DNA of 64,000 nt from an uncultured Eisenbergiella sp. (GTDB taxonomy: Bacteria > Bacillota > Clostridia > Lachnospirales > Lachnospiraceae): assembly GCA_947598825.1 (NCBI GenBank), contig CANQFM010000010.1:1-64000 (forward strand), given 5' to 3'. Positions 1 to 64,000 of this stretch are shown one piece after another. How positions within the stretch are numbered: the first letter of the stretch is position 1; every line of letters begins with the position of its first letter. The position numbers were made by a program, and so were the translations under genes. Below the pieces are notes generated by a model, which saw only the letters and a program-made list of their open reading frames with translations, did no database searches and had not been told where the DNA came from.

Positions 1-2475
1 GTTAAAGGGTATACGAAGTCGGTTAATGGCTATAATATCGCGAACACGATCACGGGCACGACGGAAGTCTCCGGGACAAAGACCTGGAATGTACCTGCAG
101 GGACGAAGCTTCCTGAGAGTATTACCGTAATCCTGCGGCGCAGCGACGGCCACACGGAGAGCAAGGAAGTGACGGCAGCCGATAACTGGAAGTATAGCTG
201 GATGGATCTTCCGCTCTACAGTGCAGATGGCAAGATAATGTACACTTACACGGTCGATGAAGTGCCTGTAGTCGGCTATGCGAAATCGGTTAACGGATAC
301 AATATCGTTAATACGATGACAGATGAAATGGAAGTCTCTGGGACAAAGACCTGGAATGTACCTGCAGGGACGGAGTTGCCTGACAGTATTACTGTGATTC
401 TGCGGCGCAGCGACGGCCACACGGAGAGCAAAGAAGTGACGGCAGCCGATAACTGGGCATATAGTTGGAAAAATCTTCCGACTCACAGCGCAGATGGCAG
501 GACAGCGTATACCTACACGGTCGATGAGGAAGATGTTGAGGGTTATACGAAGTCGATCAACGGTTATGATATCGTGAACACGATTATCGGGATGACGGAA
601 GTCTCCGGAACGAAGACATGGAATGTACCGGAGAGAACGGAACTTCCTGAAAGTATTACGGTTGTTTTGTACCAGAACGGTGTGGAATATGACAGCAAGG
701 AGGTTACTGCAGCCGATAGCTGGAGTTATAACTGGCCGGATCTTCCACTTTACAGCGAGGATGGCCTGACCGCTTACGACTACACTATCGGTGAGGAAGC
801 GGTAGGTGGTTACATCAGTACACAGAACGGCTACGATCTGACCAATACGATCACCGGGACGACGGAAGTCTCCGGCATCAAGACCTGGAACGTACCTGCA
901 GGAGCAGAACTTCCTGCCAGTATCACCGTGGAACTGTATCAGAACGGCACCCTGTATGACAGCATGATCGTAACGGCAGCCGATGACTGGGCATATAGCT
1001 GGACGGATCTTCCGCTCTATAGCGAAGACGGCAAGACGGCATATACTTACACGATTGGTGAAGTGAAGTTGGATGGCTATGTTACTACGCAGGATGGTTT
1101 TGACCTGACGAATACGGCGGTCGGGACGACGGAAGTATCCGGAACCAAGGTTTGGATGGCGCCGGAAGGAACAGAACTTCCCGCCAGCATCACCGTGGAA
1201 CTGTATCAGAACGGCACCCTGTATGACAGCAGGATCGTAACGGCAGCCGATGACTGGGCATATAGCTGGAAGGATCTTCCGCTCTACAGCGAAGACGGCA
1301 GGACGGCGTACACTTATACGATTGATGAAGTAGAGACAGCGGGTTATACGAAGACGGTTGACGGGTACGATCTGGTCAATACGATCATTGGGACAACAGC
1401 AGTATCCGGTATCAAGACCTGGAATGCTCCGGAAGGTTCGATCCTGCCTGAAAGCATTACGGTTGTGCTGTATCAGAATGGAACAGAATATGATACGAAA
1501 CAGGTAACACAGGCCGATGGTTGGGCTTATAGTTGGACGGATCTGCCGATTTACAGTGCGGATGGCCTGACAAAGTACGAGTATACGATCGGTGAAGTGG
1601 AAGTACCTGGCTATGATACGCAGATCAATGGATATGACCTGATTAATACGATCAGAAATACGGTCGATGTTGCAGGTACGAAGACCTGGGTAGTGCCGGA
1701 TGGGACACAGCTTCCCGGAAGCATCACCGTTGTTCTTTACCGGAACGGTGAAGTGTATGACAGACAGGAAGTAACGGCGGATAGCGGTTGGACTTATGGA
1801 TGGTCGGATCTTCCGCAGTACAGCGAAGACGGGATGACGTTGTATTCTTATACGATAGACGAGGAACCTGTCAGCGGTTATACCAGTACAGTGAATGGAT
1901 ATGATCTGGTCAACACACTTATCCTTGTTACGACGTCCGTTGCGGGTACGAAGACCTGGAACGTGCCGGAAGGTATTGAGCTTCCTGCAAGCATTACGGT
2001 CGTGCTGTATCAGAACGGTGTGCAGTATGCGACGCAGGAGGTAACGGCAGCCACCGGCTGGAGCTACTCCTGGACTGATCTTCCGCAGTACAGTGCAGAC
2101 GGAAGGACGGCTTACACCTATACGATCGGCGAGGTCCCTGTCACAGGCTATGTGGCTACGGTGAATGGGTATAACCTGACCAACACCTATACGCCGGGCA
2201 TTACGACTACATTCCAAACCTATGAACCGGAAGTGCCTTACGAGGTGTTCCAGGAAATTAACAACACTGTGCCGGTAAATGAAGGCGTGTTGGGAGCGTT
2301 CCGTGAAGCGTCCCATGGCGTGCTGGGAGCGATGAGAGGCGTCCTGGGTGCGGTTCGCACAGGGGATAACGCACTTGGCTATATCATAGGCTATATCGCC
2401 CTGATCGCTGTTGCGACAGGCGCTATCATAGCTGTGATCCTCAGATCGAAAAAGCGCAGGGGATTGAAAGGATAA
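1..2475 (+). CDS. Cna-B type repeat surface protein, C-terminal membrane anchor (5' end outside window)
   Basis: Frame 1 is open from base 1. About 8 repeats of ~87 aa (xEVSGTKTWNVPxGTELPxSITVxLYQNG...VTAADxWxYSWxDLPxYSxDGxTAYTYTIxEVxVxGYxxxxNGYDLxNT). C-terminal TM helix followed by RSKKRRGLKG. Confidence 0.9.
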   Translation, partial: VKGYTKSVNGYNIANTITGTTEVSGTKTWNVPAGTKLPESITVILRRSDGHTESKEVTAADNWKYSWMDLPLYSADGKIMYTYTVDEVPVVGYAKSVNGYNIVNTMTDEMEVSGTKTWNVPAGTELPDSITVILRRSDGHTESKEVTAADNWAYSWKNLPTHSADGRTAYTYTVDEEDVEGYTKSINGYDIVNTIIGMTEVSGTKTWNVPERTELPESITVVLYQNGVEYDSKEVTAADSWSYNWPDLPLYSEDGLTAYDYTIGEEAVGGYISTQNGYDLTNTITGTTEVSGIKTWNVPAGAELPASITVELYQNGTLYDSMIVTAADDWAYSWTDLPLYSEDGKTAYTYTIGEVKLDGYVTTQDGFDLTNTAVGTTEVSGTKVWMAPEGTELPASITVELYQNGTLYDSRIVTAADDWAYSWKDLPLYSEDGRTAYTYTIDEVETAGYTKTVDGYDLVNTIIGTTAVSGIKTWNAPEGSILPESITVVLYQNGTEYDTKQVTQADGWAYSWTDLPIYSADGLTKYEYTIGEVEVPGYDTQINGYDLINTIRNTVDVAGTKTWVVPDGTQLPGSITVVLYRNGEVYDRQEVTADSGWTYGWSDLPQYSEDGMTLYSYTIDEEPVSGYTSTVNGYDLVNTLILVTTSVAGTKTWNVPEGIELPASITVVLYQNGVQYATQEVTAATGWSYSWTDLPQYSADGRTAYTYTIGEVPVTGYVATVNGYNLTNTYTPGITTTFQTYEPEVPYEVFQEINNTVPVNEGVLGAFREASHGVLGAMRGVLGAVRTGDNALGYIIGYIALIAVATGAIIAVILRSKKRRGLKG
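61..2190 (+). repeat. In-frame ~260-bp tandem repeats encoding Cna-B domains
   Basis: Recurring 'gaagtctccgg(g/a)acaaagacctggaatgtacc...' blocks visible in DNA and protein. Confidence 0.85.
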
Positions 2476-2507
2476 GATCTCACAAAGGAATAGTTTTATG
2501 AACAAAC

Positions 2508-2548
2508 GGCCCCGCTGTATGGATGATCGGCAGCGGGGCCGGTTTTTA
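2508..2548 (+). terminator. Rho-independent terminator
   Basis: ggccccgctg / cagcggggcc stem followed by ggttttt. Confidence 0.85.
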
Positions 2549-2674
2549 TAAACATTTGCCGAGAGGGCACATTTTTGGATGATCGGATAAGGAAAATAAT
2601 TGACAGCCCCATAGGGAAATGTCATTATAAATACAGTAATTCCGTTTATCAGCGGATCAAAAAGGAGGGTTTTT

Positions 2675-3889
2675 ATGAATGCAGCAGAGGTATTGACGCG
2701 CTCCGGCGAATTGCAGCCTTGGCTGGAAGAGGTTCGGCATGATCTGCACAGGCACCCGGAGGTGGGCTTTGAACTGTCTTACACGAAAGAGCGGGTAAAG
2801 CGAGAACTGGAAGAGATGGGATTTACACCGGAGGATTGTGGGAAATGTGGCCTCGTGGTGTTGTTAGGGGGAAAGAAACCGGGGAAGACGATCCTGCTCC
2901 GGGCGGATATGGATGCCCTTCCGGTCAGGGAAGAAGCGGAAGTTGATTTTGCCAGCGAATATGAGGGAAAGATGCATGGCTGCGGCCACGATATGCATAC
3001 CGCCATGCTTTTGGGCGCTGCCAGGATCTTAAAGGAGAATGAGGATCAGATCGCCGGTACGGTCAAACTTGTTTTTCAGCCTGCGGAAGAGATTTTTAAG
3101 GGTTCGGAGGACATGATCACGGCGGGCGTCCTGGAGAATCCGAAGGTGGACGCTGCGGTGATGTTCCATGTGGTGGCCGCAATGCCGATGCCATCGGGCA
3201 TGGTGCTGGTGCCAAAAGGGGGTATCTCCATGGCGTCCTGCGAACAATATCACATTACAGTGAAAGGCAAGGGAGGACACGGTTCCATGCCCCACGCTGC
3301 GATCGATCCGATCACGGCCGCGGCCCATATTCATCTGGCGCTGCAGGAGATCAACAGCAGAGAGATCGATGGGAACGAATTCGGCGTGTTTACGACCGGG
3401 AAATTCCAGGCAGGCGACGTTTCCAACGTGATCCCCGATACGGCGCAGATGTGGGGGACGATCCGTACTCAGGATCCCGAAGGCCGGATCAGCGAGCAGA
3501 TCAGACAGCGTATGACCCAGATCAGCAAAGGAGTAGGAAGCGCGTTTCGCTGCGAGACGGAAGTGGAGTTTTACGATTTCTGTCCGTCGATGGTGATCGA
3601 TGATGCGCTGTCCAAAGACGCCTTAAAATATATGACGGAGCTTTTGCAAAAAGGAGCGATGGACATGACGCCGATCACGGGCGGGAAACCCGGCGGCGGC
3701 AGCGAGGATTTTGCATTTGTCAGCCATCGGGTGCCGACGGTGGGGATGTATATTACCGCCGGGAACTCTCAGGAGGGCTATCTGTACGGACAGCACCATC
3801 CCAAAGTAAGATTCGACGATAAGGCTCTTGGATATGGAAGCGCCGCCTATGCGTATATGGCGCTGCGGTGGCTGGAGGAGCATGCCTGA
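2675..3889 (+). CDS. M20 family metallopeptidase / amidohydrolase (hippurate hydrolase-like)
   Basis: RHDLHRHPEVGFEL, ADMDALPV, MHGCGHDMHTAMLLGAA, VFQPAEE, GGSEDFAF motifs; RBS aaggaggg. Confidence 0.9.
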   Translation: MNAAEVLTRSGELQPWLEEVRHDLHRHPEVGFELSYTKERVKRELEEMGFTPEDCGKCGLVVLLGGKKPGKTILLRADMDALPVREEAEVDFASEYEGKMHGCGHDMHTAMLLGAARILKENEDQIAGTVKLVFQPAEEIFKGSEDMITAGVLENPKVDAAVMFHVVAAMPMPSGMVLVPKGGISMASCEQYHITVKGKGGHGSMPHAAIDPITAAAHIHLALQEINSREIDGNEFGVFTTGKFQAGDVSNVIPDTAQMWGTIRTQDPEGRISEQIRQRMTQISKGVGSAFRCETEVEFYDFCPSMVIDDALSKDALKYMTELLQKGAMDMTPITGGKPGGGSEDFAFVSHRVPTVGMYITAGNSQEGYLYGQHHPKVRFDDKALGYGSAAYAYMALRWLEEHA

Positions 3890-3943
3890 CGGCATCAACC
3901 CCGGATCTGGCGGGATTTCAGAAGAAGCTGGGAGCGATTGAAT

Positions 3944-4234
3944 ATGAAATTTGGCATTCCGGAACGAGTATGGCAGCAAATTTTATCATTGGCGGAAAAA
4001 AACGGAATCTGTAAAATGATTTTGTTCGGCTCGCGGGCACGGGGAACGAACGGGGAACGCAGCGATATTGATCTTGCGGTGTCTGGCGGGGATCCGCTGA
4101 ATTTTTATTATGATCTGGAGGAAGAAGTGCGGACTTTGCTTTTTTTTGATGTGGTGGATCTGGACAGGGGGATCAGCGCGGAATTGCAAAGGGAGATCGA
4201 TCGAGACGGAGTGGTGATGTATGAAAAAGTATGA
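3944..4234 (+). CDS. MNT-type nucleotidyltransferase (putative HEPN/MNT antitoxin)
   Basis: GSRARGTNGERSDIDLAV = GSx10DxD; followed by overlapping HEPN gene. ATG at 3944 preferred over TTG at 3938. Confidence 0.85.
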   Translation: MKFGIPERVWQQILSLAEKNGICKMILFGSRARGTNGERSDIDLAVSGGDPLNFYYDLEEEVRTLLFFDVVDLDRGISAELQREIDRDGVVMYEKV

Positions 4235-4616
4235 AAATTTTTGCAGGGCGCTTGAAAATCTGCATGAAGGACTTAAATTGGACGAGCCGTATAGCGTTGT
4301 GGAGCAAACGGGCATTGTCGGGTTGTTCGAGATATGCTTTGAACAGGCGTGGAAAACGATGAAAACTCTTCTGGAAGAGGACGGACGGTTTGGACAGAAA
4401 ACCGGTTCGCCGAGGGGGATCCTTAAAACCGCTTATCAATGCGGGATGTTGGACAATGAGGAGGGTTGGCTGGAGCTTCTGGAAGCGCGCAATCTGCTTG
4501 CCCATACATATAGTGACGAGCAGTCACTTACGGTGATCCGGCAGATGAAAACGAATTATATTTTGTTGTTTGACGCCCTAAAAAAAGAAATTGAGGCGCA
4601 TTGGCTCATAGAGTAG
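4221..4616 (+). CDS. HEPN family protein (nucleotidyltransferase substrate-binding, HI0074-like)
   Basis: Overlaps MNT gene; contains RNLLAHTY (Rx4HxY) HEPN motif. Confidence 0.85.
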   Translation: MKKYENFCRALENLHEGLKLDEPYSVVEQTGIVGLFEICFEQAWKTMKTLLEEDGRFGQKTGSPRGILKTAYQCGMLDNEEGWLELLEARNLLAHTYSDEQSLTVIRQMKTNYILLFDALKKEIEAHWLIE

Positions 4617-4803
4617 GTCAGTACTTTGTGCCGGTCAGAAAACAGGCAGCACTTCTTAAAACTTTTTTTACAGGCTTACATAAATTCCATCCATTTACAG
4701 ATACTAGTTTCCGTAGGAATTCCGTAAATAAAAATGGATACCTGAAAAGGATAACAGATATGTCCGAAAGGGAAGATACCGGAAGAAAATGGAGGAAGAT
4801 AGT

Positions 4804-5349
4804 ATGAAAGCCACAGGAATCGTACGGAGGATAGACGATCTCGGCCGCATCGTGATCCCGAAGGAGATCCGCAGGACGCTGCGCATCCGGGAAGCGGATC
4901 CGCTTGAAATATTTACGGACAGGGAGGGTGAGATCATCCTGAAAAAGTATTCCCCCATTGGGGAAATGAGTACCTTTGCGAAGCAGTATGCGGAGAGTCT
5001 TGCCCAGGTGTCGGGACACACGGCGCTGATCGCGGACCGGGACCAGTTCATCGCGGCGGCGGGCGGCGGGAAACACATCCTCGGAAAGTCCATCAGCAAG
5101 GAATTGGAGGAGCGGATCGAGAACCGGGAAAATGTGATGGCAAAAAAGGGCGAGAAGAACTTTGTGAACGTCGCTTCGGAGGGCGTGGAAGGTGTAGAAC
5201 ATGAGGCCATCAGCCCGATCATCTGCGAAGGAGATGTGATCGGGGCGGTAGTGCTTTTGAACAATGACCCTAAGACCAGTATGGGAGACGTAGAGCAAAA
5301 ATTGATCCAGTCGGCGGCAGGTTTTCTGGGCCGTCAGATGGAACAGTAA
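4804..5349 (+). CDS. spoVT: Stage V sporulation protein T, AbrB-type regulator
   Basis: MKATGIVRRIDDLGRIVIPKEIRRTLRIREADPLEIFTDREGEIILKKYSPIGE plus C-terminal GAF-like domain; size typical for SpoVT. Confidence 0.95.
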   Translation: MKATGIVRRIDDLGRIVIPKEIRRTLRIREADPLEIFTDREGEIILKKYSPIGEMSTFAKQYAESLAQVSGHTALIADRDQFIAAAGGGKHILGKSISKELEERIENRENVMAKKGEKNFVNVASEGVEGVEHEAISPIICEGDVIGAVVLLNNDPKTSMGDVEQKLIQSAAGFLGRQMEQ

Positions 5350-5352
5350 AAA

Positions 5353-5406
5353 AACCCCTGTTTTCAGAAGAGCCTTGATCGGCGGATCCGAAAACAGGGG
5401 GTTTTT
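5353..5406. terminator. Bidirectional terminator between convergent genes
   Basis: aacccctgttttc ... gaaaacaggggg tttttt between the spoVT and 5406-7121 stops. Confidence 0.85.
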
Positions 5407-7121
5407 TATGGACAGCGTTCTTTGAAAAATCTGACGGCGATCCCGATCCCGCCAAGCAGGAACAGAAACGAGAGGATCGTAAGCGGCACTGCGGCAGCGG
5501 AGAAAGCCGGGGAGGAAGTTTGTGCCGCAGCGGTTTCAAACTGCCGGTTTCGTTCCCACCCTCTGTTCTGGCCTGTTCCCATGGGAGTCTCCGGCATAAG
5601 CCCTCTGTCACGGTCTGTTCCCATGAAAGACTCCGATGCAGAGCCTCTGCCCTGGCCCGCTCCCGTGGGGGCCTCCGTCATAGGACCTCTGCCCTGGCCC
5701 GCGCCTGTGGGGTCGCCCGATACAGGACGGCCCTGCCGGGGGCCGTTCTGCCCCTGGAACCCCATCCGCATACCCGGTTTCGATCCCATGCCGGAGGAGG
5801 CGTTGTCAATAGTGATCTCTTCCTGGGCTTCACCGACGGAAAGCAGGTAGGTTTCTCCGATCTGCAATCCGGGAGCGCTCAGCGTGAGGGAAGAAAAGCC
5901 ATAGGGGATCGTCGCGGACAAAAGGACAGTGCCCTCCGGATCGGACAGCGTTACTTCTGTGTTTTCCTCCGCTGAAGTATTATACATATAAAAACCCTGT
6001 TCGGAAGAGGCGTCAAAGCCTTCGGCCATCATGCTGCCCCCTGCGGCGATGACCGTGCCGCCGCTGATCCTGCAGACGCCGCCGCTTTCGCTGCCGTAGT
6101 CGATGGCGCAGTTGCCGCCGCTTCCCACGACGCTGACGAAAAGGGAACCGCCGCTGATCAGGATATCGCCGTTGGAGTCCAGCCCGTCGGCATCCCGGCC
6201 TGTGGCGTTGCGGATCTCTATTTCGCCGCCCGTAATGCGGATCACAGCCTTGCTGCTGTCGCCGCCCGCGTTGATGCCGTCGTCTGTCGGGACGATGGAA
6301 AAGGATCCGCCGTCGATGGTAATGTCCGAGGCCTCGATACCTTCATAGCAGGAAGGGATCTCGATCCGGCCGGAGCGCGCGTAAAAGGAACCGGTCTGTT
6401 CGTCGTTGGATACGGTGATCCCGTCGTCCCCGGCGCAGATCGAAAGGGATGCATCGGCGATTCGGACGCTGTCGTGGGCGTGGATCCCATCCTGGATCGC
6501 AGTAACCTCGATCGTACCGCCCGTGATCGCCAGATCATCGTTGCAGACAATGCCGTGGCAAAGTCCGCCGGTGACGTTTAAAAGCCCGTTGCCGTTGATG
6601 GTCAGATCGTCCCGGGAATAAATGGCGCCGTCGATGTTGTTTTCCGTTGCTTCTTCCGCGTGTCCTGCGCCGGAAAGGATGCTGTTTTGGCTTTCGTCGG
6701 CCAGCGTCAGGAACACTTTTTTAGCCTGTTCTACTAACAGCGCCGCGCTTGTTTCGCAGCGCAGGGAGACGCCGTCTAAAAGCAGCCAGATCTGGTCGTT
6801 TTTGTCCGCGTCAAGGATCACGCTGCCGTCTTGCAGTTCCCCGGAGAGGATATATTTTCCCGCGCAGGAAATGTAGACGCTGCCGTCCTGGACATAGGCG
6901 CCGCTTCCCTGGATATCGGCTCTGTCCCCGGTCAGCAGGATCCGGGTGGCGTCGGAGGTGTCCCAGTCAAAACGCAGGTCGTCGGCCGTAAACGGACTGT
7001 CGGCGGCGCTGCCCGTTGTCTGAATCCCCAGTTTTTCCCCATTCATGAAAAGAAAAGTGAGAAGGAGCATGAAACCGGCAGCGACGCAGCAGACGAGGTT
7101 GATATATTTACTGGCGGCCAT
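5406..7121 (-). CDS. Carbohydrate-binding domain-containing protein (Cthe_2159-type beta-helix), membrane-anchored
   Basis: N-terminal TM, repeated beta-helix motifs (DGIxxxDxxxxxxGxxxI; GDDGI, DADGLDSNGDILISGG), Gly/Arg-rich linker, C-terminal TM; linked to DUF4956 and VTC genes. Confidence 0.85.
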   Translation of the reverse strand: MAASKYINLVCCVAAGFMLLLTFLFMNGEKLGIQTTGSAADSPFTADDLRFDWDTSDATRILLTGDRADIQGSGAYVQDGSVYISCAGKYILSGELQDGSVILDADKNDQIWLLLDGVSLRCETSAALLVEQAKKVFLTLADESQNSILSGAGHAEEATENNIDGAIYSRDDLTINGNGLLNVTGGLCHGIVCNDDLAITGGTIEVTAIQDGIHAHDSVRIADASLSICAGDDGITVSNDEQTGSFYARSGRIEIPSCYEGIEASDITIDGGSFSIVPTDDGINAGGDSSKAVIRITGGEIEIRNATGRDADGLDSNGDILISGGSLFVSVVGSGGNCAIDYGSESGGVCRISGGTVIAAGGSMMAEGFDASSEQGFYMYNTSAEENTEVTLSDPEGTVLLSATIPYGFSSLTLSAPGLQIGETYLLSVGEAQEEITIDNASSGMGSKPGMRMGFQGQNGPRQGRPVSGDPTGAGQGRGPMTEAPTGAGQGRGSASESFMGTDRDRGLMPETPMGTGQNRGWERNRQFETAAAQTSSPAFSAAAVPLTILSFLFLLGGIGIAVRFFKERCP

Positions 7122-7127
7122 TTTCGA

Positions 7128-7799
7128 TCACCCCGTATAGTCGCCGTTGTAGCTTACCAAAACGGCGCTCTGTACGCCGTCCATTTCGGAAAGCGTGTTG
7201 ATAAAGTCGGTATTGTCATCCTTCAGCCGGATCTCGAAGTTTAATTCGATCATTCCCTTTTGGGCGGATTTGCTTTTGACGACGCACCGACGCGTCATTT
7301 TTTCCAGGTATTGTCTGGCCGCAGTCTCATGCGGATGGCTGTCGCACTGCAGTACGACGATATAAGGGTTGCTGTGGGGCTGGCGGTTGACAAAGACCAG
7401 AAGGACGATGCCGATGATCACGCTGCCGATCACGGCCAGAGGGATCAGGCCGGCAGCCAGCACGATGCCCGCGGCGATCGCCCAGAATAAATAGGCGATG
7501 TCCAGGGGTTCTTTGATGGCCGTCCGGAAACGGACGATGGAAAGCGCGCCCACCATACCGAGGGACAGGACGATGTTGCTGGTGACGGCGAGGATGACTA
7601 GCGTGGTGATCATCGTCAGGGCCAGCAGGGTCACGCCGAAACCGGAGGAATACAGGACGCTCTGGCAGGTTCTCTTATAAACGAGAAAGATGAACAGGCC
7701 CAGGCAAAAGGACAGGATCAGGGCCAGCGCCATGTCCAGAACGCTGACAGCGGTCACATTTTCCAGAAAGCTGGATTTGAAAATATCCTGGAAGGTCAT
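7128..7799 (-). CDS. DUF4956 domain-containing membrane protein
   Basis: Multiple TMs and LGMVGALSIVRFRTAIKEPLDIAYLFWAIAAGI motif. Confidence 0.9.
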   Translation of the reverse strand: MTFQDIFKSSFLENVTAVSVLDMALALILSFCLGLFIFLVYKRTCQSVLYSSGFGVTLLALTMITTLVILAVTSNIVLSLGMVGALSIVRFRTAIKEPLDIAYLFWAIAAGIVLAAGLIPLAVIGSVIIGIVLLVFVNRQPHSNPYIVVLQCDSHPHETAARQYLEKMTRRCVVKSKSAQKGMIELNFEIRLKDDNTDFINTLSEMDGVQSAVLVSYNGDYTG

Positions 7800-7823
7800 A
7801 GGTTTTTACTCCTTTTCATAAAA

Positions 7824-8495
7824 TCAGCCGTAAATGCGGCATTGTGCATATTTGGAGAAGGCGAAAGCGCGGCGGCCCGGAAGCTGCAGCGCGTCGCGGA
7901 TGATATCCGGAAGGAAACTGTCCCATTTCACTTCGAGAAGGATAGGGGCGTTTCCTGCCGGGACGGTGACGCAGCCGGGGTTTAAAAAGTCCGTGCAGCC
8001 AAGTCCGGTGCGGATGTCATAGTCCAGCGTGACTCGCACGTTGCCGGGCGCATAAAAAAAGGGTTCCCTGGTGTAGTCCACGATCGTCTTTGGACGCAGG
8101 CCGTACAGCCGCATTTTGGCGTACAGCTCCCGCACCAGCCCGTGCGGGTGGGAAAGCATCCAGCCCATATCCCCGTCCACCAGGGCTTGGGCCTCCTGTA
8201 GTGTGAGGACTGCCGTCTGTTTGTTCCCCAGGCCGTTCAGCTTGCTTTTCTTTTCCAGATGGATCAGGGAAGTGTCGCCGTTATAATAGCGTATGCGGAA
8301 TTTCTCCCTTCGGCTGACGCCGTCGATCTTTTCCCGCAGCGCCGTATCCCGGCTGTCGTCGAAATACAGGCTGCGGATCTGATACCGTCCGTTTGCAGCG
8401 TGTTCGTCTATCCGGGCGACGGCCCTCAGCCGCTGGCGCAGGACGGTCAGATCGGCGCGGTCGATCTCGTGTTTGACCTCATGTCGGTACTCCAT
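7824..8495 (-). CDS. Polyphosphate polymerase (VTC domain) protein
   Basis: RYQIRSLYFDD, REKFRIRYYNG, HLEKKSK, RPKTIVDYTREPF, ILLEVKWD, FSKYAQCR motifs. ATG at 8495 has GGAGG with 9-nt spacing. Confidence 0.85.
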   Translation of the reverse strand: MEYRHEVKHEIDRADLTVLRQRLRAVARIDEHAANGRYQIRSLYFDDSRDTALREKIDGVSRREKFRIRYYNGDTSLIHLEKKSKLNGLGNKQTAVLTLQEAQALVDGDMGWMLSHPHGLVRELYAKMRLYGLRPKTIVDYTREPFFYAPGNVRVTLDYDIRTGLGCTDFLNPGCVTVPAGNAPILLEVKWDSFLPDIIRDALQLPGRRAFAFSKYAQCRIYG

Positions 8496-8612
8496 TGGAA
8501 ACATCCTCCATTTTTTGTCCAGTATAACCGGAACGGTTGAAAACCTTGTGAACGAAATGTGAAGTAAGTGTGAAAAACCCGGCAAAAACAACAGAAAACG
8601 GAGGGCATTTCA

Positions 8613-8641
8613 TTGCCTGCGCAAAAATTATGTGCTATAAT
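8613..8641 (+). promoter_or_regulatory. SigA-like promoter for rubredoxin gene
   Basis: TTGCCT - 17 nt - TATAAT. Confidence 0.7.
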
Positions 8642-8679
8642 TTCCCTGTAAGTATTTATGAAGAGAGGAGATGAATTGT

Positions 8680-8844
8680 ATGGACAAGTATTTCTGCAAT
8701 CCCTGCGGTTACACCTATGACCCCGAGAAGGGTGATCCGGAGCATGGCATCGCGCCTGGGACGGCCTTTGAAGATCTCCCGGCGGATTGGGTATGCCCTA
8801 TCTGCGGCGTTTCCAAGACCATGTTCCAGAGAGTGATCGCATAA
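8680..8844 (+). CDS. Rubredoxin
   Basis: 54 aa [54 protein letters not shown]; two CxxC(G) knuckles. Below the ORF-track length cutoff. RBS agaggag. Confidence 0.97.
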
Positions 8845-8870
8845 GCCGTATACATAGGAATCGGCGTATG

Positions 8871-8906
8871 AACACCCCCATGAGCGTGTGCCCATGGGGG
8901 TGTTTT
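8871..8906 (+). terminator. Rho-independent terminator after rubredoxin
   Basis: aacacccccatg / catgggggtgttttt. Confidence 0.9.
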
Positions 8907-9125
8907 TCTGCGGCTTCTGTAACCGCATTTTTCTTAATGGTCGCATCAATCTTTTTGGATTATTTTGATATTTGGACAATCTAGTTGGAAAATCAAAGAT
9001 TTTTCGATATAATAGATTGCGGAAACTGATGAATGAGTCCGTGCAGGTGGAAGTGCTGGTGAAGATATGCAACTGCCTTGGATGCACGATGGACGACATA
9101 TGTTTGTCCCAAAGGAGAGGATTTT

Positions 9126-9428
9126 ATGAGTGATACTGTATTTACAATAGAAAAAATTGTAGCCTTGGTAAAACCACTAGCTGAAAAATATCAGGTACAA
9201 CAGATTTATCTGTTTGGGTCATACGCAAGGGGCGAAGCCGGTGTAGATAGTGATTTGGATTTTCTGGTATATGGGGGAGAAGACTTTAAACTTACCAAAA
9301 TTTTTTCTTTTGCAGAAGAATTACGAGAAGTGTTGAATAAAAAAGTGGATGTGTTTGAAATTCACGAGATTAACACGGACAGTGATTTCTATAAGACAAT
9401 CATGAAAGAGAGGTTGCTGGTGGCATGA
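9126..9428 (+). CDS. MNT-type nucleotidyltransferase domain protein (orphaned)
   Basis: FGSYARGEAGVDSDLDFLVYG = GSx10DxD. Confidence 0.85.
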   Translation: MSDTVFTIEKIVALVKPLAEKYQVQQIYLFGSYARGEAGVDSDLDFLVYGGEDFKLTKIFSFAEELREVLNKKVDVFEIHEINTDSDFYKTIMKERLLVA

Positions 9429-9466
9429 AATATTCGGATCAACAGCGTGTAACTTGTGTTTGCTGA
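9425..9466 (+). pseudogene. 5' remnant of the MNT partner gene (13 codons then stop)
   Basis: ATGA overlap with MNT stop, then MKYSDQQRVTCVC*; no further open frame before the GH2 leader. Confidence 0.55.
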
Positions 9467-9570
9467 TTTAGTTTCACTTTGTCCTGTTTATGGTTTTTTC
9501 TGTGCTAACGCTCCGCGATGAAAAATTGCTATAATTATTATAACTATTCTTGCTACGAAAGGAGCATACT

Positions 9571-11823
9571 ATGCGTACTGTAACACCATTGACCTCCGCC
9601 TGCTTCGCTTTACAAGGGGAAGCCTTCTCTGCGGTCACACTGCCTCATACCTGGAACGCCCTGGACGGCCAGGACGGCGGCAACGACTACCACCGCGGCA
9701 TCGGCACTTATCTCATCGACCTGCCCGATCCCGCAAAGGGCAAACGCCAGTACATCGAACTGCAGGGCGCAAATCATGTGGCGACTGTGTGGTGCAACGG
9801 GCGGGAGCTGGGCACCCACAAGGGAGGCTTTTCCACCTTCCGCTATGACCTGACCCCGGCCATGAAGCCCACCGGCAACGTCCTCACCGTTACCGTGACG
9901 AATGCCCCTAGCAACATCTACCCCCAAAGCGCTGATTTTACCTTCTACGGCGGTCTGTACCGCGATGTTGATTTCATCGAGGTGGACGAGATCCACTTCG
10001 ACCTGTTGAAGGATGGCACGGCCGGCGTTTTTGTGACGGCACACAACACCGGCAAAACTCGTTTTGATCTGTTCCCGGTCGGGGCAGAGGGCTGCACCGT
10101 CTGCGTTGCCATCAAGGATGCGGACGGCAAAGAGGTCGCCGCTGGCAAGGCAAAGGCGGAGCCGCATACCGTCATCAAGCTGGATGTCAAGGCACCGCAT
10201 CTCTGGAACGGCGTTCTGGATCCGTACTGCTATACCGCCGAGGCCAGCATCATTCGCGGCGTGGACGTGCCGGAGGTCGTGCCGCTGGATACCGTCGTCG
10301 TCACCTTTGGCTATCGTTCCTTCCATGTCGATCCCAACACCGGCTTCTGGCTCAACGGCAAGAGTTTTCCGCTGCGCGGCGTTTCGCGACATCAAGACCG
10401 GCTGGACAAGGGCTGGGCGCAGTCCAGGACCGACCACGAAGAAGATATTGCCCTCATCAAGGAGGTGGGCGCCAACACCATCCGGCTGGCCCACTACCAG
10501 CACGACCAGTATTTCTATGATCTGTGCGACAAGACTGGTTTTGTGCTGTGGGCCGAGATCCCCTTTATCAGCGCTTTCATCCCCGGCAAGGAAGCGCATG
10601 ACAACACCCTCTCCCAGATGAAGGAACTGATCGCACAGAACTACAACCATCCGTCCATCTGCTTCTGGGGCATCTCCAACGAAATTACCATCAACGGCGA
10701 AACTGAGGAGCTGTACCGCAACCTGTGCGAGGTCAACGCCCTGGCCAAGACGCTCGACCCCGGCCGGCTGACGACGATGGCCGAGGTCACGATGGCGCCG
10801 ATGAACAGCGAGCATGTGTACATCACTGATGTGCTGAGCTACAACCACTATTTTGGCTGGTATGTGGGGGATGTGACCGACAACGGCCCGTGGCTTGACA
10901 GATTCCACGCCGCGAACCCCGATCGGTGCCTCGGCCTGTCGGAATACGGCGCCGAGAACATTCTCAAATGGCACTCTGCCACGCCTGACAACCACGATTA
11001 CACCGAGGAATACGCCAGCTACTACCACCATGAGATGCTCAAGATCTTTGCCGCACGCCCCTATCTTTGGGCGACACATGTGTGGAATATGTTCGATTTC
11101 GCCGCCGATGCCCGCGACGAGGGCGGTGTAAAGGGGCGCAACAACAAGGGCCTTGTCACCTATGACCGAAAGACAAAAAAGGATGCCTTCTACGTCTACA
11201 AAGCCTACTGGAACCCCGAACCGATGGTCTATGTGGCGGGCGGCCGCTTTGCAGACCGCGCCCCTGACGAGCGGAACATCATCGTTTACACCAACCAGCC
11301 GAGCGTGACGCTCATCGTCAACGGTGAGGAAATCGCCACGCAGGAGGCCGTTGACCACGCCGTCGTGTTCCGGGCCGTTGCCCTCAAGGACGGCGCCAAC
11401 ACCGTGACCGCCAAAGGCAACGAGGTCGCGGGCAACACCATCACCCTCAACGCCGTGGCAGAACACAACTATGCCTACGACCTGCCGGAGGGCAACCAGG
11501 GCGCCAACTGGTTTGATGACCCCGCCGCCGTGGCGGCGCGCAAGGCGCTTCGGTATCCGGCGGGCTATTACTCCATCAAGGATAAGGTCAGCGTACTGCT
11601 GGCTAACGCCAAAACGGAGCCCATCGTCAGGGAGATCCTTGGCAAAGCGATGGGCGGCGGTCCCATGGCCGGGATGGCCCCGAAGGGCGATGACAATCCG
11701 ATGGCCGAGTTCATGGGAATGATGCGATTGAGCGATCTGCTCAAGATGGCGGGCGGTGCCTTGCCCGCAGAGGCTAAGATCGCGCTGAACGAGGCACTGA
11801 TAAAAATCAAGAAAGAATCATAA
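9571..11823 (+). CDS. Glycoside hydrolase family 2 protein (beta-galactosidase/beta-glucuronidase type)
   Basis: LPHTWNALDGQDGGNDYHRGIGTY, GVSRHQD, TIRLAHYQHDQYFYDLCDKTGFVLWAEIPF, SNEIT (acid/base Glu), GLSEYGAE (nucleophile region). Confidence 0.92.
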   Translation: MRTVTPLTSACFALQGEAFSAVTLPHTWNALDGQDGGNDYHRGIGTYLIDLPDPAKGKRQYIELQGANHVATVWCNGRELGTHKGGFSTFRYDLTPAMKPTGNVLTVTVTNAPSNIYPQSADFTFYGGLYRDVDFIEVDEIHFDLLKDGTAGVFVTAHNTGKTRFDLFPVGAEGCTVCVAIKDADGKEVAAGKAKAEPHTVIKLDVKAPHLWNGVLDPYCYTAEASIIRGVDVPEVVPLDTVVVTFGYRSFHVDPNTGFWLNGKSFPLRGVSRHQDRLDKGWAQSRTDHEEDIALIKEVGANTIRLAHYQHDQYFYDLCDKTGFVLWAEIPFISAFIPGKEAHDNTLSQMKELIAQNYNHPSICFWGISNEITINGETEELYRNLCEVNALAKTLDPGRLTTMAEVTMAPMNSEHVYITDVLSYNHYFGWYVGDVTDNGPWLDRFHAANPDRCLGLSEYGAENILKWHSATPDNHDYTEEYASYYHHEMLKIFAARPYLWATHVWNMFDFAADARDEGGVKGRNNKGLVTYDRKTKKDAFYVYKAYWNPEPMVYVAGGRFADRAPDERNIIVYTNQPSVTLIVNGEEIATQEAVDHAVVFRAVALKDGANTVTAKGNEVAGNTITLNAVAEHNYAYDLPEGNQGANWFDDPAAVAARKALRYPAGYYSIKDKVSVLLANAKTEPIVREILGKAMGGGPMAGMAPKGDDNPMAEFMGMMRLSDLLKMAGGALPAEAKIALNEALIKIKKES

Positions 11824-11840
11824 CTGCAAAGCAAGAAGCA

Positions 11841-11880
11841 CCCCCGACCATACTGCATGAGGCATGGTCGGGGGCTTTTT
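11841..11880. terminator. Terminator between convergent GH2 and AraC genes
   Basis: cccccgaccat ... atggtcgggggcttttt. Confidence 0.85.
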
Positions 11881-11902
11881 GGAACGACGGTGCGGAAATC
11901 TA

Positions 11903-12682
11903 TTATCCCGCTCTTTCCTGCGTCATCTTTTCCCTGTACTCGGTGGGGGACATCCCCTCCACCTGTCGGAATACACGGCAGAAATAACTGAAATTGTTGA
12001 AGCCGACCGCTACGGATACTTCCTCCACCGACATATCATCCAGATACAGCATCGCCTTTGCCAGGACGATGCGTTTTTGTTTGATGAACTGGATCGCAGA
12101 ACACCCGGTCTCCCGCTTGAGGATGCGATTGACATAGACCGACGAATAGTTGGACTGCTCCGCAATCTGCTGTAAGCTCAGGCCCTCGGTCAGATTGGAA
12201 AAAATATAGCTCACGATCCTTTCCGCCGCTGGGCTGTAGGTCTTGCGGCCAAATTCCTGTACCATACCGCAATAGGTGCGCAGGATGGCATCCATCAGCG
12301 CGCCGGAACGTAGCGTCTCGGCGGTGGCCGTGTTGATCGTGCGCCCAAAATATGTGGCAATGCCGTGGATGATAGTCACCGGTACATTGGTGCTGAGTAC
12401 GGTCATACGCAACCCGGAATTCATGATCAGGGCCAATTGCCGCTGCTGTTCCACGTCGTTGGCGGATCTGGCTGCAAAATCCCGATAATATTCCTGGCTT
12501 TGCGGCAAATTGTCCAGCAGCGCCCGTGCCCCGTCATAATCGCCGCTCAAGACAAAACGCACCAGCTTCTTTTCCGCCATATAGCGGGCAATAATAGCAC
12601 TTTCGCTGATGAACAGGTTTTCCTTCCAACTGTTGGGCTGCGGTGTAAAATCGGCAGAGGAGAGCTTTTTCCGCACGGGCAT
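11903..12682 (-). CDS. AraC family transcriptional regulator
   Basis: Two C-terminal HTHs: GLSLQQIAEQSNYSSVYVNRILKRETG and SVEEVSVAVGFNNFSYFCRVFRQVEGMSPTEYREK. Confidence 0.92.
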   Translation of the reverse strand: MPVRKKLSSADFTPQPNSWKENLFISESAIIARYMAEKKLVRFVLSGDYDGARALLDNLPQSQEYYRDFAARSANDVEQQRQLALIMNSGLRMTVLSTNVPVTIIHGIATYFGRTINTATAETLRSGALMDAILRTYCGMVQEFGRKTYSPAAERIVSYIFSNLTEGLSLQQIAEQSNYSSVYVNRILKRETGCSAIQFIKQKRIVLAKAMLYLDDMSVEEVSVAVGFNNFSYFCRVFRQVEGMSPTEYREKMTQERAG

Positions 12683-12919
12683 ACCCCCTTGTTTTATTCT
12701 GTGCTAAAACTAGCTCTTAATGTTCATAATAAATTTTCATTTGAACTGGTACAATTATAGCACAATGCATAAGTTTATACAATTTTATTCGCCGACTGCA
12801 ACGGAATTATAGCGATAAAATCAATGTTCTGCACAGGTATCGCCGGAATGGGGCGGCACCTGTTAAGAATAGAATAATCTGAAACCCCGAAACCAATTCA
12901 CAAAAGAAAGGACGGAAAC

Positions 12920-14338
12920 ATGGAAACCAAATCTGCACGGCCCTTTGGCTTGCTCGATAAGATCGGCTATGCCATGGGCGACTTCGGCAACAACTTTACC
13001 TTCGTCTTTGCCAGTATGTACCTGATGACCTTCTGCACCGATGTGCTTGGCATGGTGCCGGCCGTCGTAGGCACCATCCTGGCAGCCTCTAAAATTGTGG
13101 ATGCCTTCACCGATTTTGGTATGGGCCGCATCTGCGATCTGGCAAAACCCACCAAGGACGGGCGTTTCCGCCCCTGGATCAAGCGCATGGCCATCCCCAT
13201 GGGCATCAGCAGTATACTGATCTACCAGTATTGGGTCAGCAGCTTCCCGATGGGCGGACGCATCGCATGGGTCGCCATCTTCTACATCGTGTGGGGCAGC
13301 TTCTTCTACACCGCCTGCAACATCCCCTACGGCTCAATGGCCTCTGTCATCACCAACAATGCCAAACAACGTACCCAGCTTTCCACCTGGCGTACCGTCG
13401 GCGCCACTCTTTCCGGCATGCTTATCGGCATCGTCGCGCCCATGCTGGTATTTGCCACGAATGAGGCTGGTCAGCAGTATGTCGTGCCGGAAAAATTCAC
13501 CATGACCGCTGTCATCTTTGGCATCTGCGCTGCTGTGTTCTATCTTATCTGCTATGCTCTCTCGGTGGAGCGCGTACAGATTGCGCCCGCCAAGAAGGAC
13601 GATGGTAAGGCCAGGATTTCGGCCGGCGAGACGCTTAAAAACCTCGTTACCTGCCGCCCGCTGCTGGCTATCGTCATCGTGGCGATCTTCACGCTCGTTG
13701 CCAGCCTCGGTATGTCCTCGCTCAACACCTATCTCTATAAGGACTACTTCAACAACACCAACGTCATGGGCCTTGCCAGCATGGCCGGTACCGTCTCGAT
13801 GATCGCCATGGCCCCGGTCGCCACCATCCTTTCGGCCAGAATCGGCAAAAAGGAGACCGGCTGTCTCGGCATCGGCATCTCCGCCGTGATTTTTGTCATC
13901 ATGTTCCTGATGCGCGTGACCAATCCCATGGTCTTTATTGGGCTGTATATACTGCAGGGCATGGGCATGGGTCTCAACAGCATGGTCACTTGGGCCTACA
14001 TTGGTGACGTCATTGATTCACAGGAGGTCAAGACCGGTGTGCGTACCGATGGCACCGTCTACTCCACCTATTCTTTCACCCGCAAGATCGCGCAGGCCGC
14101 CGCGGCCGGTTTGGGCGGCTGGCTGTTGTCTGCCATCGGCTATGTGCAGAGTACGGCCGGTGAGGTTGTGGTGCAGACCGACGCCGTGCGCCAAAGCATC
14201 TACACCTGCATGACCCTGCTGCCCGCCGTCCTCTACATTTTGGCCTTCTTGTGCATGTTCTTCCTCTATCCGCTGGGCAAAAAGCAGGTAGATGAGAACA
14301 CCCGCATCCTGAGCGAGCGCCGCGCCACCAACGGTTGA
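12920..14338 (+). CDS. GPH (glycoside-pentoside-hexuronide):cation symporter family transporter
   Basis: 12-TM MFS; KIGYAMGDFGNNFTFVFASMYLMTFCTDVLG N-terminus characteristic of GPH; flanked by GH2 and GH88. Confidence 0.92.
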   Translation: METKSARPFGLLDKIGYAMGDFGNNFTFVFASMYLMTFCTDVLGMVPAVVGTILAASKIVDAFTDFGMGRICDLAKPTKDGRFRPWIKRMAIPMGISSILIYQYWVSSFPMGGRIAWVAIFYIVWGSFFYTACNIPYGSMASVITNNAKQRTQLSTWRTVGATLSGMLIGIVAPMLVFATNEAGQQYVVPEKFTMTAVIFGICAAVFYLICYALSVERVQIAPAKKDDGKARISAGETLKNLVTCRPLLAIVIVAIFTLVASLGMSSLNTYLYKDYFNNTNVMGLASMAGTVSMIAMAPVATILSARIGKKETGCLGIGISAVIFVIMFLMRVTNPMVFIGLYILQGMGMGLNSMVTWAYIGDVIDSQEVKTGVRTDGTVYSTYSFTRKIAQAAAAGLGGWLLSAIGYVQSTAGEVVVQTDAVRQSIYTCMTLLPAVLYILAFLCMFFLYPLGKKQVDENTRILSERRATNG

Positions 14339-14380
14339 TAAACACGAACCCTTTACGCATCTAAGATGGGAGTAAAAAAT

Positions 14381-15571
14381 ATGAGTGAAAAAATTTCTGA
14401 AATGCTCACCGCCGCCGACCGCGTCTGGGTGGACGAAGTACTCAAAAAAGCCCATATCAAACTGTGCAAGGTACGGGAACGCTCCGCCACCAAGCTGCCC
14501 AGCGAGGCGCAGAACGGGGTGCATGACAACAAGCTCGAAGCCAAAGGCAACATCGGTATCGCCAGGGGCTTTTGGACCAACGGCTTTTGGGCCGGTATGC
14601 TGTGGCAGATGTATGCCGAGACCGACGACGAACGCTACAAGGAAATTGCGCGCTTCACGCTGCCGATCTTGGACGAGTGCCTGCTTGATATGGATACCCA
14701 CGACATCGGCTTCCTCTGGCTGCCAACCGCCGTGCTGGACTACAAGCTGACCGGCAATGAGGACGCCAAAAAGAGCGCGTTAGCCGCTGCCAAGTGGCTG
14801 GCAGGGCGGTTCAATCCGGTGCCGAACATCATCCGTGCCTGGGGCGTCGGAGATGAAAAGATGGCGCTCTCCAAGGTGGACCCGCCGATGCGGCTGGCTG
14901 GCGTGACCATCATCGACTGCATGATGAACCTGCCGCTGCTCTACTGGGCCAGCGAGGTGACCGGTGACCCGCGCTATCGCAACATAGCCATGCGCCATGC
15001 CGATATGGCGATGCAGTATTTTGTCCGTGAGGACGGCAGCGTGATCCACATCAACGAGTTCGACCCCGATACCGGTTCCTACGTCGATAACTTCGGCGGA
15101 CAGGGCTACGGCAAGGGTTCAGCGTGGAGCCGCGGCCAGGGCTGGGGCCTGTGCGGCTTTACCGACAGCTACAAGGCCACCGGCAAAAAAGAATACTTGG
15201 AAACCGCCAAAAAGATCGCCGCCTATGTGCTGCTCAACATCCCGGCGGATGGGCTGATCCCTTCGGACTTCCGTCAACCGCCGGAGCCATGGGTGCAGGA
15301 CGACATTGCGGCCGGCGTACTTGCCACTGCGTTCATCGACTTGGCTGAGCTGGTCCCCGAGCAAAGGGACGCCTACCTTAGCGTCGCGCTCAGGATGCTG
15401 CGTGCCATCGATGAAAAAAGCGCTGACTGGAGCCCCGACACCGACCCCATCACGCTGCACGGTACGGCAGGCTATCACCTGCCGGGGCGCAACATCAACT
15501 TCATCTATGCCGACTATTATTACATTGAGGCCATCCGCAAGCTGAAAGGCCGCGATACCTTCCTTTGGTAA
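14381..15571 (+). CDS. Glycoside hydrolase family 88 (unsaturated glucuronyl hydrolase-like)
   Basis: GFWTNGFWAGMLWQMY, DTHDIGFLWL, VTIIDCMMNLPLLYWAS, GSAWSRGQGWGLCGF. ATG 14381 has GGGAG upstream. Confidence 0.9.
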   Translation: MSEKISEMLTAADRVWVDEVLKKAHIKLCKVRERSATKLPSEAQNGVHDNKLEAKGNIGIARGFWTNGFWAGMLWQMYAETDDERYKEIARFTLPILDECLLDMDTHDIGFLWLPTAVLDYKLTGNEDAKKSALAAAKWLAGRFNPVPNIIRAWGVGDEKMALSKVDPPMRLAGVTIIDCMMNLPLLYWASEVTGDPRYRNIAMRHADMAMQYFVREDGSVIHINEFDPDTGSYVDNFGGQGYGKGSAWSRGQGWGLCGFTDSYKATGKKEYLETAKKIAAYVLLNIPADGLIPSDFRQPPEPWVQDDIAAGVLATAFIDLAELVPEQRDAYLSVALRMLRAIDEKSADWSPDTDPITLHGTAGYHLPGRNINFIYADYYYIEAIRKLKGRDTFLW

Positions 15572-15585
15572 CGGGAAGCGACAAT

Positions 15586-15608
15586 GGTGCGCCCGGTGGC
15601 GCACATTT
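15586..15608. terminator. Possible terminator hairpin between GH88 and degV-like genes
   Basis: gtgcgcc-cggt-ggcgcac then attttc. Confidence 0.4.
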
Positions 15609-15614
15609 TCAGAG

Positions 15615-16487
15615 TTATTCAAATTCCTCGTTTATCGCATCGAAGAACACGACGCCCACGATGCCGCGGCCCGTGTGCGCGCCGATGGCGCAGCCGACGG
15701 TGGAAACCACCAGCTCTTTGGGCTGGATCGCCTCCAAAAGCAGCGACCGGGTATATGCCAGCGCTTCGGGATCTTCGCCGTGGCAGATTCCCACGATCTG
15801 GCGGGAGGGTTCTGTGATGTGTTCCGCCATATAGTCAAGCAGCGCCTTGATGGATTTCTTGTGGCCGCGGACGGTCTTTAGTACCTGCAGGCTGCCGTTT
15901 TTGTCCACGATGAGGACGGGTTTCATATCCAGAAGCTCTCCGGCGGTGCCCTTTACTTTGGAGAGGCGGCCGCCCTTGATCAGGTACTTTAAGGTGCTGA
16001 CCGTGAAAACGTGGTGGATATGCTCCACATAAAACTGGGCCGCCCGGATCAGCGTTTCCTTATCGGCGCCTTTTTCCTGCAGTAAAAGCAGCTTATAGAC
16101 GATGAGGCCAAAGCCGAGGGAAGCGGACTTGGAATCGATGATGGTCAAATCGAAATCCGGGTAATCCTCCAGGACGGCCTGTTTTGCCAGATTGGCCGCG
16201 TTATAGGTGGCGGCGATGCCGGTGGAAAAGCACATGTAAAGGACGCTGTCCCCCTTTTCGGCATAGGGGCGAAACGCCTTCTCAAACATATCGGGATTGA
16301 TATGATAGGTTTTGATGTCCCGGCTCACATCGTCCAGGATCTGATAAAATTCCTCCGTGTGAATGGTGACGCCATCCAGATAATCCACATCGTCGATGAC
16401 GACGGGAGTGGGGATCACATGGAGATGAAAGCGCTCCACGATCTCCTCAGGCATATCGGTGGCGGAATCTGTGATGATCTTTAACAT
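15615..16487 (-). CDS. DegV family (fatty-acid binding) protein
   Basis: MLKIITDSATDMPEE, CFSTGIAATYNAA, IIDSKSASLGFGLIV, KGGRLS motifs; RBS ggaggg before ATG 16487. Confidence 0.93.
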   Translation of the reverse strand: MLKIITDSATDMPEEIVERFHLHVIPTPVVIDDVDYLDGVTIHTEEFYQILDDVSRDIKTYHINPDMFEKAFRPYAEKGDSVLYMCFSTGIAATYNAANLAKQAVLEDYPDFDLTIIDSKSASLGFGLIVYKLLLLQEKGADKETLIRAAQFYVEHIHHVFTVSTLKYLIKGGRLSKVKGTAGELLDMKPVLIVDKNGSLQVLKTVRGHKKSIKALLDYMAEHITEPSRQIVGICHGEDPEALAYTRSLLLEAIQPKELVVSTVGCAIGAHTGRGIVGVVFFDAINEEFE

Positions 16488-16528
16488 AATACCCTCCAGA
16501 AAGAATGTTGTATGTGCGCTGTTTGCGC

Positions 16529-17986
16529 TCACGTCCTGCTCATTTCGTTGAGCAGCCTGATCTTCATGTCATAGAGCTTCTGGGAGAGATCCACATAGAC
16601 ATTGTGCGGATTCACCAGACGGCGGGTTTCATCCCAGAGCGTGTTTAATTCTGCCGCGCAGTAGTCGCGGATCTCCATGACCTTCGGGGAATGATAGATG
16701 CAGTTTCCTTTGTCAAAGACCTGCACCAGCATTTCCCGCATGGTGTAGGTCCCCCCTTCCATACGGGTCTTTTTCCAGGGTTCGTTGGGATCGAACAGGA
16801 TCAGCGGTTCGTTCTCGTCGAAATGCTCGCCCACAAGGCAGATGAGATCGGCCTTGATCTTGCCGGTTTCCTTTTCGTAAATGCGGTAGATCGTCTTGTT
16901 ACCGGGATTGGTGACCTTCTCCGTATTCTCGGAAAGCTTGATTTTGGGGATGAACTCTCCCGTTTTGCCGTCGGCGATGGCGGCTAGCTTGTAAACGCCG
17001 CCGAAGGAGGGCCAGTCCTTGCTGGTGATCAGGTGGGTGCCGACGCCCCAGGAGGTGATCTTACAGCCCTGCACCTTCAAACTGTCAATGAGGTATTCGT
17101 CCAGATCGTTGGAGGCGGAGATCACCGCGTCGGGAAAGCCCGCCGCGTCCAGCATACGGCGCGCCTTTTTGGACAGGTAGGCCAGGTCGCCGCTGTCCAG
17201 CCGGATGCCGTAGAAGGTCAGCGGGATGCCCTTTTGACGCATCTCGGTAAAAACGCGGATGGCGTTGGGCACGCCGGAACGCAGGGTATCGTAGGTGTCC
17301 ACCAGCAGGATGCAGGCGGAGGGATACATATCCGCATAGGTCTTAAAGGCCGTATATTCGTCGGGGAAGCTCATGATCCAACTGTGGGCATGGGTGCCCT
17401 TGACAGGCACGTCGAACAGCCGCCCGGCCAGCACGTTGCTGGTGCCGATGCAGCCGCCGATCATGGCGGCCCGGGCTCCGTAGGTTCCCGCGTCTGGCCC
17501 CTGGGCGCGGCGCAGGCCGAATTCCATGATACCGTCCCCGCGGGCCGCGTAGCAGACCCGGGAGGTCTTGGTAGCGATCAGGCTTTGATGATTGACGATG
17601 TTCAGGATGGCGGTCTCCACCAACTGCGCTTCCATGATGGGGGCGATGACCTTGATCATGGGTTCCCGGGGGAACATGACGCTGCCCTCGGGGATCGCGT
17701 AAATGTCGCCGGAAAATTGAAAGCTCTTTAAATAGTCCAGGAAATCCTCCGCGAAGATTCCCAGGCTGCGCAGGTAGTCGATATCTTCTTCGGAAAAGTG
17801 AAGGTTTTTGATGTACTCGATCACCTGTTCCAGGCCCGCGCAGATGGCGTAACCCGAGTGCATCGGGTTGCTGCGGTAGAACGCGTCGAAAATAACGGTT
17901 TCATTGCGGTCCTTGTTTTTGAAATAGCCCTGCATCATGGTCAGTTCATAGAGATCCGTCATCAGGGTGAGGTTTTGGCTTCCCAT
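16529..17986 (-). CDS. pncB: Nicotinate phosphoribosyltransferase
   Basis: LMTDLYELTMMQGYF; EFGLRRAQGPDAG; GTHAHSWIMSF; RLDSGDLAYLSKKAR; GVGTHLITSKDWPSFGGVYKL. Confidence 0.95.
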   Translation of the reverse strand: MGSQNLTLMTDLYELTMMQGYFKNKDRNETVIFDAFYRSNPMHSGYAICAGLEQVIEYIKNLHFSEEDIDYLRSLGIFAEDFLDYLKSFQFSGDIYAIPEGSVMFPREPMIKVIAPIMEAQLVETAILNIVNHQSLIATKTSRVCYAARGDGIMEFGLRRAQGPDAGTYGARAAMIGGCIGTSNVLAGRLFDVPVKGTHAHSWIMSFPDEYTAFKTYADMYPSACILLVDTYDTLRSGVPNAIRVFTEMRQKGIPLTFYGIRLDSGDLAYLSKKARRMLDAAGFPDAVISASNDLDEYLIDSLKVQGCKITSWGVGTHLITSKDWPSFGGVYKLAAIADGKTGEFIPKIKLSENTEKVTNPGNKTIYRIYEKETGKIKADLICLVGEHFDENEPLILFDPNEPWKKTRMEGGTYTMREMLVQVFDKGNCIYHSPKVMEIRDYCAAELNTLWDETRRLVNPHNVYVDLSQKLYDMKIRLLNEMSRT

Positions 17987-18010
17987 TTTGTAACTCCTTT
18001 CAGAAGCGGT

Positions 18011-19270
18011 TTATTCTTTATGTAAATTGTGCTTTTCAGACAGCGCAAGCAGGATCAGTCCCGCAGTAAACAGCACGATCAGGGACAGCACACCGTAACG
18101 GGAGCTGTTTAAAAAGAACGCGCAGGCGGAAATGATCAGCGGGCCGAAAAAGTCCGCGAACTTGCCGAATACATCGAAAAAGCCAAAGTATTCGCTGGAT
18201 TCCTCCTTAGGGATCAGCTTGCCGAAGTAGGAACGGGACAGGGCCTGGATGCCGCCCTGGCAGATGCCCACGCAGACCGCCAGGATCCAAAATTCGATTT
18301 CTGTATCCAGCCCGTAACCGAAAATGCAGATGGCGATATACATGACGATGAAAATTTTGATCATCCGCATGGAGCCGACCTTTTTGGCCAGCACGCCGCT
18401 TAAGATGGAGCAGGGGAAGGCGACGAACTGGGTCAAAAGCAGCGCCAGCACCATGGAATTGGAATCGATCCCCACCTCGCCGCCGTAGGAGGTGGCCATG
18501 GAGATGATGGTGTAAACGCCGTCGATATAACAGAAATAGCCGATGATAAAGAACAGCAGGCGTTTGTCTTTGGAAAGCTTTTGGAAAGTTGCGCCCAGCC
18601 GACGGAAGGTGCCGCTGACGATATGCTCCTGCCGGGGAACGGAGTATTTTTGATGCACGTTCCGATACAGCGGGATAGACATGACGACCCACCAGAGCAT
18701 GGTGATGATAAAGGAGATCTGAGTGGCCCTGGCCATGGGCAGCCCCAGGGCGTCACAGTTCAGGATGAGAAGAAGCCCTGCCACAAAGGGGATGCAGCTT
18801 CCGATATAGCCGAAAGCGTATCCGTAAGTGGAGATGCGGTCCATGCGTTCATCGCTGGTCACATCGATCAGCATCGCGTCATAAAAGATATTGCAGGCGG
18901 AGTAACCGATGCGGGACAGGATAAAAAAGACAAGGAAGGAGATCCAGCCGGGAGCAAAGGTAAAGAGAAGGCCCCCTGCGATGGCGACGGCGAAAAAGAC
19001 GGTGAAGATCTTCTTTTTCATGTTCTCATAATCGGCGATAGCCCCCAGAAGCGGGGAGAGGACGGCGAGAATGAGGATGGCGATACTGGTGGCGCTGCCC
19101 CAGACGGAGGTGGCCACAGCGGCGTCCATGCCGGCGCCTTCCGCAAGGCTGCGGAAGTAGATGGGAATGGTGGCCGTCACGATCATGGTGAAAGCGGAAT
19201 TGGCCACGTCATAGAGGATCCAGCTTTTTTCCGACTTGCTCATCTGTTTCTCGTTCTGCGCTTCTTTCAT
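18011..19270 (-). CDS. MFS transporter, UMF1/Atg22-like family
   Basis: SWILYDVANSAFTMIVTATIPIYF N-terminus typical of UMF1; 12 TM. Confidence 0.88.
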   Translation of the reverse strand: MKEAQNEKQMSKSEKSWILYDVANSAFTMIVTATIPIYFRSLAEGAGMDAAVATSVWGSATSIAILILAVLSPLLGAIADYENMKKKIFTVFFAVAIAGGLLFTFAPGWISFLVFFILSRIGYSACNIFYDAMLIDVTSDERMDRISTYGYAFGYIGSCIPFVAGLLLILNCDALGLPMARATQISFIITMLWWVVMSIPLYRNVHQKYSVPRQEHIVSGTFRRLGATFQKLSKDKRLLFFIIGYFCYIDGVYTIISMATSYGGEVGIDSNSMVLALLLTQFVAFPCSILSGVLAKKVGSMRMIKIFIVMYIAICIFGYGLDTEIEFWILAVCVGICQGGIQALSRSYFGKLIPKEESSEYFGFFDVFGKFADFFGPLIISACAFFLNSSRYGVLSLIVLFTAGLILLALSEKHNLHKE

Positions 19271-19341
19271 GGTGAACTCCTTTCTGCGTGTAGGGAAAGG
19301 GGCGCCCTGTGAGGCGTGCGCCCGTCTGGCTCTATTTTACT

Positions 19342-20616
19342 TCATTTATCGGATTTGTGCAATGTTGTTTTCGGGTCCTGCCGCACCCGTTCCACCTTCG
19401 GGTACAGGATCCTCTGGGCATGGTACAGGCTGTAGTGGCCGGAAAGCATATAGCTGACGGCAATGGCGATCAGATAACAGGGCGCGTGGGCAAAACCGAA
19501 CAGCTCAAAGCCGATCAGCAGCGCCGTAACGGGGCAGTTGGTGACGCCGCAGAAGACGGATACCATGCCGATGGCGGCGCACAGCGGGATATTGGCTCCA
19601 AACAAAGAGCCGAACAGCGCGCCGAAGGCGGCGCCGGTAAAAAAGGAGGGGACGATCTCGCCGCCCTTGTACCCTGCGCCGATGGTGATAGCAGTAAACA
19701 GGATCTTCAGAAGAAAGGCCCAGGGGATCACATGTCCCTCCAGGAATTGTTCGATGACGTCCATGCCCGGCCCCAGGTAGGCGTTGGTGCCAAGAAGGAG
19801 GGTCAGGCCGATGATCAGAAGACCGCCGGTGACGATGCGGACATAGGAATTTTTCAGGTAGGTCTTATACAGGGAATGGGAGACATAGAGGGCCTCGCAA
19901 AACAGGATGCTCACCAGCGCGCAGAGGATGCCGAGCAGCACCACCAGCAGGGCAAGGGGCAGCGTCAGATCCACGTTTTGCGTTACGATGAGCTGTTCGG
20001 CAGGGGCGTGCATGGCCCGGGCCAGGAAGTAGGCGACGAAGGAGGCCCAGATACAGGGCACCAGGGCGGGATAGTACAAAAACCCCACATCCGCCATTTC
20101 CATAGGAAGAAAAGCCGCCGCCATGGGTGTGGAAAAGAGGGCGGAAAAGGCGGCGCTGATGCCGCTCATGAGCAGGATGCGCCGGTCTTTTTTGTCGAAG
20201 TGCAGCCAGTCGCCTACGGATTTTCCGATACTGCCGCCGATCTGGACCGCCGCGCCCTCCCGGCCCACGGAGCCGCCGCAGAACACGGTCAGGATGGCGG
20301 AAACGAAGATCAGGAAGGCCATTTTCAACGGAATGTAGGCTTCGGTCTGGATGCATTCGATGACCGTATCCGTGCCGCCGTTGTTCTCATAATTGAAAAA
20401 GCGGTACAGCGCCACGATGATGATGCCTGCCACGGGCAGAAACAGGAGGATCCAGGGATTGGCCTCCCGAAGCTGGGTGGCGTTTTTCATGCCGAAATTG
20501 AACAGAATGCTGATCAGCCCCACCACCAGGCCCACGATCGTGGAAAGCGCGAGCCATCGGAGGAACTGGTTGAAATTGTCGGCGCTGTGAGAAAAAAGTT
20601 CTTTGTTAAAATGCAT
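19342..20616 (-). CDS. CLC family anion/proton transporter (CLC-F-like subgroup suspected)
   Basis: GGSVGREGAAVQIGGSIG, GYKGGEIVPSFFTGAAFGALFG; polytopic. Confidence 0.88.
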   Translation of the reverse strand: MHFNKELFSHSADNFNQFLRWLALSTIVGLVVGLISILFNFGMKNATQLREANPWILLFLPVAGIIIVALYRFFNYENNGGTDTVIECIQTEAYIPLKMAFLIFVSAILTVFCGGSVGREGAAVQIGGSIGKSVGDWLHFDKKDRRILLMSGISAAFSALFSTPMAAAFLPMEMADVGFLYYPALVPCIWASFVAYFLARAMHAPAEQLIVTQNVDLTLPLALLVVLLGILCALVSILFCEALYVSHSLYKTYLKNSYVRIVTGGLLIIGLTLLLGTNAYLGPGMDVIEQFLEGHVIPWAFLLKILFTAITIGAGYKGGEIVPSFFTGAAFGALFGSLFGANIPLCAAIGMVSVFCGVTNCPVTALLIGFELFGFAHAPCYLIAIAVSYMLSGHYSLYHAQRILYPKVERVRQDPKTTLHKSDK

Positions 20617-20731
20617 GAAGGCCTCTTCTTTTCTTTCGTTTTTGGGATTCCGCTATGCCAAAGCGGTCCCGTATCGTCCTTATTTTAACACTTCCGGGAG
20701 AAGGAATCAATTTCCTGAAGGAAAGAATCTC

Positions 20732-20761
20732 TTGACATAGGCCAAATCCCGGTTGTATACT
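20732..20761 (+). promoter_or_regulatory. SigA-like promoter upstream of ileS leader
   Basis: TTGACA - 18 nt - TATACT. Confidence 0.75.
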
Positions 20762-20797
20762 TAAAAAACACTGACAGGGATTTCTCTGTCAGATCGG

Positions 20798-21068
20798 AAA
20801 AAGACTGTGACGAAGCCAGTAAGCTGCATCCCAAAGTCCCAGAGAGCCGGCGGCGGTGGAAGCCGGCACGAGTAGGCGCAGCCCAAGATCCCTTCCGAGT
20901 CGCAGTGCCAAACGGCGTATGCCCAGTAGGTCCTGCCGCAGTTCCTGCGTTAAGGGGAGCCATATTTCCCGCAGATCCCGGATGATCGGGCGGGCGTATG
21001 CTGTAAAAGTGGTAGATGTGTCACAGGAAATGTGCCCCGTCCTTTTGCAAGGACGGGGCTTTGTTTTT
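20798..21068 (+). promoter_or_regulatory. T-box riboswitch leader (Ile-specific) upstream of ileS
   Basis: gacgaagccagtaag (GAYG..AGTA stem I motif), agagagccggcggcggtggaagccggc (AGAGAG plus apical stem), candidate ATC specifier in 'cagcccaagATCccttccgag', ...aagtggta..., terminator gccccgtccttttgcaaggacggggctttgttttt, then ileS. Confidence 0.75.
21033..21068 (+). terminator. Attenuator terminator of ileS T-box leader
   Basis: gccccgtcc-ttttgcaa-ggacggggc-tttgttttt. Confidence 0.85.
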
Positions 21069-21090
21069 ATGAAAAGAAAGGAGAGCATCC

Positions 21091-24000
21091 ATGTACCGCA
21101 AGGTGGACACGAATTTAAATTTTGTGGAGCGCGAGAAAAACATCGAAAAGTTCTGGCGCGAAAACGACATCTTTCAGAAGAGCATGAAGATCCGGGAAGG
21201 GAGTCCGACCTATACGTTTTACGACGGCCCGCCGACCGCCAACGGCAAACCCCATATCGGCCATCTGGAGACCCGCGTCATCAAGGATATGATCCCGCGC
21301 TATCGCACCATGAAGGGATATTTTGTGCCCCGCAAGGCCGGCTGGGATACTCACGGCCTGCCGGTGGAGCTGGAGGTGGAAAAGCAGCTCGGCCTGGATG
21401 GCAAGGATCAGATCGAGCAGTACGGGCTGGTGCCTTTCATCGATAAGTGCAAGGAGAGCGTCTGGAAATACAAGGGGATGTGGGAAGAGTTTTCCGGTAC
21501 CGTAGGCTTCTGGGCGGATATGGACAATCCCTACGTCACCTATCACGACGATTATATCGAGTCCGAATGGTGGGCCTTAAAGCAGATCTGGGAAAAAGGG
21601 CTTTTGTATAAGGGCTTTAAGATCGTGCCCTATTGCCCGCGCTGCGGGACGCCGCTGTCCGCGCAGGAGGTGGCCCAGGGGTATAAGGATGTGAAGGAGC
21701 GTTCCGCCATCGCCCGGTTTAAGGTGAAGGGGGAGGACGCCTATATCCTGGCCTGGACGACCACGCCCTGGACGCTTCCTTCTAATGTGGCCCTCTGCGT
21801 CAATCCGGATGAGAGCTATTGTAAGGTGAAGGCGGCGGACGGTTTTACCTATTATATGGCCGAGGCCCTTCTGGACACGGTGCTTGGGAAGCTGGCCAAA
21901 GAGGACGCGCCCGCTTATGAGATCCTGGAGCGCTATACCGGCAGGGAACTGGAATACAAGGAATACGAGCCGCTGTTTGACTGCGCGGTGGCCACCTGTG
22001 AAAGACAGCACAAAAAGGCGTTTTATGTTACCTGCGATACCTATGTTACGCTGACCGACGGTACGGGCGTGGTGCATATCGCTCCGGCCTTCGGCGAAGA
22101 TGACGCCAATGTGGGCCGTATTTATGACCTGCCCTTCGTGCAGTTGGTGGACGGCAAGGGCGAGATGACGCAGGAGACGCCCTGGGCTGGCGTTTTCGTC
22201 AAGAAGGCCGATCCCATGGTGCTGGAAGCGCTGGACAAGGCGGGCCTTCTGTTCTCCGCGCCCAAATTTGAACACAGCTATCCGCACTGCTGGCGCTGCG
22301 ACACGCCGCTGATCTATTATGCGAGGGAATCCTGGTTCATCAGGATGACTGCGGTGAAGGACGATCTGATTGCCAATAACAATACGGTCAACTGGATCCC
22401 GGATTCCATCGGCAAGGGCCGTTTCGGCGACTGGCTGGAGAACGTGCAGGACTGGGGGATCTCCCGGAACCGTTATTGGGGCACGCCGCTGAACGTGTGG
22501 GAGTGCGGCTGCGGCCATATGGAGTGCATCGGCAGCAGGCAGGAGCTTTTGGAGAAGTCCGGCAATGAAGAAGCGCTGACCGTGGAACTGCACCGTCCCT
22601 ATATCGATAAGATCACGGTAAACTGTCCGAAATGCGGCGGACAGATGCGCCGCGTGCCGGAGGTCATCGACTGCTGGTTTGATTCCGGCGCCATGCCCTT
22701 CGCGCAGCACCATTATCCTTTTGAGAATAAAGAGCTGTTCGAGCAGCAGTTCCCGGCCCAGTTCATTTCCGAGGCGGTGGATCAGACCAGGGGATGGTTT
22801 TATTCCCTGATGGCCGAGTCTACCCTGCTGTTCAATCGCTCTCCTTATGAGAACGTCATCGTCATGGGACATGTGCAGGACGAGAACGGTCAGAAAATGA
22901 GCAAGTCCAAGGGCAACGCCGTGGATCCCTTCGAGGCGCTGGAGCAGTACGGCGCGGACGCCAACCGCTGGTATTTCTTCACCGTGTCGGCGCCCTGGAT
23001 CCCCAAGCGTTACAGCGGCAAGGCGGTGCTGGAGGGGCAGCGCAAGTTCATGAGTACCCTGTGGAATACCTATGCGTTTTTCGTGCTTTACGCCAATATC
23101 GACGGCTTTAACGCGGCGGAGCATGAGCTGGACTATGAGAAGCTGCCAGTCATGGATAAATGGCTGCTGTCCCGGATGCACACGATGGTCAGGACGGTGG
23201 ATCAGAACCTGGATGCCTACCGGATCCCGGAAGCGGCCAGGGCTTTGGAAGATTTCGTGGACGAGATGAGCAACTGGTATGTGAGGAGAAGCCGGGAGCG
23301 CTTCTGGGCCAGGGGGATGGAGCAGGATAAGATCAACGCCTATATGACGCTGTATACGGCGCTTTTGACGGTGACCAAAGCCGCCGCGCCCATGATCCCC
23401 TTCCTGACGGAGGAAATTTATCAGAATCTCGTTCGCAGCGTAGATTCGGCCGCGCCGGAAAGCGTGCATCTGTGCGATTTTCCTGTCGCAGACGATTCGC
23501 AGATCGACGAGGTGCTGGAGGCCGATATGGCGCAGGCATTGAAGATCGTGGTCATGGGCCGCGCCTGCCGCAACGCCGCCAATATCAAAAACCGGCAGCC
23601 GATCGGCACCATGTTTGTCAAGACGGATAAAGCGCTGTCCGATTTCTATACGGCGATCATCGAGGATGAGCTGAATGTGAAAAAAGCGGTGTTTACCGAA
23701 GATGTACGGGATTTTACCACCTATACCTTCAAACCGCAGCTTCGCACGGTCGGCCCCAAATACGGCAAACTGCTGGGCGGTATCCGCAAATATCTGGAAG
23801 GGCTGGACGGCAATGCGGCCATGGACGAGCTGAACGAAAGCGGCGCGCTGCGCTTTGCGGTGAACGACGCAGCGGTGGAGCTGACCCGGGAGGATCTGCT
23901 CATTGAGATGAGCCAGAAGCCCGGTTATGTCTCCGAAGCGGACAACGTTATGACCGTGGTGCTGGATACCAATCTGACGGACGCGCTGGTGGAGGAAGGC

Positions 24001-24243
24001 TTTGTCTACGAGGTCATCAGTAAGATCCAGACGATGCGCAAGGACGCCGGATTTGAGGTGATGGACCATATCAGAGTCGCCGTCTGCGGCAACGGGAGGA
24101 TCGCCGGTATCGTGGCCGCCAACCGGGAGATGATCGCGGGCAAGGTGCTGGCCGACGAAATTGAGGCTGACCGCACCCTGGCCGTGTCCAGGGAGTGGAA
24201 TGTCAACGGTGAGAACGTGACCATCGGCGTGGAACGCGTATAA
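21091..24243 (+). CDS. ileS: Isoleucyl-tRNA synthetase
   Basis: YDGPPTANGKPHIGHLETRVIKDMIPRY (HIGH), MSKSKGNAVDPFE (KMSKS), WDTHGLPVELEVEKQLG. Confidence 0.98.
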   Translation: MYRKVDTNLNFVEREKNIEKFWRENDIFQKSMKIREGSPTYTFYDGPPTANGKPHIGHLETRVIKDMIPRYRTMKGYFVPRKAGWDTHGLPVELEVEKQLGLDGKDQIEQYGLVPFIDKCKESVWKYKGMWEEFSGTVGFWADMDNPYVTYHDDYIESEWWALKQIWEKGLLYKGFKIVPYCPRCGTPLSAQEVAQGYKDVKERSAIARFKVKGEDAYILAWTTTPWTLPSNVALCVNPDESYCKVKAADGFTYYMAEALLDTVLGKLAKEDAPAYEILERYTGRELEYKEYEPLFDCAVATCERQHKKAFYVTCDTYVTLTDGTGVVHIAPAFGEDDANVGRIYDLPFVQLVDGKGEMTQETPWAGVFVKKADPMVLEALDKAGLLFSAPKFEHSYPHCWRCDTPLIYYARESWFIRMTAVKDDLIANNNTVNWIPDSIGKGRFGDWLENVQDWGISRNRYWGTPLNVWECGCGHMECIGSRQELLEKSGNEEALTVELHRPYIDKITVNCPKCGGQMRRVPEVIDCWFDSGAMPFAQHHYPFENKELFEQQFPAQFISEAVDQTRGWFYSLMAESTLLFNRSPYENVIVMGHVQDENGQKMSKSKGNAVDPFEALEQYGADANRWYFFTVSAPWIPKRYSGKAVLEGQRKFMSTLWNTYAFFVLYANIDGFNAAEHELDYEKLPVMDKWLLSRMHTMVRTVDQNLDAYRIPEAARALEDFVDEMSNWYVRRSRERFWARGMEQDKINAYMTLYTALLTVTKAAAPMIPFLTEEIYQNLVRSVDSAAPESVHLCDFPVADDSQIDEVLEADMAQALKIVVMGRACRNAANIKNRQPIGTMFVKTDKALSDFYTAIIEDELNVKKAVFTEDVRDFTTYTFKPQLRTVGPKYGKLLGGIRKYLEGLDGNAAMDELNESGALRFAVNDAAVELTREDLLIEMSQKPGYVSEADNVMTVVLDTNLTDALVEEGFVYEVISKIQTMRKDAGFEVMDHIRVAVCGNGRIAGIVAANREMIAGKVLADEIEADRTLAVSREWNVNGENVTIGVERV

Positions 24244-24249
24244 AAGACT

Positions 24250-24281
24250 GGCCGGGGCGTATGCCCCGGCGTCGTTTTTTA
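24250..24281 (+). terminator. Rho-independent terminator after ileS
   Basis: gccggggc-gtat-gccccggc-gtcgtttttt. Confidence 0.85.
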
Positions 24282-24345
24282 CCGTCTTTTTGGAAAATTG
24301 CCCGTAAATTATCCGAAAAACCGTTATTTTTCTAAAAATCGGCGG

Positions 24346-24374
24346 TTGCGCATCCGGGAAAGTATTGGTATAAT
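24346..24374 (+). promoter_or_regulatory. SigA-like promoter for glgP
   Basis: TTGCGC - 17 nt - TATAAT. Confidence 0.65.
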
Positions 24375-24409
24375 TCCAGTTGAATTTATTGACTCTGAGG
24401 AGGAAAAGC

Positions 24410-26893
24410 ATGTTGCAGAAAACAGCGATCAAATTTGATAAAGAACAGTTTAAGAAGAGCGTCAGCGCCAGCGTCAAAGCGCTGTACCGCAAGACGCTGG
24501 AGGAGGCGGACCCGCAGCAGGTCTTTCAGGCGGTATCCTATGCGATCAAGGATGTGATCGTGGACAATTGGATGATCACGCAGAAGGAGTATGAGAAGCA
24601 GGATCCCAAGATGGTCTATTATATGTCCATGGAGTTTCTGATGGGCCGGGCGCTGGGCAACAACCTGATCAACCTGCAGTCCTATGAGGGCGTGAAGGAA
24701 GCGCTGGAGGAGCTGGGCGTGGATATCAACGTTGTGGAGGATCAGGAGCCCGATCCCGCCCTTGGAAACGGCGGCCTGGGCCGTCTGGCGGCCTGTTTTC
24801 TGGATTCTCTGGCGACTTTGGGCTATGCGGCCTACGGCTGCGGCATCCGTTATCGCTACGGGATGTTCAAGCAGGAGATCCGGGACGGTTTTCAGATCGA
24901 AGTGCCGGACAACTGGCTGGCGGACGGGTATCCCTTTGAACTGCGCCGCCCCGAGTATGCCAAGGAGATTAAGTTCGGCGGCTGGATCAGCACCAGCATG
25001 GATGAAAACGGCCGTTTCGTTTTCAAGCAGGAGGGCTATCAGTCCGTTCGCGCGATTCCCTATGATATGCCGATCGTCGGCTACGGCAACGGCATTGTGA
25101 ACACGCTGCGCATCTGGGATGCGGAGCCAGTGGAATGCTTCAGCCTGGATTCCTTTGACAAGGGCAATTATCAGAAGGCCGTGGAGCAGGAGAATATGGC
25201 TCGCAATATCGTCGAGGTTCTCTACCCCAACGACAATCATTACGCCGGGAAGGAACTGCGCTTAAAGCAGCAGTATTTCTTCATTTCCGCTTCCGTACAA
25301 GAGGCTGTGGCAAAATATATGAGGAACCACAAGGATATCCGGAAGTTCCATGAGAAGGTGACCTTCCAGCTCAACGACACCCATCCGACCGTGGCTGTGG
25401 CGGAGCTGATGCGGGTGCTGATGGACGATTATTATCTGACCTGGGACGAGGCGTGGGCAGTGACGACGAAGACCTGTGCCTATACCAACCATACGATTAT
25501 GTCCGAGGCGCTGGAGAAATGGCCCATCGAGCTGTTCTCCCGTCTGCTGCCCCGTATTTATCAGATCGTGGAAGAGATCAACAAGAGATTCGTGGCGCAG
25601 ATCCAGGAGCGCTATCCGGGCGACCATGAGAAGATCCGCAAGATGGCGATCATCTATGACGGACAGGTAAAGATGGCGCATCTGGCCATTTGCGCGGGCT
25701 TCTCCGTCAACGGTGTGGCGAGGCTGCATACGGAGATCTTAAAGAACCAGGAGCTGAAGGATTTCTATGAGATGATGCCGGAGAAGTTCAATAACAAGAC
25801 CAACGGCATTACCCAGAGGCGGTTTTTGCTGCACGGCAATCCGCTGCTGGCCAAATGGGTCACCGAGCATGTGGGCGACGACTGGATCACGGATCTTCCC
25901 AAGATCCACAAGCTGAGCGTCTATGCGGAGGATGAGAAGGCGCAGCAGGAGTTCATGAACATCAAGTATCAAAACAAGGTGCGTCTGGCCAGGTATATCC
26001 GGGAACACAACGGGATCGAGGTGGATCCTCGCTCCATTTTCGACGTGCAGGTGAAGCGGCTGCATGAGTATAAGCGCCAGTTGCTTAACATTCTCCATGT
26101 GATGTATCTTTACAACGAACTGAAGGATCATCCGGAGATGGATTTTTATCCCAGGACCTTTATTTTCGGCGCAAAGGCGGCGGCGGGCTACCAGATCGCG
26201 AAGCTGACCATCAAGCTGATCAATTCGGTGGCGGATGTGATCAACAACGATCCGGTGATCAACGGCAGGATCAAAGTCGTGTTTATTGAGAATTACCGCG
26301 TTTCCAACGCGGAACTGATCTTTGCGGCGGCGGATGTTTCCGAGCAGATCTCCACAGCCAGCAAGGAGGCGTCCGGTACAGGCAACATGAAGTTCATGTT
26401 AAACGGCGCCCTTACCCTGGGCACCATGGACGGCGCCAATGTGGAGATCGTAGAGGAAGTAGGAAAGGAGAACGCCTTTATCTTCGGCCTGAGTTCCGAC
26501 GAGGTGATCCGTTACGAAAACCAGGGCGGATATTATCCGATGGATATTTTCAACAACGATCAGGATATCCGCAGGGTGCTGATGCAGTTGATCAACGGCA
26601 CCTATTCCCAGGATACCGAGCTGTTCCGCCCGCTGTACAATTCGCTGCTCAATACCCAGAGTACCTCGAAGGCGGACACCTACTTTATCCTGGCGGATTT
26701 CAAGTCCTATGCGGAGGCGCAGCGCCGTGTGGAGGCGGCCTACCGGGACGAGAAGAACTGGGCCAGGAGCGCGATCCTGAACGTGGCTTGCTGCGGCAAG
26801 TTCACATCGGACCGCACCATCCAGGAGTATGTGGATGAGATGTGGCATCTGGATAAGGTAGAGCTTCCCAGGAAAGAAGAATTAACGAAATAA
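24410..26893 (+). CDS. glgP: Glycogen/maltodextrin phosphorylase
   Basis: YYMSMEFLMGRALGNNL, GNGGLGRLAACFLDSLATL, NDTHPTVAVAELMRVL, EASGTGNMKFMLNGALTLGTMDGANVEI (PLP site). Confidence 0.97.
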   Translation: MLQKTAIKFDKEQFKKSVSASVKALYRKTLEEADPQQVFQAVSYAIKDVIVDNWMITQKEYEKQDPKMVYYMSMEFLMGRALGNNLINLQSYEGVKEALEELGVDINVVEDQEPDPALGNGGLGRLAACFLDSLATLGYAAYGCGIRYRYGMFKQEIRDGFQIEVPDNWLADGYPFELRRPEYAKEIKFGGWISTSMDENGRFVFKQEGYQSVRAIPYDMPIVGYGNGIVNTLRIWDAEPVECFSLDSFDKGNYQKAVEQENMARNIVEVLYPNDNHYAGKELRLKQQYFFISASVQEAVAKYMRNHKDIRKFHEKVTFQLNDTHPTVAVAELMRVLMDDYYLTWDEAWAVTTKTCAYTNHTIMSEALEKWPIELFSRLLPRIYQIVEEINKRFVAQIQERYPGDHEKIRKMAIIYDGQVKMAHLAICAGFSVNGVARLHTEILKNQELKDFYEMMPEKFNNKTNGITQRRFLLHGNPLLAKWVTEHVGDDWITDLPKIHKLSVYAEDEKAQQEFMNIKYQNKVRLARYIREHNGIEVDPRSIFDVQVKRLHEYKRQLLNILHVMYLYNELKDHPEMDFYPRTFIFGAKAAAGYQIAKLTIKLINSVADVINNDPVINGRIKVVFIENYRVSNAELIFAAADVSEQISTASKEASGTGNMKFMLNGALTLGTMDGANVEIVEEVGKENAFIFGLSSDEVIRYENQGGYYPMDIFNNDQDIRRVLMQLINGTYSQDTELFRPLYNSLLNTQSTSKADTYFILADFKSYAEAQRRVEAAYRDEKNWARSAILNVACCGKFTSDRTIQEYVDEMWHLDKVELPRKEELTK

Positions 26894-26897
26894 AATG

Positions 26898-26944
26898 AGA
26901 ATGCCGGTTCGGGAACTGCGGTTTCCCGGGCCGGTATTTTTTTT
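26898..26944 (+). terminator. Rho-independent terminator after glgP
   Basis: atgccggttcgggaa ... ttcccgggccggtatttttttt. Confidence 0.75.
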
Positions 26945-27047
26945 GTGTCCGATCTGATTTTATACTTTTTTAATTGACTGTAAAAACTGCGGAGAGTAAG
27001 ATTATTTTGATTATGAAACGTTGTCCGTTATCGGAGGAACATAAGGG

Positions 27048-29315
27048 ATGAAAGGGAATAGACGAAGCGGTTTGTTTACACTGTTTTTGACGGCATCGCT
27101 GGTCGTTTGCGGCTGCGGCGGACAGGAGCAGGCCCAGCCGGAAGAGCAGGCCCGGCAGCAGGCGGTAGCGGTAAAGGCAGTCACTGCCCAGACCGGGACG
27201 CTGACAGTGAGCAACGAATTTATCGGGACGGTCGCCCCACAGCAGCAGGTCAGCGTCATACCTATGGTATCCGGCGTGATCGATGAGGTGTACGCTCAGG
27301 TGGGGGATGAGGTGCAGGCCGGCGATGTGCTGTTTCACATTGAGGACGATGCGGCCCGGCTGCAGAAAGAGAGCGCCGAGCTTTCCAAAAACAGCGCCGA
27401 GGCGGCGGCGCAGATGCAGTTGGGTTCCGCCCAGGTGCTGAACAATATTTCCATGGAATCCAATATCCGTTCCATCGAGTTTCAGATCCAGAACGCAAAG
27501 GATCAGTATCAGGCTACGGTGGACGGCGTGGCGAACGCAAAACAGGCCAAGTCGGATATGGACAGCGCCCTTTCAAAGATCAACAATTCCATCGGAGAGC
27601 TGCAAAGCCAGCAGAGCAACCGGCAGAAGGTGATCCAGGATGCGCAGCAGTACATAAATCCTCTGACCGGAGAATGGGAGAACCCTTATCCGGGCGAATA
27701 CGGGAAGCCGGATCAGTATCGGTATCCCGATGACGGGAGAGCATCTGATCCTGCGCAGACAGAAGAATCTTCCTCCTCCGAAGAGACGGAGACGGATACG
27801 GAGGCGGAGGAGACGCCAGCAGATTCCCAGGAAGAGACGTTGCCCCAAAATGCGGAAACAGGCCCCGAGGGGGAGACAGCACCTCAGAATACGGAAACAG
27901 GCTCCAAAGGGGAGACAGCGCCTCAGAATATGGTAACAGCCTCCCAGGGAGAGACAACGCCTCAGAGTACGGAAACAAGCCCTCAGGGGGAGACAGCGCC
28001 CCAGAATGCGGAAACAACGCCTCAGGGAGAGACAACGCCTCAGAATACGGTAGCGGCCTCCCAGGGAGAGACGGCGCCCCAGAGTACGGAAACAAGCCCT
28101 CAGGGAGAGACAGCGCCCCAGGGTACGGAAACAAGCTCAGAGGGGGAACCGGCGCCCCAGAGTATGGAAACAGCCCCTCAGGGGGAGACGGCCCCGGAAA
28201 CGGAGGGGAACCGTTATTTCAGCCTGGAGATCGTGCAGGAAGCTTTTCCCGTGTATTTGGCCGAGGGGGAGAGCAGGGAGGAGTTACCGCTGCATCCCGG
28301 CGGGTTTGCCAATGAAAGTGAAGCCTGGGATGCATATAACAGGCAGCAGAAGATCAACAGGGTAAAATCGCAGGTATCGGATATGGGATATTCTGCCGGG
28401 GATATCATAAGCGGTAAGGCCAGCCAGGATATGCTGCAGACTGCGGCGCAGATCGTATCGCTGCAGTATCAGGCGTCGCAGATCCAGAGCAGCCAGGCCA
28501 ATATGGACAGCAGCATTGCCCAGGCGGAGACGTCCAGGGATGCGGCGAAGAAAACGATCGATTTTTATGAGGATAATCTGGAGGATGCCCAGGTGACCTA
28601 CGGCATCGCCAACGGGCAGTCCTATCAGGATACCGCGGCGACTCTGGCGAATCAGATTGCGGCGGCGGACGTAGGCGTGCGCAGCGCGCAGCTTCAGTTG
28701 GAATACTATTCTCCCACGACGCCGATCTCCGGCATTGTGGTGAGCCGGTCGATAGAGCAGTATGGAATTGCCCAGCCGGGTTATGCGGCCTATGTGATCT
28801 CCAATCAGGATGCCATGAACATTACCTTCTCCGTCAGCGGACAGGTGAGGGAAAACCTGGCTGTAGGCATGCCGGTAAAGCTGGAGAAGGATGGCGAACA
28901 GTATGACGGCACGATCATCGAGATCGGAGAGGCAGTCGAGACCCAGACCGGCGGCTTGTTCACGGTCAAGGCGGTGACGGATGTGGGCGGGGATAAGCTC
29001 GTCAGCGGATCCGCCGTGAAGCTGATCGTGGATACCTTCCAGGCGGAGAATGCGGTCCTGCTTCCCTATGACGCGGTGCATTTTGAAAGCGAACAGGCCT
29101 ATGTTTTTGTGATCTCCGATGGGAAAGCGGTGCGCACCCCGGTTGAGGTCGGCCTGATGAATGAGGATACCGTAGAGATAACGGGAGGGCTGACGTCCGG
29201 TGTGAAGGTGGTTTCTACCTGGTCCTCCCAGTTGGAGGATGGGATCAGCGTAAGGATTATCGGGGAAAATCAGCCGGCAGAGAGCACTGCGTCCGGACAG
29301 GAGGATGCAGGATGA
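27048..29315 (+). CDS. RND efflux periplasmic-adaptor-like (HlyD/MFP) lipoprotein with internal repeat array
   Basis: Lipobox-like VVCGCGG; split lipoyl halves VIPMVSGVIDEVYAQVGDEVQAGDVLF and ISGIVVSRSIEQYGIAQPG; followed by RND permease gene. Confidence 0.9.
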   Translation: MKGNRRSGLFTLFLTASLVVCGCGGQEQAQPEEQARQQAVAVKAVTAQTGTLTVSNEFIGTVAPQQQVSVIPMVSGVIDEVYAQVGDEVQAGDVLFHIEDDAARLQKESAELSKNSAEAAAQMQLGSAQVLNNISMESNIRSIEFQIQNAKDQYQATVDGVANAKQAKSDMDSALSKINNSIGELQSQQSNRQKVIQDAQQYINPLTGEWENPYPGEYGKPDQYRYPDDGRASDPAQTEESSSSEETETDTEAEETPADSQEETLPQNAETGPEGETAPQNTETGSKGETAPQNMVTASQGETTPQSTETSPQGETAPQNAETTPQGETTPQNTVAASQGETAPQSTETSPQGETAPQGTETSSEGEPAPQSMETAPQGETAPETEGNRYFSLEIVQEAFPVYLAEGESREELPLHPGGFANESEAWDAYNRQQKINRVKSQVSDMGYSAGDIISGKASQDMLQTAAQIVSLQYQASQIQSSQANMDSSIAQAETSRDAAKKTIDFYEDNLEDAQVTYGIANGQSYQDTAATLANQIAAADVGVRSAQLQLEYYSPTTPISGIVVSRSIEQYGIAQPGYAAYVISNQDAMNITFSVSGQVRENLAVGMPVKLEKDGEQYDGTIIEIGEAVETQTGGLFTVKAVTDVGGDKLVSGSAVKLIVDTFQAENAVLLPYDAVHFESEQAYVFVISDGKAVRTPVEVGLMNEDTVEITGGLTSGVKVVSTWSSQLEDGISVRIIGENQPAESTASGQEDAG
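27832..28203 (+). repeat. 39-bp (13-aa) in-frame tandem repeats in adaptor
   Basis: ETxPQxxETxxxG units: ETLPQNAETGPEG / ETAPQNTETGSKG / ETAPQNMVTASQG / ETTPQSTETSPQG / ETAPQNAETTPQG / ETTPQNTVAASQG / ETAPQSTETSPQG / ETAPQGTETSSEG / EPAPQSMETAPQG. Confidence 0.95.
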
Positions 29316-32300
29316 GTCTGACAAAATTGGCATTAAAAAGGCCGGTTTCCGTCATATTGATCATTCTGGCGCTGGCGGTATTTGGGCTGACCTCCATTCC
29401 CAGCTTTAAGATGCAATTGATCCCGGATATGGATATGCCCATGCTGATTGTCATGACCACATATCCCGGAGCGGATCCGGAGAGCGTGGAGGAACTGGTG
29501 ACCAGTGTGGTGGAGGATGCGGGCGCCGTATTGAGCGGCATAGAATCGGTGACCTCGCAATCCTCGGAAAACGTGTCCATGGTGCTGTTTTCCTATGAAT
29601 ACGGCGTCGATATCGACGAATGTTACGCGGATCTGCGCACGGCACTGGACACAGCCAGCCTGTTGATGCCCGAGGATGCCCAGGCGCCTGTGGTCATCGA
29701 GTTGAATATGAACCAGACCGCAGACATGACGCTTTCCGCGATCACGGATGAGGATATCGACCTGCGCAAAAAGATCGAGGACGAACTGGTGCCGGATCTG
29801 GAGGCCATTGCGGATGTGGCCCAGGTATCGGTTTCCGGTGGCGCCCAGGATTATATCCGGGTGCTGCTCAAGGAGGACGTCCTCAAGCAGTATGGCCTCA
29901 CCATCAGCACCGTGGCTTCCTACCTGGCGGCAGTGGACTTTACCCTGCCGGCCGGCAGCGTCAGGCAGGGTTCCCAGGATGTGTCCGTGAGTACGGCCAT
30001 GGAATATAACACCGCGCAGAAGTTAAAGCAGGTGCCCATTATGACCGCCACCGGCGGCGTTGTCTATCTTTCTGATATCGCCGATATTTCCCAGATCAAG
30101 GAAACCTCGGATACCATCAGCCGCAGCGGCGGCCGGGACAACGTGAGCATCAGCATTCAGAAAAAACAGAGCGCGAGCGTGGTACAGGTGACGGATCGCG
30201 TAGAGCAGGTCATGGAGGATTTCTCCGAGGACAATCAGGACATCAGCCTGACGGTGGAATATAATTCGGCGGATACGATCACCGCCTCCCTCTGGTCGGT
30301 GGCGGAAACGCTGATCATCGGCGTAGTGATCTCCATGGCAGTGCTGTTTTTATTCTTCGGAGACTTCAAAGCCAGCCTGATCGTGGGCAGTTCCATGCCC
30401 ATTTCCCTGCTGGCGACGCTGATCCTGATGCATTTGATGGATTATTCCATGAATATCGTGACGCTGGGTTCTCTGGTCATTGCCATCGGCATGATCGTGG
30501 ATAACTCCATTGTCGTGATCGAAAGCTGTTTCCGCGCGCAGAAGGAGGCGGCTGACTTTAAGGAGGCAGCCCTTCAGGGGACGAAGGCGGTCACGATGTC
30601 CATCATCGCTTCTACCATTACTACCGTGGTCGTATATCTGCCCATGGCGTTGGTGGACGATCTGGTGGGACAGATCTTCGGACAGCTTTGCTTTACCATT
30701 GTCTTTGCCATGACCTCCTCGCTGATCTCGGCCATGACGCTGGTGCCGCTTTTCTATTATATCTTTAAACCCAGGGAGAAGAAGGCGTCTTTGATCAACC
30801 GTTTCCTGAAAGTGGTCACGGCCGGTTATCAGAGGATCCTTCGGGTCATCCTGCACAGAAAGTGGCTGACGGTGCTGGTGACGCTTGCGCTGGTGGCGCT
30901 GGCCGGTTTTCTGGTCACAAAAGTCAATATGGAGCTGATGCCGGCATCGGATGAAGGCATTGTCGATGTTTCCGCCAGTTTTCGACCGGGGACTACGCTG
31001 CAGGCGAAGGAAGAAGCCATGAAGCAGATCGAAGAGCTGGCAGTAAACGAACCGGATGTGCTGACCTACAGCCTTACCGTCAACAATGATTCGTCCGCCA
31101 GCCTGCGGGCCTATCTGAGCGGGGAGCGGGAGCTGACTACCGCCGATATCGTGGAGAAGTGGAATGAGACGACCAGGGATATTACGGATATGGAGCTGTC
31201 CATCTCCTCCGGAGGCAGCAGTATGAGCGGCAGTCTGATGAACACCTCTACGACGGAAATTGACCTGCAGGGTTATGATATGGATGCGCTCAAGGAGGCG
31301 GCCAGGGACGTAAAGGCGGCAATGGAACAGGTGGAGGGCGTGATCAAGGTGGTATCCTCTACCTCCGACACCAGCACGGCCGCCAAGGTGCAGGTGGATC
31401 CGCTGATGGCGATGCATTACGGCATGACGCCGGTGCAGATCGCCCAGGAATTAAATAATATGCTCAGCGGCATTACCGCGCTGACCATCACCAATCAGGG
31501 CGCGGAATACGATGTGAGGCTGGAATTTCCGGAGGATCTGTACGACGATATCAACAGCCTGATGGATGCGGTGCTGATCAACAGCAGGGGGATCCAGGTG
31601 CCGCTGCGGGAGGTGGCAAAGGTGGTGTATACCGATGCGCCCCAGACGATCAGCAAGGTAGACGGGCGCTATGAGGTGAGCCTGACGGCGACCACGACCC
31701 AGGAAGCCAGGTTTACGGCCCGGAACCGCATCATGGAGGTGGTGGACAGCATGGTGCTGCCCATGGGGATCCAGCAGACGGAAGATATGATGACGGAAAT
31801 CATGAACGAGGAGTTCGGCGTATTGTACCAGGCCATTTTGACCGCTATCTTTCTGGTCTTTCTGGTAATGGCGATGCAGTTCGAGTCGCCGCGTTTTTCC
31901 ATGATGGTCATGATGTGTATTCCCTTCAGCCTGGTGGGTTCCATTTATCTGCTGTATATCACCAACTCCACGCTGAGCATGGTGTCCCTGATGGGCTTTT
32001 TGATGCTGGTGGGAATTGTGGTGAACAACGGTATCCTGTATGTGGATACGGTGAATCAGTTGCGGGAGGAAATTCCGCTGGAGGATGCGTTGATTCAGTC
32101 CGGCTCCATTCGGCTGCGCCCGATTTTGATGACCACGCTGACGACGATCCTGTCCATGATCCCGCTGGCCATGGGCGTAGGCGACAACGGGCAGATGATG
32201 CAGGGCATGGCGCTGGTCATCGTGGGCGGCCTGATCGCCTCGACGCTTTTAACGCTGCTGCTGATGCCGACCGTCTATCTGTTGATCGATAAAAAGCATA

Positions 32301-32338
32301 AAAAGAAGAAGCACAGGAGAAGAAAACAGACCGCCTGA
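29312..32338 (+). CDS. RND efflux transporter permease (AcrB/HAE1-like)
   Basis: ATGA overlap with adaptor; LALKRPVSVILIILALAVFGLTSIPSFKMQLIPDMDMPML; GxxVDNSIVVIE; 12-TM RND organisation. Confidence 0.95.
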   Translation: MSLTKLALKRPVSVILIILALAVFGLTSIPSFKMQLIPDMDMPMLIVMTTYPGADPESVEELVTSVVEDAGAVLSGIESVTSQSSENVSMVLFSYEYGVDIDECYADLRTALDTASLLMPEDAQAPVVIELNMNQTADMTLSAITDEDIDLRKKIEDELVPDLEAIADVAQVSVSGGAQDYIRVLLKEDVLKQYGLTISTVASYLAAVDFTLPAGSVRQGSQDVSVSTAMEYNTAQKLKQVPIMTATGGVVYLSDIADISQIKETSDTISRSGGRDNVSISIQKKQSASVVQVTDRVEQVMEDFSEDNQDISLTVEYNSADTITASLWSVAETLIIGVVISMAVLFLFFGDFKASLIVGSSMPISLLATLILMHLMDYSMNIVTLGSLVIAIGMIVDNSIVVIESCFRAQKEAADFKEAALQGTKAVTMSIIASTITTVVVYLPMALVDDLVGQIFGQLCFTIVFAMTSSLISAMTLVPLFYYIFKPREKKASLINRFLKVVTAGYQRILRVILHRKWLTVLVTLALVALAGFLVTKVNMELMPASDEGIVDVSASFRPGTTLQAKEEAMKQIEELAVNEPDVLTYSLTVNNDSSASLRAYLSGERELTTADIVEKWNETTRDITDMELSISSGGSSMSGSLMNTSTTEIDLQGYDMDALKEAARDVKAAMEQVEGVIKVVSSTSDTSTAAKVQVDPLMAMHYGMTPVQIAQELNNMLSGITALTITNQGAEYDVRLEFPEDLYDDINSLMDAVLINSRGIQVPLREVAKVVYTDAPQTISKVDGRYEVSLTATTTQEARFTARNRIMEVVDSMVLPMGIQQTEDMMTEIMNEEFGVLYQAILTAIFLVFLVMAMQFESPRFSMMVMMCIPFSLVGSIYLLYITNSTLSMVSLMGFLMLVGIVVNNGILYVDTVNQLREEIPLEDALIQSGSIRLRPILMTTLTTILSMIPLAMGVGDNGQMMQGMALVIVGGLIASTLLTLLLMPTVYLLIDKKHKKKKHRRRKQTA

Positions 32339-32354
32339 CATCGGGAACGGTATT

Positions 32355-33185
32355 TTAGTGCCTGCCCCCGGTTTCCCTGCATTGACGCCGGTACTGCGCC
32401 GGAGACATTCCCGTCAGTTTTTTAAACTGACGGGAAAAGTATTGTGCGGAGCGATACCCCAGGGCGTCCGCGATCTGGGCAAGATTCATCCGGCTGTCCC
32501 GGATGAGACGTTTGGCCTCCTCCACTTTCATTTTGTGAAAATAGAGGATCACGCCGCAGTGAAAATTTTCATGGAATAGCTTTTCTAATTGCGAACGACC
32601 TATGAGGGTATCCCTGCAGATCTTTTCCAGGGTAAGCTGTTGGGTGAGATGGGAAAAAAGATAGGAGAGAAGCGCGTCCGGCGGGAACAGATCCCGGTCG
32701 GGAGAAGGCAGACAGGGCGGAGGGGTCTGAGGCGGACATTGCCGTTTCAACAGCCGTACCAGGAGCAGCTCGAGACAGGCTTTCAGCATATGGCAGCAGT
32801 CTGGCATCTTTTTTTGCGCCTCCTGCAGAATGTGATCCAGAAGCCTTCGATCCGTTTCATCAGAAGGGATCCTTCGGTCGGTCAACTGCCCCGGGTCGGG
32901 CGCAGACAGGGAAAAACGAAGGCAGATCAGCTCGCAGGGGGCGTCCGGAAGGGGAAGGAACGATCCCGGCTCCCCCAGACGACAGAGTAAAAAATCCTTT
33001 TCGGAGAGGAACCAGCGACAGGTTCCTTTTTTGATCAGGAGATTTCCTGTCCGTATAAAAAAGACGGCACACCCCATCCGCAGGGAGGCGGGAAAACAAA
33101 GCGGTGCAGTAAAGCGATACAGTTGGAATTCGTTAAAGCCCGAAACGGCGCACAGCGGTTCCGGGATCATAGGAATGCAGGCCAT
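32355..33185 (-). CDS. AraC family transcriptional regulator
   Basis: LTLEKICRDTLIGRSQLEKLFHENF and NLAQIADALGYRSAQYFSRQFKKLTGMSPAQYRRQ. Confidence 0.9.
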   Translation of the reverse strand: MACIPMIPEPLCAVSGFNEFQLYRFTAPLCFPASLRMGCAVFFIRTGNLLIKKGTCRWFLSEKDFLLCRLGEPGSFLPLPDAPCELICLRFSLSAPDPGQLTDRRIPSDETDRRLLDHILQEAQKKMPDCCHMLKACLELLLVRLLKRQCPPQTPPPCLPSPDRDLFPPDALLSYLFSHLTQQLTLEKICRDTLIGRSQLEKLFHENFHCGVILYFHKMKVEEAKRLIRDSRMNLAQIADALGYRSAQYFSRQFKKLTGMSPAQYRRQCRETGGRH

Positions 33186-33451
33186 GGAATTACCTCGTGA
33201 AGAGAACAGAAATCCGGCTGACAGAAAAGAATGAAAAGAAAATTTTAGCCTGTTCTTATCTTAGCATAGGAAAAACGGCGGGACAATACAAAACAATACG
33301 GTAGCAATGCCCGCAACCCGGGTAAGGTCGATATGGCAGATTGGAGAAAATGTGATATGGCAGGCCGAAGAAAATGGTGTTGCGCCAAAACAGGTTTTCG
33401 ATTATACTTTTTCATAACGGGAGAAAGCATATCTCAAAGGAGGCAATGAAA

Positions 33452-35746
33452 ATGGTAACACTGGCAAAAGGCGGCGCCTATCTGATCCGCGGCGAACAGC
33501 TCATTCCGGACGGGCCGGACGCGCAGGAGCAGATATACGCAGCGCTCGGGCGGTCCGTGGAGCAAAAGGAAGCGGCACAGAATACGATCGCATATAAGAT
33601 CCTGAAAGCGCACAATACTTCGGACAACATGGACAAGCTCAGGATCCGGTTTGACAAGCTGACCAGCCATGATATTACATTTGTAGGCATTATCCAGACG
33701 GCGCGGGCATCGGGGCTGACCAGGTTCCCGATCCCTTATGTGCTTACCAACTGTCACAATTCCCTTTGCGCGGTGGGCGGTACCATCAATGAAGACGATC
33801 ACATGTTTGGCTTAAGCTGCGCGAAGAAGTACGGCGGCGTCTATGTTCCCCCGCATCAGGCGGTCATCCATCAGTACGCCAGAGAAATGCTGGCCACAGG
33901 CGGCGGGATGATCCTGGGTTCGGATTCCCATACCCGCTACGGCGCGCTGGGTACCATGGCGGTGGGAGAGGGCGGCCCGGAGCTGGTGAAGCAGCTTTTG
34001 AGCCAGACCTACGATATCAACAGGCCGGAGGTGGTCTGCGTCTATCTGACCGGCAGCCCCCAAAAGGGCGTAGGCCCTCAGGATGTGGCGCTGGCTATCA
34101 TCGGGGCAGTCTTTGGAAACGGCTATGTGAAAAATAAGGTGATGGAGTTTGTGGGTCCCGGCGTGGCTTCCCTGAGCGCGGATTTCAGGATCGGCATCGA
34201 CGTCATGACCACGGAAACCACCTGCCTTTCCTCTATTTGGGTCACCGATCAAAAGATCGAGGATTTTTATGAGATCCACGGCAGAAAACAGGATTACAGG
34301 GAGTTAAAGCCCGGCGAGGCGGCCTATTACGATGGGCTGATCCAGGTGGATCTGTCCAGGGTAAAGCCCATGATCGCCATGCCCTTCCATCCCAGCAATA
34401 CCTATACCATCGAGGAGCTGAATGACAATCTGGACGACATCCTGGCGGATGTGGAAAAACGGGCGGCGGTGAGCCTGGATAACGCCGTGCCTTACAGTCT
34501 GAGAGATAAGGTGAGGGACGGGAAGTTTTATGTGGATCAGGGGATCATCGCAGGCTGCGCCGGCGGCGGTTTTGAAAACATCTGCGCGGCGGCGGATATC
34601 CTGAAGGGCCGGTATATCGGAAACGGAAGCTTTACGCTGAGCGTCTATCCTGCTTCCATGCCCATTTATATGGAGCTGATCAAAAACGGCTGCGCGGCAA
34701 CGATCCTGGAGACCGGCGCTGTGTTAAAGACGGCATTCTGTGGCCCCTGCTTTGGCGCGGGGGATACGCCGGCCAACAATGCCTTTTCGATCCGCCATTC
34801 TACCCGGAATTTCCCGAACAGGGAAGGTTCTAAGCTGCAGAGCGGGCAGATCTCTTCCGTGGCGCTGATGGACGCGCGTTCCATCGCGGCCACAGCGGCA
34901 AATCAGGGACGGCTGACGCCGGCCACGGAGTTTGACGGCGCCCTCGGGAAATATCAATATCATTTTGACGCGAAGATCTATCAGAACCGCGTATTCGATT
35001 CCAAGGGCGTGGCGGATCCTTCCGTCGAGATCCAGTTGGGGCCCAATATCAAGGACTGGCCGGCCATGTGCGCGCTGCCGGAAAATCTCATCCTGCGCGT
35101 GGTTTCCGAGATCCACGATCCCGTCACCACCACGGACGAACTGATTCCCTCCGGCGAGACCAGTTCCTATCGTTCCAACCCGCTGGGGCTGGCGGAGTTT
35201 ACCCTGTCCAGAAAGGATCCTGCGTATGTGGGGCTGGCCAAGGACATTCAGAGAGCGCAGCAGGCGGTGATGGAGGATCGGTGTCCAGTGGAAGAAAAGC
35301 CGGAGCTTCGGGAGATCATGGATGTGATCCACAGGGAGTTTCCGGATGTAAAACGGAAGAACCTGGGTTTTGGCTCCACGATCTTTGCGGAGAAGCCCGG
35401 AGACGGTTCCGCCAGGGAGCAGGCGGCAAGCTGCCAGAAGGTGTTGGGCGGCTGGGCCAATATCGCCAGGGAGTATGCCACCAAACGCTACCGTTCCAAC
35501 CTGATCAACTGGGGGATGCTGCCGTTTCTGATCCCTCAGGGAGAACTCCCTTTCCACAATCTGGATTATCTGTTCTTCCCCGGCATCCGCACCGCGGTGG
35601 AAGAAAAAGCCGGGCAGATCACGGGCTATGTGATCCGGGACGGCGGCCTGAAGGCCTTTACCGTAACGCTGGGAGAGCTGACGGATGAGGAACGTCAGAT
35701 CATTTTGAAAGGCTGCCTGATCAACTATAACCGGGTGGAGAGCTGA
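33452..35746 (+). CDS. Aconitase-superfamily hydratase (YbhJ-like), substrate unknown
   Basis: [53 protein letters not shown] (Fe-S Cys); AaggaggcaATGAAAATG start. Confidence 0.85.
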
Positions 35747-35830
35747 GCCGTTTCCCGGAGAGGCAAAACAACGGCCTACAGGCGCATAGGAAGTCCTTCC
35801 CTCCCATATAATATGGGGGAGGGATGAACG

Positions 35831-36817
35831 ATGCGGAAAGCAAAAAAGGAAAGAAAAGCGATTGGAACCGCCAGAAGGAAAAAAGCGAGGGACCTTCTTG
35901 CGGTTCTTTTCTTTTTACTGATGCTTCCCTATACCTGCAGCGTATTGTTCGGCCTGCGGCAAGAGGACCTGGTGCAGACCTCGGCGGGGGCGGTGCAGGA
36001 CGAAAAGCAGGGCGGCTATGTGCTTTGGAAAGGAAAAAACGGCGTGCTGCGGATGCCCGTCGAAGAGTTTCTGGTGGGGGCCCTGGCCGCTTGTATCCCG
36101 GCCGGATATCAGCCGGAAACGCTCAAGGCGCAGGCTGTTATCCTCAGGAGCGCCTGCAGGGCGCAGGGAGCCCCTAAAGAGCAGATCCAGGGGGAAGAAA
36201 GTGGGATCGCGTTTCTGGATGAAACCGAAAGACAAAAATATTGGGGGGACGAAGCCGCCGAACGGGAGGAAGCGTTTAGAAAGGCCGTGGAGGAAACCAG
36301 GGGGATCGTGCTGGCCTGGGAGGGAGAAGCAGTCAGCCCCCCTTTTTTTCGGGTCAGCGCGGGAAAGACCCGGGATGGCGGGGAGATCTTCGGCGGGCAG
36401 CAAATGGCCTGGTGCCGAAGCGTGGAATGTCCGCATGATGTGGAGGAAGAAGGTTTTTTACAGGAAACGCAGTACGGACGGGAGGAATTTGTGCAGCGGC
36501 TTTTGGCCGAGGGGTTTGTGCTGCCGCAACAGGGAGCCAGGATCGTCCTGACGCGGGATGGCGCGGACTATGTGATTTCGGTGAGCTGCGGGGACTGTTA
36601 TATAGAAGGGGAAAAATTCCGGAAGTTGTTTGCGCTTCCTTCCTCCTGTTTTTATCTGCGGGAGGAGGAAGGGAAGATCGTGCTGCAGACAAAGGGGGTA
36701 GGACACGGACTGGGCTTCGATCAGTATGCGGCGGATCTGCTGGCGAAGGAGGGATTGGATTACATCGAACTGCTGGATCATTTTTTTGAGGGGCTGTCGC
36801 TGGAAAAAATGGAATAA
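35831..36817 (+). CDS. spoIID: SpoIID/LytB domain protein, stage II sporulation protein D
   Basis: MPVEEFLVGALAACIPAGYQPETLKAQAVILRS; GVGHGLGFDQYAADLLAKEGLDYIELLDHFF; N-terminal TM. Confidence 0.9.
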   Translation: MRKAKKERKAIGTARRKKARDLLAVLFFLLMLPYTCSVLFGLRQEDLVQTSAGAVQDEKQGGYVLWKGKNGVLRMPVEEFLVGALAACIPAGYQPETLKAQAVILRSACRAQGAPKEQIQGEESGIAFLDETERQKYWGDEAAEREEAFRKAVEETRGIVLAWEGEAVSPPFFRVSAGKTRDGGEIFGGQQMAWCRSVECPHDVEEEGFLQETQYGREEFVQRLLAEGFVLPQQGARIVLTRDGADYVISVSCGDCYIEGEKFRKLFALPSSCFYLREEEGKIVLQTKGVGHGLGFDQYAADLLAKEGLDYIELLDHFFEGLSLEKME

Positions 36818-36911
36818 AGGAAACGGAACTGGAAAAACTATGCTTGAGGAAATTCAATTCCCGGCCGTCCCCTGGGGCGACCGCAAATCGTAAACAGAAA
36901 GGACGATTGGT

Positions 36912-38153
36912 ATGAAGAGAAGGAAATCAAGCGGAACATTCCGGAAGGAAAAGATGATCCTGACCGTCTCCAGTCTTTTGGTGATGGCAGCATTGACGGT
37001 AACGGGCGTTTACATTTACAACAGCGGCAAGGTGCAGGAACCGCAGGATAATGTGGTGGATTTTTCGGAGCTGGAAAACGAAACGCCCGAGGCGGATAAG
37101 GAAATCGCGCTGGCGGAAAACAATTCCGCCAGGAACCTGACCAGCCGCCAGGAGATGGACGGGGAGCTGGATTATGATCCTTATTATATTGAACAGGAGA
37201 GGATCTTAAACAGCCAGGAAGTGAGCGGCAGCGCAAAGAAAGCAAAGAACGAAGATACTGCGAAAGAGGAGGAGTCAAAGCAGGAAGCTCCGGCCCAGAC
37301 CGCACTGCAGGAGGAGAGCGTACAGGAACAGACGCAAACGGGCGAGGCAAACGGCCCGGAGACAGCGATGCGGGAAAATGTAGGCTATGCTGTGGTGGAA
37401 CAGAATAACGTCTTAAACAGCAGCGGCGGTCAGGAAGCGGCAGCCCTGCCCGGCGGCGAGGAAGAAGAGCTGGCGCTGGGCGATGATAGCGCGGGAGAAG
37501 AACTGGCGCTGGGCGGCGATAGCGCGGGAGAAGAAGAAACAGCGCCGACCGCCGACAGCGCGGGAGAAGAAGAAACAGCGCCGGCCGCCGACAGCATGGG
37601 GGAGGAGGCGGCAGCCCTGACGGATGGCAGCGCAGGAGAAGCGGTGGCCCAGGCCGATAACAGCGCGGCCCAGGCGGAGGAAGAGGCCCAGGCCCTGCAG
37701 GCGGTGGCCGATGTGGGACAGGAAGCGGCCAACCTGCATTTTTCAGAAGCGGACAAGCTTTCCTGGCCGATCGCCGGTAATATACTTCTCAATTTCAGCA
37801 TGGACAAAACCATTTATTTCCCCACGCTGCAGCAATATAAATACAATCCCTCTCTCGTGATCAGTTCCACCCAGGGGACAAGCGTGACCTGTGCGGCGGA
37901 CGGCATCGTCACTTCGGTATATAAAGACGCGCAGACAGGAAACACTGTGGTGACGGATCTAGGGGACGGCTATCAACTGACCTACGGACAGTTGGACTCG
38001 GTGGCGGTAGAAGAGGGCGATTTTATAGAAGCCGGCGCCTTTCTGGGTGAGGTCGCCGCTCCTACCAAATACTACACGGCGGAGGGAACCAATGTCTATT
38101 TTAAGCTGACGAAAGACGGGGAACCGGTCAATCCGCTGGATTATCTGGGGTGA
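36912..38153 (+). CDS. M23/LytM-fold protein, probable SpoIIQ-like engulfment protein
   Basis: N-terminal TM, repetitive acidic linker, C-terminal LytM fold (GTSVTCAADGIVTSVYKDAQTGNTVVTDLGDGYQLTYGQLDSVAVEEGDFIEAGAFLGEV), directly after spoIID. Confidence 0.8.
   Translation: MKRRKSSGTFRKEKMILTVSSLLVMAALTVTGVYIYNSGKVQEPQDNVVDFSELENETPEADKEIALAENNSARNLTSRQEMDGELDYDPYYIEQERILNSQEVSGSAKKAKNEDTAKEEESKQEAPAQTALQEESVQEQTQTGEANGPETAMRENVGYAVVEQNNVLNSSGGQEAAALPGGEEEELALGDDSAGEELALGGDSAGEEETAPTADSAGEEETAPAADSMGEEAAALTDGSAGEAVAQADNSAAQAEEEAQALQAVADVGQEAANLHFSEADKLSWPIAGNILLNFSMDKTIYFPTLQQYKYNPSLVISSTQGTSVTCAADGIVTSVYKDAQTGNTVVTDLGDGYQLTYGQLDSVAVEEGDFIEAGAFLGEVAAPTKYYTAEGTNVYFKLTKDGEPVNPLDYLG
37440..37680 (+). 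repeat. ~36-bp (12-aa) imperfect in-frame repeats encoding acidic Ala/Glu linker
   Basis: LALGDDSAGEE/LALGGDSAGEEE/TAPTADSAGEEE/TAPAADSMGEEA/AALTDGSAGEAV. Confidence 0.85.
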
Positions 38154-38156
38154 ACG

Positions 38157-39419
38157 ATGATCCTGATCAAAAACGGAATTGTGCTGACAATGACGGATGA
38201 GAAGCTGGGGCAGTCGAAGGACGGAAGGCTCGCGGGACAACGGCTTGATATTCTATGCAGCAACGGAAAGATCGAACAGATCGCGCCGGGCATCGAGCTG
38301 CCGGAAAGCGCGGAGGCCGAAGTGTTGGACGCCGCCGGCTGCATGGTAACGCCGGGGCTTATCGACGCTCACTGTCATGTGGGGATCACGGAAGAAAAAA
38401 AGGGCATGGAGGGCGATGACTGCAACGAAAATGTGGATCCTGTTACTCCATACCTGCGGGCGATCGACGCCATCAACACCATGGACGCCGCTTTCGACGA
38501 CGCGGTGAGGGCAGGAATCACCTCGCTGATGGCGGGCCCGGGCAGCTCCAACGTGGTGGGCGGGCAGTTTGTTTTTTTAAAGACCAAGGGCAGGCGCATC
38601 GACGATCTGATCGTCTGCGCGCCTGCGGCCATGAAGATCGCCTTCGGCGAAAACCCGAAGGTCAACTATTCGGGCATGGGAAAGAGCCCTGTCACCCGGA
38701 TGGCCATCGCGGGCATGCTCCGCCGGGAACTGTTCGCCGCCCAGAAGTATTGCAGGGAGAGGGCCGGCGGGCGGACGGCGGCGGATCGGGTGGTACAGTC
38801 CGGCGGGGTCGGATCGGATGTAGTCTGCCGGGCGGAGGATGCGCCCGCCAATACCGCGCCGGATTTCGATCTGGAGCCTTGGGTGCCCGTTTTTGCCCGG
38901 CAGATTCCTTTAAAAGCCCATGTGCATCGGGTGGACGACATTTTTACCGCCATCCGCATCGCCAAGGAATATGGCCTTCGCATGACGCTGGATCATTGCA
39001 GCGAGGGGCATCTGATCGCGGAAGAGATCGCCGCCAGCGGTTTTCCGGCTATTGTGGGGCCAGATCTTTCCAGCCGCAGCAAGATCGAGATCCAGAACGT
39101 GGATTTTAAAACCTCCGGCGTCCTTCAGAAAGCCGGTGTGATGGTGGCGATCTGCACGGATCATCCCGTTTCCACGATCCAGTCCCTGCCGCTGTGCGCG
39201 GGCCTGGCGGTGAAAGCGGGGCTGCCCATGTATGCGGGTCTGGAAGCGATCACCTGCAGCGCGGCGAAGATCTGCGGCGTCTACGACCGGGTGGGAAGCC
39301 TGGAAAGGGGCAAGGATGCGGATATTGCGGTTTTTACGGGAAATCCCATGGAGGTTTTTTCGCAGGTGCGCTATACCGTTATCGACGGACGTCTGGCCTA
39401 TCGCCAGGATCGGCCATAG
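38157..39419 (+). CDS. Amidohydrolase family protein
   Basis: GCMVTPGLIDAHCHVG, AHVHRVDDI, TDHPVST, DADIAVFTGNPME. Confidence 0.9.
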   Translation: MILIKNGIVLTMTDEKLGQSKDGRLAGQRLDILCSNGKIEQIAPGIELPESAEAEVLDAAGCMVTPGLIDAHCHVGITEEKKGMEGDDCNENVDPVTPYLRAIDAINTMDAAFDDAVRAGITSLMAGPGSSNVVGGQFVFLKTKGRRIDDLIVCAPAAMKIAFGENPKVNYSGMGKSPVTRMAIAGMLRRELFAAQKYCRERAGGRTAADRVVQSGGVGSDVVCRAEDAPANTAPDFDLEPWVPVFARQIPLKAHVHRVDDIFTAIRIAKEYGLRMTLDHCSEGHLIAEEIAASGFPAIVGPDLSSRSKIEIQNVDFKTSGVLQKAGVMVAICTDHPVSTIQSLPLCAGLAVKAGLPMYAGLEAITCSAAKICGVYDRVGSLERGKDADIAVFTGNPMEVFSQVRYTVIDGRLAYRQDRP

Positions 39420-39481
39420 GCAGGAAAAGAGAAGGACGGCGGACAGGAAAGGTTTTTCGTAAAAGCTGGGGCCTAGTGCTG

Positions 39482-40696
39482 TTAGTGGCGCTGCGCCCCA
39501 TCTTTTTGTGCTGCGGATCTGAAACGATGGCTGCCGCAAAGAAGGATCCCGGAAAGCAGCAGGAGCGGGAAAACGGCGCCCGCTAAAATACCCAGTTTCA
39601 GACGATCGCCAAACGCCCCCGATACCAGCCCGACTAACGTGGGTCCTCCCGCGCAGCCTATGTCGCCGCCCAGCGCCAGGAGTGCGAACATGGCCGTACC
39701 TTCCTTTGGCAAAGCCGCCGATGCCTTGCTGAAAGTCCCGGGCCACATGATCCCCACTGAAAGGCCGCAGAGAGCGCAGGCGATCAGGCTAAGCTGCGGG
39801 ACAGGCGCAAAGCAGATCGCCAGGTAGGAGAAAATACACAGGATACAACTGTACATCATAAAGCGATCCAGATGGATGTGATCGCCGAATTTTCCATAAA
39901 ACGCCCTTGACAGGCCCATCAAAACGGCAAACGACATCGGGCCGGCCAGGTCCCCCGCCGCTTTTGAGATCCCAAGCCCTTTTTCCGCAAAGGTCGAGGC
40001 CCATTGGCTGACGGATTGTTCGCTTGCCCCCGCGCATACCATCATGATCAGTAAAATCCAGAAGATCCTCATATGAAACAGCTCTTTGGGCTTTTGCCCC
40101 GATCCGCCCTCTCCGGTCAGCGGCGCAATCGGGACTTTTGTAAATACGGCCGCATTGCAAATGGGAATGAGCGCCCAGATCACCGCAAGGATCTTCCAGT
40201 TGTCAATGCCGACGGTATAAAAGAACAGGGTCGAGAGCAGTACGACTCCCGCGTGTCCCCAGCAGTAAAAGGAGTGGAGCATGCTCATCGCTTTTTCCTT
40301 ATTTTCGGAGGGGCACGCCTCCACGACCGGGCTGACGAGAACCTCCAATAAGCCGCCGCCGACCGCATAAACCATTACGGCGGTCAGGATACCGGGAAAG
40401 GGGAGCGGAAAGAGATCCGGCAAAACCGCAAGGAGCAGCAGACCGGCCGCGGATAAAATATGGGCCAGGACCATGGACGCCCGATATCCTATTTTATCCA
40501 CAAATCCGACAGAGAGAAGATCCACCAATAGCTGCAGCCCAAAATTGAAGGTTACCAACAGCGTGATCTGGGAGAGGGGGATATGATAATGCTGTTGGAA
40601 GAACAGGAATAAAAGGGGCGCAAAGTTGTTGACGATAGCCTGCACGATATAGCCTGTAAAGCAGGCCCTGACGGTTGTATCATATTGGTGTTTCAT
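39482..40696 (-). CDS. MFS transporter
   Basis: 12 TM, LFLFFQQHYHIPLSQITLLVTFNFGLQLLVDLLSVGFVDKIGYR. ATG 40696 is 8 nt from GGAGG. Confidence 0.85.
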   Translation of the reverse strand: MKHQYDTTVRACFTGYIVQAIVNNFAPLLFLFFQQHYHIPLSQITLLVTFNFGLQLLVDLLSVGFVDKIGYRASMVLAHILSAAGLLLLAVLPDLFPLPFPGILTAVMVYAVGGGLLEVLVSPVVEACPSENKEKAMSMLHSFYCWGHAGVVLLSTLFFYTVGIDNWKILAVIWALIPICNAAVFTKVPIAPLTGEGGSGQKPKELFHMRIFWILLIMMVCAGASEQSVSQWASTFAEKGLGISKAAGDLAGPMSFAVLMGLSRAFYGKFGDHIHLDRFMMYSCILCIFSYLAICFAPVPQLSLIACALCGLSVGIMWPGTFSKASAALPKEGTAMFALLALGGDIGCAGGPTLVGLVSGAFGDRLKLGILAGAVFPLLLLSGILLCGSHRFRSAAQKDGAQRH

Positions 40697-40878
40697 TCGC
40701 ATTTCCTCCGTATCGAAATGGTATTTTATCACACAATCGGTATCCTGTCATCGGGTAATTTTCGTAAAACAAAGAAACTATACGAAACTTTCGGAAAATC
40801 AGTTGTGTTTTCGCTATGGGGATGATAAGATGAAAATGACAGGAATACGCCTGAGAGAAGGGAGACAAGGAGGGAAAC

Positions 40879-41778
40879 ATGCGATTTGATCATCGGGAAG
40901 ACGTCATTGCGCTCACGCCGCTGTGGACCGGGGAACGGCTGCCGGACGGGCGGCCCTGGGTGCCGGACACGGTTCTGGAGCGGATCCGCCACATCACGCT
41001 GGAGGAGGCCTGGGGATATCTCTGGAACGAAGGATACCAGTTCCAGTTTCAGGGAGAATTTAAGCAGACCAATCCCGGCAAAACCCTGGTAGGGCGGGCG
41101 GTTACCACGAGTTTCGTACCGCTGCGGCCCGATCTGCACAATTGCACCCTGGATTATGGACATGAGAAAGAGGGGCGCAAGGGCTATTATAACCAGTGGG
41201 TCATCGATACGCTCCGGGAGGACGATGTGGTGGTGGTGGATCTATTCGACAAGATCTGGAAGGGCACCTATGTGGGGGGCAATCTGTCTACGGCCATCGC
41301 CAACCGGACGAAACGGGGCGGCGCCGTGATCTGGGGCGGTATCCGGGACATGGAGCAGATCGTGAAGATCCCGAATCTGCAGGTCATGCACCGGGGCAAC
41401 GATCCCACAGGCATCGGCGATGTGGTCATGACGGGATTTAACGGGCCCTGCCGCATTGGACAGGCCACCTGCCTGCCCGGGGATGTGGTGCTGGGCACCA
41501 TTTCAGGCGTTATTTTCATCCCCGCCCACCTGGCGGAGCAGGTGGTGACGAGGGCGGAAAAGAGCCATATTCGGGATGTGTTCGGTTTTATGCGGCTGCG
41601 GGACGGCACCTATACCACGGCGCAGATCGACACCGCCTGGACGCTGCCCATGATGGAGGATTTTGTGGACTGGTTTAAAAAAGCGCCGGAGGCGCAGGCT
41701 TTTTCCTATCTTACCTGGGAGGAAGAACTAAAAGAGGCGCGCAAGGCCAGCGAAAATTCCAGCCAGGTGCGGCTGTAG
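40879..41778 (+). CDS. RraA-like / pyruvate-aldolase-fold family protein
   Basis: GTYVGGNLSTAIANRTKRGGAVIWGGIRDMEQI; CLPGDVVLGTISGVIFIPAHLAEQV. Confidence 0.85.
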   Translation: MRFDHREDVIALTPLWTGERLPDGRPWVPDTVLERIRHITLEEAWGYLWNEGYQFQFQGEFKQTNPGKTLVGRAVTTSFVPLRPDLHNCTLDYGHEKEGRKGYYNQWVIDTLREDDVVVVDLFDKIWKGTYVGGNLSTAIANRTKRGGAVIWGGIRDMEQIVKIPNLQVMHRGNDPTGIGDVVMTGFNGPCRIGQATCLPGDVVLGTISGVIFIPAHLAEQVVTRAEKSHIRDVFGFMRLRDGTYTTAQIDTAWTLPMMEDFVDWFKKAPEAQAFSYLTWEEELKEARKASENSSQVRL

Positions 41779-41822
41779 GGGAATGGCAAAAAACACGGAA
41801 TAATCGGAAAGGGGTATCTTTT

Positions 41823-43190
41823 ATGGAATCCATTTTATCGCCTGACATCAATACATGTTCTACACCGTCGGAACTGAAGATCACGGATATGCGTTTCTGC
41901 GATGTACAGGGGCTTCCCATGCACTGCATCCTGATGAAGATCTATACCAATCAGGGCATCGTGGGCTATGGGGAGGTCCGGGATTTTGCCAGCAAACGCT
42001 ATGCGCTGCAGTTAAAGCGCATCCTTTTGGGGGAGAATCCCTGCAACGTGGACAAGATCTTCCGGCGCATCAAGCAGTTTGGCGGCCAGTCCCGTCAGGG
42101 CGGCGGCGTTTCCGGCGTGGAAGTGGCCCTGTGGGATCTGGCGGGAAAGGCCTACGGGCAGCCTGTTTATCGCCTGCTGGGCGGAAAATTCAGGGATAAG
42201 ATCCGGATGTACTGCGATACGGACGTGGAGGGCAAACATACCGGCAAGGATATGGGCCGTGCGCTTCTGGCACGCATGGAAAAGGGCTATACCTTTTTAA
42301 AGATGGATCTGGGCCTCGGCATTTTAAAGGACGTGCCGGGGGCGGTCAGCGCTCCGCTGGGCTTTATGGAGGAACTGCCGGCCCTCTGGGAAAAGCGCAG
42401 GGCCGCGGAAGCGGCGGGGGACAGGGAACTGGCCCGCTATCTGGAAAACCGGATCTATGACTATCACAATATCGCCCATCCTTTCACCGGGATCCATGTG
42501 ACAGAGCTGGGCTTCGATGTGCTGGAGCAGTATGTGAAGGATGTGCGGGAGACGATCGGATACGAAGTGCCGCTGGCCATCGACCATTTTGGCCACATCG
42601 GCCTGGAGGACTCCATTAAGCTCTGCCGCCGCATTGAAAAGTATAATCTGGCCTGGGCGGAGGATTTGATCCCCTGGCAGTTGACGGATCAGTACGCGAT
42701 GCTCAGACGCAGCACCACCGTGCCGATCTGTACCGGTGAGGACATTTATCTGAAAGAGAATTTCCTTCCGCTTCTGAAAGCAGGCGGCGTTTCCGTCATC
42801 CATCCGGATGTGCTTACGGCCGGTGGGATCCTGGAGCTGAAAAAGATCAGCGATCTGGCGGCGGATTACGGAACGGCCATGGCGGTCCATATGGCGGAAA
42901 GTCCTATCGGTTGTCTGGCAGCGGTACACGCGGCGGCGTCCTGCGAGAACTTCCTGGCGCTGGAATACCACTCCGTGGACGTGCCCGACTGGTGCGATAT
43001 CTATGACGATAAGCTGCCGAAGCCTCTGGTGCAGGACGGCTACATTACAGTGCCCGATCTGCCGGGGCTGGGCATTGAAACCTTAAACGACGAGGTGCTT
43101 AAGGCCCATATCCATCCGAGGATTCCGGGCATGTGGGAGCCTACGGATCTCTGGAACGAAGACGTAGTGGAAGACCGTCTGTGGAGCTGA
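41823..43190 (+). CDS. Mandelate racemase/muconate lactonizing enzyme family protein (putative sugar-acid dehydratase)
   Basis: SGVEVALWDLAGKAYGQPVYRLLGG; KMDLG; AIDHFGH; WAEDLIPW; CTGEDIY; VHMAESPIG. Confidence 0.9.
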   Translation: MESILSPDINTCSTPSELKITDMRFCDVQGLPMHCILMKIYTNQGIVGYGEVRDFASKRYALQLKRILLGENPCNVDKIFRRIKQFGGQSRQGGGVSGVEVALWDLAGKAYGQPVYRLLGGKFRDKIRMYCDTDVEGKHTGKDMGRALLARMEKGYTFLKMDLGLGILKDVPGAVSAPLGFMEELPALWEKRRAAEAAGDRELARYLENRIYDYHNIAHPFTGIHVTELGFDVLEQYVKDVRETIGYEVPLAIDHFGHIGLEDSIKLCRRIEKYNLAWAEDLIPWQLTDQYAMLRRSTTVPICTGEDIYLKENFLPLLKAGGVSVIHPDVLTAGGILELKKISDLAADYGTAMAVHMAESPIGCLAAVHAAASCENFLALEYHSVDVPDWCDIYDDKLPKPLVQDGYITVPDLPGLGIETLNDEVLKAHIHPRIPGMWEPTDLWNEDVVEDRLWS

Positions 43191-43232
43191 GAGGCGAAGA
43201 GGAGCCGCTTTCGCGGCAGAATAGGGGTAAAA

Positions 43233-43928
43233 ATGAAATCTGTGCTTATCACGGATCCGGCCCATCCGGCCGCCGAAGCTGTGATCCGGCGGCTGGAGGC
43301 AGAGGGGTACCGCGTCTTTTCGGGAGGGGATTTTTCCTCCCGGGAGGGGGTGCATGCCAGCATTGCAAGGACCGGCCCGGTGGATGCGCTCATTATTTCG
43401 GGACACAGAGGGGACGTCCAACTGCTTTCTCAGGGGGACGTAAGCAGGATCGTCCGTGCGGGACAGGCAAACATCATGGAAGCGTTTTATGCGGTCCGGC
43501 ACTACGCCGCGCTCATGGCCCAACGCGGCAGCGGCGTTATCCTGTTTTTATCTTCGGCCCACGCGGCCAAGCCCACCGGCGCCAATCCCGCCTATGCCAT
43601 TTCCCAGAGCGCCCTGGAGATGTTCATGAAGGAGGTGGCGCTGGATTACGGCCATGCGGGAGTCCGTGCGAATCTGATCCGGCTTGGCCCCATGGAGGAG
43701 GAAGCGGCGGAATTTGACTCTCTGCTTTCGCCAGCGGATTATGAGGCGGCTTCCAAAAGTCCCATCGGCCGGCGCAGCACGGCTCAGGACGCCGCGGGTA
43801 TGGCAGCCTTTCTGCTTTCGCCGGAGGCGGCTGGTATCAACGGCGCGGCCCTGGATGTGGACGGCGGGCTGTACTTCCATTATCTTGACCGGGACTTCGC
43901 CTTCAGAAAGGAGGAGGACCTGCCATGA
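43233..43928 (+). CDS. SDR family protein with degenerate cofactor and catalytic motifs
   Basis: SDR fold cues (FLSSAHAAKPTGANPAYAISQSALEMFMKEVALDYG...VRANLI; GINGAALDVDGG), but TGxxxGxG is replaced by TDPAHPAAEA and YxxxK by YAISQ. Confidence 0.82.
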   Translation: MKSVLITDPAHPAAEAVIRRLEAEGYRVFSGGDFSSREGVHASIARTGPVDALIISGHRGDVQLLSQGDVSRIVRAGQANIMEAFYAVRHYAALMAQRGSGVILFLSSAHAAKPTGANPAYAISQSALEMFMKEVALDYGHAGVRANLIRLGPMEEEAAEFDSLLSPADYEAASKSPIGRRSTAQDAAGMAAFLLSPEAAGINGAALDVDGGLYFHYLDRDFAFRKEEDLP

Positions 43929-44761
43929 TTCAAAAAAGGATCGATCACTATGCGGAGGCTTTTTTGCGGGAAGCGGAGAGGCTTCCGTCAGGAAGCAGGG
44001 AGCCACTTCTCAAGGGGCGCCGGGCCATCGTTACCGGAGGCGGCAAGGGCATCGGCAAGGGCATTACGCTGCGGCTGGCGGCGGCGGGAGCGGATGTGCT
44101 GATCTGCGGCTGCGGCAATATGGAAATGGCGGAGGAGACGGCGCAGGAGGCCCGCAGCCTGGGCGTCCGGGCGAAGGCTTTTTGTGCCGATCTGGCCCGG
44201 GAGGACGCGGCAGACCGGATCGTGCAGGAGGCGGCCCGCTTTCTGGGGGGCGTGGATATCCTGGTATCCAACGCGGCCTACCAGCCCAATCTGGATCTGC
44301 AGGATTATACGCCGGAGCGGTTTGAAAAGGTGCTGCAGATCAATCTCTGGTCCCCGGTGCGTCTGGTATCGGCCTGCGTTCCGTATCTGCGTCAGAGCGG
44401 CCACGGACGGATCATCCTGATCTCCTCCATTCACGGGAAACGGCCCTCCGGCTTTGACATCGCCTATGCCACCTCCAAGGGCGGGATCCAGATGCTCATG
44501 CGGGAAGCGGCCCTGGAGCTGCGCAGGGATGAGATCACGGTGAACGCGATCCTGCCGGGCGGCACCCATGTGGAATTTAAGAGCGGGGAAACCTTTCAGA
44601 TGCCCCATAAGCGGGTGAAGAGGGAGCGGGAATACGAGAGGGCCTTCGGCACCGGATCTCCCAGCGACAGCGGGAATCTGGCGGTGTTTCTGGCCAGCGA
44701 TATGGCGTCCTACATCACCGGGACATCGATCCGGGTAGACGGCGGGATCGTGTTGTTTTGA
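43925..44761 (+). CDS. SDR family oxidoreductase (intact motifs)
   Basis: RAIVTGGGKGIGKGITLRLAAAG; NAAYQ; ISSIHGKRPSGFDIAYATSKGG; ATGA overlap with preceding SDR. Confidence 0.92.
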   Translation: MIQKRIDHYAEAFLREAERLPSGSREPLLKGRRAIVTGGGKGIGKGITLRLAAAGADVLICGCGNMEMAEETAQEARSLGVRAKAFCADLAREDAADRIVQEAARFLGGVDILVSNAAYQPNLDLQDYTPERFEKVLQINLWSPVRLVSACVPYLRQSGHGRIILISSIHGKRPSGFDIAYATSKGGIQMLMREAALELRRDEITVNAILPGGTHVEFKSGETFQMPHKRVKREREYERAFGTGSPSDSGNLAVFLASDMASYITGTSIRVDGGIVLF

Positions 44762-44781
44762 AGGAGGTAAGAGAAAAGGTC

Positions 44782-45825
44782 ATGCCGGTCGTGAATCTTT
44801 TTATCGGAACTTATACCGGTGCCGCCGGAGGAAGAGGCGGCGACGGCATTTATACTTTTGGACTGGATACGGTTTCCGGCGCCCTTACGCTGCGGTCTGT
44901 CTGCAGGGAAACGGAGAACCCTTCTTTCCTTACGCGCAGAGGTGACGTGCTTTATGCCTGTGAAGAGCTTTCCAAAAGAAGCGCGGTGGCGGCTTTTCGC
45001 ATCCGGAAGCAGGGACAGCTTTTCCGGTTGGGGCGGACGGCGACAAAAGAAAGCGGGATGTGTCATGTGGCGCTTTGGCCTGCAGGCGATTTTCTGACCG
45101 CCTCCGATTTCGACAGCGCCAGTTTGGTGATCTTCCAATTGGAAAAGGATGGGAATATCGGGCCCGTCAGCCGGATTCTCCGGCATCAGGGGAGCGGCCC
45201 CCATCCGCAGATGCAGAGAAGCGCCCATGTGCATTCCGCGACTTTTCTGGGCGATGACGGCCACTTTTTGGTCTGCGATCTGGGAAACGATACCATGACC
45301 GTTTATCAGACGGCGGCGGATGGCAGCGTCCGGCTGATACAGACGGTGGCGGCAGCGCCCGGGGACGGCCCCCGTCACGCGGCCGTTTCGCCGGACGGGA
45401 AGAGCGTGACCGTCCTGATGCAGCTGTCCGGTTTCTGTGCGACCTACCGGATCGCGCCGGAGGGGCTGGGAGAACAGATCTCCCGGGTGAGTATGCTGCC
45501 GGAGGGCTTTACAGGCCGCAACGACGCTGCGGACGTGCATTATTCTCCTAACGGCAGGCACGTTTATGCCTCCAACCGGGGACACGACAGCATCGTGGTT
45601 TACGATGTGAAAAAAGACGGCGCGCTGGAACATGCCCGCTGGTTTCCTTCCTTTGGATCGGAACCCCGGCATTTTTGTATTCTGCCTGCCGGGGATATGG
45701 CGGTCATCACCAATCAGGCGACAGGGAATGTGGTCACCGTCCGTCTGGATCCCGTCACGGGAGATCTGGGCGAAAAGCTCTGCGAGGCATGCGTGCCCCA
45801 GGCCGTGTTTGCCGGCCTTTTTTAA
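44782..45825 (+). CDS. Lactonase family beta-propeller protein (6-phosphogluconolactonase-like)
   Basis: FIGTYTGAAGGRGGDGIYTFGLDTVSGAL; DLGNDTMTVYQ; GDGPRHAAVSPDGK; YASNRGHDSIVVY; EPRHFCI. RBS aaggagg. Confidence 0.9.
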   Translation: MPVVNLFIGTYTGAAGGRGGDGIYTFGLDTVSGALTLRSVCRETENPSFLTRRGDVLYACEELSKRSAVAAFRIRKQGQLFRLGRTATKESGMCHVALWPAGDFLTASDFDSASLVIFQLEKDGNIGPVSRILRHQGSGPHPQMQRSAHVHSATFLGDDGHFLVCDLGNDTMTVYQTAADGSVRLIQTVAAAPGDGPRHAAVSPDGKSVTVLMQLSGFCATYRIAPEGLGEQISRVSMLPEGFTGRNDAADVHYSPNGRHVYASNRGHDSIVVYDVKKDGALEHARWFPSFGSEPRHFCILPAGDMAVITNQATGNVVTVRLDPVTGDLGEKLCEACVPQAVFAGLF

Positions 45826-45994
45826 GACGAAAAAGCTGGATATTTTTTTGGCTGCGCTCCGGCAGGGGCGCGGCCAAATTGTCATTACAGGTTTTTTCCA
45901 ATGTTTTTTCTTTACGCCGGACTTTTTCCAGCGTATACTACTATATGGGAAAAAAGCCGGAAAGCTGTTTTGCGGTTCCGGAATGGAGGTTGGC

Positions 45995-47035
45995 ATGAAA
46001 ATTGTGGTGTTGACCGGCGGCATCAGCACGGAGCGGGATGTGTCGCTGGTTTCGGGCAAGATGATCTATCAGGCGGTGAAGCGGCTGGGCCATCAGGCGG
46101 TCCTTTTGGACGTATACCTGGGGATGCAGCGGGAAGATATCGAGCATATTTTTGAGAGCGAAGAGGATTTTTCCCAGGATATCCGGGACATTCAGGAGAG
46201 CTGTCCCGATATCAGCGCGGTAAAAGCGCTGCGCAAGGACGGAGGGAAGTGTTTTTTCGGGCCCAATGTAATTCGGATCTGTCAGATGGCGGATGTGGTC
46301 TTTGTGGCCCTGCACGGGGCAGAAGGGGAGAACGGAAAGCTACAGGCGGCTTTCGACCTGCTGGGCATCCGATATACCGGAACGGATTATGTCGGCAGCG
46401 CGCTGGCAATCGATAAAGGGCTGGCCAAAGAACTGTTTCTGGTAAACGACATTCCGACACCCCGGGGAGTGGTGCTGAAAGCCGGGCAGAGCATTCAAAA
46501 CGATCTGCCCTGGCCGCGGGTGGTAAAAGCCTGCAAGGGCGGTTCCTCTGTCGGCGTTTACATCGTAGAGGATCCGGAGGAATACGGGACTGCGGTCAAA
46601 AATGCCTTTGCCTATGGAACCGAGGTTGTGGTAGAGCAGTATATCCGGGGCAGGGAGATGACCTGCGGCGTTGTGGAGGGCAAAGCCCTGCCGATCGTGG
46701 AGATCGTCCCCAAAAAGGGATTTTACGATTATAAGAACAAATATCAGGCGGGGAGTACGGAGGATATCTGTCCCGCGCCCATCGATACAGAGACTACCGA
46801 AAGGATCCAGAGGCTTTCGGAGAAGGTGTTTCGCGTATTGCGGCTCAAACAATATGCCCGCGTAGATCTTATGCTGGATGAGCAGGGCAATCCCTATTGC
46901 CTGGAGGCCAATACGCTCCCCGGCATGACGCCCGTCTCCCTGATCCCCCAGGAGGCGGCAGCAGCGGGGATGAGTTACGACCAGTTTTGTCAGAAGATCA
47001 TCGATATGGCTATGAAAGACTGTCAGGAGTTTTAA
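45995..47035 (+). CDS. ddl: D-alanine--D-alanine ligase
   Basis: VVLTGGISTERDVSLVSG; ALHGAEGENG; KGGSSVGVY; YARVDLMLDEQGNPYCLEANTLPGMTPVSL. ATG 45995 has RBS ggagg; the longer ORF start is not supported. Confidence 0.93.
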   Translation: MKIVVLTGGISTERDVSLVSGKMIYQAVKRLGHQAVLLDVYLGMQREDIEHIFESEEDFSQDIRDIQESCPDISAVKALRKDGGKCFFGPNVIRICQMADVVFVALHGAEGENGKLQAAFDLLGIRYTGTDYVGSALAIDKGLAKELFLVNDIPTPRGVVLKAGQSIQNDLPWPRVVKACKGGSSVGVYIVEDPEEYGTAVKNAFAYGTEVVVEQYIRGREMTCGVVEGKALPIVEIVPKKGFYDYKNKYQAGSTEDICPAPIDTETTERIQRLSEKVFRVLRLKQYARVDLMLDEQGNPYCLEANTLPGMTPVSLIPQEAAAAGMSYDQFCQKIIDMAMKDCQEF

Positions 47036-47038
47036 TCT

Positions 47039-48502
47039 ATGAAGAACATGACGTTATGGAATCTCGCAAGGGCATGTATGGGGCGTTTTGTGGTGCCCAC
47101 AGGAAAGAACGAAACGATACAGGGGAGGAGCCTGGGTACGGCGTCCTGCCCCGGACAGGGCATGGAGCTGATCCGCGCCGCCGCATCCCGGGAAGCAAAA
47201 GGCGTTGTGACGGATTCCCGCCAGGTGAAGCCGGGGTATGTATTTGTGGCGACCCCCGGGGCCAGGGTGGACGGACACCGCTTTATTCCGGAAGTATTTG
47301 AGAAGGGCGCGATCGGTGTGATCTGTGAAGAGGAGCCGGATCCCCTGCCGGGTCCCTGTATTGTGGTGAAGGACAGCTTTCAGGCTTTGCGTCAGGCGGC
47401 GATGTTCTACCGTAAGCAATGTCCGGTCCCGATCGTGGGTATTACCGGCAGCGTAGGCAAGACCAGCACCAAGGAATTTGTTGCGGCGGTGCTTTCTCAG
47501 AAATACAGGACGCACAAAACCTCCGGCAACTTTAACAACGAGGTGGGCGTGCCGCTGACGCTGCTTTCCATGCCCGAAGACGCCCAGGCTGCGGTGGTGG
47601 AGATGGGAATGAACCATTTCGGGGAAATGCACCGTCTCAGCGAGATCGTGCGGCCGGACATCTGCGTGATCACCAATATCGGCCGCTGCCATCTGGAAAA
47701 CCTGGGGAGCCGGGAGGGTATTTTACGGGCGAAATCGGAGATCTTTGACTTTATGAATCCCGAGGGGAAGATCTGTCTGTGCGGGGACGACGATAAACTG
47801 GAAACGATAGAAGAAGTAAACGGGATCCGGCCGCTGCGCTTTGGATTGGACAGCCGGAAGAACGAGATCTATGCGGACGGGATCGAAAGCTGCGGACTGT
47901 TTGGCAGCGAGGCCACGATCCATGTAAACGGCGAAAGCTTCCGGGCCAGGGTGCCGCTGCCCGGCGCCCACATGGTATTAAACGCCCTGGCGGCTACCGC
48001 TGTTGGCGTCCTGATGGGGCTTTCCCTGCCGCAGATTGCGGACGGGATCGCGTCGGTACGGGCCGTAGGGGGAAGGAGCCGTGTGGTACAGTGCGCCAGC
48101 CTGACGCTGATCGACGACTGCTACAACGCGAATCCCGATTCGATGAAAGCGGCCCTGGATCTTCTGGGCCTGGCCAAAGGCCGCAAAGTCGCGGTACTGG
48201 GTGATATGTTTGAACTGGGGAAAGAGGAAAGACAACTGCACGCCCAGGTGGGAAAGTACGCAGCGCAGAAAGGCATCGACTGCCTTTTGTGCGCAGGCGG
48301 GCTTTCCCAAAGCATGTATGAGGCGGCAAAGGCCGCAGGGCTGCAGGAGGCGTATCATTTTGCCGGTCGGGAAGAACTGGAGGCGCATCTGGCCGAGTAT
48401 CTGAAACCCGGCGATTCCGTACTGGTCAAGGCGTCCCATGGGATGGTCCTTGAAAAAACGGTGGAGGCGCTGGAGCAGGGGAAGATCTTTCCCATGCGGT
48501 AA
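47039..48502 (+). CDS. murF: UDP-N-acetylmuramoyl-tripeptide--D-alanyl-D-alanine ligase
   Basis: GVVTDSRQVKPGYVFVA; VGITGSVGKTSTKEFVAAVL; GNFNNEVGVPLTLL; DDCYNANPDSMKAAL. Confidence 0.95.
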   Translation: MKNMTLWNLARACMGRFVVPTGKNETIQGRSLGTASCPGQGMELIRAAASREAKGVVTDSRQVKPGYVFVATPGARVDGHRFIPEVFEKGAIGVICEEEPDPLPGPCIVVKDSFQALRQAAMFYRKQCPVPIVGITGSVGKTSTKEFVAAVLSQKYRTHKTSGNFNNEVGVPLTLLSMPEDAQAAVVEMGMNHFGEMHRLSEIVRPDICVITNIGRCHLENLGSREGILRAKSEIFDFMNPEGKICLCGDDDKLETIEEVNGIRPLRFGLDSRKNEIYADGIESCGLFGSEATIHVNGESFRARVPLPGAHMVLNALAATAVGVLMGLSLPQIADGIASVRAVGGRSRVVQCASLTLIDDCYNANPDSMKAALDLLGLAKGRKVAVLGDMFELGKEERQLHAQVGKYAAQKGIDCLLCAGGLSQSMYEAAKAAGLQEAYHFAGREELEAHLAEYLKPGDSVLVKASHGMVLEKTVEALEQGKIFPMR

Positions 48503-48525
48503 GCCGGAAGAGAAAAAGGCCTCTT

Positions 48526-50619
48526 TCAGCCACAGATCTTTTGCAGGAGCAGATCCACATCGATGGGTTTGTCAAGAAAATCGTCCATCCCGCTGGCGAG
48601 GGCCCTTTCCCGGTCCGTCTTTGTACAGTTGGCGCTGCAGGCGAAGATCCGGACGGATTTCGCGTCGTCCCGCGCCAGGGCGCGGATAGCGGCGGCAGCT
48701 TCAAAACCGTCCATTTCCGGCATGAGCAGATCCATGAGGATTACGCCATACTCCCCGGGCGCCGAAGCCTGGAAGCGCTTTAGGGCGAGCTTTCCGTCAG
48801 CGGCCAGATCCGCCGAAAAGCCGTTTTCCGACAACAGTTCCAACATGATCTCCCCGTTTAATTCGTTGTCCTCTACAATGAGGATCCGGGGCTTTGCCGT
48901 CTTTTCGGCCACAAAGACGCCTTGCAGGTCCTGCGTTTCTTTCGGGTCGGGAGCAGGCATGGCAGGGAAAGAGAAGGTAAAGACGCTTCCTTTTTCCGGT
49001 TCGCTGGTAAAATCCAGCGTGCCGTCCATCAGCACCGCCAGCTTATGGCAGATGGCCAGTCCCAGCCCTACCCCCTGATTCCCTTTAGAAACGGTATTTT
49101 GCTCCTGGGCGAAGGCGTCGAAAATATTTTTCCGGAAGGCCTCGCTCATTCCTTTCCCGGTGTCGGCTACGTCCATCCGGGTGAGGACCTGGCCGTCTTC
49201 CTGCAGGGACTGCTGCACGGTCACCGTGACGCGGCCCCCTTCCGGGGTAAATTTCCTCGCGTTATCCAGAAAGTTTTGCAGGATTTGCTGGATGCGGACG
49301 CCGTCGCCGATGATATAAGGACGGCATAACTGAACCTTCATCTGAAAATCGATCTTTTTCTGCGCCATATCGTTTTGTACGATAGCTTCTGCGGTGGAAA
49401 ACAGCGTTTCCAGATCCACCGGTTTTTTTTCGATCTTCATATCCTGATTGTGGAGCAGGGACATATCCAGAATGTCGCTGACCAGCGACAGAAGATAGCG
49501 AGCGGTGGCAGTGGACTGTTCCAGATATCTGGAAAGCTGTTCCGGGTCGTTGGAATGGCGGGCCATGAGGTAATTCAGCCCGATCAGCCCGTTTAAGGGC
49601 GTGCGGATCTCATGGCTCATGGTGGACAAAAACTGGCTTCTTGCTTTCGCATCGGCTTTGGCGGCAAGGGACTGGATCCGTTGTCTGAAAAGCAGGAAAA
49701 CCAGAACCGCGATGAGCAAAAGGGAGACTGCCAGGATGGATACGGAATATTTGTAGCGGTACAGGAAATCGGACAGCGTAAGGGTATACCGGTTTTCCAT
49801 GCAGGCCTGGATCGTGTAGCTGTCCACCTCTTCGTCCTGAAGCTGGTCGATCGCCTTGTTTAAGATCGAGATCAGGGCCGCCCCCTCTTCGCCTACCGGA
49901 TTGCCGTTTTCATCGTAGGGGACCACGGCGGAAAAGCACAGTTCGTCGTCCAGCCCCAGGATGGGGATCACTTTCAGATTTTCATAGGCGGGTTTGGAAA
50001 GCCAGTATTCTACCACATACTGGTTGAGGATCATCATGTCCGCTTCGCCCGCTTTCACTGCAGAAAAGCACGCTTCGATGGAGTCATAGTCGAGGATCGA
50101 ATAATTCGGATAGGTGTTGTGGAGCACCTTTTTGATGGTCTGGGAACCGCTGCAAAGGGCCACCGACAGGGGGGCGTCGTAGGAAAAGACGAAATCCTTC
50201 CGGGCGACCACGACTTTCCGGCTGGAAAAATAGGGGTTGCTGATCAGGATCCCTCTGGCCCCCTGGTTTTCCCGGTTGTATTCTACGCTGGTGACCAGAT
50301 CGAATTCCCCATCCATAAGATAATCATAGGTCACGGCTCCGCCGGGAAGCGGCACATATTCAAAAGAAAGCCCGCTGATCTCAGCGATCCTGTCGAAAAG
50401 ATACCGGGAAACGCCGGACAATTCTCCGTTGTCTCCCTTGAAAGAGACAGGGATGCGGTCCTGGACATAGCCAACTCTCAAAGTACCGCTGTTTTCAAGG
50501 TAGGCTTTTTCCTGGTCAGAGAGGGAAAGGCCGTCTGCGGCCCTGCATACAATGCCTTGTGTCAGGAAAACGGCCGCTATGGGGAACGCCCACAGCCATT
50601 TTAGGATCCGATGCAGCAT
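48526..50619 (-). CDS. Hybrid sensor histidine kinase/response regulator with extracytoplasmic SBP (family 3) sensor domain
   Basis: Signal peptide; LRVGYVQDRIPVSF...GEFDLVTSV (SBP_bac_3); TM; FLSTMSHEIRTPLNGLIGL (HisKA); NFLDNARKFTPEGG (HATPase); ILIVEDNELNGEIM...ILMDLLMPEMDGFEA (REC). Confidence 0.92.
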   Translation of the reverse strand: MLHRILKWLWAFPIAAVFLTQGIVCRAADGLSLSDQEKAYLENSGTLRVGYVQDRIPVSFKGDNGELSGVSRYLFDRIAEISGLSFEYVPLPGGAVTYDYLMDGEFDLVTSVEYNRENQGARGILISNPYFSSRKVVVARKDFVFSYDAPLSVALCSGSQTIKKVLHNTYPNYSILDYDSIEACFSAVKAGEADMMILNQYVVEYWLSKPAYENLKVIPILGLDDELCFSAVVPYDENGNPVGEEGAALISILNKAIDQLQDEEVDSYTIQACMENRYTLTLSDFLYRYKYSVSILAVSLLLIAVLVFLLFRQRIQSLAAKADAKARSQFLSTMSHEIRTPLNGLIGLNYLMARHSNDPEQLSRYLEQSTATARYLLSLVSDILDMSLLHNQDMKIEKKPVDLETLFSTAEAIVQNDMAQKKIDFQMKVQLCRPYIIGDGVRIQQILQNFLDNARKFTPEGGRVTVTVQQSLQEDGQVLTRMDVADTGKGMSEAFRKNIFDAFAQEQNTVSKGNQGVGLGLAICHKLAVLMDGTLDFTSEPEKGSVFTFSFPAMPAPDPKETQDLQGVFVAEKTAKPRILIVEDNELNGEIMLELLSENGFSADLAADGKLALKRFQASAPGEYGVILMDLLMPEMDGFEAAAAIRALARDDAKSVRIFACSANCTKTDRERALASGMDDFLDKPIDVDLLLQKICG

Positions 50620-50644
50620 ATGCGTATACCTCTTTAAAAAGTGT

Positions 50645-51379
50645 TCAAAGTAACTCTTTATTCTTAAAGTACATCCGCTTGATCTCGCCGACTACCAGGT
50701 CATTTAAACCGCGCTTTTGTTCCCTGTCCATCCGGTCCGGATAGATGGGCGTTCCGTACTCGATGATGACTTTGGCCTTTTTGACCTTCGGGAGATGGTC
50801 TTCGAAGATCTCGCCCGCGTTGACGATGGCCATGGGAACGATAGGGCATTTGGCTTTCTCGGCGATCTTTAAGCTCCCCGCGTGGAAAGGCAGGAACGTA
50901 TCGACGACCCGGTTGCGGGTCCCTTCCGGGAAAATGCAGATGGAGATCCCGGCTTTCATCTTTTCGATGGCGGCCAGGATCGTCTTCATCCCCTCTTTTA
51001 AGTCCGTGCGGTCGAGAAAGAGACAGTGCAGGTTTTTCATCCAGTTTACCAGAAGCGGATAGCGCAGCATTTCTTTTTTGGCGATATAGCCGGTAGGGCG
51101 GGGAACCCGCACATAGGTCATGAGGATATCAAAGTAGCTGCGGTGATTGCCGACGTAAAGCACCGGGGTATCCTGCGGGATCCGCTCCTCGCCCAGATAG
51201 ACGGTCTGGGTGCCCGCAAAAAAAAGGCAGACGCGGAAGGCCCAGTTTACGATCGCCAGGGAGCTTTTGTTCTTGAGATCCATATTAAACTTGCCGATGA
51301 TCCACTCTGCGATCAGCAGGGGAATGCTCAGCACGAGAAAAAGAATCACAAAGACGGCGATGCAAAGTAAACGGATCAT
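50645..51379 (-). CDS. plsC: 1-acyl-sn-glycerol-3-phosphate acyltransferase
   Basis: VGNHRSYFDIL (HxxxxD), YIAKKEML, FPEGTRN. Start uncertain (MIRLLCIAVFV chosen; the ORF extends to 51547). Confidence 0.88.
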   Translation of the reverse strand: MIRLLCIAVFVILFLVLSIPLLIAEWIIGKFNMDLKNKSSLAIVNWAFRVCLFFAGTQTVYLGEERIPQDTPVLYVGNHRSYFDILMTYVRVPRPTGYIAKKEMLRYPLLVNWMKNLHCLFLDRTDLKEGMKTILAAIEKMKAGISICIFPEGTRNRVVDTFLPFHAGSLKIAEKAKCPIVPMAIVNAGEIFEDHLPKVKKAKVIIEYGTPIYPDRMDREQKRGLNDLVVGEIKRMYFKNKELL

Positions 51380-51613
51380 GGGTCTGCGGCGGCCGAAAGG
51401 ATCAAAAAAGGGCCGCTTTCCTTTCTGAAAAGTACGCCGGTCAACTGAAAAAAGCGATATCCGGCCATCTTTTAGTATAGTCATCTGAGGGAAGAAAAGC
51501 AAGCGTTTTCCTGTCCGATATGACATAGGACAGCCCCGGCGGTTCATAGACTGCTAGGGAAGAAAACTGCGGGCCGCGCTGGCGGCTCCGCCCAGGGAAG
51601 GAAATCTGCGGAC

Positions 51614-52030
51614 ATGAAGAGAGGGTTATCGCAAGCGCGGCGTCTGGCGCTGATCGCGCTGCTGGCGGTCCTGTGTGCCGGCTGCGGAGAAAAAAAAGAC
51701 GGGGAAGCCAGACAAAAACTGGAATTTACAGTGGTGGATGAGGGACGGCTGCCGGAGGAACTGAGGAAGACCCTGGAGGAAAAGAAAGAAGAAAGCTTTA
51801 AGCTGACCTACGCGGACGGCGGATACATGTATCTATGCGTGGGTTACGGCAAACAGGAGAGCGGCGGATACAGCATTGCGGTAAAGGATCTGTACGCTAC
51901 GGAAACTGAGATCTGTCTGGATACCGATCTCATCGGCCCCAAGGAAGCGGAGGACAAAAGCCCGGAGCCGTCCTACCCCTATCTTGTGATAAAAACGCCG
52001 TTTGTGGATAAAACGGTGGTCTTTGACTGA
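51614..52030 (+). CDS. PrcB-like lipoprotein
   Basis: Lipobox LCAGCGE; VVDEGRLPEELRKTLEEKKEESFKLTYADGGYMYLCVGYGKQESGGYSIAVKDLYATE resembles the PrcB_C family. Confidence 0.75.
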   Translation: MKRGLSQARRLALIALLAVLCAGCGEKKDGEARQKLEFTVVDEGRLPEELRKTLEEKKEESFKLTYADGGYMYLCVGYGKQESGGYSIAVKDLYATETEICLDTDLIGPKEAEDKSPEPSYPYLVIKTPFVDKTVVFD

Positions 52031-52099
52031 TTTTTATGGTATCATCGTATTAGTCAGGACAGAATGGCTGCCATTTTATCGGAACGGACGGGACAGGGG

Positions 52100-53401
52100 A
52101 TGATCTTGATTCAAAACTGCCGTTTGGTGGATCCGGTCTCCGGGACGGACGCCAGACGGGATATTCTGACAGAAGGCGGGCGCATCCGGCAGATCGCAGA
52201 GCCGGGGACGGTGCCGGTCTATGGGCTGGGAAAAGGAGATCAGAAAATCGACGCCGACGGGCTTATCGCGGTGCCGGGACTGGTGGATACCCATGTCCAC
52301 TTCAGGGACCCGGGGGCGCTTTATAAGGAAGATATCCTGACCGGCGCCCGGGCGGCGGCTGCCGGCGGCGTGACCAGCGTGGTGCTGATGGCCAATACTT
52401 CGCCGCCGGTGGACAATCCCGAAACGCTCGCCTATGTGCTTCGGAAAGGGGAGCAGACAGGCATCCGCGTCCATAGCTGCGCCAACGTGACGGCAGGCAT
52501 GGCGGGGAAAGCGCTGACGGATATGGAGGCCCTGCGCCGGTGCGGCGCGGCGGGCTTTACCGACGACGGGAAACCGGTTTTGGATCGCGAACTGGCCTGC
52601 AGGGCCATGAAGGAGGCCGCCAGGCTCGGCGTCCCGATCAGTTTCCACGAAGAAGATCCTGCTTTCATCCGGAATAACGGGATCCACGCGGGCAGGGCGT
52701 CGGCCCATTTTGGCATCGGCGGTTCGGACAGACAGGCGGAGATCGTGATGGTACGGCGGGATCTGGAACTCGCCCTTAAGACGGGGGCCAGCATCGTCAT
52801 TCAGCATATCAGCGCCGCAGAGTCGGTGGAACTGGTGCGGCAGGCGAAGAAAAAGGGAGGCAATATCCATGCGGAGGCAACGCCGCATCATTTCTCCTTG
52901 ACGCAGGAGGATGCGATCCGCTTCGGTACGCTGGCAAAGATGAACCCGCCCCTGCGGGAAGAAGCGGACAGGCTGGCCATCCTGGAAGGGCTGCGGGACG
53001 GCACGATCGACATTATCGCCACCGATCACGCCCCCCACGCGGCAGAGGAAAAGGCATTGCCCATCGAAAAGGCCCCCAGCGGGATCATCGGCCTGGAAAC
53101 CTCTCTGGCGCTGGGACTGATGTATCTGGTAAAACCGGGATATCTGACGCTTTCTGGGCTGATCCGCTGCATGAGCGAAAACCCCGCGAAGCTGTACGGG
53201 CTGGACGCCGGTTATCTGGCTGTGGGAGGTCCGGCGGATCTGGCGCTTTTCGATGAGACGAAAAGCTGGACGCCGACGAGGTTTTTTTCCAAATCTCAGA
53301 ATTCGCCCTTTTTGCACAGGACGCTTTGCGGGAAAGTAAAATACACTATCTGCCAAGGACAGGTGGTCTATGAGGACGGGGAGGAAGCGCCTTTTTTATA
53401 A
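52100..53401 (+). CDS. pyrC: Dihydroorotase
   Basis: GLVDTHVHFRDPGALYKEDI; NTSPPVDNPE; IIATDHAPHAAEEK. Start may be 52064. Confidence 0.93.
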   Translation: MILIQNCRLVDPVSGTDARRDILTEGGRIRQIAEPGTVPVYGLGKGDQKIDADGLIAVPGLVDTHVHFRDPGALYKEDILTGARAAAAGGVTSVVLMANTSPPVDNPETLAYVLRKGEQTGIRVHSCANVTAGMAGKALTDMEALRRCGAAGFTDDGKPVLDRELACRAMKEAARLGVPISFHEEDPAFIRNNGIHAGRASAHFGIGGSDRQAEIVMVRRDLELALKTGASIVIQHISAAESVELVRQAKKKGGNIHAEATPHHFSLTQEDAIRFGTLAKMNPPLREEADRLAILEGLRDGTIDIIATDHAPHAAEEKALPIEKAPSGIIGLETSLALGLMYLVKPGYLTLSGLIRCMSENPAKLYGLDAGYLAVGGPADLALFDETKSWTPTRFFSKSQNSPFLHRTLCGKVKYTICQGQVVYEDGEEAPFL

Positions 53402-53424
53402 AACGGGCGGGAATGGAGACAGGT

Positions 53425-54210
53425 ATGGCGGGAAAAAGAAAAGAAAGGGCCCGGGTGGCCAGCCAGCGGCTTCTGGCGCCAGGCATCTATGATATGAGGA
53501 TTGCGACGGATCTGGCAAAGGACGCCGGATGCGGGCAGTTCGTGGCCCTGTATCCGAAGGATAAGAGTACGCTGCTGCCCCGTCCCATCAGCATCTGCGA
53601 GGCGGACAGGCAGGCAGGGGAGCTGAGGCTGGTCTATCGCGTGGCCGGGAAGGGAACGGCGGAATTTTCCCATCTGCAGGCCGGGGACAGCGTGGATCTT
53701 TTGGGCGTGTTGGGCAACGGTTTCCCGGCCGGCCGGGCGCAGCGCAGTATGACGGCGGCGCTGCTGGGCGGCGGGATCGGCGTGCCGCCCCTTTTGGAGC
53801 TGGCAAAAGAGCTGGACTGCGACCGGCGGATCGTCGTGGGATACCGTGACAGCCAGTGTTTTTTGCGGGAGGATTTTGAAGCGCAGGCGCCGGGCCACGT
53901 CTATATCGCCACAGAGGATGGCAGCGTCGGGACGAAGGGCAACGTTATGGACGCCCTGCGGGAAAACGGGATCGCGCCGGACATTCTGTTTGCCTGCGGC
54001 CCCCTGCCCATGCTGCGCGCGGTGAAGCAGTATGCCATAGAACAGGGGATCTTAGCGTATCTTTCCCTGGAGGAACGTATGGCCTGCGGCGTGGGGGCGT
54101 GCCTGGGGTGCGTTTGTCAGACCGCCGGCGTAGATCCCCACTCCCATGTGCATAACGCGAGGGTCTGTACGGACGGGCCGGTTTTTGAGGCCAGGGAGGT
54201 GGAGATCTGA
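53425..54210 (+). CDS. pyrK: Dihydroorotate dehydrogenase B electron-transfer subunit
   Basis: PRPISICEAD; GGGIGVPPLLELAKEL; CGPLPMLRAV; EERMACGVGACLGCVC (2Fe-2S). Confidence 0.93.
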   Translation: MAGKRKERARVASQRLLAPGIYDMRIATDLAKDAGCGQFVALYPKDKSTLLPRPISICEADRQAGELRLVYRVAGKGTAEFSHLQAGDSVDLLGVLGNGFPAGRAQRSMTAALLGGGIGVPPLLELAKELDCDRRIVVGYRDSQCFLREDFEAQAPGHVYIATEDGSVGTKGNVMDALRENGIAPDILFACGPLPMLRAVKQYAIEQGILAYLSLEERMACGVGACLGCVCQTAGVDPHSHVHNARVCTDGPVFEAREVEI

Positions 54211-55115
54211 TGAAAACCAGCGTAACGATTGCGGGCGTAGAATTTAAGAATCCCGTGATGACGGCCTCCGGGACTTTTGGCTCCGGCATGGAATACGGGG
54301 AATTTGTGGATCTGAACCGGTTGGGGGCCGTGGTCACAAAGGGGGTGGCCAACGTGCCCTGGGCAGGCAATCCCACGCCCCGGGTGGCGGAGGTCTACGG
54401 CGGTATGCTCAATGCCATCGGCCTGCAGAATCCGGGCGTGGATGTTTTTATCCAGCGCGACTTGGGGTTCCTGGAGCAGTTCGACACCAGAGTCATCGTG
54501 AATGTCTGCGGCAGGACGGTGGAGGATTACCTGGAGGTGGTGGAGCGGCTGGCGGATACCCGCGTGGACATGCTGGAGATCAATGTGTCCTGCCCCAACG
54601 TCAAGGAAGGGGCGATCGCGTTCGGACAGAAGGCCGACGCCCTCTATGGGATCACCTCCCGCATAAAGAAAGCGGCCAGGCAGCCCGTGATCATGAAGCT
54701 CAGCCCCAATGTCACAGATATTACGGAAATGGCCCGGGCGGCGGAAGCGGCGGGAGCGGACGCCATTTCCCTGATCAATACCCTGACGGGCATGAAAATA
54801 GATATTGAACGCAGAAAATTCGTCCTGGCCAACAAAACGGGCGGGCTGTCCGGCCCGGCCATCAAACCTGTTGCCGTGCGCATGGTCTGGCAGTGCGCCA
54901 ATGCGGTGAAAATCCCCATTATCGGCATGGGCGGCATCGCTTCGGCCGAAGACGCCATTGAATTTCTCATGGCGGGAGCTACGGCGGTGGCGGTGGGGGC
55001 CATGAATTTTGTCAATCCCTATGCCACCATGGAAGTGGCGCAGGGGATCGAAAACTTCCTTGCCGGCCATGGCATCGAAGATATTCATGAGATCATCGGC
55101 TGCGTGAACAGATAG
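54210..55115 (+). CDS. pyrD: Dihydroorotate dehydrogenase B catalytic subunit
   Basis: FKNPVMTASGTFGSG; NVSCPNVKEG; KLSPNVTDI; SLINTLTGM; GMGGIASAEDAIEFLMAGATAVAVG. Confidence 0.95.
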   Translation: MKTSVTIAGVEFKNPVMTASGTFGSGMEYGEFVDLNRLGAVVTKGVANVPWAGNPTPRVAEVYGGMLNAIGLQNPGVDVFIQRDLGFLEQFDTRVIVNVCGRTVEDYLEVVERLADTRVDMLEINVSCPNVKEGAIAFGQKADALYGITSRIKKAARQPVIMKLSPNVTDITEMARAAEAAGADAISLINTLTGMKIDIERRKFVLANKTGGLSGPAIKPVAVRMVWQCANAVKIPIIGMGGIASAEDAIEFLMAGATAVAVGAMNFVNPYATMEVAQGIENFLAGHGIEDIHEIIGCVNR

Positions 55116-55226
55116 CCAGGTATATATTTCCTCTCCGGGTCATAAGGTATAAGGACAGCAAAGAACCATGCGGCGCAGGCTTTTGTCGGCGCCGCGGATC
55201 CAAAAACCGCCCGGGGAGGTATTTTT

Positions 55227-56789
55227 ATGGAGCTGATACAGAAAAGCATACATATGGATCAGGTGAAGTGCGCCTCTGCAGCGCAGATCACCATTGAGGA
55301 CGACATCAACATTACGGACGCCAAGCCGGATGTATTCCAGCTTGTCATGGAAAAGGGAAACGTGGACATCGACGAAGTGCGGGCGGTGGAGGATCACGTC
55401 CATATCCGGGGCACGCTCAAGTTTACGGTGCTTTATATTTCGGAAGAAGAGGTGAACAGGCCCGCCTGTATGGAGGGCTCGCTGTCCTTTTCGGAGACCG
55501 TATATATGGATGGCGTGAGCGCCGGAGACGTGGTGCTGGTACGGCCCGTGCTGGAGGATCTGAGCGTCGGGATGATCAATTCCCGTAAACTTTCCGTGCA
55601 GGCGCTGGCGGAGCTTTTTCTGAGCGTGGAGCTGCAGCAGGAAACGATGGCCGCGGTGAGCGTGGAGGACGCCCAGGACGTTGAGGTTCAGAAAAAGATC
55701 ATGCCGGCCCTGGATCTGGCCATTTCCAAAAAGGATATTTTCAGGATCAGGGAAGAAGTGGAACTGCCCGGAGGTATGCCGAACATTTTCAGCCTGCTCT
55801 GGCAGAACTGCAGGCTCAGGGGGATCACGTTCCATCTGATGGACGGCAAAATGTCCCTGCAGGGGGAGATCGAGTTCTTTTTCCTGTATGAAGGGGAGGG
55901 GGAAGAGCGGCCCGTCCTGTGGCATTCGGCAGTACTCCCCGTAAACGGCGTGGTGGAGTGCCAGGGGATGCGGGAAGGGATGCTGGAAAATATCCGCTGC
56001 CGTATGGGGCATCAGGAGATCGAGGTGAAAGCGGACGCCGACGGCGAAGAGCGCAGGATCGCCCTGGATCTCGTGTTGGATCTGGATATGAAGCTTTATG
56101 AGGATATTCAGGTGGAGATGATATCGGATCTTTACAGCGTATCCCGGGACCGGGAGGTAAAGGTCGTGACGCAGGAGGGGCGCTGCAAGCAGCTTTTGAC
56201 TAAAAATACGGGGAAAACGAATGTTTCCGGACGTTTTAAGGTGGAGGCCGGGCTGCCCAGGATGCAGCAGGTGGGCGGAAGCTTTGGGGAGATCCAGGTG
56301 GGCAGCGTAGAGCCCTGCGCCGAGGGGATCAGGGTGGACGGTATTCTGCAGGTGCGCGCCCTCTATGCTTCGCAGGACGCGGAACTGCCCGTTTATGGCA
56401 TCCGGGGGACGATCCCCTATTCCTATGTGCTGGAGGTGCCGGGCTGGGATGCGGACTGTCAGTACGAGATGGAACCTTCCCTGGAGCAGCTCAGCGTTAC
56501 CATGCTGGACGGGGACGAGGCGGATGTCAAGGCGGCGCTGTCCTTTAGCTGTCTGGCCTTCCGGGTTCATGAAGAGCCGATGGTGACGGATGTGCAGGTA
56601 TCCGCGCTGGATCCGGAGAAATTATCTTCCCTGCCCGGCATTGTGGCCTATATCGTCAGGGACGACGATACCCTTTGGGAGATCGGGAAAAAATATTATG
56701 TACCGGTGGCGCGGATGAAGGAGATGAACGATCTGCAGACAGAGGAGGTAAAACCCGGTGATAAGCTTCTGGTGGTGAAGGGGTTTTAA
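55227..56789 (+). CDS. DUF3794 (SPOCS) and LysM domain protein, SipL-like
   Basis: SPOCS repeats (DITDAKPDVFQLV...; KKIMPALDLAISKKD...) and C-terminal LysM YIVRDDDTLWEIGKKYYVPVARMKEMNDLQTEEVKPGDKLLV. Confidence 0.88.
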   Translation: MELIQKSIHMDQVKCASAAQITIEDDINITDAKPDVFQLVMEKGNVDIDEVRAVEDHVHIRGTLKFTVLYISEEEVNRPACMEGSLSFSETVYMDGVSAGDVVLVRPVLEDLSVGMINSRKLSVQALAELFLSVELQQETMAAVSVEDAQDVEVQKKIMPALDLAISKKDIFRIREEVELPGGMPNIFSLLWQNCRLRGITFHLMDGKMSLQGEIEFFFLYEGEGEERPVLWHSAVLPVNGVVECQGMREGMLENIRCRMGHQEIEVKADADGEERRIALDLVLDLDMKLYEDIQVEMISDLYSVSRDREVKVVTQEGRCKQLLTKNTGKTNVSGRFKVEAGLPRMQQVGGSFGEIQVGSVEPCAEGIRVDGILQVRALYASQDAELPVYGIRGTIPYSYVLEVPGWDADCQYEMEPSLEQLSVTMLDGDEADVKAALSFSCLAFRVHEEPMVTDVQVSALDPEKLSSLPGIVAYIVRDDDTLWEIGKKYYVPVARMKEMNDLQTEEVKPGDKLLVVKGF

Positions 56790-56930
56790 GATCCCTGTGT
56801 TTTTTGGACGGCGTCATTGACAAAACGGCGGGGATTGTATAAAATAAAATACAATCATTGTATACAAAGTACAAGACAGGGATCCGGCCCGCGGACGGGG
56901 CCGGCCCGTCGGGAAAAGGGGGATCGGGGG

Positions 56931-57794
56931 ATGGATTCCGTTACCTTAAAGGCCAATGCGAAGATCAATCTGGGACTTGACGTGCTGAGCCGCCGCCAGG
57001 ACGGTTACCACGAGGTAAAGATGGTGATGCAGAGCGTGGGGATCAGCGATACGCTTACCTTTACGCGGACGGAGGAACCGGGGATCCGTTTGGAGTCGGA
57101 CGACCGGACGCTTCCGGCGGATGGGAGCAATCTGATCAGCCGCGCCCTGTCTTTGATTCAGGCGACTTACGGGCTGGAGGGCGGCATATCGGTGAGCCTG
57201 CAAAAGAGAATCCCCATCGCGGCGGGGATGGCGGGCGGCAGCACGGACGCGGCGGCCGCCATCCATGCGGCGGACCGGCTGTACCATCTCGGGCTTTCCT
57301 TGGAGGAAAAACAGGCTTTGGGCGTAAAGCTGGGCGCGGACGTCCCCTATTGCCTGATGGGAGGGACGGCGTTGTCAGAAGGGATCGGAGAGATTTTGAC
57401 GGCCCTGCCCCCTGCGCCGCCGGCCTGTCTGGTGATCGCCAGGCCGCCGGTCAGCGTGTCTACGAAATCCGTATATGAGAATCTGCGCCTTCGGGAGCTG
57501 GAACGCCATCCGGATATTGACGGAATGGTGGAGAGCATCCGGCGGGGGGACCTTAAGGGGATCGCACAGCGGATGGAGAACGTACTGGAAACCGTAACCA
57601 TACAGCGGCATCCTGTCATTGGACAGATGAAAGCCTTTCTGATGGAAGCCGGGGCGCTCAACGCGCTCATGAGCGGCAGCGGGCCTACGGTGTTCGGCGT
57701 TTTTGAGGAGGAAAGGACCGCGCGGGAGGCATGGCTGGCCATGCGGGAGCGCGGATTTGGCGCACAGGTATTTCTGACCGGTTTTGTTGCATAG
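56931..57794 (+). CDS. ispE: 4-diphosphocytidyl-2-C-methyl-D-erythritol kinase
   Basis: KANAKINLGLDVLSRRQDGYHEVKMVMQSV; IPIAAGMAGGSTDAAA; LMSGSGPTVFGVF. Confidence 0.95.
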   Translation: MDSVTLKANAKINLGLDVLSRRQDGYHEVKMVMQSVGISDTLTFTRTEEPGIRLESDDRTLPADGSNLISRALSLIQATYGLEGGISVSLQKRIPIAAGMAGGSTDAAAAIHAADRLYHLGLSLEEKQALGVKLGADVPYCLMGGTALSEGIGEILTALPPAPPACLVIARPPVSVSTKSVYENLRLRELERHPDIDGMVESIRRGDLKGIAQRMENVLETVTIQRHPVIGQMKAFLMEAGALNALMSGSGPTVFGVFEEERTAREAWLAMRERGFGAQVFLTGFVA

Positions 57795-57804
57795 GGGAAC
57801 GGCA

Positions 57805-58485
57805 ATGAACGAATTTGGAAAAAATTTTGAGAATAACTACCTGCCCCTTCGGGATGTGGTGTTCAACACGCTGCGGCAGAGTATTCTGACCGGGGAACTT
57901 AAGCCCGGGGAACGGCTGATGGAGATCCACCTGGCGGATAAGCTGGGGGTGTCCAGGACGCCGATCCGGGAGGCGATCCGCAAGCTGGAGCTGGAAGGGC
58001 TGGTGACGATGATCCCCCGCCGCGGCGCGGAGGTGGCGCAGATCACGGAAAAGAATCTGAAGGACGTATTGGAGGTGCGCCGTGCGCTGGACGCGCTGGC
58101 GGTAGAACTGGCCTGCGACAGGATCAAGGAAGAGCAGCTTAGAAAGCTGAAAGACGCCTGCGATCATTTTGAAGAGGAAACAAAGCGCGGCAACGCCAAC
58201 CAGGTGGCGCAGGCCGATGTGGCGCTGCACGATATCATTCTGGAGGCGGGCGGGAACGATAAGCTGATCCAGATGATCAGCAATCTGTCCCAGCAGATGT
58301 ACCGTTACCGTCTGGAATACGTCAAGGATGAAAGCCACTATGAGCAACTGATCCGGGAGCATCGGCAGATCTATGAGGCTATCCGGGATAAGGACAAGGA
58401 GGGCGGCTCCCAGGCCATGAAGATCCACATCGATAACCAGGAGAAAGCCGTCATCCGCATGATCTACGCGCGGAAAAAGAAATAA
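57805..58485 (+). CDS. GntR family (FadR subfamily) transcriptional regulator
   Basis: LRQSILTGELKPGERLMEIHLADKLGVSRTPIREAIRKLELEGLVTMIPRRGAEV plus all-alpha FCD domain. Confidence 0.93.
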   Translation: MNEFGKNFENNYLPLRDVVFNTLRQSILTGELKPGERLMEIHLADKLGVSRTPIREAIRKLELEGLVTMIPRRGAEVAQITEKNLKDVLEVRRALDALAVELACDRIKEEQLRKLKDACDHFEEETKRGNANQVAQADVALHDIILEAGGNDKLIQMISNLSQQMYRYRLEYVKDESHYEQLIREHRQIYEAIRDKDKEGGSQAMKIHIDNQEKAVIRMIYARKKK

Positions 58486-58565
58486 CCGGAAAGTATAAGG
58501 GCGTAGATCCCGTCCATACTGTAATCCATAGGGCTGCCGACGGCAGCGGAAAGGATACGGTAGAG

Positions 58566-58823
58566 ATGGGAAAAAAATTTCGCGCAGGGGCCCTGCTTTT
58601 GGCCCTCTGTTTGACCTGGGGCGTTTTATATCCCCAGTATGCGCTGACAGAAAATATGTATGAGCTGACAGGGGAGGAGAGAAATCCGCTCCCGAAAGAC
58701 TGCGCCAGGGATTTTTTCAGTATCCTGCATACGGAGCCGCAGAATTTGGAGATTCGTTTTGCCCTGCTGGAAAAACTGGAGGCGTGGTTTGACAGAAAAG
58801 AGGAAACGCGTGAAAGAAGATAA
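58566..58823 (+). CDS. Small secreted/anchored hypothetical protein
   Basis: 85 aa with N-terminal signal-like helix; 14-nt overlap with murI GTG start suggests translational coupling. Confidence 0.55.
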   Translation: MGKKFRAGALLLALCLTWGVLYPQYALTENMYELTGEERNPLPKDCARDFFSILHTEPQNLEIRFALLEKLEAWFDRKEETRERR

Positions 58824-59646
58824 CACAGGAAGGCGGGAACTGCCCATCGGCGTGTTCGATTCCGGCGTGGGCGGCCTGACCGTCATGCGGGAGATCATGC
58901 GGCAGATCCCCAACGAAAGGATCATCTATTTTGGAGATACCGCCAGGGTGCCCTACGGAAGCAAATCCAGGGAGACGGTCATTCGGTATTCCCGTCAGAT
59001 CCTTCGATTTTTGCAGACCATGGAGGTCAAGGCTATCGTAGTAGCCTGCAATACGGCCAGCGCCTATGCGCTGGATGAACTCGAGAAGGAGACGGATATC
59101 CCGATCATCGGGGTGGTCAAGCCCGGCGCCAGGGCGGCGGTGGAGGCGACCTGCAACGGCCGGGTCGGCGTGATCGCCACCAACGCTACCGTGGACAGCG
59201 GGATCTATACTACATATATCCGGCAGATCAGGCCGGAGGTGGAAGTGATCGGGAAAGCATGCCCTCTGTTCGTGCCGCTGGTGGAAGAGGGGCTGTGGCA
59301 GGACCCGGTGACGGACGAGATCGCGGTGCGCTATCTGTCAGAGCTGATCGACAGCGGCATTGACACTTTAATCCTGGGTTGCACCCATTACCCGCTGATC
59401 CGGGACACGATAGCGAAGATCATGGGAGAACATGTGCGGCTGGTAAATCCCGCCTATGAAACGGCGCTGGAGTTAAAGGCCCTGCTGGAAGAAAAGGGGA
59501 TTTTTTGCCAAAAGCCTCCGGCGCTGGGGGAAAATCAATACCGCTTCTTCGTCAGCGACGGCGCGGAGCGGTTTAAACACTTCGCAAATTCCATCATAAA
59601 GTACGGGATCCTGAGCGCCAAGATCATCAATATAGAGGAATATTGA
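58810..59646 (+). CDS. murI: Glutamate racemase
   Basis: IGVFDSGVGGLTVMREI; YFGDTARVPYGSKS; VACNTASAYAL; GCTHYPLI. GTG start at 58810 inferred. Confidence 0.95.
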   Translation: MKEDNTGRRELPIGVFDSGVGGLTVMREIMRQIPNERIIYFGDTARVPYGSKSRETVIRYSRQILRFLQTMEVKAIVVACNTASAYALDELEKETDIPIIGVVKPGARAAVEATCNGRVGVIATNATVDSGIYTTYIRQIRPEVEVIGKACPLFVPLVEEGLWQDPVTDEIAVRYLSELIDSGIDTLILGCTHYPLIRDTIAKIMGEHVRLVNPAYETALELKALLEEKGIFCQKPPALGENQYRFFVSDGAERFKHFANSIIKYGILSAKIINIEEY

Positions 59647-59647
59647 G

Positions 59648-60076
59648 ATGAACAGGGATGTGATCATTTCTGTCAGCGGGCTCCAGTTTTTGGAGAACGT
59701 ATCGCAGGACAGTATAGAGACGGTGCAGCAGGGGGAGTATTTTTTCCGCAATGGCAGCCATTTCCTGCTGTATGATGAATATCTGGAAGGCTTTTCGGAA
59801 CCGGTGAAAAATACGCTCCGGATCCGCGACCGGGAATTTTTGCTGACCAAAAGAGGATTGATCAACGTGCAGATGCTCTTTGTAGAGGGCAGAAAGAATC
59901 TGGCCCAGTATCGGACGCCCTACGGCACCGTGATGGTCGGGCTGGATACCGGAAGGATGGCCCTGGAGAGCGGGGAGGATAAGCTGCGCCTGGAAGTGGA
60001 TTACACGCTGGAGGCCAACTATCAGTATGTGGCGGATTGCCAGATCCGGATCGAAGCCAGACAAAGGCAGTCGTAA
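59648..60076 (+). CDS. DUF1934 domain-containing protein
   Basis: YDEYLEGFSEPVKNTLRI...RTPYGTVMVGLDTGRM...LEVDYTLEANYQYVADCQIRIEAR, beta-barrel DUF1934 pattern. Confidence 0.85.
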   Translation: MNRDVIISVSGLQFLENVSQDSIETVQQGEYFFRNGSHFLLYDEYLEGFSEPVKNTLRIRDREFLLTKRGLINVQMLFVEGRKNLAQYRTPYGTVMVGLDTGRMALESGEDKLRLEVDYTLEANYQYVADCQIRIEARQRQS

Positions 60077-60174
60077 AGCGCCGGAGAAGGTGGATACGTT
60101 GCTGTATGGGCGGCGAACTGTTACATTTACAAAGGCCTCATTTTATGCTATCCTACGGTAAGAGGGCAGAGAGT

Positions 60175-61446
60175 ATGAACGGGAGAAAGGATTTTTCCGA
60201 TATAGGCGAGAGACTCCGGGACGCGCTGCAGGACGCGGTGGAGACCGGGGATTTTGGACATATCAACGCGGTCGTCAACGATACGGTGAACAGCGCCATG
60301 GAAGAGGTGCGCTATCAGGTCAATCAGGTACATGAGAAGATCAGCCGTCCGCTGCAGGGCTGGCAGGACACCACAGCCGGACAGGAAGAAAGCGCACAGG
60401 GGACGGCAGGAAACCGGGACGGAAACAGGCATCAGCCGGTACGGACCTCTTATTCCAGCAGGACGGAAACCGGGCTCGTCAAAAAAGAAAAGGCGCCTTT
60501 GACGCCGTATTACCGGGAGCGGGGGAAAATAACCGGCCCTCTGTGCTGTGCGTTCGGGGGCGTCGGAACAGGGGTTTTTGGCCTGGTTACGCTGTCTTTT
60601 CTGATCGCCGGTTTTCTGGACGCGGAGGCGATTTCCGGTGCCCTTGGGTTCGGGGTCGTGACGGCGCTGTTTGGATTGCTGACCGCAAAAGGCTACAGCA
60701 TGCAGACGCGCCTGCGCAGGGCGAGCCGTTATTTCGGGCTGGTTCGGGATAAGATGGGCATGGAGTTGAAAGAACTGGCCCTTCGGACAGGGCAGAGCGT
60801 CCGGAAACTGCGCCGGGACGTGCGGGGGATGATCCGGGCAGGGATCTTCCCGGAAGGGCATCTGGATCCCGGGGAGACGGTTTTTTTGCTCAACGACAGC
60901 GCCTGGGACCGGTATATGCTCACGGATAAGCAGAAGGAAAGCGAACGAGACGAGGGCGCACAGGAGCCGTCCACCAAAGAGGCTGCGCAGGAAGACGGCC
61001 GCGCCGAAGAGAGCCAGATCGAGAGGGACGGCCGCGCCTATATGGACAGGCTCCGGGAGCTGAACGCGCAAATCCCCGGGGAGGTGATTTCCAACAAGCT
61101 CTATCAGTTGGATTATCTGTTGCAGCGCATTTTCATGGTGCTGAAGGAACATCCTGAGAAATGCGGGCAGATGCGAAGGTTTATGGATTATTATCTGCCC
61201 ACTACGGTGAAGCTGGTGGAGTCCTACGCGGATTTTGACAGGGCCGGCGTTGCGGGGGACAATATTACCAGCGCCAAGGCAGAGATCGAAAAGACGATGG
61301 ACACCATTAATCAGGCGTTTGAAAAGCTGCTGGACGATATGTATCAGGACGCCGCTTTTGCGGCTACCGCCGACGCCAAGGTACTAAAGACGATCCTGGC
61401 GCAGGACGGTTATGGGGAAAAGGATTTTAAAAACACAGGAGAATGA
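60175..61446 (+). CDS. XpaC-like (5-bromo-4-chloroindolyl phosphate hydrolysis) family protein
   Basis: Two TM hairpin and C-terminal LYQLDYLLQRIFMVLKEHPEKCGQMRRFMDYYLPTTVKLVESYADFD; followed by telA. Confidence 0.85.
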   Translation: MNGRKDFSDIGERLRDALQDAVETGDFGHINAVVNDTVNSAMEEVRYQVNQVHEKISRPLQGWQDTTAGQEESAQGTAGNRDGNRHQPVRTSYSSRTETGLVKKEKAPLTPYYRERGKITGPLCCAFGGVGTGVFGLVTLSFLIAGFLDAEAISGALGFGVVTALFGLLTAKGYSMQTRLRRASRYFGLVRDKMGMELKELALRTGQSVRKLRRDVRGMIRAGIFPEGHLDPGETVFLLNDSAWDRYMLTDKQKESERDEGAQEPSTKEAAQEDGRAEESQIERDGRAYMDRLRELNAQIPGEVISNKLYQLDYLLQRIFMVLKEHPEKCGQMRRFMDYYLPTTVKLVESYADFDRAGVAGDNITSAKAEIEKTMDTINQAFEKLLDDMYQDAAFAATADAKVLKTILAQDGYGEKDFKNTGE

Positions 61447-61460
61447 GAGGGAGGACCAAA

Positions 61461-62621
61461 ATGAGCCAGGATTTGGAAGAATTATTGAAGGAGGCGCCGA
61501 CGCTGACGCTGGAGCCCTTTGCACAGGAAAAAGAACTGCCTGCCCAGGAAGAAAAGAAGGTTTCTTCGGCGGCGGAGGAGTCCCAGAAGCTGAAATCCGT
61601 CCTGACGCCGGAGGAGCAGAAGCAGGTGGACGAATTCGCCCGGCAGATCGACATTACCAATTCCCAGATGGTTCTGCAGTACGGCGCCAGCTCCCAGAAA
61701 AAGATCGCGGATTTTTCCGAGGCCGCGCTGGGAAACGTGCGCACCAAGGATCTGGGGGAGATCGGGGATTCCCTGGCCAGCGTGGTGTCGGAATTAAAGA
61801 GCATCGACGAGGATGGGGACGAGAAGGGCTTTCTGGGCATTTTTAAGAAGAACGGAAACCGTCTGGCCAATATGAAGGCGAAGTATGCGAAGGCGGAAGG
61901 AAACGTGGACCGTATCAGCAAGGAACTGGAGAACCATCAGATCCAACTGCTGCGGGATGCCGCGATGCTGGATCAGATGTATGAGCTGAACCTGAATTAC
62001 TACAAGGAACTGTCCATGTATATCCTGGCCGGTAAGCAGAAGCTGGAGGACGTGCGGGGCCGCGAACTGCCGGAACTGGTGAAGCGGGCGGAGGAGAGCG
62101 GGCTGCCGGAGGATACCCAGAAGGCCAGGGACATGGCCCAGCTTTGCGACCGGTTTGAAAAGAAGATCTATGATCTGGAGCTGACCCGGACGGTGGCGAT
62201 GCAGATGGCCCCCCAGATCCGGCTGATCCAGAACAACGATACCGTAATGTCCGAGAAGATCCAGTCCACGCTGGTGAATACGATCCCGCTGTGGAAGAGC
62301 CAGATGGTGCTGGCCATCGGGGTGGACCATTCCGCCAAGGCGGCCAAGGCGCAGCGGGAAGTGACGGATATGACCAACGAACTGCTGAAAAAGAACGCGG
62401 AGACGCTCAAGCTGGCCACGGTGGAGACGGCGAAGGAATCCGAACGCGGCATTGTGGATATCGAGACGTTAAAGCAGACCAACGAGACGCTGATCACCAC
62501 GCTGGACGAGGTAATGCGCATTCAGGAAGAAGGCAGGGCCAAACGCCGGGAGGCGGAACAGGAGCTGTCCCAGATCGAAGACAGTATGCGTTCCAAACTG
62601 CTTGAGATGAGCAGAAAATAA
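61461..62621 (+). CDS. Toxic anion resistance protein, TelA family
   Basis: FARQIDITNSQMVLQYGASSQKKIADFSEAALGNVRTKDLGEIGDSL; QSTLVNTIPLWKSQMVLAIG. Confidence 0.93.
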   Translation: MSQDLEELLKEAPTLTLEPFAQEKELPAQEEKKVSSAAEESQKLKSVLTPEEQKQVDEFARQIDITNSQMVLQYGASSQKKIADFSEAALGNVRTKDLGEIGDSLASVVSELKSIDEDGDEKGFLGIFKKNGNRLANMKAKYAKAEGNVDRISKELENHQIQLLRDAAMLDQMYELNLNYYKELSMYILAGKQKLEDVRGRELPELVKRAEESGLPEDTQKARDMAQLCDRFEKKIYDLELTRTVAMQMAPQIRLIQNNDTVMSEKIQSTLVNTIPLWKSQMVLAIGVDHSAKAAKAQREVTDMTNELLKKNAETLKLATVETAKESERGIVDIETLKQTNETLITTLDEVMRIQEEGRAKRREAEQELSQIEDSMRSKLLEMSRK

Positions 62622-62637
62622 CGGAAACGCGCGATCC

Positions 62638-62668
62638 GGCGCTGTCCCAAAAGGACAGCGCCTTTTTT
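62638..62668 (+). terminator. Rho-independent terminator after telA
   Basis: ggcgctgtcc-caaaa-ggacagcgcc-tttttt. Confidence 0.9.
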
Positions 62669-62750
62669 AGTGGCGCAGCAGTCCCTTCGCGCATAGGATA
62701 AAGCAAAGAAGGAGCCTCCCGGTGGGAGGCAGAGCAGATAGGAGCCGGAA

Positions 62751-63332
62751 ATGGGAAACGGACAACAGGACCTGAGCAGAAATACAAAAGCATATCTTCA
62801 GCGGTTTCAATGTATTTTGGATAAAATGATCCGGGGGATGACGGGCGCATTGCTGACGGACAGCATTTCCCACAATTTCATCGCGCAGATGATCCCCCAT
62901 CATATGGCGGCCATTGAGATGTCCGAAAATATCCTGCGTTATACGACCGATATCCCGGTCCAGAATATCGCCTTGCAAATCGTCTCGGAACAGACGAAGA
63001 GCATTGAGAATATGCGGCAGATCGAAAATAACTGCGGCTGCGTCAAAAACAGCCCGGAAGCGGTGCGGTGTTATCAGAACAGGGTTTCCGTTATTCTGAA
63101 GGAAATGTTCGCCGGGATGCAGAAAGCCCGTACGGACAACAGGATCAACGCAGATTTCATGCGGGAAATGATCCCGCATCATGAAGGGGCCGTAAGGCTT
63201 TGCGAAAATGCGCTGCAACAGGAGATCTGCCCACAGTTGTGTCCGATTCTGGAGAACATCATCGTTTCGCAGAAGCGGGGGATCGTACAGATGAAAACGC
63301 TGTTGACCCTTGCGCAGAATTGCCGGTGTTGA
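62751..63332 (+). CDS. DUF305 family protein with duplicated MIPHH motif
   Basis: MIPHHMAAIEM and MIPHHEGAVRL. Confidence 0.85.
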   Translation: MGNGQQDLSRNTKAYLQRFQCILDKMIRGMTGALLTDSISHNFIAQMIPHHMAAIEMSENILRYTTDIPVQNIALQIVSEQTKSIENMRQIENNCGCVKNSPEAVRCYQNRVSVILKEMFAGMQKARTDNRINADFMREMIPHHEGAVRLCENALQQEICPQLCPILENIIVSQKRGIVQMKTLLTLAQNCRC

Positions 63333-63368
63333 GTTGTGTGTAGAATTGCCGGTACTGAGTTGTGTCCC
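63317..63368 (+). repeat. 26-bp tandem duplication at 3' end of DUF305 gene
   Basis: agaattgccggtgttgagttgtgtgt | agaattgccggtactgagttgtgtcc. Confidence 0.9.
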
Positions 63369-63429
63369 TTGACAGCCGTTGGGATCGGAAGGATAATGAA
63401 AACAGGATCAAAAGAGGCAAGAGGGACGT

Positions 63430-64000
63430 ATGAAAAAAATTTTTGACCGGCGAAAATACGGCGTCAGGGCAGTAACAGCTATCCTGCTGTGCGGCATCCT
63501 TTTTTGGGGGCAGTCCCCGGCGGCGAAAGCCGCCCCGCCCGCCCCCGCAGAGGATCGTTCTGTACGGGAACGGTATCAGGAGTATCTGGACCGGCTGGAA
63601 GCGGTGGAAACGGTTTCTGATATGGAGGGAAACGGGCTGCGCCTGTTGGAAGGGCAGGTTTTTAACATTCGGCTCCAGAATTTCGGAGAGGTCACCTTTC
63701 TTCCTGCGCTGGACACGGAGTATCATCGGCTGGTGCTGTTTTTGGCGGACGAAAACGGCCATATCGTATACAGGACGGAACAGCTTGAAGCAAATTATGT
63801 TCACTATGGAGAGCTGGAACAGACGAATACCGGGGATCTGGCGGTATCCTTCCAGGATGTGGACCGGGACGGCAGGACGGATATCGTACTGCTTTCTTTC
63901 TGCGCTGACGATACTGCGCGCAGCGGCAGGAAAAAGGTGGGGGACGTGCTTTTTGCCGGGGAAAACGGCTTTTACCGGGACTGGCGGATCTCGGACAAGC
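63430..64000 (+). CDS. Secreted hypothetical protein (3' end outside window)
   Basis: ATGAAAAAAATTTTTGACCGG... signal peptide ILLCGILFWGQSPAAKAA; DVDRDGRTDIVLLSF (FG-GAP-like Asp motif). Open to the window end. Confidence 0.7.
   Translation, partial: MKKIFDRRKYGVRAVTAILLCGILFWGQSPAAKAAPPAPAEDRSVRERYQEYLDRLEAVETVSDMEGNGLRLLEGQVFNIRLQNFGEVTFLPALDTEYHRLVLFLADENGHIVYRTEQLEANYVHYGELEQTNTGDLAVSFQDVDRDGRTDIVLLSFCADDTARSGRKKVGDVLFAGENGFYRDWRISDK

Follow-up and report, generated by a model that had tools for sequence, protein, structure and literature searches.

A pseudo-SDR paired with an intact SDR in Clostridia as the probable non-cofactor-binding subunit of a putative heteromeric sugar or sugar-acid dehydrogenase

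The window analyzed here is a 64,000-nucleotide stretch of DNA from an uncultured Eisenbergiella sp. of the Lachnospiraceae (assembly GCA_947598825.1, contig CANQFM010000010.1, positions 1 to 64,000). It carries two overlapping SDR genes, referred to as SDR1 and SDR2, among genes for putative sugar-acid enzymes. The features of the locus are as follows.

39482-40732, minus strand: MFS transporter
40879..41778, plus strand: RraA-like protein (Pfam RraA-like, 2e-14), found near 14 of the 18 SDR1 loci
41823..43190, plus strand: enolase-superfamily (MR_MLE) acid-sugar dehydratase-like protein (Pfam MR_MLE_C, 3e-45), found near 15 of the 18 SDR1 loci
43233..43928, plus strand: SDR1, a pseudo-SDR of 231 aa (open reading frame; Pfam adh_short_C2, E = 8e-26; SDR-like AF2 model)
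43251..43274, plus strand: destroyed glycine motif TDPAHPAA of SDR1 (from the sequence)
43323..43340, plus strand: approximate position at which alphaC-beta3 is missing from SDR1 (from residue spacing and the order of elements in the model)
43560..43574, plus strand: HAAKP, the HxxKP loop of SDR1, kept in 18/18 SDR1 with the counterpart HxxRP in 13/13 SDR2
43593..43607, plus strand: YAISQ at the YxxxK position of SDR1 (TAT GCC ATT TCC CAG)
43860..43883, plus strand: C-terminal DGGLYFHY of SDR1; Tyr217 in 16/17 SDR1, tail not in the SDR2s
43910..43917, plus strand: Shine-Dalgarno-like GGAGGAGG, inside SDR1 and 7 nt upstream of the SDR2 start
43925..44761, plus strand: SDR2, an intact classical SDR of 278 aa and the presumed catalytic subunit (Pfam, 5e-49; glucose-1-dehydrogenase and FabG-type relatives in the PDB)
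44033..44056, plus strand: glycine motif TGGGKGIG of SDR2 (Gly columns in 13/13 SDR2)
44465..44479, plus strand: catalytic motif YATSK of SDR2 (Y181 and K185 in 13/13 SDR2)
44782..45825, plus strand: 7-bladed lactonase directly downstream of SDR2 (Pfam Lactonase, 4e-82), also present in the same-genus genome G009

SDR2 has the features of a classical SDR, namely TGxxxGxG, an NAG-type motif (reading SNAA), the Ser and YxxxK, as judged from its sequence and the alignment of all 13 SDR2s. The junction between the two genes is AAAGGAGGAGGACCTGCC-ATGA, in which stop and start overlap. In SDR1 the three Gly of TGxxxGxG are replaced by D, P and A (TDPAHPAAEA, residues 7 to 16), and ISGHRG is found where NNAG would be expected, so that NNAG is lost too. 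A preliminary description of this DNA had reported the altered glycine and YAISQ motifs of SDR1, the intact motifs of SDR2 and the ATGA overlap, and the reading frames and motifs were found exactly as it gave them. The equivalents of N80, S108 and Y121 are kept in SDR1, the lysine being the only member of the catalytic tetrad that is gone.

Between G25, the Gly starting beta2, and D51, the Asp before beta4, SDR1 has 27 residues compared with 57 in SDR2. SDR1 was modeled with AF2 from an 18-row alignment (pLDDT 83.5, pTM 0.83), and the elements follow the order b1-aB-b2-aD-b4-aE-b5-aF-b6-aG-b7, in which alphaC and beta3 are absent; the C-terminal DGGxxxxY tail has low pLDDT in this monomer model. 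In SDRs, alphaC and beta3 form the part of the dinucleotide site that holds the adenosine. Since the glycine motif is lost and alphaC-beta3 is absent from the model, cofactor binding by SDR1 would not be expected. SDR1 is a true SDR homologue, with 29% identity to SDR2 over 153 aa, a Pfam match to adh_short_C2 and an SDR Rossmann fold that matches SDRs in a Foldseek comparison with the PDB (TM up to 0.80). Of the characters of a classical active SDR it lacks TGxxxGxG, YxxxK and a complete alphaC-beta3. It is nevertheless likely to be called an active oxidoreductase in genome annotation, which calls for caution.

SDR1 relatives were gathered by genus-to-phylum searches and by searches anchored on the neighboring enolase-like gene. 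Among the genomes sampled, 18 SDR1 loci were found in several families of the class, taken to be Clostridia from gene content and group structure: the window genome (G000), one genome of the same genus (G009), two of the same family (G125 and G111), and others in further families (G530, G568, G553, G641, G569, G547, G532, G748, G781, G1074, G1489, G761, G788 and G815). The pair is rare, occurring in 1 of 12 other genomes of the genus; in that genome SDR1 and SDR2 are 74% and 84% identical to those of the window. No SDR1 was found outside the class in a 399-genome sample of the phylum, and a phylum-level match from outside it (G1304) was rejected as an intact ordinary SDR. Scanning the genome's contigs with SDR1 alone returned only remote SDRs, and wide profile searches return mostly ordinary SDRs, their E-value tallies not being SDR1 counts. 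Elsewhere in the window's own genome (contig C32, locus L101, 4347-6712), three consecutive SDR genes lie in a cluster of polysaccharide or nucleotide-sugar type.

TGxxxGxG was intact in none of the 17 SDR1s that have an N terminus, while the YxxxK lysine was absent from 11 of the 18 and kept in 7. The sequences at the latter position are YAISQ, YSISQ, YACAK, YSAAK (2), YSLGC (2), YSCAM, YSTAK (3), YGISK, FGIAN, FSASM (2), HSLGC, YSMNC and FSLGC, so that the catalytic Tyr is Phe or His in 5/18. The preliminary description had reasoned that orthologues keeping both motifs would point to decay confined to one strain. No SDR1 keeping the glycine motif was found, and its loss in 17/17, together with TDPKHPAA and YSISQ in the same-genus pair, argues against a strain-specific event; YxxxK, on the other hand, is kept in some. 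Since the glycine motif is lost throughout and YxxxK is kept in seven, the dead cofactor site is, on the alignment, a trait common to SDR1s and the loss of the lysine a later and repeated one, for which the tree requires at least 4 changes; the seven lineages that keep YxxxK may have some activity. In 11/17 SDR1s the alphaC-beta3 region comprises only 27-33 residues and in the other six 48-52, compared with 55-59 in the SDR2s. H110, K113, P114 and E134 are invariant (18/18), with S108 in 15/18 and Y121 in 13/18. A FabI-type arrangement (Tyr-x6-Lys, YxxxxxxK) was considered for SDR1 and rejected, Lys being found at Tyr+7 in 0/18. The SDR1 of G1074 (L100, 1260-1991) reads FISEPTGPLG and FSASM and is without a Pfam match at E 0.001; it still keeps SIHDEKPT and adjoins an intact SDR2.

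The preliminary description had proposed a search for the same pairing in other genomes, and this search found SDR2 adjacent or fused to SDR1 at all 17 loci with DNA at that position, the remaining locus (G532) being cut by a contig end. Stop and start overlap at eight loci (G000, G009, G553, G748, G1074, G1489, G781 and G111), the genes are 2 nt apart at three (G815, G761 and G788), and longer spacers occur at three (G125, G641 and G568). At the other three, SDR1 and SDR2 form a single uninterrupted open reading frame (G530, 520 aa; G569, 507 aa; G547, 506 aa), and the tree requires at least two independent fusion events. For the G530 fusion, an AF2 model (pLDDT 72.9, pTM 0.78) was built without the single SDR1s, since these aligned onto the SDR2 half of the fusion; the N half had only 3 aligned rows. 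The best PDB match of this model was 2et6, with both SDR domains matched at once (TM 0.74, query normalized; rmsd 9.3; 568 columns), while single SDR chains gave TM 0.41-0.44 because they cover only one half of the fusion. The two halves of the model are thus arranged as an SDR pair; given the 3 rows and the rmsd of 9.3, this is to be read as supporting evidence and not as proof. A 736-aa open reading frame with a PHP-like N terminus and an M20 peptidase C terminus adjoins a fused SDR cassette (L060, 5911-8121).

In the tree, the 18 SDR1s and the 13 SDR2s each formed one clade with support of 100/100, and the two clades held among other SDRs (99 and 98 in two trees). In the trees with other SDRs, SDR1 and SDR2 lay on one side of a branch with support 0. 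The two share an HxxK/RP signature (His at Ser+2, Lys/Arg at Ser+5, Pro at Ser+6) found in 31/31 SDR1s and SDR2s versus 0/68 other SDRs, Met at Tyr+9 (30/31 versus 3/68) and Glu at Tyr+13 (31/31 versus 1/68). It is these signature residues that suggest a common tandem duplication as the possible origin of the pair. An intact SDR (6029-6817) followed by a degenerate one (6845-7612; ICGAGPVG and YATVT, without HxxKP) was also observed behind a carbohydrate kinase-like gene at locus L150 (G013:C250). This pair falls outside the SDR1 and SDR2 clades in the tree, so intact/degenerate SDR pairs may have more than one origin.

The dN/dS check for purifying selection that had been proposed was made by the Nei-Gojobori method. 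Comparing the window with G009, SDR1 gave 0.187, a rough value since synonymous sites are near saturation, SDR2 0.128, the enolase-like gene 0.061 and the lactonase 0.153; within the G761/G788/G815 trio SDR1 gave 0.12-0.15. SDR1 thus evolves faster than SDR2 and, by these ratios, is clearly under constraint. The earlier view that SDR1 is not a decaying pseudogene agrees with this ratio of about 0.19 and with a reading frame that is open at 18/18 loci.

The models closest to the enolase-superfamily protein of the window are acid-sugar dehydratases. An AGE-family-like epimerase is added at the f61 and G781 loci, and a GH5 enzyme or ABC sugar transporter at the f61 loci. The G125 pair has unrelated genes next to it. 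Other enolase-like loci (e.g., in G197, G143, G1483 and G807) are without the pair, which is therefore an optional module. Upstream of the cassette in the window is an amidohydrolase-family gene (38157-39419), a neighbor also kept in G009 (L064, 8539-9828). The non-phosphorylative route for L-rhamnose employs an SDR, a lactonase, an enolase-superfamily dehydratase and an aldolase. The same kinds of enzyme are found around SDR1/SDR2, with an RraA-like protein in place of the aldolase, but the rhamnose pathway has an ordinary SDR without a pseudo-partner. RraA-like proteins are known to take part in the chemistry of acid sugars, e.g., FlDet (PMC8563752). Among open-licence papers on enolase/RraA/SDR cassettes, none describing the present one was found.

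Taken with purifying selection, the strict pairing and the three single-frame fusions favor the proposal of the preliminary description that SDR1 is a non-catalytic partner subunit. We consider that SDR1 is probably a subunit that does not bind the cofactor in a putative heteromeric dehydrogenase of sugars or sugar acids, with SDR2 performing the chemistry. SDR1 and SDR2 would be the two subunits of one dehydrogenase, presumably associated as a heteromer in the cell, with NAD(P) bound by SDR2. SDR1 would have given up the dinucleotide site (the glycines, the lysine and, in this lineage, alphaC-beta3) while retaining what else belongs to the SDR core, most notably the beta5-alphaF loop and the helix at the interface. 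In SDRs alphaF is the interface helix, and the conservation in both partners of the segment comprising the beta5-alphaF loop and alphaF fits a role in assembly. SDR1 would then replace one protomer, a second catalytic subunit, in the dimer or tetramer that classical SDRs form, and might either stabilize SDR2 or complete its substrate pocket with the C-terminal tail carrying Tyr217. The DGGxxxxY tail is a candidate for reaching the SDR2 pocket, a hypothesis we put forward only tentatively. Judging from the gene neighbors, the substrate may be an aldose or sugar acid, oxidized in a non-phosphorylative route together with the lactonase, the enolase-superfamily dehydratase and the RraA-like protein.

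Alternatively, SDR1 might act apart from SDR2, either as a cofactor-free enzyme or as a protein that binds sugar acids, the candidates being an isomerase, a dehydratase or a sensor that relies on the Ser, His, Lys and Glu it has kept, with the tandem arrangement serving operon coexpression only. The invariance of H110, K113, P114 and E134 and the frequent retention of S108 and Y121 would suit such a function, but the same H, K/R, P and E are invariant in the NAD-dependent SDR2, so they more likely represent a shared structural element; an independent protein would, moreover, need neither repeated fusion nor strict pairing, and we regard this explanation as unlikely. Less probable again, and in our view very unlikely, is that SDR1 continues to work as an NAD(P) dehydrogenase whose cofactor site is atypical, like that of the divergent (FabI-type) SDRs. 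The seven SDR1s with YxxxK and the six with a near-full-length alphaC-beta3 could be read in this way, but none of the 17 has the glycine motif, the SDR1 of the window is some 30 residues short in the adenosine-binding region, and the catalytic Tyr is replaced in five.

It could also be supposed that SDR1 is a decaying pseudogene retained for the translational coupling of SDR2, whose ribosome-binding site lies in the end of SDR1. The ATGA overlap, the internal GGAGGAGG and the faster evolution of SDR1 are what such a relic might exhibit. Against this are the low dN/dS at a near-saturated synonymous distance, the frame that has stayed open across several families, and the three fusions, in which SDR1 is an in-frame N-terminal domain and coupling is not needed; this explanation, already disfavored, is scarcely credible. 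The subunit role of SDR1 beside a catalytic SDR2 is thus the explanation we prefer.

The BbsCD enzyme of anaerobic toluene degradation acts on CoA thioesters, and we know of no gene fusion or missing alphaC-beta3 in it. SDR1/SDR2 differs from it in pathway, in the missing subdomain and in the natural fusions. Candida tropicalis MFE-2 (2et6) has two SDR domains on one chain, as does the SDR1-SDR2 fusion, but both of its domains are active dehydrogenases, whereas in the SDR1 half of the fusion the cofactor site is gone. Human mitochondrial HSD17B8/CBR4 ketoacyl reductase, a eukaryotic enzyme of fatty-acid synthesis, is a heterotetramer of two different SDRs, with cofactor sites kept in both subunits, unlike SDR1. 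BbsCD itself is described as an SDR heterotetramer that includes inactive pseudoenzyme subunits (doi 10.1111/febs.16216, as cited in PMC10818641), and bbsC and bbsD are adjacent and were amplified as one bbsCD fragment (PMC10818641). As far as these descriptions go, adjacent genes and one subunit without a cofactor site are common to both systems, and SDR1/SDR2, if the heteromer is real, would act like BbsCD. In the open-licence papers on SDR pseudoenzymes, inactive SDR subunits were hardly documented, BbsCD being the only case found. By this comparison a heteromer of a pseudoenzyme and an active SDR would already be known, and what would be new is a clade distinct in its pathway, its loss of a subdomain and its fusions.

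It is possible, though we advance it as speculation, that these proteins represent an undescribed family of sugar or sugar-acid dehydrogenases in Clostridia that are hetero-oligomeric. The family would have begun with a pseudo-SDR that lost its cofactor site and afterwards its adenosine-binding subdomain as well; this protein would complete the active site of its partner in trans, would have become joined to that partner by gene fusion on more than one occasion, and would determine the specificity of an oxidative acid-sugar route. The clade offers 18 natural cases within a single lineage with graded loss, of the glycine motif in all and of the lysine and alphaC-beta3 in some, as well as at least two fusions. 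It lets experiment ask for what an enzyme fold is kept after catalysis is lost, provides a handle on how obligate heteromers arise after duplication, and, as a conserved SDR1/SDR2 cassette, presents a target for enzymology.
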